In this document: piece by piece, positions 1 through 53,827 of the stretch | How the letters are laid out: every line of letters begins with the position of its first letter | How positions within the stretch are numbered: the stretch's first letter is position 1 | From: a bacterium | GTDB lineage: Bacteria; Cyanobacteriota; Vampirovibrionia; Gastranaerophilales; Gastranaerophilaceae | Reading direction: 5' to 3' | DNA length: 53,827 nucleotides | Assembly (NCBI GenBank): GCA_017942035.1 | Contig: JAGAVG010000010.1 | Span: 1 to 53,827, forward strand | Position numbers and translations under genes: made by a program | Notes under the pieces: model-generated | What the model saw: only the letters and a program-made list of their open reading frames with translations | Told to the model about the DNA's origin: nothing | Databases searched by the model: none

Positions 1-176
1 ATGTCGGATTGACCTCTGTGTTTCATGTCATTCCGAACTTGTTTCGGAATCTCAGTATCATGAGATGCTGAAACAAGTTCAGCATGACATGTTATCTTTT
101 CAGACTCGCAATGACTATTTTTTATCATTATATCCTCTTTCGAATTTCTTTCTTCCATAATTTCATATTTTAGCAT
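1..176 (-). CDS. prepilin-type protein, N-terminal fragment cut by the left edge
   Basis: The frame opens at ATG 174-176 behind a good ribosome binding site (AAAGGAG at 182-188, 5 nt spacing) and stays open for 58 codons to the window edge. The translated part is not a normal protein. After about 25 residues it reads CHAELVSASHDTEIPKQVR, which is the inverted dispersed repeat at 24-91 read as protein. No prepilin motif is visible because the gene leaves the window. The call rests on analogy: the same leader repeat, ribosome binding site and repeat-derived N-terminus precede the two complete prepilin genes at 6694-7647 and 24250-24984. The identity is therefore inference; the open frame and start signals are seen directly. 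An alternative is a chance open frame within repeats. Confidence 0.5.
   Translation of the reverse strand, partial: MLKYEIMEERNSKEDIMIKNSHCESEKITCHAELVSASHDTEIPKQVRNDMKHRGQSD
24..91. repeat. two facing copies of the ELVSAS-type dispersed inverted repeat
   Basis: A unit of the form CATGTCATTC-cgaac-ttgtttcgGAATCTC at 24-54 is followed by an inverted partner at 61-91 (TGAGATGCTG ... AGCATGACATG). Related copies lie at about 23970-24020, 27712-27742, 27843-27873 and 45586-45612. Each unit is itself a short hairpin (GAACTTGTTTC core). Read in frame on the minus strand it gives HAELVSAS...PKQVRND. Confidence 0.75.
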
Positions 177-216
177 CCTGTCTCCTTTCCAGCCATAAAC
201 TGACGTTTAAATTTTC

Positions 217-383
217 GCATCATTTTTTATATTTTGGTGCATGCAGGCCTGAAATCCAATAAAACATACCCTTTAAAAATTCAAAAAATCATCAAAAAAC
301 GACAATAGACCACTTGAAAATTGGCGGAAAATATTGTATAATAAGGCTATAGAAAACTCGCATCAAAATATAAAATTTGGTGC
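217..383. repeat. prepilin leader repeat, copy 1 (extended homology to 476)
   Basis: A block of 167 bp bounded by two 24-bp imperfect palindromes (217-240 and 360-383; arms GCA-C/T-CA ... TGGTGC). It is repeated at 7691-7856 and, inverted, at 24041-24207. Homology to the third copy continues to about 476, giving 260 bp in both. It lies just upstream of the minus-strand prepilin fragment, as the other two copies lie upstream of their genes. The interval 177-526 holds no other gene. Confidence 0.9.
314..342 (+). promoter_or_regulatory. sigma-70 promoter inside leader repeat copy 1, pointing away from the prepilin gene
   Basis: TTGAAA (314-319), 17-nt spacer, TATAAT (337-342). Both boxes and the spacer length are identical in all three repeat copies. 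Transcription would start near 349 and run almost at once into the palindrome at 360-383 followed by six T (385-390), which looks like an intrinsic terminator. Confidence 0.75.
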
Positions 384-390
384 GTTTTTT
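360..390 (+). terminator. palindrome plus T-run at the outer end of leader repeat copy 1
   Basis: The arms GCATCAAA and TTTGGTGC pair with one G-T wobble and are followed by GTTTTTT. Its position about 40 nt after the embedded promoter suggests a very short transcript or attenuation. It could instead be a protein-binding palindrome, since the other end of the block carries a similar one without a T-run. Confidence 0.5.
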
Positions 391-429
391 GCGTTAAAAT
401 TATAAGATTCTGAAACACGGAGGTTAATC

Positions 430-510
430 CGACGTTCAGAATGACATGTTATGACGTAACTTCTTAACGTCTTATCTCTTAGTATCTTAGCACCTTTTAT
501 GATACCAGCT
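430..510. repeat. degenerate TTAAGACG-type repeat tract
   Basis: A tract rich in variants of CTTAACGTC, CTTATCTC and CTTAGCAC. The same kind of tract occurs at 3636-3720, 23923-23965, 25078-25125, 27750-27840 and 45480-45512. The units are 8-10 bp and imperfect, and several are self-complementary, so the tract can fold on either strand. It is intergenic at every site. Confidence 0.6.
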
Positions 511-526
511 TACCTTCCGGTCTCTG

Positions 527-1525
527 TCACGATTTATTTGCCATTTCGTCAAATACACGTTTTAGGTTTGTATTTTGAAACCCTTTATAGGCAAAATTCA
601 GTCCGCCGTCAATATACGTTCCGACAAGTTTTTTCTCAACATATTTGCTGACTGTTGTTCCAAAAAGCGCCAGTGCAACAAATCCACCCATTGTTTTTAA
701 TATTTTATTTTCAAACATCTGGCGGTTACAAACTTTTATCAATGCCGATCTAATCGCGTTATTTGCATAATCAAATCCGTGCATAGATTTCATTGAACTT
801 AAGGTCTCAAAGTATTTATTACGAACTGATGCGGAAACTTTTTTGGATGAATCTCTACTCAACAACAAATCTCTTATCTCAAAAAGTTCATCCGCTTTTT
901 TCTGAGCATAGTCAATAGTTTTCTGCTTATTACCGAGTGCAATTGTATATTTATTAGTCAAAAATTTATACGCTTTTTTTAAGACATTATCATTTTGCAT
1001 TTCGGATTTTTTAGACGACATTTTATTTTCAAGGGTAACTTTAACCAGTTTTCTAAAGGTTTCTTTGTCGTTAAGTTCTTCATTCACACCCTGCATAAGA
1101 ACTTTATTAATATGATCGAGTATAACAGCCTTTTTATCAATAGAAATTTTATTCCCTAAAACCATGCCCAGAGGCGATACAATTTTCTGTCCGGCAGTAA
1201 TCAATAAAGGCAAAGCTGCAAGATTTGAAATTCCTTGATAGATGGCCCTGTCAAAAGCTCTTCTTGCGCTAGGATCATACTTATCCTTGTTATTTTTATA
1301 TTTATCATAAACATCAGCCCCAATATACATAAAAGATGGAACCCACAGCGCAGCACCAAGTTTCGGAGCAATTTCGCTGATAAAAGTTCCGGCCTCATTG
1401 GAATAGCTCATCCACCTAAATTTCCAGGAATTCAGTGGGTCCTGATATTTTTTCCTTTCTTTTTGGGGTTTGAGGCTAAATTCAGGGTATTTATCATTTT
1501 TTATACCGGTAAATGTAACGTTCAT
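527..1525 (-). CDS. membrane-associated protein of unknown function, lineage-type
   Basis: No known family is recognised. The 332-residue product has a short N-terminal motif NVTFTGIKN, a basic stretch, and three hydrophobic segments: around residues 57-75 (ALWVPSFMYIGADV), 97-122 (ISNLAALPLLITAG) and 283-300 (GGFVALALFGTTVS). The segments between are lysine-rich and probably helical. ATG 1523-1525 is taken as the start; a TTG two codons earlier is possible, and neither has a clear ribosome binding site. The gene is divergent from uvrB with about 77 bp between them. The N-terminal TFTG resembles PFTS and SFGQ in the two membrane proteins at 11012-12234, which may be a shared lineage motif. 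Function is unknown. Confidence 0.75.
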   Translation of the reverse strand: MNVTFTGIKNDKYPEFSLKPQKERKKYQDPLNSWKFRWMSYSNEAGTFISEIAPKLGAALWVPSFMYIGADVYDKYKNNKDKYDPSARRAFDRAIYQGISNLAALPLLITAGQKIVSPLGMVLGNKISIDKKAVILDHINKVLMQGVNEELNDKETFRKLVKVTLENKMSSKKSEMQNDNVLKKAYKFLTNKYTIALGNKQKTIDYAQKKADELFEIRDLLLSRDSSKKVSASVRNKYFETLSSMKSMHGFDYANNAIRSALIKVCNRQMFENKILKTMGGFVALALFGTTVSKYVEKKLVGTYIDGGLNFAYKGFQNTNLKRVFDEMANKS

Positions 1526-1581
1526 ATTCAAATCAAGTTGTGTAAAAAAAATAATTGCTATTTTCTTTCAAAAAATTTACA

Positions 1582-1590
1582 TGATAAAAT
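1582..1590 (+). promoter_or_regulatory. extended -10 box of uvrB
   Basis: TGA-TAAAAT ends 12 nt before the uvrB ATG. A start 7 nt beyond it would leave a leader of only about 5-6 nt, too short for a ribosome binding site, and none is visible. Confidence 0.45.
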
Positions 1591-1602
1591 ATTATTGAAC
1601 AA

Positions 1603-3588
1603 ATGGAAAGAAAATTCAAGATACATTCTAAATATAAACCTGCAGGCGATCAGCCAAAAGCAATTGAGGAATTAACTCAAGGACTTTTGGCGGGTGAAGA
1701 TGCACAGACACTTTTGGGGATTACAGGTTCCGGTAAAACATATACGATTGCAAATGTTATCGAAAAAATCCAAAAGCCTACCCTTATCATTGCGCACAAT
1801 AAAACTCTCGCGGCACAATTATACAACGAATTCAAGGAACTTTTCCCTGAAAATGCTGTTGAATATTTTATAAGCTATTACGATTACTATCAGCCGGAAG
1901 CTTATATTCCTAGAACCGATACCTACATTGAAAAATCTGCCTCAATTAACGATGAAATTGACAGATTAAGACATAATGCAACAAGAAGTTTGTACGAAAG
2001 AAACGACGTCATAATTGTTGCATCCGTAAGCTGCATATACGGTTTGGGTCTGCCGGAAAATTATTTTAGGGGTTCCGTTGAATTAAAAGTCGGAGATGAG
2101 GTTGAACGCGATGCATTATTAAAACATCTTGTAAGTGTTCAGTATTCCCGTAACGATTTGGTTTTGGAACGCTCGACATTTAGAGTTCGCGGGGACATTG
2201 TGGAGATTATGCCGGCGTATGAAAAAGTTGTTACAAGAATTTACTTTTTCGGGGATGAAATTGAAAAAATTGTAAGAATTGATAACGTTTCGGGCGAAAT
2301 TCTTGAAACTCCTGAAAGTATCGTAATTTATCCGGCCGTTCATTATCTTTCTTATGATGAAAATGTTGATGAAACGATTGCGCTTATTAGGGAAGAACTT
2401 CAACACAGACTGGTTGAATTGAATAACGAAAATAAACTAGTAGAAGCTCAAAGACTTGAACAGCGCGTGAAATATGACTTAGAGATGATTAAAGAAATGG
2501 GTTATTGTTCAGGAATTGAGAATTACTCCAGAATAATTGAGCGCCGCCCTCCGGGTTCAGCTCCGGCAACCCTTTTGGATTATTTTCAGAGCGATTTTTT
2601 GACGGTTGTGGACGAATCTCATGTTACCCTTCCGCAATTGAAAGGAATGTATTTCGGCGATAGGTCAAGAAAAAATGTTCTTGTGGATTACGGGTTCAGA
2701 TTACCGTGCGCAAAGGATAACCGACCGCTTACGAATGAAGAATTTTTCTCAAAAGTCGGCCAGAAAATTTATATCTCAGCAACTCCGGGAGATTTTGAAA
2801 AAGAAACTTCATCCCAGCTTGTTGAACAAATTATTCGTCCGACAGGATTGATTGATCCAAAAATTTCAATCCGTCCGATTGACGGTCAGATTGAGGATTT
2901 AAAGGCTGAAATCAAAAAACGCGCAGACAAAGATGAGCGTGTCTTGATTACAACTCTCACAAAACGTATGGCGGAAGATTTGTGCGACTTTTTCTTGCAG
3001 GAAGGCATTAAGGTAAGATATTTGCACTCCGAAATTCAATCAATTGAGCGTGTGGAAATTCTGCGCGATTTGAGATTGGGAGAATTTGACGTCCTTATCG
3101 GTGTAAACCTTTTAAGAGAAGGTTTGGATATTCCGGAAGTTTCGCTCGTTGCGATTATGGATGCGGATAAAGAAGGATTTTTGCGTTCCGAAACAAGCCT
3201 TATTCAAACAATCGGCCGTGCCGCCCGTAACGCTTGCGGGGAAGTTATTATGTATGCCGATAATATGACAGATTCTATGAACAAGGCTATTACGGAAACC
3301 AACCGCCGCCGCGAAATTCAGATTGCATATAATCAGAAATACGGCATTATTCCGCAAACCATCAAAAAACCGATTGAAAACAATCTTCTTTCTCTTGTTG
3401 CGAGCTACCGCGACCTTGAAGATATTGTGGCGGAAGAAATGGTAGATTTGAACATTGAGAAAAAAGATTTGCCGAAACTTATTGACAAGCTTGAAAAAGA
3501 TATGAAAAAAGCCGCTAAAATTTTAGATTTCGAACGAGCTGCCGAAATTCGCGACAAGCTCAAAAAACTCAGAGAAATGGTGAAGTAG
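1603..3588 (+). CDS. uvrB: UvrABC nucleotide excision repair subunit B
   Basis: UvrB is the damage-verifying helicase-like subunit of nucleotide excision repair: it receives DNA from UvrA and recruits UvrC. The 661 residues match the family length. Walker A GITGSGKT is at 39-46. The strand-separating beta-hairpin begins in the [17 protein letters not shown] region (Y92-Y96 onward). The DESH helicase motif II is at 337-340. The C-terminal helicase motif QTIGRAARN and a terminal UVR coiled-coil domain (about 620-661, [18 protein letters not shown]) that binds UvrC are all present. The start ATG has no ribosome binding site; an extended -10 box lies 12 nt upstream. It is monocistronic here, followed by a repeat island. 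The identification is secure. Confidence 0.98.
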
Positions 3589-3592
3589 TTTT

Positions 3593-3771
3593 CGTCATTG
3601 CGAGGAGCGTAAGCGACGCGGCAATCCAGTTAAACAATAGGCGCTAAGTCTTTAAGTCTTTAAGACGATAAGTTCTTTACCGTAAAGAACTTAGCATCAT
3701 ATCGTCTTAACGTCCTAAGCTTGTAGGGTAGACTTCAGTCTACCAGCTTAACTTTCGCTCACAATGACGAT
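3593..3771. repeat. repeat island downstream of uvrB (REP-like, TTAAGACG tract, GTAGAC palindrome)
   Basis: The 327-bp gap between uvrB and adhE holds, in order: a REP-like unit (3593-3629, CGTCATTGCGAGG ... GGCAATCCAG), a TTAAGACG-type tract with an internal hairpin TTCTTTACCGTAAAGAA (3636-3720), a 22-bp GTAGAC palindrome (3723-3744), and a second half-unit of the REP-like repeat (about 3752-3771). No coding signal is seen. The same families recur in other gaps of the window. Confidence 0.75.
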
Positions 3772-3823
3772 ACTTGCTGTAACACAAAATATTAAATTTG
3801 TATAAAGATTGTAAAAAATACAC

Positions 3824-3852
3824 TTGCTTTTAAATTTCCTTTGCGATAAAAT
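3824..3852 (+). promoter_or_regulatory. adhE promoter
   Basis: TTGCTT (3824-3829), 17-nt spacer, TAAAAT (3847-3852). The predicted start is near 3859, giving a leader of about 57 nt with a ribosome binding site at its end. Confidence 0.6.
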
Positions 3853-3915
3853 GTAATTGTGAAATAAATCACAATTTACAAATTGAGAATTTGTACGGAA
3901 AAGGAGATAAAAGTT

Positions 3916-6585
3916 ATGACAACAAAAAACAAAAAAAACGTTGAAAACTTGGAAAAAGCTCTTAATCAGAACTCCATAGTTGACAGCGCTGAAAAGTTGG
4001 AATTATTGATTGAACGAGTTAAAAAAGCTCAAAAAATTTATTCAACATTTACTCAAGAACAGGTTGATGCGATATTTAAAGCTGCCGCAACAGCCGCAGA
4101 CAAAGCTCGTATACCTTTAGCAAGAATGGCTTTTGAAGAAACCGGAATGGGTGTTTTGGAAGATAAAATTATCAAAAACCATTTCGCTTCAGAATACATT
4201 TACAACAAACACAAAAATGCTAAAACTTGCGGGATTATAAGCGAAGATAAAGCAAACGGTATTAAAACTGTTGCTGAACCTCTTGGTGTAATAGCAGGTA
4301 TTGTTCCTACAACAAACCCGACTTCAACTGCTATTTTCAAATCTTTAATTGCGTTAAAAACAAGAAACGCAATCATCTTCTCACCACACCCTAGAGCAAC
4401 AAAATCTACAATTGAAGCTGCAAGAATAGTTCTTGAAGCTGCAGTAAAAGCCGGAGCACCGGAAGACATTATCGGATGGATTGATGTTCCTTCAATCGAT
4501 TTGTCAAGCCAGTTGATGAAACATAAATCAATCGCTTGCATTTTGGCAACAGGCGGCCCTGGAATGGTTACAGCAGCATATTCTTCAGGAAACCCTGCTT
4601 TAGGTGTAGGCCCTGGTAACGCTTGTGCCGTAATCGATGAAACTGCGGATATTCAAATGGCTGTTTCTTCAATTCTTATGTCAAAAACTTTCGACAACGG
4701 TATGATTTGTGCATCAGAACAGTCAGTTGTTGTAGTTGATGAAATCTATGAAGAAGTTAAAAAAGAATTCATCTACAGAGGTGCTTATCTTTTGAACGCA
4801 TCTGAAGAAAAGAAAATGATAGATCTTCCGTTCATTGATCCGAAACGTGGAACAGCACACCCTGATATCGTTGGTCAGAGCGCTTGTAAAATCGCTAAGT
4901 TGTCAGGTTTTAATATTCCTGAAACTTCTAAAGTTCTACTTGCCGAAAGACCTTCTGTTGACTGGGAAGATCCATTCTCAAGAGAAAAATTATCTCCAAT
5001 TTTGACATTGTACAGAGCAAAAGATTACGAAGAAGCTGCTCAAATGTCTTATGAATTGGTATCAAAAGGCGGAGCCGGCCACACTGCTGACCTTTATACA
5101 GATGCCCGCCATCAGGAAAGAATTGATGAGTATGCAAAAATGATGCCTGCTTGCCGTGTATTGATTAACTCTCCATCTGCTTTGGGTGGTATCGGTGATT
5201 TGTACAACTTCAAGCTTGAACCGTCACTATCATTAGGCTGCGGTTCTTGGGGTAAAAACGCTATTTCCGGAAACATCGGAGTAGAAAACTTGTTAAACTA
5301 CAAAACAGTTGCTGAAAGGAGAGAAAATATGCTCTGGTTCAAAGTTCCACCGAAAGTTTACTTCAAAAGAGGTGCTGTTGATTTGGCTCTCCGTGAACTT
5401 CAAGGTAAAAAACGTGCATTCATCGTAACAGATAGATTCTTGTTCAACTCAGGTGCAGTTAACAGCATCGTTAACGTATTAGATGAAATCGGTATTGATC
5501 ACCAAATCTTCTTTGATGTAAAACCGGATCCTACATTGTCAACAATCAATCAGGCTATGGAAATCATCAGACCTTATGAACCGGATGTAATCATTTCACT
5601 CGGTGGCGGATCTCCAATGGATGCTGCAAAAATTATGTGGTTAATGTATGAACAGCCTGATACAGTATTCGAAGATATCTCTATGAGATTCTTGGATATC
5701 AGAAAAAGAATTTGCCGTATTCCTGATTTGGGCAAAAAAGCAACAATGGTTGCAATCCCTACAACATCAGGTACAGGTTCTGAAGTTACACCGTTCGCAA
5801 TCATTACAGACGATGCAACTCACGTAAAATACGCAATCGCTGATTACGCATTGACTCCTAACATGGCAATCATTGACCCTAACTTTGTAGACGGTATGCC
5901 TAAAGGTTTGACAGCTGCATCAGGTTATGACGCTATGGTTCACGCTGTAGAAGCTTACGTTTCAGCTCTTGGAACAAACTTCACAAATTCAAACGCACTT
6001 GAAGCTGTAAAATTAATCAAGAAATACTTGGTTCGTTCTTACAACGAAGGTGCAAATGATCCTATCGCAAGAGAAAAAATGCACTATGCTGCAACAATTG
6101 CAGGTATGGCATTTGCAAACTCATTCTTAGGATTGTGCCACTCTATGGCTCACAAATTGGGCGCAATGTTCAGCGTTCCTCACGGTGTTGCTAACGCATT
6201 GTTAATCTGCCAGGTTATCAAATATAACGCAACAGATTGCCCGAAAAAACAATGTATCTTCCCGCAGTACAAATTCCCTAACGCTAAGACTAAATACGGT
6301 CAAATCGCTGATGAAATGGGATTGGGCGGAAAAACTGACGATGAAAAAGTTCAATTGTTGATCGATTATCTCGTTCAGTTGAAGAAAGATTTGAACTTGC
6401 CAATGTCAATTAAAGACTTCGGAGTTTCTGAAGAAGACTTTATGGCTAAACTTGATGAAATGGTTGAATTGGCATTTGACGATCAATGTACAGGTGCAAA
6501 CCCTGCTTACCCTCTAATGGAAGATATCAAAGCAATCTACCTTGATGCTTTCAAAGGAGAAATTAGAGATTATCAAACAAAATAG
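3916..6585 (+). CDS. adhE: bifunctional acetaldehyde-CoA/alcohol dehydrogenase
   Basis: AdhE reduces acetyl-CoA to acetaldehyde and then to ethanol, regenerating NAD+ in fermentation; family members form long spirosome filaments. The 889-residue product has an N-terminal acylating aldehyde dehydrogenase half with catalytic C265 in GMICASEQS. The C-terminal half is an iron-type alcohol dehydrogenase with GGGSPMD at 563-569 and metal-ligand histidines at H676, H742, H746 or H756 (region GLCHSMAHKLGAMFSVPHG). The length matches the family. The start is ATG 3916 with AAGGAG just upstream; a TTG 11 codons earlier stays open but lacks such a signal. It is monocistronic, with its own promoter and terminator. 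It implies an anaerobic fermentative host. Confidence 0.97.
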   Translation: MTTKNKKNVENLEKALNQNSIVDSAEKLELLIERVKKAQKIYSTFTQEQVDAIFKAAATAADKARIPLARMAFEETGMGVLEDKIIKNHFASEYIYNKHKNAKTCGIISEDKANGIKTVAEPLGVIAGIVPTTNPTSTAIFKSLIALKTRNAIIFSPHPRATKSTIEAARIVLEAAVKAGAPEDIIGWIDVPSIDLSSQLMKHKSIACILATGGPGMVTAAYSSGNPALGVGPGNACAVIDETADIQMAVSSILMSKTFDNGMICASEQSVVVVDEIYEEVKKEFIYRGAYLLNASEEKKMIDLPFIDPKRGTAHPDIVGQSACKIAKLSGFNIPETSKVLLAERPSVDWEDPFSREKLSPILTLYRAKDYEEAAQMSYELVSKGGAGHTADLYTDARHQERIDEYAKMMPACRVLINSPSALGGIGDLYNFKLEPSLSLGCGSWGKNAISGNIGVENLLNYKTVAERRENMLWFKVPPKVYFKRGAVDLALRELQGKKRAFIVTDRFLFNSGAVNSIVNVLDEIGIDHQIFFDVKPDPTLSTINQAMEIIRPYEPDVIISLGGGSPMDAAKIMWLMYEQPDTVFEDISMRFLDIRKRICRIPDLGKKATMVAIPTTSGTGSEVTPFAIITDDATHVKYAIADYALTPNMAIIDPNFVDGMPKGLTAASGYDAMVHAVEAYVSALGTNFTNSNALEAVKLIKKYLVRSYNEGANDPIAREKMHYAATIAGMAFANSFLGLCHSMAHKLGAMFSVPHGVANALLICQVIKYNATDCPKKQCIFPQYKFPNAKTKYGQIADEMGLGGKTDDEKVQLLIDYLVQLKKDLNLPMSIKDFGVSEEDFMAKLDEMVELAFDDQCTGANPAYPLMEDIKAIYLDAFKGEIRDYQTK

Positions 6586-6615
6586 TTCAAATTCAGAACA
6601 TTAAATAATTAATCA

Positions 6616-6650
6616 GGGCCGAAAGTTTAATACTTTCGGCCCTTCTTTTC
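6616..6650 (+). terminator. intrinsic terminator of adhE
   Basis: A perfect 10-bp stem GGGCCGAAAG (6616-6625) with CTTTCGGCCC (6633-6642), 7-nt loop, followed by TTCTTTTC. Confidence 0.9.
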
Positions 6651-6693
6651 ATTCATATAAACAAGTTGAGTTTAGTAAATTAATATCAAGCTT

Positions 6694-7647
6694 TTATTCG
6701 GAACATTTGTGTTTACCATTCCAAGATAATTTTTCCGGACATTTTAAATAATCCAAATTTTCAAATGATAATACCCATGCGGTTTGACATGCCAGACAGC
6801 GACCAGCTTTGTATGCTTCAAAAGAAAACCAATAATTGCTATATCCTTCGGTACCATAAGGAATTAAAAAGCCCTCTTTTGTCAGAAAAAATTGAAATAT
6901 TCCAGAATGTCCTTTTATTCTAATATCTAAATCTCCGCAGCCGTTATTTTTAGGTAACCAATAGTTACACTCATTAGCGCGATGGTAATATCTAACACGT
7001 ACATCCCCGCCTGCTAACCTTACGTCATGACCTTTGGGAGGTTTATCAAACTTCATATATTTATCGAAGATATTCCAAATGTCATTATTATTGCTAAGTC
7101 CCCAGTTGTCAGGAGTTCCTAATTCAGCAACGGCAAAATTAGTAGCTTGGGATAGGACGCTGTACGTTCTTTTTAGTTCAGTAATAATCCTTCGTGTCTT
7201 GTGATTTTCAATTAATGTTGGCAAAGTCATCGCCGCAACAACCCCGATTATCCCGAGAGTGATTAAGACTTCTGCCAAGGTGAAGGCACATTTTTTTCTC
7301 CCTCGCCCCTTGTGGGAGAGCGAAATTGCGTACGGACGTAGCAAAGCGAGTCCGAATAGCGGAACAGCGAGGGCGGATAGTCCCAAAGGACTAAAAGCCC
7401 GAGTCTGTGGAGCGTGGAGCAATTTCAAGACGGGGTCGGGGTGAGGGGTTATTGTTGCGTTAGCGGTGGTAGGATTTTTCTTCGTCATTGCGAGCGAACG
7501 GAGTGAGCGTGGCAATCCAGTTATTAATGGTAGACTAAAGTCTACCCTACTATTTACTCCCTCGCCCCTTGTGGGAGAGGGTCGGGGTGAGGGGTTAACT
7601 AGCTTGCCTTCTTGAACTCTTGTCCTCTGTTCTTCTAATATATTCAT
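6694..7647 (-). CDS. prepilin-type protein with a long repeat-derived N-terminal extension
   Basis: This is a secreted, inner-membrane-anchored pilin or pseudopilin (type IV pilus/type II secretion family). The prepilin signal AFTLAEVLITLGIIGVVAAM is complete, with Glu at +5 and Ala at -1 rather than the usual Gly, followed by a helix and a roughly 160-residue globular domain with several cysteines. Unusually, more than 120 residues precede the signal (typical leaders are 5-25). They are dispersed repeats read as protein: NPSPRPSPTRGEG, SRVDFSLP and SLRSLAMTK from units at 7556-7596, 7529-7550 and 7483-7520, then an expanded unit at 7300-7451. ATG 7645-7647 has a strong AAAGGAGG. A later internal start cannot be excluded. 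The leader repeat lies 44 bp upstream. Which pilus or pseudopilus it joins is unknown. Confidence 0.85.
   Translation of the reverse strand: MNILEEQRTRVQEGKLVNPSPRPSPTRGEGVNSRVDFSLPLITGLPRSLRSLAMTKKNPTTANATITPHPDPVLKLLHAPQTRAFSPLGLSALAVPLFGLALLRPYAISLSHKGRGRKKCAFTLAEVLITLGIIGVVAAMTLPTLIENHKTRRIITELKRTYSVLSQATNFAVAELGTPDNWGLSNNNDIWNIFDKYMKFDKPPKGHDVRLAGGDVRVRYYHRANECNYWLPKNNGCGDLDIRIKGHSGIFQFFLTKEGFLIPYGTEGYSNYWFSFEAYKAGRCLACQTAWVLSFENLDYLKCPEKLSWNGKHKCSE
7299..7451. repeat. expanded GCCCCTTGTGGGAGAG repeat inside the prepilin leader region
   Basis: The left half CCCTCGCCCCTTGTGGGAGAG (7302-7322) and the right half GGTCGGGGTGAGGGGTT (7435-7451) of a unit that is intact at 7556-7596 are here separated by about 110 bp of different sequence. 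A second split copy is at 37577-37681. Confidence 0.65.
7483..7596. repeat. REP-like unit, GTAGAC palindrome and GCCCCTTGTGGG unit in tandem
   Basis: The REP-like unit (7483-7520, GTCATTGCGAGCG ... GGCAATCCAG), the 22-bp palindrome GGTAGACTAAAGTCTACC plus CTAC (7529-7550) and an intact GCCCCTTGTGGGAGAGG unit (7556-7596) lie in tandem inside the coding frame of the prepilin gene. Confidence 0.75.
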
Positions 7648-7690
7648 CCTTTCAGCCTCCTTTAAAGCTTAAACTACTCATTAAATTCAT

Positions 7691-7856
7691 GCACCATAAT
7701 TTATATTTTGGTGCGAGTTGGCCTGAAATCCACTAAAACATACCTTCTTAAAATTCAAAAAATTCACAAAAACGACAAATGACCACTTGAAAATTGGTGG
7801 AAAATATTGTATAATAAGGCTATAAAAAACTCGCACCAAAATATAAAATTTGGTGC
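7691..7856. repeat. prepilin leader repeat, copy 2
   Basis: 166 bp with the same organisation as copies 1 and 3. The end palindromes are at 7691-7714 and 7833-7856; the latter has perfect 8-bp arms, GCACCAAA and TTTGGTGC. The terminal 28 bp form inverted repeats that differ at only about two positions. It lacks the 93-bp outer extension shared by copies 1 and 3. It ends 44 bp upstream of the prepilin start at 7647. Confidence 0.9.
7787..7815 (+). promoter_or_regulatory. sigma-70 promoter inside leader repeat copy 2, antisense to the prepilin gene
   Basis: TTGAAA (7787-7792), 17-nt spacer, TATAAT (7810-7815), followed by the palindrome 7833-7856 and ATTTTTTG. It is conserved in all three copies. 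Confidence 0.75.
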
Positions 7857-7915
7857 ATTTTTTGTGCCTCAAATTCGTCTTGTAATGACAAAAAACTGTT
7901 CCGTTTTATAATAGG

Positions 7916-8737
7916 TTATTCTTTATATTCTGTTATAGGAAATTCTCTGAGTCTGGTATAAATCATCGGTGAAAACTCTTTTGTTGATGAAATTTCTATA
8001 ATTTTATAAGAATTCGGTTCATTCAAAAGTGTCGGGCTTGAAATATGATAAACTCCATTCCTCATTTTTTCGCCGTTAATATGGTAATGACCTGAAATTA
8101 CCGCGATTACATTGTCATATTTATCAAGAATTTTTAAATATTCTTCCGCTTTATAAGTCTCGTGGCTTCTTTGCGGCTGGGGCTCAATCAACGGGAAGTG
8201 TTGAAGGATTACAACGTGTTCATCTTTATATTTTACAAGTTGTTTTTCTAGCCAGTTTAAGGTTTCGGCCTTGTAATATCCGTTTGACCCTGGTATAACC
8301 TCTTTTGCGCCATCAACTACTATAAATACAAACCCGTTTTTGCAAAATACATAGTTAGGTGACGGTTTCTTAAATACGTTGTTTCCGTTAACTATTTCCA
8401 TATATCTGGCTTTGGAAAGACCGTTTGCTTTATATACATCGTGATTTCCTATTATTATGTAATAAGGTTTTTTGAGTTTTTTAATTATTTGTATGAATTC
8501 TATCAGATCTTTTTCTTTCGGACGGTCAATATTATCTCCTGTGAAAACTACAAAATCTAAATCATTTTGTTTATTAATATCTTCAATTGCAGATTTGAGG
8601 ACATTATAACGGTAATTTATGCCGCCAAAATAGTGTGCGTCAGCTATTTGTACAAATTTTATCTGCTGTGCATTTGTGCTGATATTGTTAAACAACAATG
8701 CTGTAAAAATTAAAAATATTTTTAATAAATGTTTCAT
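7916..8737 (-). CDS. secreted calcineurin-like metallophosphoesterase
   Basis: A probable periplasmic or surface phosphoesterase with a two-metal active site. The signal peptide spans residues 1-23 (LLKIFLIFTALLF, cleavage after STNA). The metallophosphoesterase motifs follow in order: D33-A-H35, GDNID, GNHD, QHFP and GHYH. The 273 residues suit a single catalytic domain. The substrate is unknown; such enzymes act on phosphomonoesters, phosphodiesters or nucleotides. It is divergent from rqcP with only 45 bp between the start codons. There is no ribosome binding site. Instead TGA-TATACT lies exactly 6 nt before the ATG, so the mRNA may be leaderless. Confidence 0.88.
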   Translation of the reverse strand: MKHLLKIFLIFTALLFNNISTNAQQIKFVQIADAHYFGGINYRYNVLKSAIEDINKQNDLDFVVFTGDNIDRPKEKDLIEFIQIIKKLKKPYYIIIGNHDVYKANGLSKARYMEIVNGNNVFKKPSPNYVFCKNGFVFIVVDGAKEVIPGSNGYYKAETLNWLEKQLVKYKDEHVVILQHFPLIEPQPQRSHETYKAEEYLKILDKYDNVIAVISGHYHINGEKMRNGVYHISSPTLLNEPNSYKIIEISSTKEFSPMIYTRLREFPITEYKE

Positions 8738-8743
8738 AAAACA

Positions 8744-8752
8744 AGTATATCA
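8744..8752 (-). promoter_or_regulatory. extended -10 box 6 nt before the phosphoesterase start
   Basis: On the minus strand TGA-TATACT ends 6 nt before the ATG at 8737. The predicted transcription start falls at or beside the A of the start codon. Confidence 0.5.
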
Positions 8753-8767
8753 TAAATTTTTATTATA

Positions 8768-8776
8768 TGTTAGAAT
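8768..8776 (+). promoter_or_regulatory. extended -10 box 6 nt before the rqcP start
   Basis: TGT-TAGAAT followed by GTTAAT and then ATG 8783. No ribosome binding site is present, which fits leaderless transcription. Confidence 0.5.
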
Positions 8777-8782
8777 GTTAAT

Positions 8783-9037
8783 ATGAGATTAGATAAATTT
8801 TTAAAAGTTTCAAGGCTGATAAAACGCAGAACTGTTGCGAACGAGGTTTCTGAAATGGGCCGGGTTTTGGTAAACGATAATCCCGCAAAACCTGCAAAAC
8901 AGTTAAAAGAAGGGGATATAATTAAAATAGAATATGCAAATCGAACAGTTTGTGCTAAAGTTCTAAAAATTCCGCAAGGTAATGTTAGTGTTCAAGAAGC
9001 GCCGACTCTGTACGAATTAATTACAAGCGCCGACTAG
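8783..9037 (+). CDS. rqcP: S4-domain RNA-binding protein RqcP
   Basis: RqcP (YabO/Hsp15-like) stabilises the P-site tRNA on obstructed 50S subunits during alanine tailing in ribosome-associated quality control with RqcH. The 84 residues are almost entirely one S4 domain: MRLDKFLKVSRLIKRRTVA at the N-terminus, then GRVLVNDNPAKPAKQLKEGD, the characteristic S4 loop. Length and motifs match the family closely. The last 21 bp overlap the end of the convergent acyltransferase gene. No rqcH is in the window. It is probably transcribed without a leader. Confidence 0.88.
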   Translation: MRLDKFLKVSRLIKRRTVANEVSEMGRVLVNDNPAKPAKQLKEGDIIKIEYANRTVCAKVLKIPQGNVSVQEAPTLYELITSAD

Positions 9038-9745
9038 CATTTTTTCAAGTGTTGCGTTGTACATTACATGTGGCAGTGAATTCCAATCTATATCTTGTTT
9101 TACAACTCGCGCAGGGTTTCCGGCGATTATCACATTAGGTTCATTAAATTTACCGGATACAACAGAGCAGGCTCCAAGTATTGTATTGTCTGCAATTTCT
9201 GTTCCTTTAAGTATTTTTACGTTATAACCAACCCATACATGGTTTCCGATTATAACCGGTTTAGGTTGGTTGTACGGACGAACTTCTCCTTTTCTCATTA
9301 TTACATGTCCGTCCGAACTTAGTATATCAATGTTGCAGGAAAACATACAGTCATCCCCTATTATTACTGTGGAATTCCCTTCAATTAATCTAAAAGTAAC
9401 GTCGTTTGCACTAAAATTTTTGCCTATTTTAATATATGAATTGTCTTCCTGAATATTGAAAAGTGCGCAAAAATGACTATTTGGAAGTTCTACAATATTG
9501 TTCTTTCCGGTAAAACGTAATTTAACATTTTTCATATTTTGAAATATTCTTTTTTTATTTCCTTCATTATCAATTATATAGATATAATTGTCTATGAAGG
9601 CGGGGTCTATTAAATGTTTATTACGAAATTTTCGGCGCAAAGATGATAATACTATACAAGAAGACAGCACTCGTATGCCAAAATTATATAATTTAATAAA
9701 TCTCTTATCGGGTATTTTTTCATCCATATTAGAAATCTTTCTCAT
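9017..9745 (-). CDS. hexapeptide-repeat acyltransferase (left-handed beta-helix)
   Basis: A probable O-acetyltransferase acting on a cell-surface saccharide or small sugar. The C-terminal half carries hexapeptide-type turns (IIGDDCMFSCNIDI, VIIGNHVWVGYNVKILKGT, IADNTILGACSVVSG) ending in the family hallmark AGNPARVVK near residues 218-226. This is the WbbJ/maltose O-acetyltransferase type. The N-terminal 90 residues are less conserved and basic. No membrane segment is obvious. The active form is usually a trimer with acetyl-CoA bound between subunits. The acceptor cannot be deduced, as no polysaccharide genes adjoin it. ATG 9745 lies 7 nt after a TATAAT box, so translation may be leaderless. 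Confidence 0.85.
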   Translation of the reverse strand: MRKISNMDEKIPDKRFIKLYNFGIRVLSSCIVLSSLRRKFRNKHLIDPAFIDNYIYIIDNEGNKKRIFQNMKNVKLRFTGKNNIVELPNSHFCALFNIQEDNSYIKIGKNFSANDVTFRLIEGNSTVIIGDDCMFSCNIDILSSDGHVIMRKGEVRPYNQPKPVIIGNHVWVGYNVKILKGTEIADNTILGACSVVSGKFNEPNVIIAGNPARVVKQDIDWNSLPHVMYNATLEKMLVGACN

Positions 9746-9752
9746 AGGATAA

Positions 9753-9782
9753 ATTATATAATCAAATTTATATTATTGACAA
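9753..9782 (-). promoter_or_regulatory. promoter of the acyltransferase gene, 7 nt before its ATG
   Basis: On the minus strand: TTGTCA (9777-9782), 18-nt spacer, TATAAT (9753-9758), then 7 nt to the ATG. The leader would be absent or 1 nt. Confidence 0.55.
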
Positions 9783-9805
9783 TTAGACACATGTCCTATT
9801 TTTTT

Positions 9806-10972
9806 TTAATAGTTATCTACCGAAATGTCTAATAAGGTATCTATGAATTTTTTGTGAAGTTTTACGTTGTGAACTCTTAAGATGTCTACGTTATTAGCTA
9901 TGGCGACAGTATTTAGTGCGAGGGTAAAGATATCTTTTTCTTCATTTGAGGATTCTTGCAAGTTCAAGAGGCTTTTTCTCGAAATTCCCAAAAGCATTGG
10001 ATAACCCATTGAATAAAATTCTTTAATCCGGCGGATTATTTCAAAGTTGTCCTCTCGGGTTTTCCCAAATCCAATACCGGGGTCAATGATTATATTTTCA
10101 AATTTTATGCCATTAGAAATTGCAAAATCTGTTTTTTCTTTCAAATTTATAAAGATTTCGTCCATAAGGTTTTCATAATGCGGATTGTCCTGCATGTTTT
10201 CAGGGGTTCCTTTGGAATGCTGGATGATAACTTTGCTCCCTGAATTTTTGATAACTTCTGTCATTTTGTTATCATGTGTCAGGCCTGAAACGTCATTTAT
10301 GTAGTCAACATTATATTTTATGCATTCTTCTGCAACTTTTGCACTCCTTGTATCAATGCTTATTTCAAATTCGCGGGAGGGGTAATTTTCTTCTATAAAT
10401 TTTAAAATTGGAACTATTTTCTTTATTTGTTCGTCAGAAGGAACTTCTTTGGAATAAGGTTTGGTTGATTCTGCTCCGATATCAATTATATCGGCTCCAT
10501 CTTCTATCATTTCAATAAGGTGATTTTTTGCGCTTTCAAAATCATTATACAATCCGCCGTCTGAAAATGAATTCGGCGTCAAATTCAAAATCCCCATAAT
10601 TTTGGGTCTGTTTGGCTTTGGTGCGGCGCAGCATAATTTTCTTATTTCGTGTGCAAGTGTTTGCATTCCAAATTGCTGATGTTCAAGTTTTGAGGCGATT
10701 GTCAAGAGCTGTGTAATACTTCCTGTTAAAATGCAATCGCTTTTTTCAATGTTTGATATGAGAACATCCCTATGCGTTGCACAGTCTGAGCCGGATGATA
10801 AGGCTGTTTGTTTCAGTATGTGGATTTGCGGGTTGGTAAGATTGAAAATTTTAATATTCTTATATTGATATTTTTTTGAAGCTTCTTCTATGTAGCTTTT
10901 TTCAAACCCGATATTTTCGATTTCTTTTTTGATATCTGTATTTTTAAGCTCTTTTAATATGAAATTATGCAT
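9806..10972 (-). CDS. folP: dihydropteroate synthase with N-terminal extension
   Basis: FolP condenses 6-hydroxymethyl-dihydropterin pyrophosphate with p-aminobenzoate in folate synthesis and is the sulfonamide target. The TIM-barrel begins near M126 (MGILNLTPNSFSDGG), followed by the pterin-binding segments DIIDIGAESTKP, IDTRSAKVA, INDVSG, IIDPGIGFGKT, GISRKS and the terminal RVHNV. The 388 residues exceed the roughly 270-280 of the basic enzyme. The first 120 form a separate domain (SSGSDCATHRDVL, TGSITQLLTIASKL) like that found in some clostridial-type FolP. ATG 10972 has GGGGAG 5 nt upstream. No other folate gene is adjacent. Confidence 0.93.
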   Translation of the reverse strand: MHNFILKELKNTDIKKEIENIGFEKSYIEEASKKYQYKNIKIFNLTNPQIHILKQTALSSGSDCATHRDVLISNIEKSDCILTGSITQLLTIASKLEHQQFGMQTLAHEIRKLCCAAPKPNRPKIMGILNLTPNSFSDGGLYNDFESAKNHLIEMIEDGADIIDIGAESTKPYSKEVPSDEQIKKIVPILKFIEENYPSREFEISIDTRSAKVAEECIKYNVDYINDVSGLTHDNKMTEVIKNSGSKVIIQHSKGTPENMQDNPHYENLMDEIFINLKEKTDFAISNGIKFENIIIDPGIGFGKTREDNFEIIRRIKEFYSMGYPMLLGISRKSLLNLQESSNEEKDIFTLALNTVAIANNVDILRVHNVKLHKKFIDTLLDISVDNY

Positions 10973-11011
10973 AACTCTCCCCGTTTAAACCGCGGTATTA
11001 AATTTGAAAAA

Positions 11012-11485
11012 TTATTTTTGGATGTATTGTGTTACGGTTTCTGCGATGTCGCCGAGTCCGGTAATCATTACGAATATTCCCATTACGGCTCCGGCTGTTC
11101 CCGCTACAAACCTATAGGCAGGACTTTTTAAAAGCGGTTTTATTATATTTGAATTTTTAACACCATCTGCCCATTTTAACCATGATGCTTTTGTATTTTT
11201 GAAAGCTTGAGTAAATTTGGAGAATAAACCTTTGGCTTGTTTTATTGGTTTTCTGGCATTTTTAATGGCTTGGGTTGTCTCTTTTGTTATTTGGCCGGCT
11301 TTTCCTGATGACTTGAACATATCAAATCCTCCGCTCTTAGCTTTTGCGCCGGCTGCAGCAGCTCCGGTTGCACCGGTTGCGGTTGCGACATCAGATTGTG
11401 TAACTCTGTTTTTATCCTTATCGTCACGTTCTTTTGACGATGTAAAAGGGACATTGTTTCTTAGCGGTAGAACTGAGATATTCAT
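11012..11485 (-). CDS. small membrane protein of unknown function, coupled to the gene upstream
   Basis: No family is recognised. The 157 residues comprise an N-terminal stretch with the motif NVPFTSSKE, an Ala/Gly-rich low-complexity run (about 34-50), a lysine-rich amphipathic region (about 60-115), and one hydrophobic segment near the C-terminus (about 127-148, FVAGTAGAVMGIFVMITGL). The start overlaps the stop of the upstream gene in TAATG (1-nt overlap), which implies translational coupling and probably a joint function. Both partners share the layout short N-terminal motif, basic helical region, membrane segment. Role unknown. Confidence 0.75.
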   Translation of the reverse strand: MNISVLPLRNNVPFTSSKERDDKDKNRVTQSDVATATGATGAAAAGAKAKSGGFDMFKSSGKAGQITKETTQAIKNARKPIKQAKGLFSKFTQAFKNTKASWLKWADGVKNSNIIKPLLKSPAYRFVAGTAGAVMGIFVMITGLGDIAETVTQYIQK

Positions 11486-12234
11486 TATTCAGCATCCTTA
11501 TTATTGGCCTGTTTTTCTTCTTTGTTTGCTTCTTTGGCCGCTGTAACTCCGCTTGTTATTCCGCCTGATACACCCATTGTATTGGCTGTTGCATTTTTTA
11601 CATCTTCTTTTTTTACTTTGTGTAATTTTTGTGTTAGGGCATTATATTTTTTTCTAATGCTTTGAACAAATGAAGATTTTCCGAGTTTTGAGTTATTGAA
11701 TTTTTGAACTTGTTTGTTCAATGCTTTTTTAATGCTTTTAACAATTTTTGAATTTAAAATTGCGTTATATTTTTTAGAAACAGTTGTTTTAATACTTTTA
11801 GCTTTTTTTGTGCTGGCTAAAGTTTCTACGGCGCCCATTGATTTTTTAGAACCCCAAATCATAGCCATTCCGCCGAGAATTGACGAAATTGCAACTGCAA
11901 TATATTTCATCGGTTTTTTAAGGAGTTTTGGAACTTCTGTATCTTCAGCTAATTCATTAAATGTTTCTTTTTGTTCTTCCCAGAAATTTTTATCTTCTTC
12001 ATAATCTTCTTCTTCTCTTTTCAAATTTTCTTGTATAGCTTCGCTTTCATCGTATTCTTCATACTTTACGGGAAGATTTTTTGCTGAGCTTTCATATTTA
12101 TCATTTGAATTTTTATCATCAGGTATTACTACCGTGACTCCGCTTTCGGGATCTTTATAGCATACAATACCTTTAGTTTGTCCGAAAGATGTGTTTCTTG
12201 TAATATTAGAGATGCCGGGTTGAATTGTTAACAT
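11485..12234 (-). CDS. membrane protein with basic helical region, unknown function
   Basis: No family is recognised. The 249 residues start at ATG 12232-12234 behind GGAG; a TTG four codons earlier overlaps that ribosome binding site and is rejected. The motif NTSFGQTKG is near the N-terminus. An acidic region follows (about 50-85, YDESEAIQENLKREEED), then a hydrophobic segment (about 112-128, YIAVAISSILGGMAMIWG), a strongly basic region (about 135-210) and a Gly/Ala/Asn-rich tail. The acidic-membrane-basic charge pattern is striking. Its stop codon overlaps the start of the 157-residue protein that follows, so the two form an operon. Confidence 0.78.
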   Translation of the reverse strand: MLTIQPGISNITRNTSFGQTKGIVCYKDPESGVTVVIPDDKNSNDKYESSAKNLPVKYEEYDESEAIQENLKREEEDYEEDKNFWEEQKETFNELAEDTEVPKLLKKPMKYIAVAISSILGGMAMIWGSKKSMGAVETLASTKKAKSIKTTVSKKYNAILNSKIVKSIKKALNKQVQKFNNSKLGKSSFVQSIRKKYNALTQKLHKVKKEDVKNATANTMGVSGGITSGVTAAKEANKEEKQANNKDAE

Positions 12235-12378
12235 TTTTTTCTCCAAATTTATATTTTCGTTAGTTTAAATACCCCTAAAAAATTTTTTTTGCTATCTAAA
12301 TTAGAAAATATTAATTTTTTGTTACACTTTCTTTTTGCCTTAAAAATTATCTCATATCCGAAAAAAAATGTAAATATT

Positions 12379-13302
12379 TTAATAAAATTTGTAACTTTGA
12401 TAAGTGTTTCTATTGAGAAATTCTCTGTCAATTTTGTTTAAGCAATCCATTTTCTTTCCAAGCCATTTGGGTGCGATAAGGTTTTCTCTGTCTCCGTTTC
12501 CGGCAAGCCTGTGGATTGTGCAATCTGGCGGCAGGTATTCGAGAAAATCGCAGACGGTTTTTACATATTCATCTTCTTCCATAAAATTTATTTCGCCGTT
12601 TTCATACATTTTTGAAAGCTTTGTATTTTTAAGTGCACAGAGCATGTGAATTTTAACTCCGTCAACCTTTAGTTCTGCAAGTTTTTGGGCGGTCTGCATA
12701 ATTTCTTCATGACTTTCCCATAAGCCGAAAATTACATGCACGCAGACATTTATGCCATAACTTTTTGTTTTTTCGTAAGCTTTTAAGAAACAATCGAAAT
12801 CGTGTCCGCGGTTAATTTTTTCCAGAGTTTTATCATGAATTGACTGTAATCCGTATTCAATCCAGGTGTAGTAATCGTCTTTGTATGATGAAATTAATTT
12901 TAATTTTTCATCATCAATGCAATCAGGACGTGTTCCTATTGAAAGTCCGACGATATCCGGATGATTTAGGGCTGATGAGTATATTTTTTCAAGTTCGTTT
13001 ACCGGTTTATATGTGTTAGAAAATGCTTGAAAATATGACATGAATTTTTCGGCTTTAAACCTGTTTTTTAAGGTTTCAATGCCGATATTCACCTGTTCTT
13101 CTATCGTTAAAAGGTTTGAATGTGCCCTTGAAAAGCTTCCGCCGTCATCGCAGAATATACATCCTCCGCTTGATAGTGTTCCGTCACGATTCGGGCATGA
13201 AAAACCGGCGTCAAGAGTTACTTTGTAAACTTTTGCGCCGAATTTGTTTTTTAAGTGTGCACTATATTGGTTATACCTTTTAGAGGTATTGTTAAATTCC
13301 AT
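12379..13302 (-). CDS. radical SAM protein of the TIGR01212/YhcC type
   Basis: A radical S-adenosylmethionine enzyme; members of this subfamily are conserved but their substrate is not settled. The 307 residues match the usual length. The cluster cysteines are C36, C48 and C51 in CPNRDGTLSSGGCIFC, the signature spacing that separates this subfamily from the common CxxxCxxC form. Further conserved blocks are SIGTRPDCI, YGLQSIHDKTLEKINRGH and KIHMLCALKNTKL. ATG 13300-13302 lies 2 nt after the stop of the small zinc-ribbon gene, so the two are co-transcribed at the end of a five-gene minus-strand run (15739 to 12379). Confidence 0.88.
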   Translation of the reverse strand: MEFNNTSKRYNQYSAHLKNKFGAKVYKVTLDAGFSCPNRDGTLSSGGCIFCDDGGSFSRAHSNLLTIEEQVNIGIETLKNRFKAEKFMSYFQAFSNTYKPVNELEKIYSSALNHPDIVGLSIGTRPDCIDDEKLKLISSYKDDYYTWIEYGLQSIHDKTLEKINRGHDFDCFLKAYEKTKSYGINVCVHVIFGLWESHEEIMQTAQKLAELKVDGVKIHMLCALKNTKLSKMYENGEINFMEEDEYVKTVCDFLEYLPPDCTIHRLAGNGDRENLIAPKWLGKKMDCLNKIDREFLNRNTYQSYKFY

Positions 13303-13304
13303 TA

Positions 13305-13472
13305 CTATTTGTTTTCGTCACTTTCTAATATCGGATAAACGTAGTGCTCTCCGCAATTTGGGCATACAACTTCCTGCTGTTTGCCTTCTTCTAATTGTGC
13401 AACTTCAAATAATGTTTTGCATCCTGATTGAGTGCATCTTATTGCCCAGGTTGGTCTTATTAATCTTGCCAT
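13305..13472 (-). CDS. 55-residue zinc-ribbon protein
   Basis: A short gene with a clear start: ATG 13470-13472 behind AGAGGA with about 9 nt spacing. The 55-residue product begins MARLIRPTWAIRCTQSGC and has two cysteine pairs, C13/C18 and C37/C40 (VVCPNCGEHY), consistent with one zinc ribbon, followed by an acidic tail. It ends 2 nt before the radical SAM gene and is likely its co-transcribed partner. Similar small zinc ribbons may bind nucleic acid or mediate protein contacts, but nothing more specific is supported. Confidence 0.8.
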   Translation of the reverse strand: MARLIRPTWAIRCTQSGCKTLFEVAQLEEGKQQEVVCPNCGEHYVYPILESDENK

Positions 13473-13536
13473 ATCAAAAATCCTCTTTTCTTATTTCTAC
13501 AAGAATATACTATCATTTTTAGCTGTTTAATGCAAG

Positions 13537-14034
13537 TTACTTAATTTTTCTTTTGCCGTCTTTTATAACTCCGCCGGCAATTAAAAGTCCGAACATTATG
13601 ATTACTCCCCAGAATGTGAGTATTTTGTTTATTTCTTCCAGTGGTTTGTCAGCAACAAGTTTGTATACATTTTGTTTCGGATTTTTTAAATAAGCTGTAA
13701 AGTCAGACGCCGTATTAACCGCGTCATCTTCTGTAAGGTTGTAATTTAATGTGTATGTGTAATCCAGCGTTTCTATTGAGATGCAAGGAGCTTTGAATTT
13801 TTCGTGAATTCCGCAATATCCTCTTTGAACTCTTGTTATATCTGAAAGTTTTATATCTCTGGATATTGAAGCTTTTTTGTCAAAAGTGTTGTATTCTCTA
13901 TAGATGCATTTATTATCAGCTTTCGAGCAGTAAAACTGTTTTAATATCGGCATTTTTATAACGATTACAAGCGGAATTATTACAAATAATACGAGAGCTG
14001 TAATTCTTAAAACTAAATTTTTTGTGTTAAACAT
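13537..14034 (-). CDS. membrane protein with two transmembrane segments, unknown function
   Basis: No family is recognised. The 165-residue product has an N-terminal membrane segment (about 9-28, LRITALVLFVIIPLVIVI), a roughly 100-residue extracytoplasmic region with four cysteines (C36, C43 and a later pair in GYCGIHEKFKAPC) that could form disulfides, and a second membrane segment near the C-terminus (about 140-156, FWGVIIMFGLLIAGGVI) with a basic cytoplasmic tail. The topology resembles small DUF3592-like membrane proteins, but the match is not strong enough to name. It lies 12 nt downstream of the asparaginase gene in the same run. Confidence 0.75.
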   Translation of the reverse strand: MFNTKNLVLRITALVLFVIIPLVIVIKMPILKQFYCSKADNKCIYREYNTFDKKASISRDIKLSDITRVQRGYCGIHEKFKAPCISIETLDYTYTLNYNLTEDDAVNTASDFTAYLKNPKQNVYKLVADKPLEEINKILTFWGVIIMFGLLIAGGVIKDGKRKIK

Positions 14035-14046
14035 ATTTCTCCTTAA

Positions 14047-14994
14047 TCAAAGATTTACCCTTACAAATCCTACTTTTTCATTATGAAGAGTTTTAATATT
14101 TTTGTCAATATTTATATCAGCCCAGCCGAGTTTTTTTAGAAATTCAACTACTGCAAACTCTCTCGCCTGCATATTGCAATCATTAATTTTTACGATAAAT
14201 CCTTCGTTAATTTTTGTGTTAATTACGATGCAAAGTCCGCCGGCGCCGACTTTTGCAAGGATATTTTGTGAGTTTTCAATAATTTTTGTATCCGTTCTGT
14301 CTTCTCCGCCGATGAGGTAAGGATTATTTAAAAATGCCGATTTTAATTTTGAATATTTATCGTCAGAAAACAAATTCAAAAATCCTTTAAGCATATTTTC
14401 TAACGGCATTGACATAATCGGAACTCCGCATCCGTCTTTTGTTATCGGGTATTTCTTTTCTATTTCGCAAAGTTCGTAAATCTTCTTTTTTACAGCCTGT
14501 TGTAAAGGGTGATTTATGTCGTCATAAGTTTTCAAATCCCAGTTGTTTAATTTGCATAAGCCCAGCATCATTGTATGTTTGCCGCTGCAATTGTTATGGA
14601 TTTGAGTTTCTTTTTCACCGGATAAGAGCATTTCATTCTGGCGTGTCTTTGATAATGGTTTGTGAATTCCGCATTTAAGGTAGGTTTCATCAAGCCCGAA
14701 TTTTTTCAAAAGATTTTCGATAATCTCTGTATGACATTTTTCTCCGGCATGAGAGGCTGTGCAAAGTGCTATTTCTTGTTCTGTCATACAAAATTCTTTA
14801 TCCAGCCCGTAGTCAAAAATTAAGCTGGCTTGAAGAGGTTTTGCGCAGGAACGCAAAAAGTAAGGATATCCGAATGTTTCTCCGTAAGATTTAATTATTC
14901 CTTGTTGACTGGCATGAATTATAAATCCGTAATGTTCCTGTTCTACTAATCCGTCTCTTATATATTCAACAAGGCGGAAAGGGCTATTTTCCAT
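14047..14994 (-). CDS. L-asparaginase II family amidohydrolase (PF06089 type)
   Basis: A probable L-asparaginase of the thermolabile family typified by rhizobial AnsA, unrelated in sequence to the classical E. coli enzymes. Family blocks appear in order: FRLVEYIRDGLVE near the start, LRSCAKPLQA, CTASHAGE, IHNNCSGKH, KDGCGVPIMSM and the C-terminal GAGGLCIVI. The 315 residues fit the family. ATG 14992-14994 is preferred over the TTG at 15012. It overlaps the stop of the upstream gene by 11 nt, pointing to translational coupling. No signal peptide, so cytoplasmic. Confidence 0.88.
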   Translation of the reverse strand: MENSPFRLVEYIRDGLVEQEHYGFIIHASQQGIIKSYGETFGYPYFLRSCAKPLQASLIFDYGLDKEFCMTEQEIALCTASHAGEKCHTEIIENLLKKFGLDETYLKCGIHKPLSKTRQNEMLLSGEKETQIHNNCSGKHTMMLGLCKLNNWDLKTYDDINHPLQQAVKKKIYELCEIEKKYPITKDGCGVPIMSMPLENMLKGFLNLFSDDKYSKLKSAFLNNPYLIGGEDRTDTKIIENSQNILAKVGAGGLCIVINTKINEGFIVKINDCNMQAREFAVVEFLKKLGWADINIDKNIKTLHNEKVGFVRVNL

Positions 14995-15739
14995 TTTTCT
15001 TAACCATTTCAATTAATTGCATAAGTTTTCGTTTCAGTTTTAAATTTTCTTCTTTAAGGTCAGATATTGTTGTCTCACATTCTTCATTGTTACTGCTATA
15101 TGCAACTTTACCCGCCGGAGCTTCGTTATAATCCAGTATAAAACGGCGTTTTGCGCTTTCTTTTAAAGCTAAAATGCCATTTTTTTCTTCATCCGTTATG
15201 AATTCAAATTTTCTTAAAACTTCTGCAAATTTAATATCATTACCGATAGATTTAAGTTTGTCATATTCAAGAATTGCCTTTTGCAAATCGTCGACAGTCA
15301 AAACACCTGCACGTTTGAAATATTCTCCAATCCTAAATCTTCCGGACATATATCCTGCAACTGCTATAATGCCTTGTGATTCCGGTTTTTTGATGAAATT
15401 CTGTTCAATACAAAACTCAAAAATTTTACAAACTTCTTCTATTGAAAGGAATGTATTTAGTGAAATTTCCACTATCGTATAATTTTCTGCGCAGCAAGCC
15501 AAAAAATTATACATATTTGTATCAAGTCCGCCCTGTCTTTCTGCAAGCTCGGTTTTACCTTTAAATGTTAATATAGGCGAATAAGCGGCAAGATTTATTT
15601 CTTCATCGGTTACAAAATTTGAGCAAGAATTCTCTGTTAAATTCTTTTGCAGCCTCAGAAAAATTGACTGTTTTACCCACAAAGGAAAATTATCAATCTT
15701 TTCCATGTACAAATCTAATAAATTCTTTCGCAAATCCAC
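14984..15739 (-). CDS. protein with a GspE/MshE N-terminal-like domain and a C-terminal coiled coil
   Basis: No full-length family is recognised. Residues of about 130-195 (RIGEYFKRAGVLTVDDLQKA ... VLRKFEFITDEEKNGIL) have the two-helix repeat pattern of the N-terminal domain of type II secretion/type IV pilus ATPases, where it binds cyclic di-GMP or a platform protein. The last 30 residues (ISDLKEENLKLKRKLMQL) form a coiled coil. The first 120 residues could be a DUF4388-like regulatory region. There is no ATPase domain, so it may be a regulatory partner. The start is uncertain: GTG 15739 lies within a GAGAGGTGG sequence, and a TTG 6 nt later or the ATG at residue 12 are alternatives. It is the first gene of the five-gene run. 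Confidence 0.7.
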   Translation of the reverse strand: MDLRKNLLDLYMEKIDNFPLWVKQSIFLRLQKNLTENSCSNFVTDEEINLAAYSPILTFKGKTELAERQGGLDTNMYNFLACCAENYTIVEISLNTFLSIEEVCKIFEFCIEQNFIKKPESQGIIAVAGYMSGRFRIGEYFKRAGVLTVDDLQKAILEYDKLKSIGNDIKFAEVLRKFEFITDEEKNGILALKESAKRRFILDYNEAPAGKVAYSSNNEECETTISDLKEENLKLKRKLMQLIEMVKKNGK

Positions 15740-15810
15740 CTCTCAAATAAATCCAAGACCATATTTATTATAACATAAATATCTTTTATCTTCAAGCCCC
15801 CTTAAGCATC

Positions 15811-15839
15811 TTGATTTATTAATATAAAAATTGTAAAAT
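15811..15839 (+). promoter_or_regulatory. promoter of the VKOR-DsbA gene
   Basis: TTGATT (15811-15816), 17-nt spacer, TAAAAT (15834-15839). An AAGGGAG ribosome binding site lies in the short leader 9 nt before ATG 15865. Confidence 0.6.
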
Positions 15840-15864
15840 AAATACAAAAAGGGAGATTATATTT

Positions 15865-17073
15865 ATGGATAAAGTATTAAAAAAGAAAATTTGGATTGCG
15901 ATAGTAGCTTTGATTGGGTTAATTACGACTATAAAGCTTGCTGTTATTTATTATGAGGCCAACTTTAACCCGTCGTATCTCGGAAGTTTCTGTTCCGTGA
16001 ACGATTTTATTGATTGTGACGGAGTTGCCCAGACTTCGGAGTCTCAGTTCTTTGGCGTGCCTCTTGCTTTATGGGGGTTAATCCTTTACTCATTTATTTT
16101 CTTGATGCTTATTGCTAACAAGATGAAAAATTTGAAAATATTTAAGTTTATGGAAGTTTTTAAAAATCCGCTGGATTATATAGTCTCTATCGGTTTGATT
16201 TCTTTCTGTATTTCGATGATTTTACTTTGTGTCAGCTTATTCGGAATAAATAAATTGTGCATTTTGTGTGCTGTTACTTACATTTTAGATCTTATAATTT
16301 CATTGATTGCCGTTGATTTTAAAAATGGCGGGTTTGTGAAATCTATAAAACAAAGTTTTGTGGATTTTCTTGATGCGCTAAAAATTAAACCTTATTTAAT
16401 TGCTTTTATTATTGTGGCACTTGCGGCTATAGGTGCGCTTTCATATACAACATCAACAATGGTGCTTGCTCCTCAGGTGAAAAAACAGGAGGGAATGGCA
16501 GAATTTTTAAATACTTCTCATAACAGATACAAAATCCGCGGTAACGTTTTAGGAAGTAAAAATCCTAAGCTTGTGGTTGTAACATACACTGACTATGAAT
16601 GTCCGGTCTGTGCGTCATATAACATTATGATACATAAGCTGGCAAAAGAAGTTAAAGATATTCAAATTGAACACCATAATTATCCGATTGATATGGCATG
16701 TAATCCTGCGATTACAAAACCGTTCCATCAGAGAGCCTGCATGCTTGCAAAATACGCTATGGCCGCTGAAAAACAAGATAACGTCTGGGGATTTGGTTCT
16801 GCTTTATTTGAGAAAAAACCTAAGACTGAAGATGAAGTACTTGAAATTGCCAAAAAACTTCATTTCGATGTTGAACAATTGAAAAAAGATGCTTACAGTG
16901 AGGAAATTTCAAAGAAACTTGATATGGAGATTAAGGACGCAAACAAAAAAGGTATCATCGGGACTCCGGTAACTCAGGTAGGATATGAAATTCATATCGG
17001 TATAACAGAATATCCGGAATTTAAAAAATATATTCAGGAAAAATTAAAGCAGGCAGAAAGTGAACAAAAATAA
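15865..17073 (+). CDS. VKOR-family quinone-linked disulfide oxidase fused to a DsbA-like thioredoxin domain
   Basis: A two-in-one disulfide-forming enzyme. The N-terminal VKOR membrane domain (about residues 1-150) passes electrons from the thioredoxin partner to quinone. The C-terminal DsbA-like domain (about 205-395, after a membrane segment near 175-195) oxidises exported proteins. The VKOR cysteines are all present: loop pair C43 and C51 (FCSVNDFIDC) and the quinone-side pair C132-I-L-C135. The thioredoxin active site is C246-P-V-C249 in YTDYECPVCAS, with the cis-proline loop GTPVT near 367. This fusion order is the cyanobacterial type. The last 14 nt overlap queH. The cysteine-bearing prepilins and membrane proteins of this window are plausible substrates. 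Confidence 0.92.
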   Translation: MDKVLKKKIWIAIVALIGLITTIKLAVIYYEANFNPSYLGSFCSVNDFIDCDGVAQTSESQFFGVPLALWGLILYSFIFLMLIANKMKNLKIFKFMEVFKNPLDYIVSIGLISFCISMILLCVSLFGINKLCILCAVTYILDLIISLIAVDFKNGGFVKSIKQSFVDFLDALKIKPYLIAFIIVALAAIGALSYTTSTMVLAPQVKKQEGMAEFLNTSHNRYKIRGNVLGSKNPKLVVVTYTDYECPVCASYNIMIHKLAKEVKDIQIEHHNYPIDMACNPAITKPFHQRACMLAKYAMAAEKQDNVWGFGSALFEKKPKTEDEVLEIAKKLHFDVEQLKKDAYSEEISKKLDMEIKDANKKGIIGTPVTQVGYEIHIGITEYPEFKKYIQEKLKQAESEQK

Positions 17074-17602
17074 AATTTTATTACATGCTTGCTGTGCAAT
17101 ATGTTCAGGGTATCCCGTATCTTTATTAAAAGATGCGGGATATGACGTTGTCGTTTATTTTTACAACCCGAATATTTACCCGCGGGAAGAGTATATCAAG
17201 AGGCTTGAGGCACAGAAAATTCTCTGTGAAAAATTCAATGTAGAATTGATTGAAGGACCTTATGATTTTCCTGCTTTTTATGATGCGGCAAAAGGGCTTG
17301 AAAATGAACCGGAGAGAGGAAAACGCTGTATAAAATGTTTTGATTTGAGACTTAATGAGACTGCAAAAAAGGCTAAAGCTTTGGGAATAGAAAAATTCAG
17401 CACTTCTATTGTAATAAGTCCGCACAAAAATTTTCAATTGATATCTTCAATCGGAACTGAGATTGCTCAGAAATACGGACTTGAGTATTTATCAATAGAT
17501 TTTAAAAAGAAAGACGGATTTTTAAAAACTAATAAAATTTCGCGTGAATTAGGGCTTTACCGTCAAAATTACTGCGGATGCGAGTTTTCTATTAAGAATT
17601 AA
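17060..17602 (+). CDS. queH: epoxyqueuosine reductase QueH
   Basis: QueH performs the last step of queuosine tRNA modification, reducing epoxyqueuosine, and replaces the unrelated QueG. The 180 residues contain the family cysteine sets HACCAICSGYP near the N-terminus, GKRCIKCFDLRL in the middle and YRQNYCGCEFS at the C-terminus, which bind an iron-sulfur cluster and a second metal. The start is GTG 17060, overlapping the end of the VKOR-DsbA gene by 14 nt, so the two genes are coupled. No other queuosine gene is nearby. Confidence 0.92.
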   Translation: MNKNKILLHACCAICSGYPVSLLKDAGYDVVVYFYNPNIYPREEYIKRLEAQKILCEKFNVELIEGPYDFPAFYDAAKGLENEPERGKRCIKCFDLRLNETAKKAKALGIEKFSTSIVISPHKNFQLISSIGTEIAQKYGLEYLSIDFKKKDGFLKTNKISRELGLYRQNYCGCEFSIKN

Positions 17603-17704
17603 TACACAAAAATTATACTCTTATTTTTTTATTTATAAATTGCCGGCATGGCGGATTTTATTTATTTTTCTGCCGGTAGAATAGTTTTTGAAAAGGAGTT
17701 AAAA

Positions 17705-18559
17705 ATGAAGAGTACGATTTATCAATCCGCAATGTGTGAACTTAAAGAGTTGAATAACTTATTTATAGAAATGAGTGCGAAATCTTGTAATATGAAATGC
17801 AAACACTGTTATATTGATTTCCCTTTAAGCCGTAATGTAAAAGATTTTATTCCGTGTGAAAAGATTAAAGAAGCTATTACCGACTCTAAGAATGAAAAAA
17901 TTGAATGTATATATCTGACCGGCGGAGAACCCATGATGCATCCGGATTTCAACGCGATATTAAGAACTTGTCTTAAACGCTCAAATGTTTGTATTTTTAC
18001 AAACGGAAGTTTTATAAATGAGAAAAAGGCAAGGTTTTTGAAACGTGTTGAGGAAGAAAGCAGTTTCGAAATTATTTTTAAACTCAGTCTTGACCACTAT
18101 GATGAAGTAAAAAATGACGATATAAGAGGCCGCGGCGCATACAGACAGACTGTACATGCGGTTAAATATTTGATGAAATACGGATTCAGGCCGATTATTT
18201 GTGTGACTAATTATTATAATCTCTCAAAAAGTGAAATATTTGAAAAGTACTCGGAAATTTTTTCTGATATAGGTTACGAGATAAATGATCAGAGTTTAAA
18301 AATTAATGTTTGGCATGATAAAAATAGTACTCCTGATGAAATAGACTGGTCTTGGAAGTCCCTTGACTGCGAATGCGGAAGAGTTCTAACCGTAAATGGT
18401 GTATATTCTTGTCCATTTTTAGCAAATGATCACCGTGGCAGGTCTGGTGCAGATTTTAAAGATTTTTCAAGAAAAACCGCGTTGGAAACTTCTTTTTGCA
18501 CTTCGTGTATTAAAAATTCCGAAAGTATGTTTTCATTGAATTATAAATTATATGAATAA
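17705..18559 (+). CDS. radical SAM protein with cysteine-rich C-terminus
   Basis: A radical SAM enzyme of 284 residues. The cluster motif is C28-x3-C32-x2-C35 (SCNMKCKHCYID), followed by LTGGEPMMHPDF, typical of the peptide-modifying and MoaA-like branch. The C-terminus has cysteines in DCECGRVLTVNGVYSCPF and FCTSC, resembling a short SPASM/Twitch domain that would hold auxiliary clusters. The substrate is unknown: no obvious peptide precursor adjoins it, although the gap 17603-17704 was checked for one. The start is ATG 17705 with AAGGAG; an upstream in-frame start 19 codons earlier lacks a binding site. A terminator follows. Confidence 0.85.
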   Translation: MKSTIYQSAMCELKELNNLFIEMSAKSCNMKCKHCYIDFPLSRNVKDFIPCEKIKEAITDSKNEKIECIYLTGGEPMMHPDFNAILRTCLKRSNVCIFTNGSFINEKKARFLKRVEEESSFEIIFKLSLDHYDEVKNDDIRGRGAYRQTVHAVKYLMKYGFRPIICVTNYYNLSKSEIFEKYSEIFSDIGYEINDQSLKINVWHDKNSTPDEIDWSWKSLDCECGRVLTVNGVYSCPFLANDHRGRSGADFKDFSRKTALETSFCTSCIKNSESMFSLNYKLYE

Positions 18560-18560
18560 T

Positions 18561-18594
18561 AAAAAAACTCCGGTATTTTTACCGTAGTTTTTTG
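18561..18594. terminator. bidirectional terminator between the radical SAM gene and pilO
   Basis: Stem AAAAACT-C-CGGTA with TACCG-T-AGTTTTT around a TTT loop. It has A/T tails on both sides, so it can serve both converging transcripts. Confidence 0.75.
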
Positions 18595-18605
18595 TTGAAA
18601 TCTCT

Positions 18606-19316
18606 TTAAGGAGCAGGCGGCGGAGGCGGAGTACCGTTAGTATCGCCAGCTGGCGGCGGTGGTGTATTGCCATCTGCCGGAGCCTGAGGAGAGGCTTGTT
18701 GTGCTGCCGGAGCCGATGAGTTCTGTTGTTCAGAACTGTCCTTTTGCGTATAAAGTTTTATTTGCATATTTGCAATCAATATTCTTTTATTTTTGTTGTA
18801 TGGAATAATTTCAATCTTAGAAATTTCCAGAAAATGCGGATGTTTGTAAAGATCTCTAAGGAAATTTTCAAGATTTCTGTATGATCCGATTAATTCCATA
18901 TCAACTTTGCAGGCATGATATAGATTTCCTACATTTTTAACGAAGTTATCATCTGCCGGATCGTAATCATATTTTACAGAGCGAGTTTTGATTTTATTCT
19001 GTTTTATTGAACTAAGTATCTCACCAAACTCTAATCCCATAGCAGTTTCGCTGTCAAGCCCTGTTTCATCCGGTTTAAAAAATGCTTTAAGAAGATTTTC
19101 AGATTCCTGTTCTTTTTTTGCTTCAGCAAGTTTTAATTCTTCAAGTTGTCTTTTTGCATCTTCCAGTGCATCTGTTTGAGTTTTAATTTGTTCTTTTGTT
19201 CCCGGTATTTTTTGAACATCCGGAACTACTTTTACTATAGCCAAGATGAACAAAACAAATCCTGCAACAAGAAGTGCTATACCATTTTTTATTTTTTTTA
19301 ATTCATTCAGCTCCAT
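18606..19316 (-). CDS. pilO: type IV pilus inner-membrane alignment protein PilO
   Basis: PilO forms, with PilN and PilM, the inner-membrane alignment complex that links the pilus motor to the outer channel. The 236-residue product has an N-terminal membrane anchor (about 12-31, GIALLVAGFVLFILAIVKVV), a coiled coil rich in Glu/Lys (about 35-75), and a ferredoxin-like periplasmic domain (about 90-190). The last 45 residues are Pro/Gln/Ala-rich low complexity (PPPPAGDTNGTPPPPPAP), beyond the usual family end. It follows pilMN by 17 nt on the same strand. Naming rests on layout and neighbour; sequence similarity in this family is weak. Confidence 0.82.
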   Translation of the reverse strand: MELNELKKIKNGIALLVAGFVLFILAIVKVVPDVQKIPGTKEQIKTQTDALEDAKRQLEELKLAEAKKEQESENLLKAFFKPDETGLDSETAMGLEFGEILSSIKQNKIKTRSVKYDYDPADDNFVKNVGNLYHACKVDMELIGSYRNLENFLRDLYKHPHFLEISKIEIIPYNKNKRILIANMQIKLYTQKDSSEQQNSSAPAAQQASPQAPADGNTPPPPAGDTNGTPPPPPAP

Positions 19317-19333
19317 TTATTGATCCTTATTTG

Positions 19334-21085
19334 TTATTTTTTGAAATTTATAAAGTTTGCCCCTAAAGGTGAAAGACCTTTTGGCGGTTCATCAGATGGT
19401 GCAGCCGGATTATCTGCCGGAGGTGCCGGTGCTGCGGCTTGACCTTCTGCGGCCGGTTGTGCTGCTCCTGGCTGTGCACCTGCGTTTTCTGCGTTTTCTG
19501 TCGCAGGTGGTGCAAGTTCTGCATCTGTCATATTTGTAATTTCAAACTTATAGCATTCCTGTTTATTCGGATTTACTATATCATCCAGTGAACCGGAATC
19601 CATTTCAAGTTTATGAAGTCTTAATTGAACATTTAAAAGAGAATCTTTCATTCCTCTAAAGAATGTGTAAACATCTTTTACGTTTGTAGCTTCACCTTTT
19701 ATGTCAATTTTTCCGTCATCTTTTGTGTTATAATAAGTTACCCAGAGATTTCTAGGAACTGATTCTCCTATTGCGGCATAAGACATAAGTTTTGTTCTAT
19801 TTGTATCGAGAACTTTTTTTATTTCATCTTTTAAATTAAATTGTCCGTTGCCATTTTTATTTTGAATTTCTGAGATTTGAGATTGTACCGTTTGTAACTC
19901 AGAATTTATTCCATCCAGTTTCGCATTAAGGTTTTTTGAGTAAGCAGGAATTGTTAAAAACAAAATCAGTGCAAGTATTGCTAATGGAATATCAACAACC
20001 AGCGCAATACGTATTGCTTCCTGCGGCGTAATTTCGTATTCTTTTTCTCCCAGTTTTATTTTTGCTGGGCCTTCATCATTTCCGGAATCGGACTTGCCGC
20101 CTAAAATGTTGAATTTTAAAGGTGAAGAGGCAGTCTTTGATATTGCAATACCGACAGCTTCAAGGGAAATTTTCAATACATTACCTTGAAGTACATCCAA
20201 ACTTACCGGTATAACTTCCTGTTTTTTATATCTGTTGTTTTCAAGAACTGTTATATTACCGTCGACTTGAAGGGTATTGGCAAGAATTTCAGCTGAAACA
20301 TCATCTGTTTCGGATATAATATAAAGATAATTTGCCGGATAACTCATTAATGTGAGCTGCGCGGATGCATTGATAGCTTTGTATATTTCATCCCCTTCAA
20401 AGGATTTTACTGCAAGTGCTTCTTCAGAATAATCTATAACTTTTTTGCCAACCATTGAACAAATTGAGTATCCATTCTGGTTGATAATCATTAAATTCCA
20501 GCTTACACCATCTTTCATTTGATCCGGAGCCAGATTTGCATACGAAAGTGTTCTTAAAATTGATGATAATGAAATATCAACGCTTACAAGATTTGCGCCA
20601 ATTTCAGATAATGCAGCTTCGATATTGTCAATTGTATTTTGCTGGATTGCAGTATAAAAAACCTTGCGCGAATCATTAGTAGTCGCCACATCTGATTCTA
20701 CCCAGCTAATCAAAGGATCATATCTTTTAAATATATAAGATTGTTCAACTTCAGATGTTACAATTGTTGAAACGCCCTCATCATCAACCATTAACTGAAT
20801 GTCTTTGCTTCCAAAATGTACTAAAGGAAGGTTTAAAACAATATTTGACTTGTGGCTCAAATTGAGTTCATCAAGCATTTCTAATGTTGCCTGCTTGAAT
20901 GCTTCGTAATTAGAAATTTCTCTTAATGATTCATTATATTCCAGAGGTCTATATGTATAATTTTTAACCTGTTTAAGGTTAGTATCAAAAAGTATCATTT
21001 CAAGCCCGACACCGGGTGTAACTGACATATATACTGTACTTTTGTTATCTGCACCTAGTTGAGATAAAAAATCACTAATACCCAT
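19334..21085 (-). CDS. PilM-PilN fusion protein of the type IV pilus
   Basis: One 583-residue polypeptide combines two components that are usually separate. Residues of about 1-340 form an actin-like PilM ATPase domain (VYMSVTPGVGLEMILFD, LNLPLVHFG, LVSVDISLSSILRTL, ISLEAVGIAISK). After a linker with NILGG comes a membrane segment (about 357-378, IALVVDIPLAILALILFLTI), a coiled coil (KLDGINSELQTVQSQISEIQ) and a PilN-like periplasmic domain (about 420-520). The C-terminal 65 residues are Ala/Pro-rich. PilM normally binds the N-terminal tail of PilN in the cytoplasm; the fusion makes that contact permanent. pilO follows directly. It is divergent from nadA. Confidence 0.85.
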   Translation of the reverse strand: MGISDFLSQLGADNKSTVYMSVTPGVGLEMILFDTNLKQVKNYTYRPLEYNESLREISNYEAFKQATLEMLDELNLSHKSNIVLNLPLVHFGSKDIQLMVDDEGVSTIVTSEVEQSYIFKRYDPLISWVESDVATTNDSRKVFYTAIQQNTIDNIEAALSEIGANLVSVDISLSSILRTLSYANLAPDQMKDGVSWNLMIINQNGYSICSMVGKKVIDYSEEALAVKSFEGDEIYKAINASAQLTLMSYPANYLYIISETDDVSAEILANTLQVDGNITVLENNRYKKQEVIPVSLDVLQGNVLKISLEAVGIAISKTASSPLKFNILGGKSDSGNDEGPAKIKLGEKEYEITPQEAIRIALVVDIPLAILALILFLTIPAYSKNLNAKLDGINSELQTVQSQISEIQNKNGNGQFNLKDEIKKVLDTNRTKLMSYAAIGESVPRNLWVTYYNTKDDGKIDIKGEATNVKDVYTFFRGMKDSLLNVQLRLHKLEMDSGSLDDIVNPNKQECYKFEITNMTDAELAPPATENAENAGAQPGAAQPAAEGQAAAPAPPADNPAAPSDEPPKGLSPLGANFINFKK

Positions 21086-21200
21086 AAGCTCTTTCTCTAC
21101 ATACTTACTTTATCTAATCTTATTTTTATTATACAATATTAATATAGAAATATACAAATTTAACATAAATTTACACTAAATGTAGGAGATTTAACCTGAA

Positions 21201-22112
21201 ATGAATGATATCGTTGAAAAAATAAATAAATTAAAAAGAGAAAAAAATGCGGTTATTCTTGCACATTGTTATCAGAATGTTGAGATAGATAAGGTTGCGG
21301 ATTATGTTGGGGACTCTCTTTATTTAAGCCAAATGGCGGCAAAAACAGATGCCGATATAATTGTTTTTGCGGGGGTCTATTTTATGGCTCAAACAGCCAA
21401 AATTCTTTCGCCGCAGAAGAAAGTTCTGCTTCCGACGCTTGAATCCGGATGCCGCATGGCCGATATGATTACATTAAATCAATTAAGAGAATTTAAGGCA
21501 AGGTTTGATAAGAATCTGCCGGTTGTATGTTATGTGAATTCAACTGCAGAGGTTAAATCTGAATGCGATATGTGCTGTACAAGTTCAAATGCTTTGCAGG
21601 TGGTTAAGAGCATGGGAGTGAAAGAACTTTTGTTTGTTCCTGATACATATTTGGGTAAATGGGTTGAAAGTCAGCTTGAGGATGTAAAAGTTCATACGTA
21701 TCCGGGATTTTGCCCTACACATTTGCAAATAAGACCTTCTGATATTCTAGATGCTCGAAAGAAATATCCGAACGCGTTAGTTCTGGCACATCCTGAATGT
21801 CACAGTGAAGTCGTCAAGCTTGCGGATTATGTCGGAAGCACAACCGGAATAATGAAATATGCCAAAGAAAGTGACGGAAAAGAATTTATTATTGCAACTG
21901 AAAAAGGTGTTGTTGATAGATTAGAACGCGATATTAAGGATAAAAAATTCTATCTAATAAAGGAAAATATAATTTGTCCGAATATGAAAATTAATACACT
22001 TACGGATATTTATAATGCGTTAGAAAATGAAGAGCATGAGATTATTGTGGATGAAGAAATTTCTAAAAAAGCTGTTCACTGTATAAATCGTATGCTGGAG
22101 GTTTCAAAGTAA
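21201..22112 (+). CDS. nadA: quinolinate synthase
   Basis: NadA condenses iminoaspartate with dihydroxyacetone phosphate to quinolinate in de novo NAD synthesis, using an oxygen-sensitive 4Fe-4S cluster. The 303 residues match the short form of the enzyme. The three cluster ligands are C84 (SGCRMAD), C171 (PGFCPTHLQ) and C259 (ICPNMK), with spacing like that of the short thermophile enzymes. Other blocks are AHCYQNVEIDKVADYVGDS and VNSTAEVK. ATG 21201 has AGGAG about 13 nt upstream. The stop overlaps the rlmB start by 1 nt (TAATG). No nadB or nadC is in the window. Confidence 0.96.
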   Translation: MNDIVEKINKLKREKNAVILAHCYQNVEIDKVADYVGDSLYLSQMAAKTDADIIVFAGVYFMAQTAKILSPQKKVLLPTLESGCRMADMITLNQLREFKARFDKNLPVVCYVNSTAEVKSECDMCCTSSNALQVVKSMGVKELLFVPDTYLGKWVESQLEDVKVHTYPGFCPTHLQIRPSDILDARKKYPNALVLAHPECHSEVVKLADYVGSTTGIMKYAKESDGKEFIIATEKGVVDRLERDIKDKKFYLIKENIICPNMKINTLTDIYNALENEEHEIIVDEEISKKAVHCINRMLEVSK

Positions 22113-22855
22113 TGGAAGATATTATATTTGGGAAAAATTCGGTAACTGAGGCACTAATATCTGGAAAGAGAGAAATTAATAAAATAATTATTTCTAAAAG
22201 TTTACACAGTGACCAAAAACTAAACAAGATTAAAGAACTTGCAAGAGAACGCGGAATTGTTTTTCAATTTGTAGCTAAAGAAAAATTTCAACCGTACGCA
22301 GAATTTAATCACCAGGGTGTAATTGCTCAGGTTGCGCCTATTAAATATGTTGATATTGACGATTTTTTGGCTGAAAACCATGAAAATTCGTCTCTTGTAA
22401 TTCTTGACGGGGTAGAAGATTCTCATAATTTAGGTTCTATTATAAGAACATGCGTGTGTGCAGGAGTTGAGGCGGTGATTATTCCGTCCAGACGTAATGT
22501 TCAGGTTAATTCTACCGTTGAGAAAATTAGTGCGGGAGCGGTTAATCATATAAAAATAATTAAGGTAAACAGTTTGTCAAATGCTGTTGAAAAGTTAAAA
22601 AAATCAAACTGGTGGGTAATTGCAGCGGAGGCATCAGCGGAACAAAATTATTATGATGTTGATTATAATGATATGAACTTTGCTATAGTCATGGGTGCTG
22701 AACATGCAGGGGTTTCAAAAACTATACTAAAGGCGGCAGATTTTATTGTGAAAATTCCGATGTTGAAAAGTTTTAATTCCTTGAATGTTTCTAACGCTCT
22801 GAGTGCGATTATATTTGAGACCGTGCGCCAAAGATTAAGTAAGGTTAAGAAATAG
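22112..22855 (+). CDS. rlmB: SpoU-family rRNA ribose methyltransferase, RlmB type
   Basis: It 2'-O-methylates a guanosine of 23S rRNA (G2251 in E. coli numbering for true RlmB). The N-terminal substrate-binding domain (about 1-75, IFGKNSVTEALISGKREINK) is followed by the knotted SPOUT domain with motif 1 LDGVEDSHNLGSIIRTC, motif 2 VMGAEHAGVSK and motif 3 IPMLKSFNSLNVSNALSAI. The 247 residues fit. It is translationally coupled to nadA. The TrmH/RlmB group is hard to split by eye, so the exact target nucleotide is inferred. Confidence 0.92.
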   Translation: MEDIIFGKNSVTEALISGKREINKIIISKSLHSDQKLNKIKELARERGIVFQFVAKEKFQPYAEFNHQGVIAQVAPIKYVDIDDFLAENHENSSLVILDGVEDSHNLGSIIRTCVCAGVEAVIIPSRRNVQVNSTVEKISAGAVNHIKIIKVNSLSNAVEKLKKSNWWVIAAEASAEQNYYDVDYNDMNFAIVMGAEHAGVSKTILKAADFIVKIPMLKSFNSLNVSNALSAIIFETVRQRLSKVKK

Positions 22856-22914
22856 GTAAAATTTTTTATATATCATATAATTAAATAAAATATTTATATG
22901 GAGAGCTTTATTTG

Positions 22915-23919
22915 ATGAAAAGTGACATTGAAAAATACGGATTAATGACAGAAGAAATCTCTGATGAGAATGTAGATTTCCATAAACTTCAGATGAATAG
23001 TGATGAGGACGAGGATGTTTTAATATCAGTGGAAGATCCTAAAGTTCAGGAAAATTTATCTACTGTCAATTCTGATGACAGTGTAAAAATTTATCTTCAG
23101 CAAATAGGTAAAATCCCATTGTTATCCGCCGAACAGGAGATTGAAATTGCAAAAAAAATATATGAAACGCAGGATGTTTTTTCTAAAAATCTTCTTGTAA
23201 ATGCAAATTTAAGACTTGTTGTAAGTATTGCTAAAAAATATATAGGCCGCGGACTTTCTTTTCTTGATTTGATTCAGGAAGGAAACATGGGCTTGATGAA
23301 AGCTGCGAGCCGTTTTGATTACACAAAAGGTTATAAGTTTTCGACTTACGCAACCTGGTGGATTCAGCAGTCAATAACAAGAGCAATTGCTGATAAGGCA
23401 AGGATTATAAGACTTCCGATCCACATGATTGAATCTCTGGGAAAAATCAGAAAAGCTACAATAGATTTGACAACAGAGCTTGGCCGAACTCCTACAAAGC
23501 AAGAAATTGCCTACCGTCTGGGAGTTTCGGTTAACAAAATTTCTTCAATAATTAAATCTGCACAATCTACGATTAGTATGGAAACTCCGGCAACTTCAAG
23601 TGAGGAATCTTCAAAAATTGCGGATTTTATTGTCGATGAAGACTCTATTGCTCCGGAAGCAAGAGTTTCACAGGAAAACTTGTTTGATGATATAAGAAAT
23701 ATGCTTAATCAACTTTCGCCCAAGGAAAGAGATGTGCTGATTTTGCGCTATGGACTTGACAGTAACGGAACGAAGAAAACTCTTGATGATATCGGTTCTC
23801 AATACGGTGTGTCGAGAGAGAGAATCCGACAGATTGAAAACCGTGCGATATCAAAGTTGAAAAAACTTTGTAAAAATAAAAAGCTTGCATTTGGTTTGAA
23901 AAATTATTTTGGCGGATGA
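22915..23919 (+). CDS. RNA polymerase sigma factor, RpoD/SigA type
   Basis: A group 1 or 2 sigma-70 factor that recognises -10/-35 promoters like those seen across the window. The 334 residues contain region 1.2 (DSVKIYLQQIGKIPLLSAEQE), region 2 with the -10-reading YATWWIQQSITRAI, region 3 and region 4.2 with the -35-reading helix (LDDIGSQYGVSRERIRQIE). Region 1.1 and the non-conserved insertion of large RpoD proteins are absent; an acidic 60-residue tail stands in for them. This is typical of cyanobacterial-type primary or alternative SigA. ATG 22915 has GGAGAG upstream; a TTG one codon earlier is less likely. Whether it is the housekeeping factor depends on other copies outside the window. 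Confidence 0.9.
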   Translation: MKSDIEKYGLMTEEISDENVDFHKLQMNSDEDEDVLISVEDPKVQENLSTVNSDDSVKIYLQQIGKIPLLSAEQEIEIAKKIYETQDVFSKNLLVNANLRLVVSIAKKYIGRGLSFLDLIQEGNMGLMKAASRFDYTKGYKFSTYATWWIQQSITRAIADKARIIRLPIHMIESLGKIRKATIDLTTELGRTPTKQEIAYRLGVSVNKISSIIKSAQSTISMETPATSSEESSKIADFIVDEDSIAPEARVSQENLFDDIRNMLNQLSPKERDVLILRYGLDSNGTKKTLDDIGSQYGVSRERIRQIENRAISKLKKLCKNKKLAFGLKNYFGG

Positions 23920-23922
23920 TAT

Positions 23923-24040
23923 TAAGAAGACGCTAAGACGTTAAGGCGATAAGACGTTAAGAAGTTTCGTAATAACATGTCATTTCGAACGTCGGATTGA
24001 CCTCCGTGTTTCAGAATCTCATAATTTTAACGCAAAAAAC
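23923..24040. repeat. repeat tract joined to leader repeat copy 3
   Basis: A TTAAGACG-type tract (23923-23965) runs into a 93-bp segment (23948-24040) nearly identical to 384-476 in inverted orientation. It contains an ELVSAS-type unit with ACCTCCGTGTTTCAGAATCTC. The gap 23920-24249 holds only this tract and the leader repeat. Confidence 0.8.
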
Positions 24041-24207
24041 GCACCAAATTTTATATTTTGATGCGAGTTTTTTATAGCCTTATTATACAATATTTTCCAC
24101 CAATTTTCAAGTGGTCTTTTGTCGTTTTTTGATGATTTTTCGGATTTTGAAATGGTATGTTTTAGTAAGTTTCAGGCCTACTCGCACCAAAATATAAATT
24201 ATGGTGC
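24041..24207. repeat. prepilin leader repeat, copy 3
   Basis: 167 bp with end palindromes at 24041-24064 and 24184-24207. With its outer extension it matches copy 1 over 260 bp (23948-24207 against 217-476, inverted). It ends 42 bp before the prepilin ATG at 24250. The short downstream sequence ATGAATTTA is also shared with copy 2. Confidence 0.9.
24082..24110 (-). promoter_or_regulatory. sigma-70 promoter inside leader repeat copy 3, pointing away from the prepilin gene
   Basis: On the minus strand: TTGAAA (24105-24110), 17-nt spacer, TATAAT (24082-24087). Its transcript would reach the palindrome 24041-24064 and then GTTTTTTGCG. Confidence 0.75.
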
Positions 24208-24249
24208 ATGAATTTAAAGGATAATTTAAGAAAAACGGAGGATAAAAGT

Positions 24250-24984
24250 ATGATAAATAGAGACAAACGAGAAGCAACATGTCATGTTGAACTAGTAAGT
24301 AGTAGGGTAGACTTTAGTCTACCAGAAAAGCTGGATTGCCACGCTTCGCTCGCAATGACGAAAACCGCGTTTACATTAGCGGAGGTTTTGATTACTCTCG
24401 GGATAATCGGTATTGTTGCGGTGATGACATTGCCGGCGTTGATTACTAAGCATCAGAAAAAAGTCGTTGCCACGAGGGTTAAGCAGTTTGCGTCTGTTTG
24501 GCAACAGGCTTACAGGCAGGTTGAATATGAACAAGGAACAGACTTGTTTTGGGGTACTTTAGTTGCAAAAGATCCGGAATCTACATTCGATTTTTACAAT
24601 GAAACTTATGGTAAATATGTTAGAACTATGAAAGTTGAAAAATCGCAGTATGGAATTACAGGTGCACTTCAAAACGGTTCGGGCTTTTATTTTTACAGAA
24701 CAGCAGGGCAACCTGATTTAAGCGGTTGTATATATCTAATTTTTTGTCCGTATTACAAAGATTGCAAGCAATTAGCTGATAACGGACAGTTTGGAGATTC
24801 AGAGACTATTTCTGATGGCAAAAAGACTTTCGGTTTTTGGGCAAATGGTGCTCCACCTACTTATTCTTGGAACGGAACAAGAGAATGGCTGATGCAAAGA
24901 TGCTCTACTTGGCAAAAAGGTTTTTGCACAACACTTATCCGATATGACGGCTGGGAAATCAAGGATGATTATCCCGCTTGGTAA
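24250..24984 (+). CDS. prepilin-type protein with repeat-derived N-terminal leader
   Basis: A pilin-like secreted protein of 244 residues. The prepilin signal is AFTLAEVLITLGIIGIVAVM (Glu at +5, Ala at -1), followed by a helix (KVVATRVKQFASVWQQAY) and a C-terminal globular domain with six or more cysteines (SGCIYLIFCPYYKDC, QRCSTWQKGFC). The roughly 37-residue leader is a mosaic of three dispersed repeats: CHVELVS (ELVSAS type), SRVDFSLP (palindrome 24302-24323) and LDCHASLAMTK (REP-like 24331-24360). ATG 24250 has GGAGG 8 nt upstream; an upstream ATG at 24208 lies at the edge of the leader repeat and lacks one. Internal ATG 24358 could restart just before the signal. Helix and leader block are paralogous to the gene at 6694-7647; the C-terminal domains differ. 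Confidence 0.87.
   Translation: MINRDKREATCHVELVSSRVDFSLPEKLDCHASLAMTKTAFTLAEVLITLGIIGIVAVMTLPALITKHQKKVVATRVKQFASVWQQAYRQVEYEQGTDLFWGTLVAKDPESTFDFYNETYGKYVRTMKVEKSQYGITGALQNGSGFYFYRTAGQPDLSGCIYLIFCPYYKDCKQLADNGQFGDSETISDGKKTFGFWANGAPPTYSWNGTREWLMQRCSTWQKGFCTTLIRYDGWEIKDDYPAW
24302..24360. repeat. GTAGAC palindrome and REP-like unit inside the prepilin coding frame
   Basis: The 22-bp palindrome GTAGGGTAGACTTTAGTC-TACC (24302-24323) is followed by a REP-like unit (24331-24360, CTGGATTGCCACGC ... CGCAATGACG). Both occur elsewhere between genes; here they are translated. Confidence 0.85.
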
Positions 24985-24993
24985 ATCAGGTTA

Positions 24994-25125
24994 GTCATTG
25001 CGAGCGAAGCGCGGTAATCCATTTGTTTTTTCTTGACGAGATTGCCGCGCTCATTTCATTCACTCGCAATGACATAACTTCTTATCGTCCTATCGCCTTA
25101 TCGTCTTAATATCTATCGTCTTTTA
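24994..25125. repeat. two REP-like units and a TTAAGACG-type tract after the prepilin gene
   Basis: REP-like units at 24994-25020 and, inverted, about 25038-25073 form an imperfect pair, followed by CTTATCGTCCTATCGCC-type repeats (25078-25125). No gene is seen between 24985 and 25171. Confidence 0.7.
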
Positions 25126-25130
25126 AATAA

Positions 25131-25163
25131 ATACAGCCCTTTTATAACAAAAAGAGCTGTATT
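25131..25163. terminator. terminator of the Asn-rich protein gene
   Basis: Stem ATACAGC-C-CTTTT paired with AAAAG-A-GCTGTAT with a short loop. On the minus strand it is followed by TTATTTA, just after the stop at 25172. Confidence 0.75.
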
Positions 25164-25171
25164 TTCTTATG

Positions 25172-25822
25172 CTATCTGGTAAAAAATTTTGATGCCGCAG
25201 AAAGGAGGGTGGAGGCCAACTGAGAATATTGCCCCATGCCGGAGTTTGAGCCTGAGGCTGTTGCACTATAGTTTGTCCCATTATTACTGTTTACGTTTGC
25301 GGCATTGAGATAGCTAAGAATGTTATTGTTAATCTGGTTTTGCAAACCGTTCATATAATCAAGATATTGATATCTGTTAGCAAGTTCATTGTTTACAAGT
25401 TCATCCTTTTTTGCAAGAACATCTTGAGCAAGTGAATTTATTGCATTTGAACGGCTGTTTTCAATTGAATTTAATTTATTTAAAAAAGAAGAATTGTCAA
25501 AGTTTCCAAATCTTGATGCGATATCTGATTTTGTTTCGTTAAGAATAGGCGTGTAAGTTTCGTTGATTATTTCTTTTCCTTTATTTGTGTATGCATCAAG
25601 TTGATTTTTTAAATCATTTTTTGTTTCTTTAGAGAATACATTTATGTTTTTCAAATTGTTAGAAAGTTCGTTTTGCGCATAGTTATATATGTTTCTTTCG
25701 GCATCCGACATGTTATAATTTGAATAGATTGTGTTCCCGGACTTGTGCACGGACGCTTTGTTTTGGCCGTTTATGGAAACATTTCCGCCATAAAAAGCCG
25801 GAGCAGATGATTTCTTACCCAT
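25172..25822 (-). CDS. Asn/Ser-rich protein of unknown function with long helical centre
   Basis: No family is recognised. The 216 residues begin MGKKSSAPAFYGGNVSINGQ, a short glycine/asparagine-rich segment. A long, mostly alpha-helical, low-hydrophobic region follows (about 40-165), with regularly spaced Asn and Leu (NYAQNELSNNLKNIN, LDAYTNKGKEIINET), then an Asn/Ser/Gly linker (NVNSNNGTNYSATASGSNSG) and a short C-terminal helix (YSQLASTLLSAASKFF). No signal peptide or membrane segment is seen. The composition resembles filamentous or phage-structural proteins, but there are no phage genes nearby. ATG 25820-25822 is preceded by GAAAGGA. Confidence 0.72.
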   Translation of the reverse strand: MGKKSSAPAFYGGNVSINGQNKASVHKSGNTIYSNYNMSDAERNIYNYAQNELSNNLKNINVFSKETKNDLKNQLDAYTNKGKEIINETYTPILNETKSDIASRFGNFDNSSFLNKLNSIENSRSNAINSLAQDVLAKKDELVNNELANRYQYLDYMNGLQNQINNNILSYLNAANVNSNNGTNYSATASGSNSGMGQYSQLASTLLSAASKFFTR

Positions 25823-25926
25823 AAAAATCCTTTCTGAAGGGAATGGGCTAATGTTTGTAAAAGGGTTAATAATATTATACCATATTTTTGGTATTTTGTC
25901 CAGTAATGTGTGTTTTGCTTTTTTTG

Positions 25927-25935
25927 TGTTAAAAT
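25927..25935 (+). promoter_or_regulatory. extended -10 box 6 nt before the TPR protein start
   Basis: TGT-TAAAAT followed by AAATGT and ATG 25942. No ribosome binding site and no good -35 box. Confidence 0.5.
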
Positions 25936-25941
25936 AAATGT

Positions 25942-27705
25942 ATGGAAGCTATGTTTGAACAGATAAATAATTTAATTGGTGATAAAAAATTTGAGGAAGC
26001 TCTGGAATTGCTTAAAGGAATGTCCGAGAGTTGCGAAAATAATGTGGAAGTTTTTAAATTACAAGGGCTTTGTAATGTAAATCTTAACCGTTACGATATG
26101 GCGCGCAGTGATTTTGAAACTGTCGTGAAATATATGCCGGAAGATGCATCAAGCTGGTTTTATCTTGCCGGCTGCTATGATAATCTTGAGGATTATATCA
26201 GCGCGGAGGCGGCTTATAAAAAAGTTATTGAGCTAAGAGATGAATATATAGATGCGTATAAAAACCTTTGTATTGTATATGTAAAAGCCGGTGAGGCCGA
26301 AAAAGCCGTAGAACTTGGGAAAAAAGTTCTGGAGTTAGTAAAAGACGATTATTCCGTATATTACATAATCGGAACGGCTTGTATGTCTCTCAAAAATTTT
26401 GACGAAAGCTTGAAATATCTGGAAAAAGCGCTTGAGCTTAATCCTGATCATGCTCAGTTGTATAACAATCTCGGTACATCTTATATATCAATAAATAACC
26501 TTGATAAAGCTTACGAAAATTTCGTCAAAGCTTCGGAGCTTGAGCCGGATAATTCTATAACTTATTTTAATATCGCGTCAATTTTGCAAATCCAAAACAA
26601 ACATAAAGAGGCATGCGAATATTTCAAAAAAGCTTACGAAATTGAAAACCAAGATAATTATCTTGTGCCTTGGGCACTTTCGCAGGTGAAATCAGGTGAT
26701 TTTTACGGTGCAATAGAAAATTATAAACTTCTGGTTGTCCATCATCCGGAAAAACCGAATTACCAATATAACCTTGCAACATGTTATGAAATGGTTGGGG
26801 AGTATGCACAGGCGATAAAACTTTTGGCCCAGCTTGTTATTTTAAATCCGAAATCAACAAATATGCTCCAAAAACTTGCGTCATTGTATATTAAAACTAA
26901 TAAAATATTTAACGCGAAGGAAATATACGAAAAAATTATAATGCAAGGAAATGTTTCGCACGAAATATATTATACGTTTGCTCATTTGTGTGCAAAAACA
27001 GGAGACATGGATAAAGCTGAAAAAATATTAAAGAAAGTCTTGGATTTAAACCCGGATTTCTTTCCTGCCCATAAAGACCTGGGCATAGTTTATATGAGGA
27101 AACGCTTGTTCAATTACGCGGAAGACGAGTTCCAAAAAGCCTTAAAAACAGGAAGTGACGATTTTAACGTGCTGTTTGAATATGCGAATTATCTTCATTC
27201 AACCACAAACTTTAAAGAGGCTGATAAATATTACCGTAAAGCCTTAAAAATCAAACCGGATGATATGGATGCACTCGGATTTTCGGCACTTAATAAAATC
27301 CATTTGAAACAGTTTAAAAAAGCTTATGAGCAAATAGAAGGCGCATTAAAAATTGAGCCGGAAAACGCATTTGTGCTGTTCATTGCCGGAAAAATTAAGT
27401 TTTATATGAAAGATTACGAAGAAAGCAAAAGATATCTTGTAAAATCTTATGAATTGCAGCGCACACCGGATTGTGAAAACCTTCTTGGTATGTGCTATTT
27501 TGAACTGGAAAATTATAAACAGGCAAATCAGATATTTATACACATGATGGCTCAAAACCCTTATAATATAAATCTTATGCTGAATAGCGCTAAATGTTTT
27601 GAAAAATTAGGGGATGTTGACATGGCGCTGGAACAGCTTGAAAAATTAACCGCCGAATTCCCGGAATGCGAAGAAGCCCAGGAAATGATCCGAAGATTAT
27701 CGTAA
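25942..27705 (+). CDS. tetratricopeptide-repeat protein
   Basis: The 587 residues are built almost wholly of tetratricopeptide repeats of about 34 residues, roughly 15-16 of them. Clear units include DHAQLYNNLGTSYISINNLD, NSITYFNIASILQIQNKHKE, KPNYQYNLATCYEMVGEY and DFFPAHKDLGIVYMRKRLF. Such arrays are scaffolds for protein-protein contacts; there is no catalytic domain or signal peptide, so it is cytoplasmic. The partner is unknown. In pilus-bearing bacteria TPR proteins often help assemble secretin or pilus complexes, but the neighbours do not prove this. The start is ATG 25942, 6 nt after an extended -10 box and without a ribosome binding site. It is followed by a repeat island. Confidence 0.9.
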   Translation: MEAMFEQINNLIGDKKFEEALELLKGMSESCENNVEVFKLQGLCNVNLNRYDMARSDFETVVKYMPEDASSWFYLAGCYDNLEDYISAEAAYKKVIELRDEYIDAYKNLCIVYVKAGEAEKAVELGKKVLELVKDDYSVYYIIGTACMSLKNFDESLKYLEKALELNPDHAQLYNNLGTSYISINNLDKAYENFVKASELEPDNSITYFNIASILQIQNKHKEACEYFKKAYEIENQDNYLVPWALSQVKSGDFYGAIENYKLLVVHHPEKPNYQYNLATCYEMVGEYAQAIKLLAQLVILNPKSTNMLQKLASLYIKTNKIFNAKEIYEKIIMQGNVSHEIYYTFAHLCAKTGDMDKAEKILKKVLDLNPDFFPAHKDLGIVYMRKRLFNYAEDEFQKALKTGSDDFNVLFEYANYLHSTTNFKEADKYYRKALKIKPDDMDALGFSALNKIHLKQFKKAYEQIEGALKIEPENAFVLFIAGKIKFYMKDYEESKRYLVKSYELQRTPDCENLLGMCYFELENYKQANQIFIHMMAQNPYNINLMLNSAKCFEKLGDVDMALEQLEKLTAEFPECEEAQEMIRRLS

Positions 27706-27711
27706 TTTTGT

Positions 27712-28033
27712 CATGTCATCCTGAATTTATTTCAGGATTTTTGTAATAAAAGACGATAAGACGCTAAGTCTTTAAGACGTTAAGTTCTTTACCGTAAAGA
27801 ACTTCGTATCTTATCGTCCTAAGATACTAAGGCACTAAGGAAGCATGTCATCCTGAACTTGTTTCAGGATCTCGTGTGGAAGAGCAGAAGGCAAGAGGTT
27901 AAGATGGCAAGCTAATTAACCCCTCACTCCAACCCTCTCCCACAAGAGGCGAGGGGGGTTCTTCTAGTAGGATAGACTTTAGTCTACCGGAAAAACTGGA
28001 TTGCCGCGCTCACTACGTTCGCTCGCAATGACG
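27712..28033. repeat. composite repeat island downstream of the TPR gene
   Basis: This gap contains, in order: an ELVSAS-type unit (27712-27742), a TTAAGACG tract with the hairpin TTCTTTACCGTAAAGAA (27750-27840), a second ELVSAS-type unit (27843-27873), the GCCCCTTGTGGG-type unit in reverse (27918-27957), the 22-bp GTAGAC palindrome (27967-27988) and a REP-like unit (27996-28033). All five repeat families of the window are present here. No coding signal is seen between 27706 and the tandem repeat at 28096. Confidence 0.8.
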
Positions 28034-28095
28034 CTTACTTGTTAAGAAATGTAAAAATAAATTTACAAAGTCGGAAAGCCTTGATAGACTTGCTC

Positions 28096-28120
28096 TATGC
28101 TATGCTATGCTATGCTGTGC
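28096..28120. repeat. TATGC pentanucleotide tandem repeat upstream of a large unknown gene
   Basis: Four exact TATGC units (28096-28115) and a variant TGTGC (28116-28120), starting 97 nt before the chosen start at 28193. Copy-number change by slippage would alter the leader length. If the ATGs inside the repeat are used, it would also change which of them is in frame. Confidence 0.85.
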
Positions 28121-28192
28121 GGTGAATTGCGTCCTAAAGAAATTGTCCAAGAAATCCGACAAAAGAAACAGAAAGGAAAAATCGGAACACTT

Positions 28193-29947
28193 ATGGGCAT
28201 GTCAGCATCACAAGCAAGATTATTGAGTATAACAGCTCGTTTGACCAACAACGAGTTGAGCTCTCAATTGTTGACAAACAGTAAAGTCCGCCTTGCGTCC
28301 AAATCCGAGGAGGCAAGTGATGAGTACATGAATGCCTTGAGTGCTACAAAATTGACCTATCAATATTATAACGACAACGGTGACGCAATGAATTACAATT
28401 TGACGCCGGCATTAATATATAATTATGAACCGTTGAAGAGCCAGTATTCAATTGTGGATAACAACGGCGTCAACCTTGTTTCTGCTCAAGATGCGAAGAA
28501 TTTTGAAGAGACAAATACTTTACATGATTTTCTAAAAAGATATGTAAATGTTGAAAAGATAGAAGACCCAGACACTGTTAAGGCTCACAATGACTGGGAT
28601 GCAGAGTGTAAACGCTTAAAAGAGGACTATAGAATTGCGCTTGAGGACTGGGAAAAGAATCCTTATGATACCAAGGAAGATGATTCGGTCTATCAAACAC
28701 TTGTTAATATAGTAGGTTCAAGTGAAGATCCTTCTTCATGTGTATATTGTTATCAGAGAGCATTAAAAGGAACTTCCGGCTGTTATTTACACTTTTTGAA
28801 TCATATACTTGATTTTGATGGTACATGGCCTAGGCAATGGGGAAAATATACTGCAAGTAATGGTGTAGAATTTACTCCTGGAGATGCTGACTATGGTGGA
28901 ATGGGAGCTGTTCCGGAATTAACTGCGGTTTCAGATGCAATTAATGAAACTGATAAAAACGGAAATTACGCAAGATTATGTGACGGAGATGATAAATATG
29001 TTCCGGAATATAAAAGCAATGGAGAAAGAGATACAGATAAATATAATTTAATTCAGGCAAAAATAGATGCCGGTGAAGTTCCGGATGAAATAGATATTTT
29101 AATGAGTGATTATATTTATGATGCGGATACAAATTCTGTAACCGGAATAAAATCTTTGAAGCAAAAAACTATAGATATGTATTACTTAATACAAAAACTC
29201 AAAGAACTTGAAAAGATTAACAATAAGCCTGGTGAAATACTTGGAGATAGTGATAGAAAAGCTTTCCAGAAAATTAAGACTTCTATGGTAGATTTGCTAA
29301 TTAACTTTACGGAAGGTGATTTGCGTAATATATCTACTGTTGAACTTCCTAAACCGGAGTTAAAACTGCCAAAAGAGCCAAAAATAACAACAATTACCCA
29401 AATAGACGACAAGGACAAAGCCCAGTGGTACACGAATTTGTGGTACATGATGAATGGTTCGGAGAGCGCAAATGTTGTTACTGACGACAAAGACGAAACA
29501 ACTAACGGAAAGTTTGTAGTAAACGGTGCGGAGAAAAAGAACCCAAAAACCGCTAATTACAAGGTTATAGACGATATTACCGCAAAAGATGCAAGCTGGC
29601 TTCAATATGCGTTAGAAAATGGTATTGTTTCACTGCGTCAGGCAAAATATTTTAACCCGTCGGAAGATTCCGGAAAAGTTCCTGAGTTAGAATCAACGGG
29701 TTATATGTGGAAATCTGTCGGCTTCAAAAATGCGATTGATATAAAAACAGTTGAAGATACCGAAAAAATTACGCGTGCACAGGCAAAGTACGAAAAAACA
29801 ACACGCGAAATTGAGGCCAAAGATAACGAATATGATATTCAGTTGAAAAATTTGGACACAATTCATAATGCTCTGCAAACAGAATACGAATCCGTAAAAA
29901 ACGTAATATCCAAAAATGTTGAAAGAAGCTTTAAAGCGTTTAGTTAG
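28193..29947 (+). CDS. large protein of unknown function with conserved MSASQARLLSITARL N-terminus
   Basis: No family with known function is recognised. The 584-residue product starts MGMSASQARLLSITARL and continues with a heptad-like helical region (LTNNELSSQLLTNSKVRLAS) reminiscent of the N-termini of flagellin- and hook-type secreted proteins, but no flagellar genes are present. The central region is acidic with a small cysteine cluster (SCVYCYQRALKGTSGC), and the last 60 residues form a coiled coil (AQAKYEKTTREIEAKDNEYD). No signal peptide or membrane segment. ATG 28193 has CGGAA 6 nt upstream; the frame is open to 28097 within the tandem repeat, but that start has no binding site. Probably an abundant structural or exported protein; this is inference. 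Confidence 0.75.
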   Translation: MGMSASQARLLSITARLTNNELSSQLLTNSKVRLASKSEEASDEYMNALSATKLTYQYYNDNGDAMNYNLTPALIYNYEPLKSQYSIVDNNGVNLVSAQDAKNFEETNTLHDFLKRYVNVEKIEDPDTVKAHNDWDAECKRLKEDYRIALEDWEKNPYDTKEDDSVYQTLVNIVGSSEDPSSCVYCYQRALKGTSGCYLHFLNHILDFDGTWPRQWGKYTASNGVEFTPGDADYGGMGAVPELTAVSDAINETDKNGNYARLCDGDDKYVPEYKSNGERDTDKYNLIQAKIDAGEVPDEIDILMSDYIYDADTNSVTGIKSLKQKTIDMYYLIQKLKELEKINNKPGEILGDSDRKAFQKIKTSMVDLLINFTEGDLRNISTVELPKPELKLPKEPKITTITQIDDKDKAQWYTNLWYMMNGSESANVVTDDKDETTNGKFVVNGAEKKNPKTANYKVIDDITAKDASWLQYALENGIVSLRQAKYFNPSEDSGKVPELESTGYMWKSVGFKNAIDIKTVEDTEKITRAQAKYEKTTREIEAKDNEYDIQLKNLDTIHNALQTEYESVKNVISKNVERSFKAFS

Positions 29948-30029
29948 TATTTAGTGTCTTATGTTCCATATCACTTTCTTTGCTGTTAAAACATGTTACA
30001 AATTATTAAAACTATTTTAAAAGCAAGTG

Positions 30030-30058
30030 TTGACACTGATTTTTGTTTGATTTACGAT
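30030..30058 (+). promoter_or_regulatory. main promoter of the S10 ribosomal operon
   Basis: Consensus TTGACA (30030-30035), 17-nt spacer, TACGAT (30053-30058). Transcription would start near 30065 and leave a leader of about 87 nt before rpsJ. It is the only perfect -35 hexamer noted in the window, as expected for a highly expressed operon. Confidence 0.8.
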
Positions 30059-30151
30059 TAGTACACTGGGATTATACGGGTGTATAGTCTCAAAGGCCGA
30101 AAATATAATAGTTTGGCTTAATGTGTACAGTAAAAAGAAAAAGGAATAGAA

Positions 30152-30463
30152 ATGGCAACTAAACAAAGAATCAGAGTTTGTTTGAAAGCGTATGATCACA
30201 AATTGATTGACGTATCATCAGACAAAATCGTAGAAACAGCAAAAAGAACAGACGCTAAAGTAGCTGGCCCGATTCCTTTACCTACAAAAAGACGTATTTA
30301 TTGTGTATTGCGTTCCCCACACGTAGACAAAAAATCTCGTGAACACTTTGAGTTAAGAACTCATAAGCGCATTATCGATATTTACGACGCAACTCAACAG
30401 ACAACTGAAGAGTTGACAAGATTGGATCTACCTGCCGGGGTAGATATTGAAGTTAAACTTTAG
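30152..30463 (+). CDS. rpsJ: 30S ribosomal protein S10
   Basis: S10 sits in the 30S head, and in other bacteria also joins NusB in antitermination. The 103 residues match the family ([52 protein letters not shown]). It is first gene of a 15-gene operon in the classical S10-spc order. AAAGGAA precedes the ATG. No tuf or fus gene lies upstream, so the str operon is not joined here. A 265-nt spacer follows before rplC. Confidence 0.98.
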
Positions 30464-30728
30464 TACAAAAAATGGCCTGCTGGGTTGCCAGTATAGAGGC
30501 CGGTACTAAAAAACTTTTTGAAAATCTAATAGCATTATGCATAATAATGTGAACTACAACGCTCAAAGATGAAAATCAAAGAGCGGGGCAATCCGAAAGG
30601 TTTGCCGGGGTGTAACTCCCCATAGGTAAAGTACAAAGCAAGCAAAGTAGCGCTCGCAAGAGAAGATGCAGACCCGAAACGGGGCGGAATTTGTCCGCAC
30701 CAAGTAGGGCGAGCAGGAAAGGTAGAAT
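30464..30728 (+). ncRNA. structured GC-rich spacer between rpsJ and rplC, possible cis-regulatory RNA
   Basis: This 265-nt interval is much longer and more GC-rich than the other operon spacers. It holds a chain of hairpins: GGCAA/TTGCC (30587-30591 with 30602-30606), GGGG-TGTAACT-CCCC (30607-30621), CCCG-AAA-CGGG (30673-30683) and GCGGA/TCCGC (30684-30698). It contains part of a REP-like unit (GCGGGGCAATCC). None is followed by a T-run, so they are not plain terminators. An autogenous leader or a repeat insertion are both possible. A minus-strand frame across it is not convincing as a gene. Confidence 0.45.
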
Positions 30729-31364
30729 ATGACACTAGGTGTAATAGGAAAAAAACTAGGAATGACTCAAGTCTTTGATGAACAAGGCTTAGCTATCCCT
30801 GTAACTGTTGTAAAAGTTGACGAAATGGTTGTTACTCAGGTAAAAACTGTTGAAACTGACGGTTATAACGCAATTCAGGTCGGCACAATTGCTGCTAAAG
30901 CTAAACACTTGACAAATGCAGAACTTGGTCACTTCAAGAAAAATGGTTTGAATAACTACAGACACTTACAAGAATTCAGAGTTGAAAACCCTCAAGATTA
31001 CAAAGTTGGGGACAAAATCGAACTTTCAGTTCTTGATAATGTTGAAAAAGTAGACGTAACCGGAAAATCAATCGGTAAAGGATTCCAAGGTACTGTAAAA
31101 AGATGGAATTTTGGCCGCGGACCAATGGGTCACGGTTCTAAAAACCACAGAGAACCTGGTTCAATCGGTGCAGGTACAACTCCTTCACGTGTTATCAAAG
31201 GTAAAAGAATGGCCGGTAACATGGGTAACGAAAGAGTTACAATCACAAAATTGAAATTGGTTAAAGTTGATTCAGCTAACAGCTTAGTCTTAATCAAAGG
31301 TTCAGTTCCGGGTCCTGAAGGAAAATTGGTTACAATTGTTCCTACAAGAACTAAATGGAACTAA
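30729..31364 (+). CDS. rplC: 50S ribosomal protein L3
   Basis: L3 is an early assembly protein that reaches towards the peptidyl-transferase centre of the 50S subunit. The 211 residues carry the family blocks GVIGKKLGMTQVFDEQG at the N-terminus and the extended loop WNFGRGPMGHGSKNHREPGS with GTTPSRVIKGKRMAG. AGGAAAGG lies 6 nt before ATG 30729. Preceded by the structured spacer and followed by a 120-nt spacer with its own hairpin (CTTACC at about 31428 with GGTAAG at about 31446). Confidence 0.98.
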   Translation: MTLGVIGKKLGMTQVFDEQGLAIPVTVVKVDEMVVTQVKTVETDGYNAIQVGTIAAKAKHLTNAELGHFKKNGLNNYRHLQEFRVENPQDYKVGDKIELSVLDNVEKVDVTGKSIGKGFQGTVKRWNFGRGPMGHGSKNHREPGSIGAGTTPSRVIKGKRMAGNMGNERVTITKLKLVKVDSANSLVLIKGSVPGPEGKLVTIVPTRTKWN

Positions 31365-31484
31365 TTTAAGCGGAAATCCGCAAACAAAATAAACAGAAAA
31401 GTTTTTAAAATCCTGACTTACCATATAAAACCGGATAAAGGAAAGGGGTAAGCAGTAAAAGCCAAAAAATAAAGGAAAATTAAA

Positions 31485-32111
31485 ATGTCAAAAGAATTAC
31501 TAAACCCAAATGGTGAAAAAGTCGGCGAAATCACTTTAGAAAAAAGTGTTTTCGGTGTTGAACCAAATATGCATGTAATGCATCAGGCATTAAGAAGACA
31601 ATTAAATAACGCAAGACAAGGTTCAGCTTGTGCAAAAACAAGAGCTGAAGTGTCTGGCGGCGGTAAAAAACCTTGGAAACAAAAAGGTACTGGCCGCGCT
31701 AGAGCAGGTTCCTTGAGATCCCCTCTATTCGCAGGCGGTGGTGTTGTTTTCGGGCCAAAACCGAGAAGCTATGCTTTCAATATGCCTCAAAAAGCAAGAC
31801 AATTAGCTTTGAGATCAGCTTTGTCTGCAAGAGAAAGCCAAATGATTGTAGTAAAAGATTTCTCTACAATTACGGAGCCTAAAACAAAATTGATGGCAGC
31901 ATCTCTTAAAGCTTTGAAAATATCAGGAAAAGTCTTGATTATTGCAGATACAAAAGCTGCTGAAAACAATTATTTGGAATTAGCAGCAAGAAATATTCCA
32001 TCAATAAAAATTATTTTACCTTCAAACTTGAATGTAAAAGATTTGTTGGAAGCAGATAACGTAGTGATTACTGAAGCAGCAGTTAGATTTATAACTGAAA
32101 AATTGAGCTAA
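31485..32111 (+). CDS. rplD: 50S ribosomal protein L4
   Basis: L4 lines the peptide exit tunnel and, in some bacteria, represses its own operon by binding the S10 leader. The 208 residues contain the tunnel loop region ARQGSACAKTRAEVSGGGKKPW followed by KGTGRARAGSLRSPLFAGGG, and the C-terminal NVKDLLEADNVVIT. Length and order are standard. It lies 25 nt before rplW. Whether L4 binds the unusual spacer upstream of rplC is an open question raised by the layout. Confidence 0.98.
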   Translation: MSKELLNPNGEKVGEITLEKSVFGVEPNMHVMHQALRRQLNNARQGSACAKTRAEVSGGGKKPWKQKGTGRARAGSLRSPLFAGGGVVFGPKPRSYAFNMPQKARQLALRSALSARESQMIVVKDFSTITEPKTKLMAASLKALKISGKVLIIADTKAAENNYLELAARNIPSIKIILPSNLNVKDLLEADNVVITEAAVRFITEKLS

Positions 32112-32136
32112 TCGAAAACAGAAAAGGAAATTTGAA

Positions 32137-32442
32137 ATGAGTGAAAGAACAAATAAAGAAAAGTTATTCGATTTGATTAAAAAGCCTATAATTACTGAAA
32201 AATCAGTAGGCGCTACAACTCTTGGCAAATATACATTTGAAGTATCAAAAGATGCTACAAAAACAGAAATTGCCAAAGCAATCGAACTAGCTTTCCCTGG
32301 AAGAAAAGTAACAAAAGTAAACACAGTATATATGCCATCTCACGAAAAGAGAATGGGATATAAATTCGGTAGAACAGATTCTTCTAAAAAAGCAATCGTA
32401 ACTATCGAAGGTGACCCGATTGAAGAATTAATCGGTGCTTAG
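32137..32442 (+). CDS. rplW: 50S ribosomal protein L23
   Basis: L23 sits beside the exit tunnel and docks trigger factor, SRP and the translocon. The 101 residues show the family start LIKKPIITEKSVGATTLGKY and the loop KVTKVNTVYMPSHEKRMGYK. AAAAGGAAA precedes ATG 32137. It is followed by a 146-nt spacer that carries a REP-like direct repeat. Confidence 0.97.
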   Translation: MSERTNKEKLFDLIKKPIITEKSVGATTLGKYTFEVSKDATKTEIAKAIELAFPGRKVTKVNTVYMPSHEKRMGYKFGRTDSSKKAIVTIEGDPIEELIGA

Positions 32443-32588
32443 CGCGAAGTGAGCGTAAAGCAATAATCCAAAAGCGAAGTGAGCGTAGGGCGAAGTCCAG
32501 CTCTCACAAAGTAAAAAAGACAAGTACAGGTCGAGGCAATAGGGAAAGGTTCCCGAACAAGTAAGACCAAAAGCCAAAGGAGAAAAAA
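32443..32588. repeat. REP-like direct repeat and hairpin in the rplW-rplB spacer
   Basis: GCGAAGTGAGCGTA occurs at 32444-32457 and 32474-32487 (30-bp period), each followed by sequence related to the CAATCC end of the REP-like family. A hairpin GGGAA-AGG-TTCCC (32542-32554) follows. A dispersed intergenic repeat therefore appears to have inserted inside an essential operon without breaking it. Confidence 0.6.
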
Positions 32589-33416
32589 ATGGCAACACGT
32601 AAAATTAATCCGACTTCCCCTGGACAAAGAGGGATGGTCAAAAGTGATTATCAAGAAATAACAACATCTACTCCTGAAAAATCATTGTTAAAATCAATGA
32701 AAAAAACAGCAGGTAGAAATAATACAGGTAGAATTACATGTCGTCACAAAGGCGGCGGTGTAAAAAAAGCATACCGTGTAGTTGACTTTAAAAGAGAAAA
32801 ATTCGGCGTACCGGCAACAGTAAAAACTATCGAGTACGATCCGAACAGAAACGTAAGAATTTCACTTGTATTCTATGCAGATGGTGAAAAAAGATATATC
32901 TTAACTCCGGAAGGATTGAATGTAGGTGACGTAATCGTTTCAGGCCCAGAAGCAACAATCCAGACAGGAAACGCAATTCCGTTGGAATTGATTCCGTTAG
33001 GTACAATGGTTCATAACATTGAACTTATCGCAGGCAGAGGCGGAATTTTAGTTAGAGCAGCAGGTAACGCAGCTCAGGTAATGGCTAAAGAAGGCAACTA
33101 CGTAACAATAAAACTTCCTTCAGGCGAAATGAGAATGGTAAGAAAAGAATGTATGGCAACAATCGGTGTATTGGGTAATGCTGAATTCAAAAACTTATCA
33201 ATCGGTAAAGCCGGAAGAAAACGTTATATGGGTATCAGACCAACAGTCCGCGGTGTTACAATGAACCCTTGCGATCACCCTCACGGTGGTGGTGAAGGTA
33301 AAACCGGTCCTGGCGGACACCCGAAAACACCTTGGGGCAAACCTGCTCTTGGCTATAAGACAAGAAAGAAAGGTAAAGCGTCTGATAAACTTATCGTAAG
33401 AAGACGTAAAAAATAA
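32589..33416 (+). CDS. rplB: 50S ribosomal protein L2
   Basis: L2 supports the peptidyl-transferase centre and the inter-subunit bridge B7b. The 275 residues match the family, with [20 protein letters not shown], the central RNA-binding SH3-like region and the invariant C-terminal stretch [17 protein letters not shown], which includes the functionally important histidine. AAAGGAG lies 7 nt before ATG 32589. The spacer that follows has two perfect hairpins. Confidence 0.98.
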
Positions 33417-33423
33417 TTAAAGT

Positions 33424-33467
33424 CCGCGGGATTCATCATCCCGCGGCAGCCTCCCGAAAAGTTCGGG
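33424..33467 (+). promoter_or_regulatory. two consecutive hairpins between rplB and rpsS
   Basis: A perfect 9-bp stem CCGCGGGAT (33424-33432) with ATCCCGCGG (33438-33446), then CCCGAA (33453-33458) with TTCGGG (33462-33467). Neither is followed by a T-run. They may protect or process the mRNA, or mark the remnant of a repeat. Confidence 0.55.
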
Positions 33468-33514
33468 TGATAAATAAAATACAAACTACCAATTAAAATA
33501 AGAAAGGTAACAAA

Positions 33515-33805
33515 ATGGCACGTTCATTAAAAAAAGGTCCTTATGTAGAAGATGCTCTACGTAAAAAAATAGACAAAATGAATGCAAACTCTGAGAAAAA
33601 AGTTGTAAAAACTTGGTCAAGAGATTCAATGATTACACCGCAAGAACCTAATATGTTAGGTCACACAATCGCTGTATACAACGGGAAAACTCACGTTCCT
33701 GTATATGTTACAGAACAAATGATCGGACATAAGTTAGGTGAGTTTGCACCAACAAGAATGTACAAAGGACACGCTGGTTCAGATAAAACAGCAAAAAGAA
33801 AATAA
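33515..33805 (+). CDS. rpsS: 30S ribosomal protein S19
   Basis: S19 lies in the 30S head near the A-site tRNA and contacts S13. The 96 residues contain the family blocks [24 protein letters not shown] and [25 protein letters not shown] precedes ATG 33515. Order and length are standard. Confidence 0.98.
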
Positions 33806-33883
33806 CTCAATCTCGGCTTAAAGCCATAGAAATGAGTAAAAACAAAACAATCGAAATTACTTAAATTATAAGGAAAAGTAAAA

Positions 33884-34219
33884 ATGGAAGCTAAAGCAAG
33901 ACAAACAGATATAAAAATGACAGCAAGAAAGTTACGTCGTGTAATAAACGAAGTAAGAGGAAAAGCTGTTATTGAAGCTCAGCAAATGTTGCGTTTTATG
34001 CCTTATTTTGCAGCAAGAGTGGTTGAAAAAAACTTGAAGGCTGCGGTTGCAAATGCTCAGGAACAGTTTGGTGCAACGCCAAATACATTGAAAATTTCTG
34101 AAATATTTGCCGATGAAAGCGTTACATACAAAAGAGCAAGAACAAGAGCACAAGGTCGTATGTACTCTAGAATGAAACGCACATCACACCTTACATTAAA
34201 AGTTAGTGATCATAACTAA
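33884..34219 (+). CDS. rplV: 50S ribosomal protein L22
   Basis: L22 binds all domains of 23S rRNA and its long hairpin lines the exit tunnel, where changes give macrolide resistance. The 111 residues show [17 protein letters not shown], the conserved helix, and the hairpin segment [29 protein letters not shown] precedes the ATG. It lies 29 nt before rpsC. Confidence 0.98.
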
Positions 34220-34248
34220 GTGTAGTAGAAAATAAAAAGGTAATAAAA

Positions 34249-34980
34249 ATGGGACAAAAAACACATCCAACCGGATTCAGAGTAGGAATAATCAAAAGCT
34301 GGACAAGCACATGGTTTGCCAAGGTAAAAGATTATGCTGAATTCGTTGCAGAAGACGCAAAAATCAGAAAATTTGTTAAGAAAAAATTGTATGCTGCCGG
34401 AATTTCAAAAATTCTTATCGCAAGAAAATCTCAAAGCACAACAATTACAGTAGTAGCTGCAAAACCTGGTATTGTAGTTGGCCGCGGCGGACAGGGTATT
34501 GATGAATTGAAACAGGCAGTTTCAAAACATATCGGCAAGCCGGTAATAATCAATGTAGTTGAAGTTGCAAGAATTGATGCTGATGCACAGCTTGTATCAG
34601 AAGCAATCGCTCAACAATTAGAAAAACGTGTAGCATTCAGAAGAGCTATGAAACAAGCAATGCAGCGTACAATGAGAGCAGGCGCTCAAGGTATTAAAGT
34701 TATGGTATCAGGTCGTTTAGGCGGAGCTGAAATCGCTCGTTCTGAATGGGCTAAAGAAGGAAGAATTCCTCTTCAGACATTAAGAGCAGACGTTGATTAC
34801 GGTTTTGCAGAAGCTGATACTATCATGGGTAAAATCGGCGTAAAAGTTTGGATTTTCAAAGGAACTTTGATGCCGGGTGAAAAAGCTGATCAAAATATTA
34901 AATCAAAAAATGAAAAAAATTCTTCAGAAAAAGGACAAAGACGCCCTAGAAGAAGCAGAGCAGTTGAAACTGCTGAATAA
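34249..34980 (+). CDS. rpsC: 30S ribosomal protein S3
   Basis: S3 forms part of the mRNA entry channel and its helicase activity. The 243 residues have the start [17 protein letters not shown], a KH domain with [11 protein letters not shown] (about 82-92), and the C-terminal domain with [16 protein letters not shown] and [16 protein letters not shown] basic, Lys/Arg-rich tail of about 30 residues extends beyond the folded part. It lies 55 nt before rplP. Confidence 0.98.
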
Positions 34981-35035
34981 TGCGAGACCTCGTGTTATTA
35001 ATTAAGGTATAGAAAATTAACAGGAGCAAATAATA

Positions 35036-35452
35036 ATGTTACAGCCTAAAAAAACTAAATACCGCAAAATGATGAAAGGTAACATGAAAGGTCATGAGAC
35101 AAGAGGATGTAATTTCGAATTCGGAAGATACGCACTTCAAGCTCTTGAACCTGGATGGATTACCAGCAGACAAATCGAGGCTGCACGTCGTGCAATGACT
35201 CGTGAAATCAAACGTGGCGGTAACGTTTGGATTAAAATATTCCCTGATAAACCAATTACAGCAAAACCGGCTGAAACTCGTATGGGATCCGGTAAAGGTA
35301 ATTTGGAATACTGGGTAGCAGTAGTAAAACCAAACAGAATACTTTTCGAACTTGATTACTTTGATAGATCAATTGCAAGACACGCTCTTGAATTGGCTGC
35401 TCAAAAATTGCCTATTAAAGTTAAAGTAATTGAAAAAGAAGAAACTAAATAA
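35036..35452 (+). CDS. rplP: 50S ribosomal protein L16
   Basis: L16 stabilises A-site tRNA binding in the 50S subunit. The 138 residues contain [51 protein letters not shown] and [18 protein letters not shown], all family hallmarks. CAGGAG lies before ATG 35036. It is 11 nt before rpmC. Confidence 0.98.
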
Positions 35453-35463
35453 GGAAATATAAA

Positions 35464-35676
35464 ATGAAATTAAGTGAAATGCGAGAAAAAACAGTTGAAG
35501 AACTTCAAAGCGCAATCGAAGATTGGAAAAAAGATTTGTTTACATACAAAATGCAGCTTTCCACTCATAAATTAGAAAACACTTCATTGATTTCTAAAAC
35601 AAAAGCTTTGATAGCACAAGCAAAAACTGTTATAACTGAAAAGACAGCTAACGCTGCGGAGGTAACAAATGCCTAA
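35464..35676 (+). CDS. rpmC: 50S ribosomal protein L29
   Basis: L29 is a small two-helix protein near the exit tunnel that helps bind trigger factor and SRP. The 70 residues show MREKTVEELQSAIEDWKKDL and the second helix SKTKALIAQAKTVITEK. The connecting segment (TYKMQLSTHKLENTSL) is rather divergent. The end overlaps rpsQ by 8 nt, implying coupling; GCGGAGG inside rpmC serves rpsQ. Confidence 0.95.
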   Translation: MKLSEMREKTVEELQSAIEDWKKDLFTYKMQLSTHKLENTSLISKTKALIAQAKTVITEKTANAAEVTNA

Positions 35677-35914
35677 GAAAGAAAAACAAGGAATTGTAAT
35701 CAGTAACAAAATGGACAAAACAGTTGTAGTAAAAGTAGCTGATTATGAGCCACATCCAAAATACAAAAAAATTATTGAATCAAACAAAAACTACAAAGCA
35801 CATGATGAAAACAATGTATGCAATGAAGGCGATATCGTAAGAATCGTTGAATCAAGACCTATTTCAGGCAGCAAACGCTGGAAAGTTGCAGAAGTTGTAG
35901 AACAGGCTAGATAG
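35669..35914 (+). CDS. rpsQ: 30S ribosomal protein S17
   Basis: S17 is a primary 16S rRNA binder of OB-fold type. The 81 residues contain KQGIVISNKMDKTVVVKV, the loop HPKYKKIIESNKNYKAHDE, and VRIVESRPISGSKRWKVAEV. Standard length. It starts within the end of rpmC. Confidence 0.97.
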   Translation: MPKKEKQGIVISNKMDKTVVVKVADYEPHPKYKKIIESNKNYKAHDENNVCNEGDIVRIVESRPISGSKRWKVAEVVEQAR

Positions 35915-35962
35915 TTGGATCAATAATTTATAAAGCAGAAGATAAATTAAAAGGATAAAAAA

Positions 35963-36331
35963 ATGATACAACAAGAAACCAGATTAGAAGTAGCAGATAA
36001 TACGGGAGCAAAAGAATTGCTTTGCATCCGCGTTATGGGAAGCTCAAATAAGAAATTTGCCAGCGTAGGTGATGAAATCGTTGCTACAGTAAAAGACGCG
36101 ACTCCAAACATGGCGGTTAAAAAATCAGAAGTTGTAAAAGCTGTTGTAGTAAGAACAAAAGCTGATATCAAACGTGCAGACGGATCAGTTATCAGATTTG
36201 ACGAAAACGCAGCAGTAATTATCAACAAAGATGGCAACCCTAGAGGAACCCGTGTATTTGGACCTGTTGCACGTGAACTTAGAGACAAAGGATACATGAA
36301 GATTATATCACTTGCTCCTGAGGTAATATAA
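35963..36331 (+). CDS. rplN: 50S ribosomal protein L14
   Basis: L14 lies at the subunit interface and is the binding site of the silencing factor RsfS. The 122 residues begin [20 protein letters not shown] and contain [20 protein letters not shown] and [20 protein letters not shown]. Exactly the family length. A 66-nt spacer with a hairpin follows. Confidence 0.98.
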
Positions 36332-36346
36332 GAAATTACGACAGAT

Positions 36347-36378
36347 GTACGCCCTCTGAATCATTAGAGGATCCGTAC
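36347..36378 (+). promoter_or_regulatory. hairpin between rplN and rplX
   Basis: GTACG (36347-36351) pairs with CGTAC (36374-36378) and CCTCT (36353-36357 region) with AGAGG (36366-36370). No T-run follows, so it is not a terminator. It is one of several structured spacers in this operon. Confidence 0.4.
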
Positions 36379-36397
36379 GAAAGATGGAGAAACAAAA

Positions 36398-36736
36398 ATG
36401 ACAGATAAGAAAAAAAGCTTGCATGTAAAAAGCGGTGACAGAGTTATCGTTACAGCAGGCAAAGATAAAGGAAAAATCGGTAACGTAAAAAAAGCTGTTC
36501 CTTCAGAAGGTAAAGTATACGTAGAAGGAGCAAACATGGTTACTAAGGCTCAAAAACCTCAACCGATGGCAGGTATTCAGGGCGGACTTATCAAAGTTGA
36601 AGCAGCGTTGGATTCTTCAAAAGTAATGGTAGTTTGTCCGGCTTGCGAAAAACCGACAAGGATCAAACATGAAGTCGTTGATGGCAAAAAAGTACGTGTT
36701 TGTAAAAAATGTGGTGAACAGATAGACGCTAAATAA
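36398..36736 (+). CDS. rplX: 50S ribosomal protein L24
   Basis: L24 initiates 50S assembly. The 112 residues comprise the KOW domain (KSGDRVIVTAGKDKGKIGNV) and a C-terminal extension with CPACEKPTRIKHEV and VRVCKKCGEQ. The four cysteines make a zinc ribbon, as in many anaerobic and Gram-positive L24 proteins. ATG 36398 follows a GATGGAG. Confidence 0.97.
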   Translation: MTDKKKSLHVKSGDRVIVTAGKDKGKIGNVKKAVPSEGKVYVEGANMVTKAQKPQPMAGIQGGLIKVEAALDSSKVMVVCPACEKPTRIKHEVVDGKKVRVCKKCGEQIDAK

Positions 36737-36766
36737 TTTAGCCTCTAAAGTTAAGGAAAAAGAAAA

Positions 36767-37324
36767 ATGACAAAGACTAAGAATTTAAAAGATACATACT
36801 TAGAAGATGTAGTACCTGCTTTGAAAGAAAAATACGGGTACAAAAATATCCACCAGATTCCGAAACTTCACAAAATAGTTTTGAATATGGGTGTAGGTGA
36901 AGCATCTCACAGCTCAAAAGTAGCAGAAACAATTGAAGGTCAGTTGACAAAAATTGCCGGTCAAAAATGTGTAATAACAAAGGCTAAAAAATCAATTGCA
37001 TCATACAAATTGAGAGAAGGAATGCCTGTTGGTGCAATGGCAACATTGCGCGGTGACAGAATGTATGATTTCCTTCAGAAATTAATCTGCGTAGTTCTTC
37101 CGAGAATTCGTGACTTCCGCGGAATCAGCCCGAAATCATTCGACGGCCGTGGAAACTACACATTAGGTTTGAAAGAACAAGCCTTGTTCCCGGAAATCAC
37201 TTTTGAAGAAGTTGATTTGGTAAAAGGTATGAACATTTCAATAATTACGACTGCTGAAACAGATGATGAAGCAAGAGATTTGTTGAAGTTTTTGGGAATG
37301 CCTTTTAAAGGAATGAATAAGTAA
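36767..37324 (+). CDS. rplE: 50S ribosomal protein L5
   Basis: L5 binds 5S rRNA and contacts P-site tRNA. The 185 residues contain [48 protein letters not shown] and [19 protein letters not shown], all diagnostic. AAGGAAAAAG precedes ATG 36767. Confidence 0.98.
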
Positions 37325-37356
37325 TATAATAATAAAAAACATAAAAGGAGAAATTC

Positions 37357-37563
37357 ATGGCTAAGAAAGCGATGATGAACAAAGAAGAAAAAAGAAGAAA
37401 ACTTGCAGCTGCCGGTAAATACCCATCTGTAAGACTTCATAACAGATGCAGCATATGCGGACGTCCACATGGATTCCATAGAGACTTCGGCCTTTGCAGA
37501 ATTTGTTTAAGAAAAATGGCTCACGAAGGCCTTCTTCCTGGCGTAACTAAAGCTAGTTGGTAA
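37357..37563 (+). CDS. rpsN: 30S ribosomal protein S14, zinc type
   Basis: S14 folds late into the 30S head. The 68-residue product is the short zinc-binding form, with C31, C34, C47 and C50 in [20 protein letters not shown] and the C-terminus [20 protein letters not shown] lies 5 nt before the ATG. It is the last gene of this operon: the usual followers rpsH, rplF, rplR and rpsE are absent, and a repeat, a terminator and unrelated regulators come next. Confidence 0.97.
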
Positions 37564-37576
37564 AATTTGAATATTA

Positions 37577-37681
37577 TCCCTCGCCCCTTGTGGAGCAAAG
37601 GGAACTGGCGCAACGTAGTGAGCCTTGTGACCCTGCTTCCCGAAGCGTAGCTGAGTGGTGAGAGGGCAGGGTGAGGGGTGC
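37577..37681. repeat. split GCCCCTTGTGG repeat after rpsN
   Basis: The left half CCTCGCCCCTTGTGG begins at about 37580 and the right half GAGGGCAGGGTGAGGGG ends at about 37679, separated by about 65 bp of GC-rich sequence. This parallels the expanded copy at 7299-7451. Confidence 0.6.
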
Positions 37682-37720
37682 AAAGTTAAGTTTTGTACGC
37701 AAAACTCACAGGAATAAACA

Positions 37721-37750
37721 AAAAAGACCTCTTTTAAGAGGTCTTTTTTA
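37721..37750. terminator. terminator at the end of the ribosomal operon
   Basis: Stem GACCTCTT-TT-AAGAGGTC flanked by A5 and T6, so it is active in both directions. It ends the ribosomal operon, and on the other strand the XRE gene that stops at 37777. Confidence 0.9.
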
Positions 37751-37776
37751 ATTGTCAAATCTACCCTGCAAGCTTT

Positions 37777-38103
37777 TTAATTAATAAATTTTGAAATATC
37801 TTTAATAAAATTTAAGATGAATTTGAGTGTTTTTTCATCAAGCTTGTTTATTTCTTTGATAATGGCTTTTTCAATACTATTTTTAGTTTCAATTTCCTCA
37901 AAGTCGAAAAGTTCATAATAATTGATATTCAATTTTTCGGAGATTTTTTCTAAGGTTTCGAAAGAAGTCGCCCTTTGCCCAATTTCTATCATACCAATAG
38001 AACCGGTTTCAAGCTCAAGCAATTCCGCAAATTTTTCCTGAGTAAGTCCTCTTTCTTTTCTTAAATCTTTAAGTTTTTTACCAAATAGTATTTTTAAGCT
38101 CAT
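37777..38103 (-). CDS. XRE-family helix-turn-helix regulator (first of two)
   Basis: A DNA-binding repressor-type protein of 108 residues. The helix-turn-helix (about 6-60) reads GKKLKDLRKERGLTQEKFAE, then LETGSIGMIEIGQRATSFET and LEKISEKLNINYYELF. The C-terminal 45 residues are a helical dimerisation tail ending LKFILNFIKDISKFI. It is divergent from a small LuxR-like gene; the 145-bp gap holds two copies of TACAAAAnGTAG, 50 bp apart, which are candidate operators. It has no ribosome binding site. Role not known; a lysogeny- or stress-type switch is possible. Confidence 0.85.
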   Translation of the reverse strand: MSLKILFGKKLKDLRKERGLTQEKFAELLELETGSIGMIEIGQRATSFETLEKISEKLNINYYELFDFEEIETKNSIEKAIIKEINKLDEKTLKFILNFIKDISKFIN

Positions 38104-38150
38104 TGTTATAAATTACATCTAATCATATTGTTCTTCAATCGACATATAGA

Positions 38151-38212
38151 TACAAAATGTAGCATGTAGTTATAAAAATGGAATTATTATTAACTAAAAA
38201 TACAAAAAGTAG
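38151..38212. promoter_or_regulatory. paired operator-like sites between the divergent regulators
   Basis: TACAAAATGTAG (38151-38162) and TACAAAAAGTAG (38201-38212) differ at one base and are exactly 50 bp apart, about five helical turns. The first contains the palindrome TACAAAATGTA. The spacing would place two bound dimers on the same DNA face. Confidence 0.5.
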
Positions 38213-38248
38213 TTTATACTAATAGATGGAAATAACATCGGAGGAATT

Positions 38249-38539
38249 ATGCAAAACATTGATTTGAAATTTGATCAAAAAAAGCATGAGCTTTTGAAGC
38301 GAAGCTTTGATCCAAGATTTGAATATGTAATGTGCAGTGGAATTTTAGATTCTCTTGTTGCAGGCAAAACTTATCGTGAAATTGCGCGCGCTCATTATTT
38401 GTTCAGTTTGAATAAAGTAATCTATAGAGCTAGAAAAATGCGAGAAAAAACTGCACTGCATAATAGACGCCAGCTTGCATATTTTGCAGTTGTAAACGGA
38501 CTTGTGGACTTAGACACTATTTTTGACGAGTGTATCTAG
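38249..38539 (+). CDS. small LuxR-like helix-turn-helix protein (first of two)
   Basis: A 96-residue protein whose second half matches the layout of a LuxR/GerE DNA-binding domain: a short helix, AGKTYREIARAHYLFSLNKV as scaffold and recognition helices, then the typical ending RRQLAYFAVVNGLVD. There is no receiver or ligand domain, so it would be a stand-alone binding module. Strong ribosome binding site (GGAGGAA, 5 nt before ATG 38249). The last 30 bp overlap the end of the convergent XRE gene at 38510. Divergent from the first XRE gene. The recognition helix is atypical, so the call is moderate. Confidence 0.72.
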   Translation: MQNIDLKFDQKKHELLKRSFDPRFEYVMCSGILDSLVAGKTYREIARAHYLFSLNKVIYRARKMREKTALHNRRQLAYFAVVNGLVDLDTIFDECI

Positions 38540-38884
38540 CATTGTATCAAGCAAACTTAAATCTCTTTCATTTAATAATGTTAATTTTTTTAACATTATT
38601 AAATGTCTTTTATTAAAGTTTGGGTTTTCAATATTTAAAATTTCGCTAATTTTTGATAAATCAAGTTTTTCAGAATAATCAAATGTATATAAATCTTCAA
38701 ATTCAATATTAAGAACTTCTTTAATTTTTTCTAAAGTTTCAGCTTTTGGGTAAGTTTTACCAGTTTCAATTTTACTAAGTGAGTTTCTATTTATTCCTAT
38801 TTTTTCTGCGAACACTTCTTGAGAAATTTCTTTTAAATTCCTTAAATATTGTATTCTTTTACCTAATTCTACTTTAAGATCCAT
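38510..38884 (-). CDS. XRE-family helix-turn-helix regulator (second of two)
   Basis: A 124-residue DNA-binding protein. The helix-turn-helix region (about 5-60) has GKRIQYLRNLKEISQEVFAE, then INRNSLSKIETGKTYPKAET and LEKIKEVLNIEFEDLY. The C-terminal half is helical (LIMLKKLTLLNERDLSLLDT). It has the same layout as the first XRE protein but is not a close copy. It is divergent from a second small LuxR-like gene at 38986, so the region is two successive divergent pairs. No ribosome binding site is evident. Confidence 0.85.
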   Translation of the reverse strand: MDLKVELGKRIQYLRNLKEISQEVFAEKIGINRNSLSKIETGKTYPKAETLEKIKEVLNIEFEDLYTFDYSEKLDLSKISEILNIENPNFNKRHLIMLKKLTLLNERDLSLLDTMLDTLVKNSV

Positions 38885-38951
38885 ATTTTAATATTATTGT
38901 ATATTCATATAAGGTGCTACATTATAATAGGGATAGTTGATGTATATTATA

Positions 38952-38979
38952 TTGCAAAAAGAATTTTTCATGGTAAATT
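38952..38979 (+). promoter_or_regulatory. promoter 6 nt before the second LuxR-like gene
   Basis: TTGCAA (38952-38957), 16-nt spacer, TAAATT (38974-38979) preceded by TGG. It lies exactly 6 nt before ATG 38986 and no ribosome binding site is present. Confidence 0.45.
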
Positions 38980-38985
38980 GTATAT

Positions 38986-39186
38986 ATGGATATAAGTTTA
39001 ACAGATGAAGAAAGAAATGTTATGCAGCTGTTGATAGAGGGTTATGATGCACGTGATATTATAGATTGGCTCTGTATTGATTATGAACAATATAAAAAAT
39101 TTAAAAATTGTATTTTTAAAAAATTAAAAATTAACCGTATAACTCAAATTCTTCCTACGGCTTTAAAAAATGGGTTGTTGAAATAA
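38986..39186 (+). CDS. small LuxR-like helix-turn-helix protein (second of two)
   Basis: A 66-residue protein that is essentially one LuxR/GerE-type module: LTDEERNVMQLLIEGYDARD at the start, a middle helix IDYEQYKKFKNCIFKKLKIN in the recognition position, and the ending RITQILPTALKNGLLK. No sensor domain. It is transcribed divergently from the second XRE gene with 101 bp between starts, mirroring the first pair. The ATG follows a -10-like box by 6 nt, so the mRNA may be leaderless. Its partner or target is unknown. Confidence 0.72.
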   Translation: MDISLTDEERNVMQLLIEGYDARDIIDWLCIDYEQYKKFKNCIFKKLKINRITQILPTALKNGLLK

Positions 39187-39193
39187 TGTTATA

Positions 39194-39322
39194 GTCATTG
39201 CGAATGTAGCTTGGCAATTCTGTTTTATAGGTAGACTAAAGTCTACCCTACTGCCTTTTATTCCCTCTCCCACAAGGGGCGAGGGAATCCTTACTTACTT
39301 ACTTACGTACTTACTTACTTAC
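39194..39322. repeat. repeat island: REP-like unit, GTAGAC palindrome, GCCCCTTGTGGG unit and TTAC tetranucleotide tract
   Basis: A REP-like unit (39194-39221), the 22-bp palindrome (39230-39251) and a GCCCCTTGTGGG-type unit in reverse (39262-39287) lead into eight TTAC units (39291-39322, one reading GTAC). The gap 39187-39486 holds no gene; it also contains a promoter and a second tandem repeat. Confidence 0.8.
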
Positions 39323-39349
39323 TTAAATGTAAAGAAATGTAAAAATTGA

Positions 39350-39378
39350 TTTCAAAATAGCTCAAACCCAGATATAAT
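39350..39378 (+). promoter_or_regulatory. candidate promoter of the 593-residue protein gene
   Basis: TTTCAA (39350-39355), 17-nt spacer, TATAAT (39373-39378). Transcription would start near 39385, right where the ATAGG tandem repeat begins. Confidence 0.55.
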
Positions 39379-39383
39379 CCCTC

Positions 39384-39419
39384 ATAGGATAGGATAGGAT
39401 AGGATAGGGCGGGGCGGGG
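39384..39419. repeat. ATAGG pentanucleotide repeat followed by a G-rich tract
   Basis: Five exact ATAGG units (39384-39408) continue into GCGGGGCGGGG (39409-39419). The regularly spaced GG runs could form a G-quadruplex in the mRNA leader or the coding strand. It lies 68 nt before ATG 39487. Confidence 0.85.
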
Positions 39420-39486
39420 TAAATTTTTATAATAAATTGCCGTTTATAAATATATACGAGAGTGAAGTACAAAAAGGAGAGATAAA

Positions 39487-41268
39487 ATGGCAGATGGAAT
39501 TGGACAAACTCGCATTACGATAGGCAGAAAACAGGGTGTTACACAGGCCTTGAAGGCAATGGTTGAAGATAAGAAGATGAAACTTTCGGACGGAAGTATT
39601 TCAAAATCTGAATGGAATGCGACGGTGAAAGTTTTGGATGAAATTCAGGCAAACAGAAAGGCGAATAATCAGACGAGTATTTTCGGCAAAGGTTATTTGG
39701 TACATGAAGGCGATAATATTGATTTTACGGCAGATGAGATGGCGAAAATATACAAGGCTATGGGGGTAGAAGTTTCCGAAAAACCTGAACAACCGGCTGC
39801 AGTAAAACCGGAACAGTCAGCGTCAGCACCTCCTGAACAACCGGCTGCAGCCAAACCAGAACCGCCGGTTACAGCAACTTCCGCACAGCCGGCACAAGCT
39901 CCAAAAAATGAATTGCAAGAACAATTTAATAATGATTCTAAAAAAACTAAATTAGGTGCAGCCATTCCAACTTCGGATACATTGAAAGAAAATGGTTTTG
40001 GTTTCCATCCTGAACCAACCGTGCATAATTTTGGCGGTCAACAGCATCAAGTAGACGCCTATGGATATAAAGATGAAAACGGCCTGCATTATTCTCTGGA
40101 TAAAAATGGCGGTAAAACTTATGTAGATAAAGAGGGAAATTCTATTAGAGTATCTGAATTTGAGTCGCAATTCGCATTTCCGGGAAGCACTATGGTTTCA
40201 TACACAAAAAAAGGCGGAAATTTTAAAGATGAGGTAATCTATGGAGCTGATGGGAAAGCTATTCAGGGAAAAACAACAGTAATAAAAGAAGATGGAACTA
40301 CTATATCTTATGAATACAAATATGATTCAAATGGTAATAAAGTTGTACAAAACAACAATTCACAACCGGCTCAACTTAATATAACTCCAAAACCATTGAA
40401 AGAACCTTCTATAACAAGTTCTATGCATTTAGCTTTCTTATCGGATCGTTATGCCGATAAAAATGGTGCGGATTTGCGTCCGGATGTCAGTGTTGTTGAT
40501 TTCGAGGCTATTAAAAATGGTGGGGACGCTCCTCGTAAATTTAATAACTGTAAGCAATCTGTAAAGGTTAATGATGATGGAAGCAAATCCTTTACTTATA
40601 TGTATAAGGATGCTGGCGGAAGAGTTTACACTGATTATAGAACGGTTATAGAGAATCCGGATGGATCTTTAAAAGTTACAACTTCTATAGAATGTGAGAA
40701 TGGTCAATATAGTGATAAGTCAACAACATATAAAAAAGAACCTATGGGTTTAGTACGAGTTTCGCATGATATTGGTAATGATGGATATATTGATAGTGAA
40801 ACTATCAGAACTTCTGATGGTAAACAAATTGCTTTAATTGAATATGGCTATAATAAAGAAAAGGATTTAAAAACTACGGAAATTGAATTGAGTCATAAAG
40901 ATGGTTCATCAACTAGTATTAAATCAAATACGGTTAATGAAAAAGAAGTTTTAAGAGAAGTACATCACATGGAAGATGGTCATCAAACAAGCTTTGCGCA
41001 GTACGGAGAAAACAATCAATTAATTTCACGTTCCGAAACTTCATATTATCCTAGTGGAACTTTTGAAGGTCTAGAGGGCAAGTTTGAGAAAGAAGAATTA
41101 ATATATGATAAGAATAATAAACTCGAAACAAAAATTGAATATTCTTATGAAAAAGACAAAGATGGCTATTATGTAAAAATCACTAAGGAGACAAATTTCC
41201 AAACCGGTGAAGTTAAAACGTATAGATCCGATGAGACCTCTCTTCATCTGAATATGACATTAGATTAA
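39487..41268 (+). CDS. large, repeat-rich protein of unknown function, probably surface or exported
   Basis: No family is recognised. The 593-residue product starts MADGIGQTRITIGRKQG. A helical N-terminal part contains an EF-hand-like LSDGSISKSEW (about 36-46), followed by a Pro/Ala/Glu linker (about 98-140: KPEQPAAVKPEQ, APPEQPAAAKPEP). The rest is beta-rich with repeated turns of the type DGSLKVTTSIE, DGTTISYEYKYDSNG, NENNQL-like loops, resembling the YD/MORN-like repeats of surface and toxin-shell proteins. No signal peptide or membrane anchor is seen. AAAGGAG lies 6 nt before the ATG. Its leader carries tandem repeats, so expression may vary. Confidence 0.75.
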   Translation: MADGIGQTRITIGRKQGVTQALKAMVEDKKMKLSDGSISKSEWNATVKVLDEIQANRKANNQTSIFGKGYLVHEGDNIDFTADEMAKIYKAMGVEVSEKPEQPAAVKPEQSASAPPEQPAAAKPEPPVTATSAQPAQAPKNELQEQFNNDSKKTKLGAAIPTSDTLKENGFGFHPEPTVHNFGGQQHQVDAYGYKDENGLHYSLDKNGGKTYVDKEGNSIRVSEFESQFAFPGSTMVSYTKKGGNFKDEVIYGADGKAIQGKTTVIKEDGTTISYEYKYDSNGNKVVQNNNSQPAQLNITPKPLKEPSITSSMHLAFLSDRYADKNGADLRPDVSVVDFEAIKNGGDAPRKFNNCKQSVKVNDDGSKSFTYMYKDAGGRVYTDYRTVIENPDGSLKVTTSIECENGQYSDKSTTYKKEPMGLVRVSHDIGNDGYIDSETIRTSDGKQIALIEYGYNKEKDLKTTEIELSHKDGSSTSIKSNTVNEKEVLREVHHMEDGHQTSFAQYGENNQLISRSETSYYPSGTFEGLEGKFEKEELIYDKNNKLETKIEYSYEKDKDGYYVKITKETNFQTGEVKTYRSDETSLHLNMTLD

Positions 41269-41285
41269 TAGCAATTAGTTTTTGG

Positions 41286-41319
41286 CGGGAGATTTAATCT
41301 CCCGTCCATTATTTTCTTT
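41286..41319. terminator. terminator between the 593-residue protein gene and bioC
   Basis: An almost perfect hairpin CGGGAGAT-TTA-ATCTCCCG (41286-41304) followed by a T-rich run on the plus strand. Confidence 0.85.
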
Positions 41320-42040
41320 TTGCAATAACTATAATCGGAGCGTATGTGAGAGTGTTTTCGGGGTATTTTTCACTGAAATTTTTGCAAAAATCTTTCACAT
41401 CTTTAAACGTCCAGCTGTCGTTGTTTAGTGAATTTACACCGGTGTTTTTCATGTGCGCTAAAAGTTCCAGCGGACTGTTGAATTTTAGAACTTTTTCAAA
41501 TTCCTCAACAGAAACTATTTCAAAATACGGCTGAAGAATTTCGCAAAGCTCGTTTTTATTTTTGTATTCCAGTGAAAGTCCGGTGACGGCCTTTATTTCC
41601 TTAAAGTTTTTGGGTGAAAATGTTGAAAACGCAAGAATACCTTCCGGATTGAGAAAAGTTCGAAAGTGTTCGGCGGCTGTGTCAAGCTTTTTCAGCCATT
41701 GAAACATCGCATTCGAGATTACTAAGTCCACCTTAGAGCCGACGGAGATTTTCTGGGCATTGCCGACAATAAATTCGGAGTTTGGAAGTATCAGATTGGC
41801 GTATTTTTTCGCCTTGATAAGCAAATCGTTTGCGATATAGCGGTCGAAATTTATTTTTTGCGCAATTTCTTTTGTCAAAATTCCCGTTCCGCACCCGAGT
41901 TCAAGAATTGCGGAGTAGGAATTCTCGGGAAGATTTTTGACAAGCTTTTCCGCCATAATCTTTTGAACAATGGCGTTCTCGCTATACTTGTCCAAACTTT
42001 TTTCAAATTGTTTCTTTACTTTTTGGGGATTTATCTGCAT
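41309..42040 (-). CDS. bioC: malonyl-ACP O-methyltransferase
   Basis: BioC methylates malonyl-ACP so that fatty acid synthesis can build pimeloyl-ACP methyl ester, the biotin precursor. The 243 residues are a class I SAM-dependent methyltransferase: ILELGCGTGILTKEIAQ (motif I, about 45-61), SEFIVGNAQKI, and VDLVISNAMFQWLKKLD, which is characteristic of BioC. The N-terminus QKVKKQFEKSLDKYSENAIVQ is also typical. It overlaps the end of bioG by 38 nt; the order is bioF, bioG, bioC. A terminator follows. Confidence 0.93.
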   Translation of the reverse strand: MQINPQKVKKQFEKSLDKYSENAIVQKIMAEKLVKNLPENSYSAILELGCGTGILTKEIAQKINFDRYIANDLLIKAKKYANLILPNSEFIVGNAQKISVGSKVDLVISNAMFQWLKKLDTAAEHFRTFLNPEGILAFSTFSPKNFKEIKAVTGLSLEYKNKNELCEILQPYFEIVSVEEFEKVLKFNSPLELLAHMKNTGVNSLNNDSWTFKDVKDFCKNFSEKYPENTLTYAPIIVIAKRK

Positions 42041-42725
42041 TTATAATCTCGTTCCAGCTATCAAATTCGTAAAACGGAAAATGTCCCGTCTGTGCCTCTA
42101 TTATATCACAACCGGTTTCTTTCCAGAAATTAATCTGGTTTTTAGGCGGGATTATTTTGTCAAATTTGCTTACGATTGCAAAATCGTAGAATTTTTCGCC
42201 GCAAATTTGTTCGGCATTTGAACCGCTTGTTTTAATGTATTCGTAAAGTTTCTCTAATTCTTCTGCCCTATTTTCAAGCGTGCGTTGAACCGGATTTAGG
42301 GTGTATCTTTCAAATTCATTGTCGTTATTGAAAACATTTTTGTAAAATTTGCCCTTCAAGCCGCTTTCGACAAATTTCAAAGTAAGTTCAAATGTTCGCT
42401 GTGGAATTCCGTAAGCGTTATCGACAGGGAGACAAGTTCCGTTCACTGCAACTTTTTTTGAAATGTTTTGTGGCAGGCTGTCTTTTAAAATTTGGGCTGC
42501 GAAAACACCCATTGACCAAGCAATAAGCTCGATTTTCTCATATTTTTTGAACTCTGTGCGCAATTCATTGAGCGGTGCTGAAGAAATTTCGCCGTAATCG
42601 TAAAAGATTATCACGTCGGTCTCTTCTGCGGCCAAAAATTTGAAAGGGGTTCCGTCAAAACTCCAGCCGGCAAAGAACATTACCAAATTTTTATTTTCTT
42701 TTTTGCTTAGCCAATTATATTGCAT
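42003..42725 (-). CDS. bioG: pimeloyl-ACP methyl ester esterase, BioG type (DUF452)
   Basis: BioG hydrolyses the methyl ester of pimeloyl-ACP, closing the BioC pathway; it replaces BioH. The 240 residues start at ATG 42723-42725 behind GGA, within the end of bioF (19-nt overlap); a longer upstream frame only reads bioF sequence out of frame and is rejected. The alpha/beta hydrolase features are MFFAGWSFDGTPF near the N-terminus, the nucleophile S in IAWSMGVFAA, an Asp in FDKIIPP and the His in QTGHFPFYEFDSW. Tight overlaps on both sides show a coupled operon. Confidence 0.9.
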   Translation of the reverse strand: MQYNWLSKKENKNLVMFFAGWSFDGTPFKFLAAEETDVIIFYDYGEISSAPLNELRTEFKKYEKIELIAWSMGVFAAQILKDSLPQNISKKVAVNGTCLPVDNAYGIPQRTFELTLKFVESGLKGKFYKNVFNNDNEFERYTLNPVQRTLENRAEELEKLYEYIKTSGSNAEQICGEKFYDFAIVSKFDKIIPPKNQINFWKETGCDIIEAQTGHFPFYEFDSWNEIINADKSPKSKETI

Positions 42726-43822
42726 AATTTTTCCAAATCCTTTTCTTCGATTTCTGTTGTGAGCGAAAGCCTTAGGCGGGAAGTTCCCTCGGGAACGGTC
42801 GGGGGCCTTATCGGGAGGGTGAAATACCCGTTTTGATAGAGAATGTCGCATTTTTCGATTGTTTCTTTGTTTCCTCCGATTATAACGGGAATTATCTGGC
42901 TCTGACTTTTGAATTTTTGTCCGAGTTCAAGCATTTTTTTGCGTTTTTCAAATGTGAAAGGCAGTTTGTTTTCGATTATAAACTTTGAAAACGCTATTGT
43001 TATCGGAGGAAGCGCGGTTGAGAAGATAAATGAGCGGGCTTTGTTGGTCAGATAATCAATCAATTCTTTCTTTCCTGTTGCGAACGCGCCCATTGACCCT
43101 ATTGATTTGCCGAAAGTTCCTATAATCAAATCTGTTTGCGCTATTAAACCTTTCTCTTCCAACACGCCGAGACCCTTTTGGCCAAAAACTCCAAATGCGT
43201 GCGCTTCATCTACCACAAGCAGACAATTGTATCGTTTTTTGAGTTCGACAATTTTTTCTAAATCTGCAATGTCGCCATCCATTGAAAAAACGCTTTCCGT
43301 AACGATTACGGCGTTGTTGAAGTTTTTTCTTTCGCGCTGTAGAAGTTTTTCAAGGCTTTCCATGTTGTTATGCGGATAGCGGAAGAATTTGCTTCTGGCA
43401 AGCTGCATTCCGTCAATTATGCTTGCATGGTTAAGTTTATCCGAAAAAATTACGTCGCCTGCGGAGGTGAGGGAACTGTTTATTCCGACATTTGCATGGT
43501 AGCCGCTGTTGAATAAAAGCGTTCCTCCGCTGTTGTAAAGGTTTGTGATTAAATCTTCAAGCTCTTTGTATACAGGTAAGGTTCCTGTCAAAAGTCTTGC
43601 GGAACCGCTTCCGAAAGAGTATTTGCCCCCACCGTTTGCTAAAAATTCTTCCGTAATTTTTTGGTTATCGGCGAAGCCTAAATAATTATTGGAGGATAAA
43701 TTTAATAATTTCTTACCCTTGAAAAAAATGTATTTTTCATCTTTCCATTCAAAATCGCTGATGTGTCTAAGATGAGAGTTTTCTTCAAGATTTTCTAATA
43801 TATTTCGATAGTTTTCAATCAT
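42707..43822 (-). CDS. bioF: 8-amino-7-oxononanoate synthase
   Basis: BioF condenses pimeloyl-ACP or -CoA with alanine, using pyridoxal phosphate. The 371 residues show the family blocks NNYLGFADNQ, GSGSARLLTGT, LNHASIIDG, VTESVFSMDGD, VDEAHAFG and TFGKSIGS with the cofactor lysine K239. ATG 43820-43822 is taken as the start; a TTG 7 codons earlier lies inside the lysS terminator. No ribosome binding site is clear. First gene of the bioF-bioG-bioC run. bioA, bioD and bioB are not in the window. Confidence 0.95.
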   Translation of the reverse strand: MIENYRNILENLEENSHLRHISDFEWKDEKYIFFKGKKLLNLSSNNYLGFADNQKITEEFLANGGGKYSFGSGSARLLTGTLPVYKELEDLITNLYNSGGTLLFNSGYHANVGINSSLTSAGDVIFSDKLNHASIIDGMQLARSKFFRYPHNNMESLEKLLQRERKNFNNAVIVTESVFSMDGDIADLEKIVELKKRYNCLLVVDEAHAFGVFGQKGLGVLEEKGLIAQTDLIIGTFGKSIGSMGAFATGKKELIDYLTNKARSFIFSTALPPITIAFSKFIIENKLPFTFEKRKKMLELGQKFKSQSQIIPVIIGGNKETIEKCDILYQNGYFTLPIRPPTVPEGTSRLRLSLTTEIEEKDLEKLCNIIG

Positions 43823-43832
43823 TTTGCTATAT

Positions 43833-43862
43833 AAAAAGGGCAAACCTTAATTTTGTCTGCCC
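43833..43862 (-). terminator. terminator of lysS
   Basis: On the minus strand GGGCAGAC (43855-43862) pairs with GTTTGCCC (43838-43845) with one mismatch, followed by TTTTT (43833-43837). It separates lysS from bioF. Confidence 0.8.
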
Positions 43863-43884
43863 TTTTATTCCTTTGTACTAATAA

Positions 43885-45423
43885 TTAATCGCGCGGGCGC
43901 ATTGTCGGGAATGCAATGACATCACGGATTGACGGTGAATTTGTCAAAAGCATTACAAGTCTGTCAATACCGATACCTAAGCCGCCCATTGGAGGAGCGC
44001 CGTGTTCAAGTGCGCAGATGTAATCTTCATCAATCGACATAGCTTCTTCGTCTCCGTTTGCTTTTGCAAGTGCTTGTGCTTCGAAACGGTGTCTTTGATC
44101 AATCGGGTCTGTAAGTTCAGAAAACGCGTTACAGATTTCCCAGCCGTTAACACGAGTTTCAAAACGTTCTGTGAGTCTGTCATTGTCGCGGTGAACCTTT
44201 GCAAGCGGTGAAATATCACGCGGATAATCGTAAATATGCACCGGCTGGATTAGTTCAGGCTCAACCTTTTCTTCAAAAACTAAGTCAAGAACCTGACCCC
44301 AGTTTTCGCATTCCGCGGCATTAACTCCGATAGATTTTGCTTTTTCTTGTGCTTCTTCACAAGAGAAAGTCGTTGCAAAATCAATTCCGGTTTTTTCCTG
44401 AATTGCGCCAATCATAGTCTTTCTATCCCAAGGCGGAGTAAGGTCGATAACGTTTTCGCCGTATTGGATTTTCATTGTTCCTAAAACTTCCTGTGCAACC
44501 GTTGAGACAAGGTTTTCAACAAGTGTCATCATGTCATTATAATCAACGTAAGCCTGATAAAGTTCCATCATTGTGAATTCAGGGTTGTGACGTGTGTCGA
44601 TACCTTCGTTTCTGAAACTTCTGTTGATTTCAAATATTTTTTCTGAAACTCCGCCAACCATAAGCCTTTTCAGGTAAAGTTCCGGTGCAATCCTCATGAA
44701 CATATCCATATCAAGCGCATTGTGGTGTGTAATGAACGGTTTTGCGTTAGCTCCGCCGGCCTGCGGGTGAAGCATAGGAGTTTCAACTTCCATAAATCCT
44801 TTACCGATTAGATATTCTCTAATTTTTTGGATAATTTTGCTTCTGTTTCTGAAAGTTTCTCTAACATCTTCATTCGCAATCAAATCGATATAACGCTGTC
44901 TGTATTTAGTTTCAACGTCGGTTAATTTATATTTTTTACCTGTTTTTGCTTCGATTTCTTTAACTTTTTCTTCGCTAAGATGTTTGTTTGGAAGCGGAAG
45001 GAGAGCTTTTGAAAGCAATGTTAAATCAGTCGCTTTGATAGAAAGTTCTCCGCGCGGAGTTCTTCTGATTGTACCCTTAAAACCTACGATATCACCGAGG
45101 TCGATGAGTTTTAAAAGGGCGATTTGCTCAGGGTTAAGATTTTCTTTGTGAGAGAAAATCTGGATTTTTCCGGAATCATCAACGAGGTCGATGAACATTC
45201 CGGAATTTCTTATAACCATTACTCTTCCGGCTACAGAATATTCATCTTCTGTTTCAACGCCGGCTTCAAGGTCTTTGTATTTGTCCTGCAAATCCTGAGC
45301 TTTTGCATCTTTTTTGTAATAATACGGGTACGGATTAATTCCTTTGTCTGCTAAATCCGTAAGTTTCTGAATTCTGGTCTGTCTTATAGACGATTCAGAG
45401 TCGTGTATTAATTCCTGTGCCAT
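43885..45423 (-). CDS. lysS: lysyl-tRNA synthetase, class II
   Basis: Charges tRNA-Lys. The 512 residues comprise an N-terminal OB-fold anticodon-binding domain (about 50-165, YSVAGRVMVIRNSGMFIDL) and the class II catalytic core: motif 1 FMEVETPMLHPQAGGANAKP, motif 2 RSFRNEGIDTRHNPEFTMME and motif 3 GLGIGIDRLVMLL. Length is standard. ATG 45421-45423 follows AAGGAAT. An extended -10 box TGT-TACAAT lies about 35 nt upstream. It has its own terminator. Confidence 0.98.
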   Translation of the reverse strand: MAQELIHDSESSIRQTRIQKLTDLADKGINPYPYYYKKDAKAQDLQDKYKDLEAGVETEDEYSVAGRVMVIRNSGMFIDLVDDSGKIQIFSHKENLNPEQIALLKLIDLGDIVGFKGTIRRTPRGELSIKATDLTLLSKALLPLPNKHLSEEKVKEIEAKTGKKYKLTDVETKYRQRYIDLIANEDVRETFRNRSKIIQKIREYLIGKGFMEVETPMLHPQAGGANAKPFITHHNALDMDMFMRIAPELYLKRLMVGGVSEKIFEINRSFRNEGIDTRHNPEFTMMELYQAYVDYNDMMTLVENLVSTVAQEVLGTMKIQYGENVIDLTPPWDRKTMIGAIQEKTGIDFATTFSCEEAQEKAKSIGVNAAECENWGQVLDLVFEEKVEPELIQPVHIYDYPRDISPLAKVHRDNDRLTERFETRVNGWEICNAFSELTDPIDQRHRFEAQALAKANGDEEAMSIDEDYICALEHGAPPMGGLGIGIDRLVMLLTNSPSIRDVIAFPTMRPRD

Positions 45424-45457
45424 TTTATATTCCTTATATTAAGTAATCCTCAAGAAT

Positions 45458-45466
45458 ATTGTAACA
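45458..45466 (-). promoter_or_regulatory. extended -10 box of lysS
   Basis: On the minus strand TGT-TACAAT, identical to the box before era. Here, unlike era, a leader of about 30 nt with a ribosome binding site follows. Confidence 0.5.
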
Positions 45467-45479
45467 CAAAAAAATAAAT

Positions 45480-45625
45480 AGTGACTTAAAGTCTTAGTAT
45501 CTTAGCGTCTTTTTTTAGCCTTCCTGCCCTCTGTTCCATTGGTAGACTAAAGTCTACCCTACCATTCTCACAAAGAGAGAGGGTAAGAGATGCTGAAATA
45601 AATTCAGCATGACAGGTTCTACTCG
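45480..45625. repeat. repeat island between pilT and lysS
   Basis: A TTAAGACG-type tract (45480-45512), the 22-bp GTAGAC palindrome (45541-45562), a degenerate GCCCCTTGTGGG-type remnant (45563-45582), an ELVSAS-type inverted unit (45586-45612) and a fragment like the REP end (GTCGCAATGAA). No coding signal is seen. Confidence 0.65.
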
Positions 45626-45640
45626 GTCGCAATGAATTTA

Positions 45641-46708
45641 CTATGAATTAAGCAAACGTTTCAATTCTTCCGGTCTTGATGTTTTTGCAAGTGCGTCATC
45701 CAGAGCGATTAAGTTTTGTTTATAAAGGTTTGCCAGAGCCATTTCAAGAGTTTGCATTCCCATGCCCTGATTCATCTGGATTGTAGAGTAAATCTGGGCG
45801 GCTTTGGATTCTCTGATAAGGTTTGCAATCGCAGGAGTTACAAGCATTATTTCCTGAGCCATTACACGGCCTTTTTTAGTTCCGTCCGGCTGAGTTTTAG
45901 GAAGAAGTGTTTGTGCAAATACTGCAACCAGCGAGTTTGCAAGCTGTACACGTATCTGTTGCTGTTGTCCTTCCGGAAAAACGTCAATGATACGGTCAAT
46001 AGTTTGGGAAGCTGATGAGGTGTGCAATGTACCGAATACTAAGTGACCGGTTTCTGCGGCTGTCAGGGCAAGAGCGATGGTTTCGTGGTCTCTCATCTCA
46101 CCTACCAGAATAATATCAGGGTCTTCACGTAATGCAGATTTCAGCGCGTTAGCAAAAGATCTTGTATCCATTCCGAGTTCTCTCTGGTGAACGATACTCT
46201 GTTTTGAGGTGTGGACAAATTCTATCGGGTCCTCGATTGTCAAAATGTGTTCAGCTCTGTTTGAATTGATAAAATCAATCATTGCGGCAAGGGTTGTAGA
46301 TTTACCGGAACCGGTAGGACCGGTTACAAGAATCAATCCGCGCGGTTTTTCAGCTGTTTTTCTTACAATATCCGGCAAGCCCAGTTTGTCAAAAGATGGA
46401 ACAATTGAGGTAATTGTTCTGAATGCTGCCGCATAGTTGCCTTTATCTTTATAGATATTAACCCTGAATCGGCTTAAACCTTCAATACCATAAGAAAAGT
46501 CTAATTCCCATTCTTGTTCAAGTTTACGTCTTTGTTCATTTGAAAGCATCGGGAATAAAAGTGTTTCAACATCATCCGGTGAAAGCGGCGGACAATCCAT
46601 TCTTTTTAATTTCCCGTCTACACGAATTGCCGGAGGAAGATTACTTGAAATATGTAAGTCACTTCCGCCTTCTGAAACAAGTTTTTCTAATAAATCTTCT
46701 ATTAACAT
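45641..46708 (-). CDS. pilT: type IV pilus retraction ATPase PilT
   Basis: PilT is the hexameric motor that depolymerises pili and drives twitching and DNA uptake. The 355 residues match the family. Walker A GPTGSGKST is at 130-138, followed by the Asp box (LTIEDPIEFVH), HQRELGMDTRSF, Walker B DIILVGEMRD, the His box FGTLHTSSASQTIDR and the PilT C-terminal region IYSTIQMNQGMGMQTLE. It lies 17 nt downstream of a small gene on the same strand. The assembly genes pilO and pilMN are about 25 kb away. Confidence 0.97.
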   Translation of the reverse strand: MLIEDLLEKLVSEGGSDLHISSNLPPAIRVDGKLKRMDCPPLSPDDVETLLFPMLSNEQRRKLEQEWELDFSYGIEGLSRFRVNIYKDKGNYAAAFRTITSIVPSFDKLGLPDIVRKTAEKPRGLILVTGPTGSGKSTTLAAMIDFINSNRAEHILTIEDPIEFVHTSKQSIVHQRELGMDTRSFANALKSALREDPDIILVGEMRDHETIALALTAAETGHLVFGTLHTSSASQTIDRIIDVFPEGQQQQIRVQLANSLVAVFAQTLLPKTQPDGTKKGRVMAQEIMLVTPAIANLIRESKAAQIYSTIQMNQGMGMQTLEMALANLYKQNLIALDDALAKTSRPEELKRLLNS

Positions 46709-46725
46709 CTTTTATCCTTCCTCAT

Positions 46726-46977
46726 TTATTCTGAAATGTTCATGATGGCATCAGCTTCCTGAACTGCACGTTCAATCAAAATGTATGCCATATAAGCTCC
46801 CAGAGCAACTGCTTTTGGGTCTAAATCCGTTTTGTTTGCAGCTTCTATAATTGCGGTGTTAATCTCCGGATTTTCTTCTTTTATATAGTGAATCATTTGT
46901 TTTCGCCAGGACGGCATATCTTTAAATATTTCCGTAAATATGCCGGCCGCAATTTCTTCTGTAACTATAGGGAGCAT
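46726..46977 (-). CDS. small helical protein in an operon with pilT
   Basis: No family is recognised. The 83 residues are mostly helical and slightly acidic: a first part LPIVTEEIAAGIFTEIFKDM, a central HYIKEENPEINTAIIEAANK and a hydrophobic helix near the end (about 57-72, AVALGAYMAYILIERAV). ATG 46975-46977 follows AAGGAT; a TTG directly before it is less likely. It precedes pilT by 17 nt and shares its promoter (47011-47039), which suggests a role connected with pilus retraction. Confidence 0.75.
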   Translation of the reverse strand: MLPIVTEEIAAGIFTEIFKDMPSWRKQMIHYIKEENPEINTAIIEAANKTDLDPKAVALGAYMAYILIERAVQEADAIMNISE

Positions 46978-47010
46978 CAATTTATCCTTTTTTAGTAGCT
47001 TTACGCAATT

Positions 47011-47039
47011 ATTATATACATTTTTTCAATAACTGTCCA
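47011..47039 (-). promoter_or_regulatory. promoter of the small gene-pilT operon
   Basis: On the minus strand: TGGACA (47034-47039), 17-nt spacer, TATAAT (47011-47016). Confidence 0.65.
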
Positions 47040-47101
47040 GTGTTTATTTTCTAACAGGAAACTTTTTTTGAAATCATTTATTTGGAGGAGATAAAATTAC
47101 C

Positions 47102-48259
47102 TTAATTTTTACTGTTAAATAAAGGTTCAAGTTCCGCTTTAACTTTGTCTTGTATTTCGTTATAATTGACAGAAACCGGCGTTGGTTTCGATGTTTTTAA
47201 AACCTCAAGAAATATTTTTGCGTTTTTAGGCTTTTTATCGTCCAGAAAAGTTTTTGAATTTGCGGCATCAATTCTTGCCGGTACAATAAGTCCGCTTTTT
47301 GTCATTTTTTCTATATTTTCTTTTGAAGATAAATATTCTATTAATTTACGAGCTTCATTTTTGTGTTTTGAAGATTTTGAAATTGCCCATCCTGACGCAT
47401 CAAGCGGAACTATACTCCCTTTCTCTCCGGATGGAAAATTTATTATATCCCAGTCAAAGTCGCATTCTTCTCTGTATTTTGGAACAAGCCAGCGCCCCGA
47501 AAGGTGCATTCCTAATTTTCCTTGCAAAAATAATTGTGCCATTGTTGCGCTTGCGCTCTGTTCTCTTTTGGGTGCAACATTGTATTTATTTCTTAAATCA
47601 GCGTAAAACTTCAATCCCTTTTGGCTTTCCGGTGAATTTATTATTTCTGTTTGCAAATCGTCAGATAAAATTCCGCCCCCTTCGCTCATTAAATACGGAA
47701 GGAAAAATAGGCAGTCTTCTTCAAAACTTATTCCGAAGGTGTCTTTATCTGTTAGTTTTTGGGCAGTTTTTAAGAAATCTTCAAATGTCCAATTTCTATC
47801 CGGATATGGGATTTTATGTTTATTAAACAAATATTTATTATAGAAAATGACGAGATTTGAGACATCGCGCGGGATTGCGTATAATTTCCCGTTATATGAA
47901 AGTGCTTCCAGTGTTTTTTCTTCAAACACTCCTTCCGGTGCTTTCAATTCTTCCAAAAGTCCGGCGTTTGCATATATCGGAAGGTATAAATTATTCAGAA
48001 AAATTACATCGGGAGCTGTATTTGAGGCAAACAAAAGATGAATTTTCTGGAAATAATTCTGCGGAATATGCATAAATTCAACTTTTATATCCGAATTTTC
48101 TTTTTCGAAATTTTCTAGAATCGGTTTTATGATTTCAATTTCAGATTTTGAGCCCCAGCTTGCAAATTCAATTTTTACCGGAGTATTTTTGTGTGTGCAA
48201 CCCGAAAAAAGCACGGCGGCACTGATTATTAAAGCTATTTTTTTTAATGAACTCTTCAC
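47102..48259 (-). CDS. extracellular solute-binding lipoprotein (ABC transporter, sugar type)
   Basis: A family 1 substrate-binding protein that captures a solute, usually an oligosaccharide, for an ABC importer. The 385 residues begin with a lipoprotein signal, lipobox LFSGC with lipidated C21. The mature part shows IEFASWGSKSEIEIIKPILE, FASNTAPDVIFLNN, LSYNGKLYAIPRDVSNLVIF and FLQGKLGMHLSGRW, all typical. The permease and ATPase genes are not adjacent, so it is an orphan in this window. It starts 35 nt downstream of the stop of the gene at 48295. No terminator is seen between them. Confidence 0.88.
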   Translation of the reverse strand: MKSSLKKIALIISAAVLFSGCTHKNTPVKIEFASWGSKSEIEIIKPILENFEKENSDIKVEFMHIPQNYFQKIHLLFASNTAPDVIFLNNLYLPIYANAGLLEELKAPEGVFEEKTLEALSYNGKLYAIPRDVSNLVIFYNKYLFNKHKIPYPDRNWTFEDFLKTAQKLTDKDTFGISFEEDCLFFLPYLMSEGGGILSDDLQTEIINSPESQKGLKFYADLRNKYNVAPKREQSASATMAQLFLQGKLGMHLSGRWLVPKYREECDFDWDIINFPSGEKGSIVPLDASGWAISKSSKHKNEARKLIEYLSSKENIEKMTKSGLIVPARIDAANSKTFLDDKKPKNAKIFLEVLKTSKPTPVSVNYNEIQDKVKAELEPLFNSKN

Positions 48260-48294
48260 TTATTTAAACTTCACTTCTGCGGAAATGTTATGGA

Positions 48295-50388
48295 TTACAA
48301 TTCAATTAATACGCCCATTTTGCCGTTATTAACTTCAACCAGAGATTTGAATCCTTCGGTTTTTACAAGGTATACGTTATCTTTATCTTTTCTGACTTGC
48401 AATGGTTTGTTAACTATTCCGTCGAATTCTTTAAGAACTGTAATTTCGTTATTAGCTTTTCCAATAAGTGCGGATTTACCGTTCAAAGTTACCATCATAA
48501 ATCCGTTATTGCTGTCGATTTCGTAGCTTGAATTTACGATTAAATTATCTTCTGCGGCATCTTTTTTAGGGGTGGATATCATTTTGATATGCCCTTGTTC
48601 TTTTTTGTTGTTGAACGGATTTTCGAAAGCTTTGGATAGGTTAATTCCGCCGGAGATTTTGTAAGCTAACGGAACACGCATTCTTGTGCTCAAATTTTCA
48701 ACGTTTTCTCTGATTTCTTTTTGGGTAAGTCTTTGTTTTGGAGTTGAAATCATTTTTATAGATTTTTCGTTTGTTTCGTTATCAATTGCTGCAAAATATT
48801 CATCAAGGCTGGACATTTCATAATCCTTTTTCCTTAATTCTTCTCTGCGTTTCATTTTTGCGGCAGTTTTTAAAGATTTGTCAACTTCTGCAGCGTTAAG
48901 ACTTCCGTTTTCAAAGTTTCTGATGTTTCTTGTTAATGGTGAGTTTTTCATTTCCGCAGTTGGTTGAACTTTTTGAGATGTATTGGCCGTATAATTAGTA
49001 TCTACAATATTATTTAAGCTTTCTCTATTTGAAGCTTTAAGACTTGGTTTTTGAGCAAAACCTTTTAGCTTGATAGTTTTTTTCATTTCATTATGAATTG
49101 ATGCCGCTTCAGAATGTACAATATTTTTTGTTTGATTTTCTAATGGAGAAATCATTTTTTCGAGATTTTTGCGCTTTTCGTCGCTGGAAACCCCTGTTAT
49201 TGCACCAAACAATTTTTTACTTTTTTCAGATTTCTGGCGGTTGTAGGTTTCAGGGTCTTGAACGGCGTCATTATATTTGTCGTATTTTTCTTTCCAGTTA
49301 AGATTTTCATCCCCTGTAATGTCGGTATATTTTTTAGTTATGCTTGTTCCGTCTTTAACTTTGTGTACAAAATCGCTGCGTAAATCGCGGGATTTTTCAA
49401 TTGAATTTTTGATAAATTTAATCATAAACATTAATGCCAATAGCGGGAGTATGATTATCATTAGGGGCGATTTTGCCTGTAGTTTATTGATTAAAGAATT
49501 TGTTTTGAAGCTCAACTGTTTTTTAATTTCTTTGCTGGCTAAAGAATTCGGAACAATTAAGATATCGTGTGAATTTTCAATTCCTGCGTTTTGACCTGAT
49601 TTTTCAGTAATGGCATCATTTTGTAATTCTTTAATGAAGGATTGCGGCTTGCTTTCCGGTTGAACATTTTTTTGCGGATTGATTACGGGAGTTTGTTTTT
49701 CTAAATTCTTTTTATCTGTAGATGTTGATACTTTATCTACAACTCTTTTTGTTTCATTTTTTGAAATTTGTTCTATTTTTTTTACGCTGGAAACGACAGA
49801 ATTCTTTTTCTGCTGAATATTTTGGGTAGTTTCTTTTTTAGAAACCGGTGTTGTTTTTGTAGTATTTGTATTGTTTGTAGTTTTGCCGGCTTCCGGTGAT
49901 TTTTTTATGGCAGGCTGTTCAATTTTGATAGGGTTGATGCTGTTTGCTTTAGGGGTATTTGCAGCAGCAAGAAGTGAACGGTATTCTCTTTGTTCCGGTG
50001 TTATCGGAGCACTTTTTACAGTTTTTGTTCTAATATTAAGCGGTTTTTTGGTTATTACGGTAACTTTTGTATAGCCGTCTGCGGTGTCGGTAACAGATTT
50101 AACATCAATATTCGTGATTACGTCTTTTACACCGTGAAAATCAGGTGTTGAGATTGCGGAAGATGATATTCCGGGAATAAGCACGACGTATTTATTATCT
50201 GATTTTTTTCTGACAATAGGATTTGTACCGGCATCAGAAGATGTGTACATTGTAAAATCTACAGTGTCAGCCGAAGCTTTCTTTACATCCATCTGTACAA
50301 GACTGTTTGCACCAAACACACTGTCAACTGCTGTAAACCCGAGTCCGAGTAATAACATTACCGTTAAAATTTTATTCTTTTTGTTCAT
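48295..50388 (-). CDS. secreted or membrane-anchored protein with N-terminal AMIN-like domain
   Basis: The 697-residue product starts at ATG 50386-50388 with GGGA upstream. It has a signal peptide (about 1-27, ILTVMLLLGLGFTAVDSVFG) and a beta-rich region of about 100 residues (KYVVLIPGISSSAI, GYTKVTVITKKPLNI) with the pattern of AMIN domains, which target proteins to peptidoglycan or secretins. A low-complexity linker (about 130-290) follows, then a membrane segment (about 305-325, SPLMIIILPLLALMFMIKFI) and a long basic, disordered tail. The tail repeats IKMISTPK twice (about residues 550-635). Domain assignment is tentative. It is divergent from era. Confidence 0.72.
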   Translation of the reverse strand: MNKKNKILTVMLLLGLGFTAVDSVFGANSLVQMDVKKASADTVDFTMYTSSDAGTNPIVRKKSDNKYVVLIPGISSSAISTPDFHGVKDVITNIDVKSVTDTADGYTKVTVITKKPLNIRTKTVKSAPITPEQREYRSLLAAANTPKANSINPIKIEQPAIKKSPEAGKTTNNTNTTKTTPVSKKETTQNIQQKKNSVVSSVKKIEQISKNETKRVVDKVSTSTDKKNLEKQTPVINPQKNVQPESKPQSFIKELQNDAITEKSGQNAGIENSHDILIVPNSLASKEIKKQLSFKTNSLINKLQAKSPLMIIILPLLALMFMIKFIKNSIEKSRDLRSDFVHKVKDGTSITKKYTDITGDENLNWKEKYDKYNDAVQDPETYNRQKSEKSKKLFGAITGVSSDEKRKNLEKMISPLENQTKNIVHSEAASIHNEMKKTIKLKGFAQKPSLKASNRESLNNIVDTNYTANTSQKVQPTAEMKNSPLTRNIRNFENGSLNAAEVDKSLKTAAKMKRREELRKKDYEMSSLDEYFAAIDNETNEKSIKMISTPKQRLTQKEIRENVENLSTRMRVPLAYKISGGINLSKAFENPFNNKKEQGHIKMISTPKKDAAEDNLIVNSSYEIDSNNGFMMVTLNGKSALIGKANNEITVLKEFDGIVNKPLQVRKDKDNVYLVKTEGFKSLVEVNNGKMGVLIEL

Positions 50389-50474
50389 TTTTCCCGTCAA
50401 AATTTCACTACACTATATATTATAATACATGGAGTAAAAAAAAATTGCTAGTTTGTTAAAAAATACATCATTTG

Positions 50475-50483
50475 TGTTACAAT
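50475..50483 (+). promoter_or_regulatory. extended -10 box 6 nt before the era start
   Basis: TGT-TACAAT followed by TTATTT and ATG 50490. A weak TTGTTA lies 19 nt upstream of the -10 hexamer. No ribosome binding site. Confidence 0.5.
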
Positions 50484-50489
50484 TTATTT

Positions 50490-51380
50490 ATGAAAATTGG
50501 ATTTGTAACAATAATAGGCCGGCCAAATGTCGGGAAGTCAACCCTTTTGAACCAGGTTTTGGGTCAAAAGATTGTAATTGCAACGGATAAAGCCCAAACT
50601 ACACGAAAAAGGATTAAGGGAATATACACGACCGAGCAGGGGCAGATTATTTTTATAGACACTCCGGGAGTGCATAAACCATTGAATAAATTGGGTGAAT
50701 TTTTGCTTGATGAAGCGAAAATTTCTGTTCCGGACGCAGATTTAATTATATTTTTGGTAGATGGTTCAGAGCCGGCCGGTAAGGGCGATAGATGGATTGC
50801 TGAAAATATTTTGAAAACAAATATTCCGATTTTGATTGTTATGAACAAAGTTGATAAGGTTAAAAAGCCCGAAAAAATTGAGGCAAATCTTTTAACGTAT
50901 AAAACACTTTTTGAAAAAAATCTTCCGATTATAAAAATTTCGGCAAAGACCGGACGAAATTCCGATACTTTGTTAAAAAATATTTTCAAAATGCTGCCGG
51001 AGGGCGAACTGCTTTATCCGGAAGATGTTGTGACAGAAGAGAGTATGCGCTCTGTTACGGAAGAGATTATCAGAGAAAAAATTCTTCTGAACACTTCTGA
51101 TGAAATTCCGCATTCTGTTGCGGTCAAAGTTGAACGATACAGTGAAGAAGAAAATATTGATAAAATTTATGCATCTATATTTTGTGAACACAAATCACAA
51201 AAGGGGATTTTAATAGGCAAGGGCGGAAGCTTACTCAAAAAAATCGGAACGGAAGCGCGTCTGGATTTGGAAAAAATTACGGAAAAGAAAGTTTTTTTAG
51301 CGCTGGAAGTTAAAGTTGAAAAGGACTGGAGAAAGAAAGAAAAGGCCCTTAAAAACTTCGGTTATGAACAGGAAAATTAA
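50490..51380 (+). CDS. era: GTPase Era, 16S rRNA maturation factor
   Basis: Era binds the 3' end of 16S rRNA during 30S assembly. The 296 residues contain G1 GRPNVGKST (10-18), the switch region with TRKRIKGIYT, G3 DTPG (57-60), G4 NKVD (119-122), G5 ISAKTGRN, and a C-terminal KH domain with the GxxG loop GILIGKGGSLLKKIG. Length is standard. ATG 50490 lies 6 nt after an extended -10 box; a TTG 6 codons earlier would fall inside that box. It ends 7 nt before the stop of the convergent hydrolase gene. Confidence 0.97.
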   Translation: MKIGFVTIIGRPNVGKSTLLNQVLGQKIVIATDKAQTTRKRIKGIYTTEQGQIIFIDTPGVHKPLNKLGEFLLDEAKISVPDADLIIFLVDGSEPAGKGDRWIAENILKTNIPILIVMNKVDKVKKPEKIEANLLTYKTLFEKNLPIIKISAKTGRNSDTLLKNIFKMLPEGELLYPEDVVTEESMRSVTEEIIREKILLNTSDEIPHSVAVKVERYSEEENIDKIYASIFCEHKSQKGILIGKGGSLLKKIGTEARLDLEKITEKKVFLALEVKVEKDWRKKEKALKNFGYEQEN

Positions 51381-51387
51381 CTGTTAT

Positions 51388-53541
51388 TTATTTCTTAACA
51401 AGTTTTTTGCCGTTTTCTGATAGAGTAAAGTATTCCGGATTGAGTTTAAAAATGCGTACATATCCGTGTTCACCTTTGCCGTCCTGCTTTTTAGATGTTG
51501 CGACAAAGTTATCCCAGTTTGCATTATCTGTTTCATCAGCATTAATCTGTCCGCGCCCGTTTGTAGTTCCGGCATGGCCTGGAACATCCAATCTTGCGCT
51601 GTTTCCATAAACAACTATATATCCGGCCGGCAGATTTCCTACATCTGCAGAGGTAATTTCACGGGCTTGATTATTTCCCATCTGAACGTGTGTTATTTCT
51701 ATAAATCTTTCGGGGTGTTTTTGGAGGAATTTTGCAAGTTGGAATGCATTGTTGAAAGATTTCATTTCATTTTCGGATACCGCACCGGAACCTATTAGAG
51801 CTTGTTTTGCTCCGGTTAAGCAGGCTCCGCTTGTTTTTAATGTGCTTGCCGTATCTGCACCGTTTTTGGCCAATAAAATGTCGATATCTGAAGCATTATC
51901 ATAATTAATACCTTTATTATGTTCTACGCTGAATCCGGTATATTTGCCTTCTTTTATTCTGTTGTCATAGCTGTATAAGCCTGCATTAGGTTTATGGCTG
52001 CCCCTTAATTGTGCTAAATATCTTTTGCATCGGTTTTGGGCACCGGTAAAGTATCCGTTTTTCGGGTACGGTTGGGAATTTTTGCTTGAAGTGTTTACTA
52101 ATTTTACTGTGGATTTTTTAACTTTAGCAAGCGGAACTCTTTTCGCGTGCATACCCAAATATGCTTTTTTGAAATTTTTATCTGCGGAAGTTGCCATTGC
52201 TCTTTTTTGTGCCGGAGTTTTTGCGTTTTTGAGTTTTATGTTTATGCCGTTTGAATGGCGGAGGAGCAGCAGTAAATCTTTTTCCGTCATTGTGTCAAGC
52301 TCTTTTTTTGTCAAGCCGTTAGCAAATGAAAGTTCACCCTTTTGGAGCTTAGCGGCAAGGAGGTTAATATTATGAGTGTTAAATCCTCTTGTTGTAAGTG
52401 AATTTTTCAGCATTTTAATTTCTTCCGGCGTATTTTTGCGTGCACCTTCGGTGTACAAATCAGGTCTGAATGTTACTTGACCAATACCCCAGCTTAAGTC
52501 ATCCTTCATTGATTTTTGTTGCTTTGTGCCGTATGTTACGGTTTTAGCTTTTTGTACTGCCTGAGCTCTTTCTGTGCGGCCTTCTTTTACTTGTACAAGT
52601 TGTGTGTATCTTTTTACATTGTGTGTATAAATGTTATCGGCCGGAGTTGCGTTGCCTTTTACGAGTGAATTTCTGCGTCCGTTATACAAATATAATATCG
52701 CGTCATCTTCTGTTACATTGTTGTATCGCCAGTGACCGCCCGGCTGAACCTTTTTCTTGCCGTTTACAAGAATTTCTTTAGTGTAGTAGAACTTATTGTT
52801 TGCAGCTTCCATTCCGTCTTGAATCGCTTTATCGTTTTTTACTTTATTTTGGATTTCACTCAATACAATTATTGTTGCGGCTGCGGATTGTTCCGGAGTT
52901 ATCGTATTGTAGTATCCTCTTGTAATTCCATGTTTTTTAAATAATGCGGCAATTCTCGGGTTGTCATCCCAATCGCCGATTTTTATTTTTGTTAATCCTT
53001 TTGAGGTCGCAGTTGAAAAATTTGTTCCGGCCGCTTTGTTTATACCGATGTTAAGAGTTCTAAGTGTGTCGGATGCAATTTGTCCTGCTATAGAGTTCTT
53101 GACTTTGCGTCCTGCAGAAAGACCGTTTTCAAGTCCGGATTCTTGGGCCGCAATCCCTATTGCAAGTTTTGCAAACCTGTTGTAGGTGTCATTATCAATA
53201 TTCAAATCCTTCATTAACTCGGCTTTTTTGTCCTCCAGTGCACCTGTGAATTTTATAAGCTCTCCTTTTTGACCTGCGGAAGCTCCGGCATAAAGTTTTG
53301 GGTCAACACCTATATTTATTGTTAATGGTTGTGTAATAACCTTTTTTGAAGTTGACTTTTTAGGAGGTGCTTGAATAAGTATACTTTGATTTTTTTTAGC
53401 GTCATTCAGGTTTTCTATATCCTGAACAATTTTGCCGTTTTTGTAATATCGGTTAATGGTATTTGTTCCGTTTCCGAATTTCACATTTATGCATTGAAGT
53501 CCTATTTTCTTCCCGATTGAAGAGCCGGACATATCAAACAC
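51388..53541 (-). CDS. large peptidoglycan-hydrolase-like protein, start uncertain, probably N-terminally incomplete
   Basis: A 717-residue product (as counted from GTG 53541) with two likely cell-wall modules. Around residues 125-345 is a lysozyme/transglycosylase-like region (AKLAIGIAAQESGLENG with a candidate catalytic Glu, and later DDLSWGIGQVTFRPDLY). The C-terminal 170 residues resemble a CHAP or NlpC/P60 peptidase: Cys in SGACLTGAKQAL and His in VPGHAGTTNGRGQINADE. No signal peptide is seen at this start. The frame stays open upstream for another 84 codons, to a stop at 53794, without an ATG, GTG or TTG, and the extra residues look coding. The true N-terminus therefore lies further right, probably behind a frameshift or beyond the edge. 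Confidence 0.72.
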   Translation of the reverse strand: MFDMSGSSIGKKIGLQCINVKFGNGTNTINRYYKNGKIVQDIENLNDAKKNQSILIQAPPKKSTSKKVITQPLTINIGVDPKLYAGASAGQKGELIKFTGALEDKKAELMKDLNIDNDTYNRFAKLAIGIAAQESGLENGLSAGRKVKNSIAGQIASDTLRTLNIGINKAAGTNFSTATSKGLTKIKIGDWDDNPRIAALFKKHGITRGYYNTITPEQSAAATIIVLSEIQNKVKNDKAIQDGMEAANNKFYYTKEILVNGKKKVQPGGHWRYNNVTEDDAILYLYNGRRNSLVKGNATPADNIYTHNVKRYTQLVQVKEGRTERAQAVQKAKTVTYGTKQQKSMKDDLSWGIGQVTFRPDLYTEGARKNTPEEIKMLKNSLTTRGFNTHNINLLAAKLQKGELSFANGLTKKELDTMTEKDLLLLLRHSNGINIKLKNAKTPAQKRAMATSADKNFKKAYLGMHAKRVPLAKVKKSTVKLVNTSSKNSQPYPKNGYFTGAQNRCKRYLAQLRGSHKPNAGLYSYDNRIKEGKYTGFSVEHNKGINYDNASDIDILLAKNGADTASTLKTSGACLTGAKQALIGSGAVSENEMKSFNNAFQLAKFLQKHPERFIEITHVQMGNNQAREITSADVGNLPAGYIVVYGNSARLDVPGHAGTTNGRGQINADETDNANWDNFVATSKKQDGKGEHGYVRIFKLNPEYFTLSENGKKLVKK

Positions 53542-53827
53542 GGCATAAACCTCATTTGTCGAGTTGTTTTTGACAAATTGAGGAGTAGTTTTATAGAGAC
53601 TTTGGTATGCTTGTATTTGTTTTTGCTGTTTGTCCGAAAGCTGATTAAGCTTAATTATGCTGGAACTTTGTCCATTATTTTGTATTGATTGTCTGATATT
53701 TTGAATGCTGTCGTTTGCGGCATTATGTGTTTGAGAGATTGTATCCGGTTGTGGAATATTGCGTGTGTCAGGGTTTGGTTCAGACCGATGAGCTCAGTTC
53801 CCGTTACGCACAGAGTTGCCTGTTCTG
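53542..53827 (-). other. probable upstream coding extension of the hydrolase gene to the right edge
   Basis: On the minus strand 53542-53793 is open in the same frame as the hydrolase and reads as a Gln/Asn-rich segment (DSIQNIRQSIQNNGQ, IIKLNQLSDKQQKQIQAYQ). A stop falls at 53794-53796. Beyond about 53780 a different frame is open to the edge (TLCVTGTELIGLNQ), so a one-base shift near 53770-53790 would join the two. No promoter or start codon is seen here. Confidence 0.5.

Follow-up and report, generated by a model that had tools for sequence, protein, structure and literature searches.

The question raised by this locus is why a consensus promoter standing beside the start of a prepilin gene should point away from that gene and run into a palindrome that resembles a transcription terminator. 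The window, by which we mean the whole stretch of DNA that was analysed (53,827 nucleotides, contig C39 of an assembly of 1.99 Mb in 84 contigs), harbors three copies of this arrangement. All orientations given here were read from the assembled contigs of this single assembly. The parts of the three copies are listed below, where OFF designates a promoter directed away from the gene that it would control.

217..240, plus strand: copy 1, gene-side arm, resembling a core site, GCATCATTTTTTATATTTTGGTGC
314..342, plus strand: copy 1, promoter TTGAAA-N17-TATAAT in OFF orientation (-35 box 314-319, -10 box 337-342), matching 11/12 of the consensus
360..383, plus strand: copy 1, distal (T-side) inverted arm, which is also the terminator stem-loop
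385..390, plus strand: copy 1, run of six T outside the arm, completing the OFF-state terminator
3..176, minus strand: copy 1, controlled gene with leader peptide MLKYEIMEERNSKED..., of which the 5' portion is present, the rest being lost at the contig start
7691..7714, plus strand: copy 2, gene-side arm, GCACCATAATTTATATTTTGGTGC
7787..7815, plus strand: copy 2, promoter in OFF orientation (-35 box 7787-7792, -10 box 7810-7815)
7833..7856, plus strand: copy 2, T-side arm and terminator stem-loop, GCACCAAAATATAAAATTTGGTGC
7858..7863, plus strand: copy 2, run of six T
6694..7647, minus strand: copy 2, controlled prepilin gene, 317 aa (PF07963, E=1.3e-5)
24184..24207, minus strand: copy 3, gene-side arm
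24082..24110, minus strand: copy 3, promoter in OFF orientation (-35 box 24105-24110, -10 box 24082-24087)
24041..24064, minus strand: copy 3, T-side arm and terminator stem-loop
24034..24039, minus strand: copy 3, run of six T
24250..24984, plus strand: copy 3, controlled prepilin gene (ATG at 24250 with GGAG upstream; the mechanical ORF starts at 24208)

In all three copies the prepilin gene lies on the opposite side of the promoter from the palindrome and its T run, the gene of copy 1 being cut. The leader encoded by this truncated gene is of the same type as in complete prepilin genes. For copy 2, the PF07963 match places the N_methyl motif at residues 117-141, preceded by a long leader. 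The body of the copy 3 prepilin matches DUF6613 and, though the motif FTLAEVLITLGIIG is visible in the protein, a profile search yielded no PF07963 match for it. The three promoters described in the first-pass annotation are all found at these positions, with identical boxes and an identical 17-nt spacing; the sole difference in the spacers is a single base, copy 1 having GGCGG where copies 2 and 3 have GGTGG. The palindromes at 360-383, 7833-7856 and 24041-24064 are each followed by six T, as had also been described, and score as terminator-like, with 1-2 such sites found versus 0.1-0.2 expected in shuffled sequences. Elsewhere in the window, the 3' end of a gene at 22912-23919, which reads by eye as a sigma-70-family factor, faces the T-run side of copy 3, and positions 28097-38539 hold mostly short plus-strand ORFs in a run that, from the ORF list, looks like a mobile element or prophage.

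An RNA started at these promoters would be short and consist mostly of one hairpin, as had been predicted; the computed product is about 43 nt long, with a mean of -14 kcal/mol. The first-pass annotation had gone on to propose selection for this transcript, or for the act of transcribing outward beside the prepilin start. Read in this manner, the block would be a conserved small-RNA gene encoding a hairpin of about 40 nt, or a promoter whose outward firing influences the divergent prepilin gene, and the combination of a consensus promoter, a terminator-like site and a hairpin of about -14 kcal/mol agrees with it. An Rfam search of the window, however, gave 0 matches at the gathering score. The weight of this reading is best judged against the features that the earlier description lacked, namely that an inverted counterpart of the palindrome stands between promoter and gene, that the block recurs genome-wide and that some of its copies are flipped.

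The genome-wide search used a 21-mer core of the block, which occurs 112 times when as many as 3 mismatches are allowed, far above chance, with 100 or more perfect occurrences, while the reversed control gave 0 occurrences; the stretches around these copies and around the recombinases were then analysed. Aligned, the copies define a segment of 159 bp that is bounded by a pair of inverted 24-bp arms and contains a perfect TTGAAA-N17-TATAAT promoter, the interior measuring 111 bp in 84 of 89 copies. Each arm is palindromic over 9+6+9 bp and has the form GCACCAnnn-TTTATA-TTTTGGTGC, in which 9-bp half-sites surround a 6-bp centre and TTTATA-TTTTGGTGC, i.e. the centre plus the inner half, is common to both arms; the consensus gene-side arm is GCACCATAATTTATATTTTGGTGC and the distal arm is its inverted partner GCACCAAATTTTATATTTTGGTGC. 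Judged by their sequence, the arms resemble tyrosine-recombinase core sites, which are defined by inverted 9-13-bp half-sites around a shared centre of 6-8 bp. The T run follows the distal arm in 93 of the 97 copies with a readable right flank. Beyond it the aligned flanks are unrelated, and beyond the gene-side arm a leader with a Shine-Dalgarno sequence is shared. TTGAAA is present in 102/102 copies inspected, with a spacing of 17 in 101 of them and 16 in one, and since this box lies outside the search core its conservation is independent of the search; TATAAT, also present in 102/102, lies inside the core. The -35 box is thus 100% conserved beside a first spacer half (9 nt) that is 74% conserved, the interior upstream of the promoter standing at 90%, which indicates that the promoter is maintained specifically and bears out the earlier impression that it is singled out for conservation.

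The orientation of the promoter was then assessed for 102 unique copies. Complete OFF copies number 83, all with both flanks readable and with the promoter turned from the gene and aimed at an intrinsic terminator; 15 further copies are truncated but OFF-compatible, and in 4 it is the gene-proximal end of the block that adjoins the T-run flank. The promoter lies within the segment in 102/102 copies, and only in the flipped, or ON, form does it face the gene. The best outward promoter scores 11/12 in 78/78 OFF copies, and the best gene-directed candidates in OFF copies score 8-10 and share no motif. Both orientations are nevertheless present in this one assembly. The copy at C77:56979 (L098) is a complete ON form, in which the T-run flank precedes the inverted block and the promoter faces a prepilin gene of 279 aa. 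A separate search for gene-side ON junctions recovered this copy plus C1:9673 and C27:8890 (L256, L257): in C1 the whole promoter faces a complete 248-aa prepilin gene, and in C27 an ON junction stands in front of a complete 303-aa prepilin gene. A T-side ON junction is found at the end of contig C47. Contigs C29 and C82 end in fold-backs, perfect for 90 and 113 bp, a structure that would follow if both junctions, or both orientations, were represented among the reads. Altogether, 3-6 of about 112 switches show ON junctions in the assembly. In the C1 and C27 arms the T-proximal inner half is joined to the gene-side outer half TTATGGTGC, a hybrid structure that locates the crossover at the centre of the arm, where site-specific recombination would put it. 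The gene-side outer half of L098, GCACCAAAT, has no counterpart among the OFF gene-side arms; simple inversion would not give rise to it, and presumed variation at that locus is the one explanation that we can offer. The C1 and C27 ON prepilins are close paralogues, being 75% identical to each other versus about 25% for most pairs.

Repeats can be misjoined and inversion is deduced here from one assembly, so it has to be considered whether the ON junctions are chimaeras assembled through a 112-copy repeat, all copies being in reality fixed OFF. Many contigs do end at copies (of the 104 copies listed, 38 have a contig end no more than 400 bp away), and two of the three ON genes, those of C1 and C27, sit at contig ends. 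Against this, crossing one 24-bp arm, well inside a single read, suffices to establish a junction; the C77 copy is intact in the middle of its contig with both recombinant junctions present; the hybrid arms of C1 and C27 fit site-specific exchange; and the genes behind the switches are largely intact (66 of 69). We therefore judge misassembly to be a very unlikely source of the flipped copies.

Inverting the OFF copies in silico places the prepilin start codon 73-79 nt after the predicted transcription start at 68/68 loci. The constancy of this ON leader, the second inverted arm and the flipped copies are all left unexplained by a small-RNA gene or by outward transcription, a reading that was dropped in favor of inversion once copies with the promoter facing the gene turned up, and to which we now attach almost no weight. 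With the promoter lying between inverted arms and the block flipped at C77, C1 and C27, the selection that the first-pass annotation had invoked finds no support: a promoter that drives the prepilin gene once flipped accounts better for the conservation, and the outward hairpin RNA is probably a by-product of the OFF state.

It is therefore very probable, on the sequence evidence, that the block is an invertible promoter (inverton), i.e. that phase-variable promoter inversion has been multiplied over a divergent prepilin repertoire. The copies, their arms, the OFF and ON forms and the recombinant junctions are all present in the sequence itself. The mechanism that we propose starts from a tyrosine recombinase that would exchange strands at the arm centres, flipping the 159-bp segment with its sigma-70 promoter. 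In the OFF state the promoter would fire away from the prepilin gene and its transcript would end after about 43 nt at the terminator made up of the distal arm and the six T outside it. In the ON state transcription would cross the gene-side arm, which lacks a T run, and continue into the prepilin gene, giving a leader of about 76 nt. With about 112 dispersed copies serving mostly different prepilins, the cells of a clone would then express different small subsets of the pilin/pseudopilin repertoire.

The association of the block with prepilin genes is close. A prepilin start adjoins the block in 31/31 of the best copies with enough flank and, overall, in 67 of about 72 copies, the exceptions resolving as OFF, ON or contig-end cases. 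Matches to N_methyl (PF07963) above the cut-off number 112 in this genome versus 25 and 16 in two genomes of the same genus. Of the 111 prepilins listed, a block lies no more than 900 bp upstream of 61 and is absent upstream of 26; for the other 24 the upstream region is truncated by a contig end or unknown. The switch is thus not placed on every prepilin. The prepilins that lack a block include those at G000:C40 (13492, 47672, 51809, 60478), C72:1977, C17:21037 and others, and some of those in C40 are long (>700 aa) and have the start FTLAEMMVVMLILSIVMAAFAP in common. The prepilins that share the block are near-identical over their first 22 mature residues (median 95%) and have bodies with a median pairwise identity of 25%, and this combination of a conserved start and divergent bodies is, at the sequence level, the pattern of a variable repertoire. 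Complete frames are found in 66 of 69 'silent' genes, which are consequently not decaying and are probably used. The leaders that precede the FTLAEV motif are long and mosaic (24250-24410 and 7230-7647 in the window, and many other loci) and carry translated dispersed repeats in frame, such as SSRVDFSLPEKLDCHASLAMTK, NPSPQPSPTRGEGV and CHAELVSASHDTEIPKQVRND.

A repeat with terminal inverted repeats in about 112 copies, apparently confined to one species, is also what a MITE-like or Correia-like mobile element carrying a promoter by chance would look like. The copies, however, are not scattered but keep a constant spacing to the start codons of prepilin genes; conservation extends beyond the gene-side arm into the leader; informal inspection of the aligned flanks revealed no visible target-site duplication; and the recombinant arms of C1 and C27 point to inversion and not to transposition. 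A mobile element of this kind was rejected because the copies are tied to prepilin starts with the flanking leader conserved, and its probability appears very small.

If the block is an invertible promoter, a recombinase must act on it, and candidates were sought with profile searches of the genome, which returned five matches to PF00589 and six to PF00239; among the recombinases encoded there are also XerC/XerD-like, phage-type and serine enzymes. The best candidate for the invertase is, by analogy with relatives, a putative 181-aa tyrosine recombinase at C69:88163 (PF00589, E=1.7e-27). The residues R41, K65, H129, R132, H155 and Y164 (Arg-Lys-His-Arg-His-Tyr) are invariant in 10/10 of its homologues. 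Its family is patchy and multi-copy across the bacterial family, and its scores against named NCBIfam families fall below cut-off (48 bits versus 222 for PRK09871, of the FimB/FimE type, and 98 versus 220 for XerA_Arch). At homologue loci in relatives, inverted repeats of at least 17 bp, 60-450 bp apart, were found at 9/25 loci versus 0/19 controls (Fisher p=0.003); the segments span about 125-330 bp, and about 8 of the 25 loci have them directly beside the recombinase, with one more about 1.1 kb away. The likely invertons in these related genomes (L185, L186, L187, L190, L191, L193, L197, L201, L205) stand at surface-polysaccharide, restriction-modification/defence and surface-protein genes; neighbors at homologue loci include a UDP-galactopyranose mutase, NeuB, an asparagine-synthase-like protein, an EcoRI-type methylase and a helicase/PLD protein.

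The C69:88163 gene itself has no inverted arms next to it in this genome, so its action in trans is argued by analogy and the XerC/XerD-like pair stays a rival. Inversion would then be real but carried out by that pair, or by another recombinase, instead of the 181-aa protein. Two XerC/XerD-like proteins are encoded, the 9+6+9-bp arms have Xer-like geometry, and the XerC of Ureaplasma binds phase-variable inverted repeats and has been linked to inversion at the mba locus (PMC3599477). The homologues of the 181-aa protein, on the other hand, adjoin invertons of similar size in relatives, and we consider the assignment to another recombinase rather unlikely. We infer that flipping is ongoing, that the C69:88163 recombinase acts in trans and that ON genes are transcribed. 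The fuller model, in which a single tyrosine invertase would serve in trans more than 100 interchangeable switches, mostly OFF, with few pilins displayed per cell, is put forward tentatively, its probability falling somewhat short of even on the sequence data. Under this model the centre common to all sites may also allow exchange from one locus to another, by which promoters, leaders and pieces of the chromosome would be reshuffled.

The nearest precedents are the mpl genes of Mycoplasma penetrans and the Mpi system of Bacteroides fragilis. Multiple promoter inversions have been described for the mpl (P35) lipoprotein genes (Horino et al. 2003, 2009, as cited in PMC8593674 and PMC3599477), which, like the prepilins, are paralogous surface-protein genes with inverting promoters and for which, in these citing accounts, a single tyrosine recombinase is reported. 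The present system differs in that its targets are prepilins, in an unrelated lineage, and in that its distal arm also serves as the OFF-state terminator. The mpl genes are said to number a few dozen, as against the approximately 112 blocks found here. In E. coli, the fimS promoter segment lies between inverted repeats, is flipped by the short, catalytic-domain-only tyrosine recombinases FimB and FimE and controls pili. It is, however, a single locus for chaperone-usher pili, in contrast to about 112 type IV-like prepilin loci and a distinct, Xer-like recombinase family here. In B. fragilis, one master invertase, Mpi, controls at least thirteen invertible regions according to the account cited in PMC5903667; the likeness consists in dispersed invertible regions for surface structures under one master invertase, which in the present case is inferred. 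Mpi is a serine recombinase and its regions include seven polysaccharide loci, whereas the sites described here have tyrosine-recombinase geometry, prepilin targets and a far higher copy number. Invertons catalogued with PhaseFinder and PhaseFinderDC (Jiang et al. 2019; PMC11892184) are short segments bounded by 10-40-nt inverted repeats; they lie near cell-surface genes, and a link to tyrosine recombinases is frequent (PMC11892184). The block has this anatomy, its 24-bp arms falling within that range, and stands mostly on one gene family; groups of homologous invertons had 2-72 members across a community (PMC11892184), versus about 112 in one 2-Mb genome here. What is new is thus the scale (about 112 copies of one switch), the prepilin target, the lineage and the arrangement of arm and terminator. 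The gene content of the assembly suggests a gut member of the Gastranaerophilales, which are relatives of the cyanobacteria that do not photosynthesize, and a limited literature search found no report on phase variation in this group. If the reading is correct, this would be, to our knowledge, the largest single-family set of invertible promoters in one genome, and about 112 switches would provide a reduced genome of 2 Mb with a pilin-based system of antigenic or adhesive diversity. As the state of each switch can be read from ordinary metagenomic reads, the proposal lends itself to a direct test.

The distribution of the switch was assessed across several phylogenetic levels. The core motif is absent from the same-genus genomes G001 and G002, and 287 other genomes of the family contain isolated near-matches only (2 mismatches), indicating that the exact switch is not conserved across species. 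Over all the searches, which covered 39 close relatives, 288 genomes of the family, GTDB contigs and IMG/VR, the motif is absent but for isolated near-matches and one likely chance match, in an Oscillospiraceae MAG (L180). Upstream of the prepilins of G001 and G002 there are no meaningful inverted arms, and no shared inverton was seen in the few prepilin loci sampled from G009, G015, G022 and G043. In G015, TTTTACGGGTTGCCCCCCCCCCCC, a poly-C tract, is common to 3 of the 7 sampled prepilin upstream regions (among loci L229-L253), which suggests that in this relative the same gene family may be subject to phase variation by a different mechanism, slipped-strand mispairing.

Follow-up and report, generated by a model that had tools for sequence, protein, structure and literature searches.

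Our analyses indicate that the N-terminal leaders of a very large prepilin family are commonly in-frame mosaics of dispersed repeats, and we consider it likely that the cleaved leader serves a large repertoire of phase-variable pilins as a disposable coding slot, its mosaics being derived from a few composites exchanged among paralogues. The 1.99-Mb genome, assembled in 84 contigs, contains 120 exact copies of the signal FTLAEVLITLG and 112 matches to PF07963. A broader proposal, which we regard as evenly poised, is that several genera of the Gastranaerophilales each carry approximately 50–120 individually phase-variable prepilins per genome, mostly OFF, with the leader as their common evolvable slot, filled here by in-frame repeat mosaics that follow some 110 invertible promoters, with promoter–leader cassettes passing between pilin bodies, and in sister genera by other repeats and poly-G switches.

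One member of this family (P0001) is an open reading frame at 24208–24984 on the forward strand of the window (the whole stretch of 53,827 nt that was analysed), with a likely true start at the ATG at 24250, preceded by GGAGG at 24237–24241. Its score against PF07963 is weak (17.4 bits vs. a cut-off of 21.2), while TIGR02532 is above cut-off both for this protein and for the second prepilin of the window (P0002, gene 6694–7647), which is also above cut-off for PF07963; a DUF6613 match covers residues 78–256 of P0001, i.e., the mature part. Cleavage is predicted between Ala and Phe at 24369/24370, FTLAEVLITLG starting at 24370, and the 40-residue leader (24250–24369, forward strand) reads MINRDKREATCHVELVSSRVDFSLPEKLDCHASLAMTKTA, followed directly by FTLAEVLITLG. 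The first-pass annotation had described this leader as a mosaic of three dispersed repeats translated as CHVELVS, SRVDFSLP, and LDCHASLAMTK, and the sequence is as described. CHVELVS is a shortened copy of the TGTCATnCTGAACTnGTTTCAG repeat (repeat C), whose truncated half, beginning TGTCATnCTGAACT, lies at 24278–24295, with further copies at 27712–27738 and 27844–27870; SRVDFSLP corresponds to the palindrome GGTAGACTTTAGTCTACC (24306–24323) plus a GTAG tag, together forming repeat A (24302–24323); and LDCHASLAMTK corresponds to repeat B, which runs from GGATTGCC to GCTCGCAATGAC (24333–24359), all on the forward strand.

The second prepilin gene (6694–7647, reverse strand) has a mosaic leader of 121 residues at 7285–7647, with repeat A at 7529–7546 on the same strand. 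Different repeats in a different order had been thought to fill the same position in this gene; other repeats are indeed present in the slot, but those shared by the two genes are not reordered, since A precedes B in both. The conservation of the signal helix after the cleavage site was confirmed. Between genes of the window, repeat A is found at 3727–3744 (forward strand), 39230–39247, and 45541–45558 (both reverse strand), and a composite of C, D, A, and B, in leader-like order and with a frame-breaking A–B spacing of 36, is located at 27712–28032 (forward strand). A search of the window against Rfam gave no match at the gathering score.

The genome-wide comparison of FTLAEVLITLG genes that had been proposed as a check was carried out on 115 of the 120 sites. 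A strong Shine–Dalgarno (SD) sequence and an in-frame ATG are present in 96 of the 103 sites at which the upstream frame closes inside the stretch examined; the leaders chosen (101 complete) range from 4 to 135 residues with a median of 36, and the combined length of all 115 is about 16 kb, or 0.8% of the genome. Listed repeat modules occur in 69 of the 101 complete leaders and are lacking in 32, of which 27 are short (at most 23 residues; they run from 4 to 23 aa, as counted from the leader list). Ordinary short leaders had been named in advance as the finding that would speak against the mosaic; such leaders exist as this minority of 27, which leaves the claim standing and shows that the mosaic is dispensable. 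The proteins share with type IV prepilins the elements of a class III signal (a hydrophilic leader, Phe at +1, Glu at 5, and a hydrophobic helix) and a prepilin peptidase domain that is encoded by one gene in the genome. They differ from the standard leader of 6–26 residues ending in Gly (as given in PMC4471445) in having leaders of up to 135 aa and in carrying Ala at −1 in 106 of the 115 leaders, Gly being found in nine.

Several further members were noted in this survey. Three more A-containing reading frames are prepilins with variant motifs. Seven leaders (L044, L065, L067, L075, L077, L091, and L098) contain partial signal copies (FTLAEVF..HFAGRRKTA) in tandem ahead of the real signal, and these copies could possibly provide extra cleavage sites. 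At L237 (C20:25214), repeat A precedes the remains of a broken prepilin gene, the signal of which ends in a stop, so that decaying copies exist, and the motif copies in L013 and in L084 (at 2082), with bodies truncated to 14 and 26 aa, are probable pseudogenes.

Repeat A has the build of the GTAG-tagged repetitive extragenic palindromes (REPs) as these are defined in PMC3733652, viz. a GTAG tag at one end, a short palindrome, and a high copy number. The genome contains 120 copies of its palindrome and 59 of GCTCGCAATGAC. Among the first 50 copies of A in contig order, 27 are located in prepilin leaders, in an open frame, and 23 in no reading frame of at least 80 aa, none being found within any other gene; thus all coding copies examined lie within prepilin leaders, and the leader repeats do occur elsewhere between genes, as had been claimed. 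The likeness to the GTAG REP/RAYT systems therefore includes the tag, the palindrome, more than 100 copies, and an extragenic location outside the pilin genes, but this assembly has no Y1_Tnp/RAYT gene (no matches to PF01797 in the genome), and mobilization of repeat A by a RAYT transposase in this genome was rejected for that reason. Within leaders the order of modules is near-invariant (A before B, 23:1; E2 before E3, 22:0; D before A, 9:0), the usual succession being C, then D or E, A, and B, followed by an FAGRRKTA segment or a partial signal copy, and no module is universal.

Module A is present in 48 of the 115 leaders, always in frame 0, and the other tightly defined patterns are likewise found at frame 0 only (B in 26 and E3 in 30 leaders; F with 22 hits and C1 with 18 hits, nine per strand), although the paralogues share ancestry and such counts overstate independence; the looser D, E1, C2, and C3 patterns are scattered over phases and were kept out of the frame evidence. 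Two tests were chosen that avoid circularity, stop counts in frame 0 being left unused because leaders are defined as open. At 81 of 83 anchored sites, the first SD–ATG after the upstream segment, located without regard to frame, shares the frame of the signal and reaches it without a stop; of the other two sites, one is without a strong SD and one is out of frame, and three sites with a weak anchor were excluded. Measured from A to the end of B, the spacing equals 1 modulo 3 in all 23 leader cases (37 in 14, 28 in seven, and 64 in two), whereas the 14 cases outside leaders are distributed 6/4/4 over the three classes. In leaders, a spacer of 9 occurs with the short form of B only and a spacer of 10 with the long form only; outside leaders, a spacer of 9 with the long form is seen three times, and the frame-breaking spacing of 36 is confined to these locations. 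The A–B spacing is thus frame-constrained in leaders only, and the leader copies are therefore constrained as coding sequence. The earlier view that the frame is kept far beyond chance is supported by both tests.

These results bear directly on the proposal that the repeats are untranslated, the true start being the ATG in ..LAMTKxA ahead of FTLAEV and everything upstream a 5′ untranslated region. Module B often offers an ATG 4–5 codons ahead of the signal, which would give a leader of textbook length, and misannotated N-termini are a usual explanation for REPs at gene starts (PMC3733652). However, the conserved upstream GGAGG–ATG is in frame and open at the 81 of 83 sites, leaders that end in module E (..SQRERVKHA before Phe) have no near ATG, the A–B spacing is constrained in leaders only, and the poly-G leaders of relatives (described below) are hardly ever open in any frame but that of the signal. 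We hold this reading to be scarcely tenable, and it was rejected by the start and spacing tests. The repeats are read here as inserted in frame in open reading frames, in the manner of the Rickettsia palindromic elements, of which several families per genome are reported as in-frame insertions in protein genes (PMC10969869). The likeness, which is by description, lies in palindromic repeats that are translated in frame inside protein genes and in the presence of more than one repeat family per genome; unlike the Rickettsia elements, which occur in unrelated genes, the coding A copies examined occur in a single paralogous family, always ahead of the cleavage site.

With regard to the origin of the mosaics, the first-pass annotation had suggested that every paralogue acquired its repeats by an insertion of its own at the same point. 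Repeat content does vary from leader to leader, and the leader slot of relatives holds different modules, so that repeats have been gained separately between genera. Within the genome, however, module A, of whose six frames two are open as read from its sequence (one of them on the other strand), is found in a single orientation and a single frame in all 42 open leaders that contain it (a 43rd had a stop), and module order is nearly fixed, on which grounds independent insertion in each paralogue is very improbable. The single orientation and frame and the near-fixed order, together with the intergenic composite of the same order at 27712–28032, suggest instead that repeats were inserted on few occasions and that the paralogues then probably exchanged and shortened a few composites. 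Similarity of leaders is uncoupled from that of bodies (Mantel r = 0.034, p = 0.11) and is weakly related to that of the upstream segments (r = 0.20, p = 0.001), and in 31 gene pairs with bodies more than 60% identical, leader 10-mers are mostly little shared. The decoupling of leaders and upstream segments from bodies, the different leaders on similar bodies in these 31 pairs, and the near-fixed order would also be expected if the mosaic were functional, its in-frame repeats acting as homology tracts for the exchange of promoter–leader cassettes or as RNA hairpins that tune translation. Such a function is in our judgment unlikely, although a more serious contender than independent insertion, as no module is universal and the 27 short leaders that lack modules, often preceded by the same upstream segment, point to a mosaic that is tolerated rather than required.

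Most genes of the family are preceded by a common segment of about 169 bp which contains the promoter-like sequence TTGAAA-17-TATAAT between 29-bp inverted repeats, each with an arm–spacer–arm structure. In the window, the segment of gene 24208–24984 extends over 24040–24208 (repeats at 24040–24068 and 24180–24208), its promoter-like site at 24082–24110 being on the reverse strand, facing away from the prepilin gene, with a terminator-like hairpin and T run at 24040–24065 (reverse strand) in front of this outward promoter. The corresponding putative invertible segment of gene 6694–7647 lies at 7690–7857 (promoter at 7787–7815, forward strand), and a third, with approximate ends, at 216–384 (promoter at 314–342, forward strand), its prepilin gene being truncated by the contig start; all three are in the OFF arrangement. 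Among 69 members, median pairwise identity is 87% (nucleotide) for the upstream segment, 56% for third codon positions of the signal, and 24% (amino acid) for the mature part beyond about 35 columns. The noncoding segment is more alike than its gene and is therefore homogenised or moving on its own. A pattern combining promoter and repeat matched 110 times in the genome but not at all in 23 relatives, including two from its own genus, and candidate scoring covered 40 of 160; an exact pattern scan of genome contigs for the segment gave no match, the own record perhaps being excluded from that collection.

Promoter direction could be read in 104 copies: 101 face away from the gene (OFF), two face towards it (ON; L003 and L249), and one (L042, ON-like) is cut by a contig end. 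At L249 the interior is reversed while both outer flanks are ordinary, and the arrangement is continuous inside one contig. In the OFF arrangement, the promoter runs straight into a hairpin and T run in 97 of the 101 copies, the gene-side flank being seen without such an element, and a prepilin gene follows within 650 nt behind the promoter in 71 copies, 29 being cut there; the one remaining copy, which has no prepilin by the motif used, adjoins a PF07963 match at C12:4103. Two minus-strand cases (at L044 and L065) were left out of the ON count, as a weak anchor had caught the segments of neighbours, and apparent ON copies without a gene were rejected as reverse views of OFF copies. The outward promoter of a neighbouring segment is located upstream of the prepilin at L022 (C11:1–1968), which has no usable SD–ATG and was not counted as an inversion.

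A promoter between inverted repeats upstream of a gene is the arrangement of an invertible promoter, and both orientations occur here, among paralogous copies only. The segment is thus most likely an invertible promoter (a phase switch) that is OFF in nearly all assembled copies, and inversion would take place in living cells, as the paralogous copies (two clear ON of 104 plus the one that is cut) suggest. A fixed regulatory or terminator element, with the ON copies rearranged or misassembled, would account for the presence of just two clear ON copies among 104 and for the fact that no dedicated recombinase was identified in the genome. This is also unlikely, and slightly more so than a functional mosaic: at L249 ordinary flanks and a reversed interior are continuous in one contig, the 141-bp overlap of the assembler far exceeds the 29-bp repeat, and the T run is on the non-gene side in 97 of 101 OFF copies. 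Contig ends share exactly 141 bp, likely the word size of the assembler, at many putative invertible segments and leaders, including the contig start of the window, so that the assembly breaks at these places. At the ends of contigs C1 and C17, one interior, seen nowhere else, is joined to two flanks; the case depends on an overlap of 141 bp in the assembly and may represent either a single locus in both states or two separate loci.

Preference for the invertible-promoter reading implies a recombinase that would act on the segment. Five PF00589 genes are present (two Xer-like, two longer and integrase-like, and one encoding a catalytic-only recombinase of 181 residues), none of which could be tied to the upstream segment. 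The catalytic-only tyrosine recombinase (L254; C69:88163–88705), a candidate invertase, is of similar size to FimB and FimE, and its homologues are present in many members of the family, including relatives without the segment. Invertible promoters (invertons) are known from fimS and from Bacteroides, and the present segments resemble them in having a promoter between inverted repeats before a surface-structure gene, with both orientations among copies; they are distinguished by about 110 near-identical copies, each at a different prepilin gene and almost all OFF, with orientations compared across paralogues. Up to 181 invertons in one strain are reported for gut bacteria in PMC11892184.

The FTLAEVLITLG motif is found in 14 of 39 genomes searched, with counts ranging from 0 to 120, and a 60-residue stretch of an own prepilin matches metagenome-assembled genomes (MAGs) of Candidatus Gastranaerophilales and Melainabacteria, as well as some under other names, e.g., Fusobacterium sp. 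CAG:439. Leaders of relatives were read for 43 signals in 40 stretches from three genomes (G016, G005, and G006). Those of G016 and G005 are also long mosaics, but of different modules, whereas the four read from G006 are mostly short; one G016 leader (in L121) is identical to that of L206, a Gastranaerophilales MAG. In 21 upstream stretches of G016 no 16-mer is common to at least eight, except for one repeat-C stretch.

Among 80 named loci of relatives, 66 of them with a readable signal, poly-G/C tracts of at least 8 lie at most 400 nt upstream of a signal in 34 of 43 cases, and G005 carries both such a tract and a mosaic. The stretch between tract and signal is open in the frame of the signal in 27 of 33 cases, and in the other frames in 0 and 2. 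Over all relatives covered, an SD–ATG is joined to an open leader in 31 of 38 tracts, the assembled length corresponding to ON in three and OFF in 28; of the remaining seven, six have a closed frame past the tract and one is without an SD–ATG. In these relatives, a homopolymer between start and body thus sets the reading frame, as in contingency loci, while in the own genome none of the 115 sites has a G/C tract of at least 7 within 500 nt. Homopolymer switches are known from many bacteria, and simple-sequence contingency loci with the repeat in the leader from Neisseria opa and pilC. The sister genera resemble the latter in that a tract between the start codon and the cleaved signal sets the frame; they differ in having many paralogous prepilin genes per genome, their tracts being known from assembled lengths.

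The disposable-slot reading may be set out as follows. Each cassette gene is led by a segment of about 169 bp with a putatively strong promoter between 29-bp inverted repeats, so that transcription would be set by promoter orientation in this species and the reading frame by tract length in sister genera. The ribosome would read the leader, after which prepilin peptidase would cut before Phe and the leader would be discarded. Because it is discarded, a cytoplasmic and presumably neutral leader would tolerate extra in-frame coding sequence, and intergenic repeat DNA could settle there, selection retaining only versions that are in frame and free of stops. The mosaics seen today would go back to a handful of composites that were shortened and passed between some 100 paralogues without regard to the mature domains, and in sister genera the same slot would have received other repeats or a poly-G/C tract. 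Weighing against the reading are a cleavage that is predicted from the signal, with −1 mostly Ala instead of the canonical Gly, and the expectation that leaders which were merely permissive might show the same in the prepilins of other bacteria.

Apparently new, as far as our searches show, are the confinement of repeats to the cleaved leader of one huge family, the recurrence of this pattern in sister genera with other repeats, and a set of near-identical putative invertons arrayed on pilin genes; searches confined to open-licence PMC articles gave no earlier report of such a system for Melainabacteria, Gastranaerophilales, or Vampirovibrionia. If the reading is correct, a little-known gut lineage of non-photosynthetic relatives of cyanobacteria possesses a very large switchable pilin repertoire, and a leader that is discarded accounts for the presence of repeat DNA and hypermutable tracts inside genes without harm to the product. 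It would also constitute a natural experiment on intergenic repeats turning coding, and predictions on surface variation in the gut could be derived from it and tested. Apart from the prepilin genes, the window contains a 48-nt tandem repeat at 39784–39903, within an open reading frame at 39487–41268.
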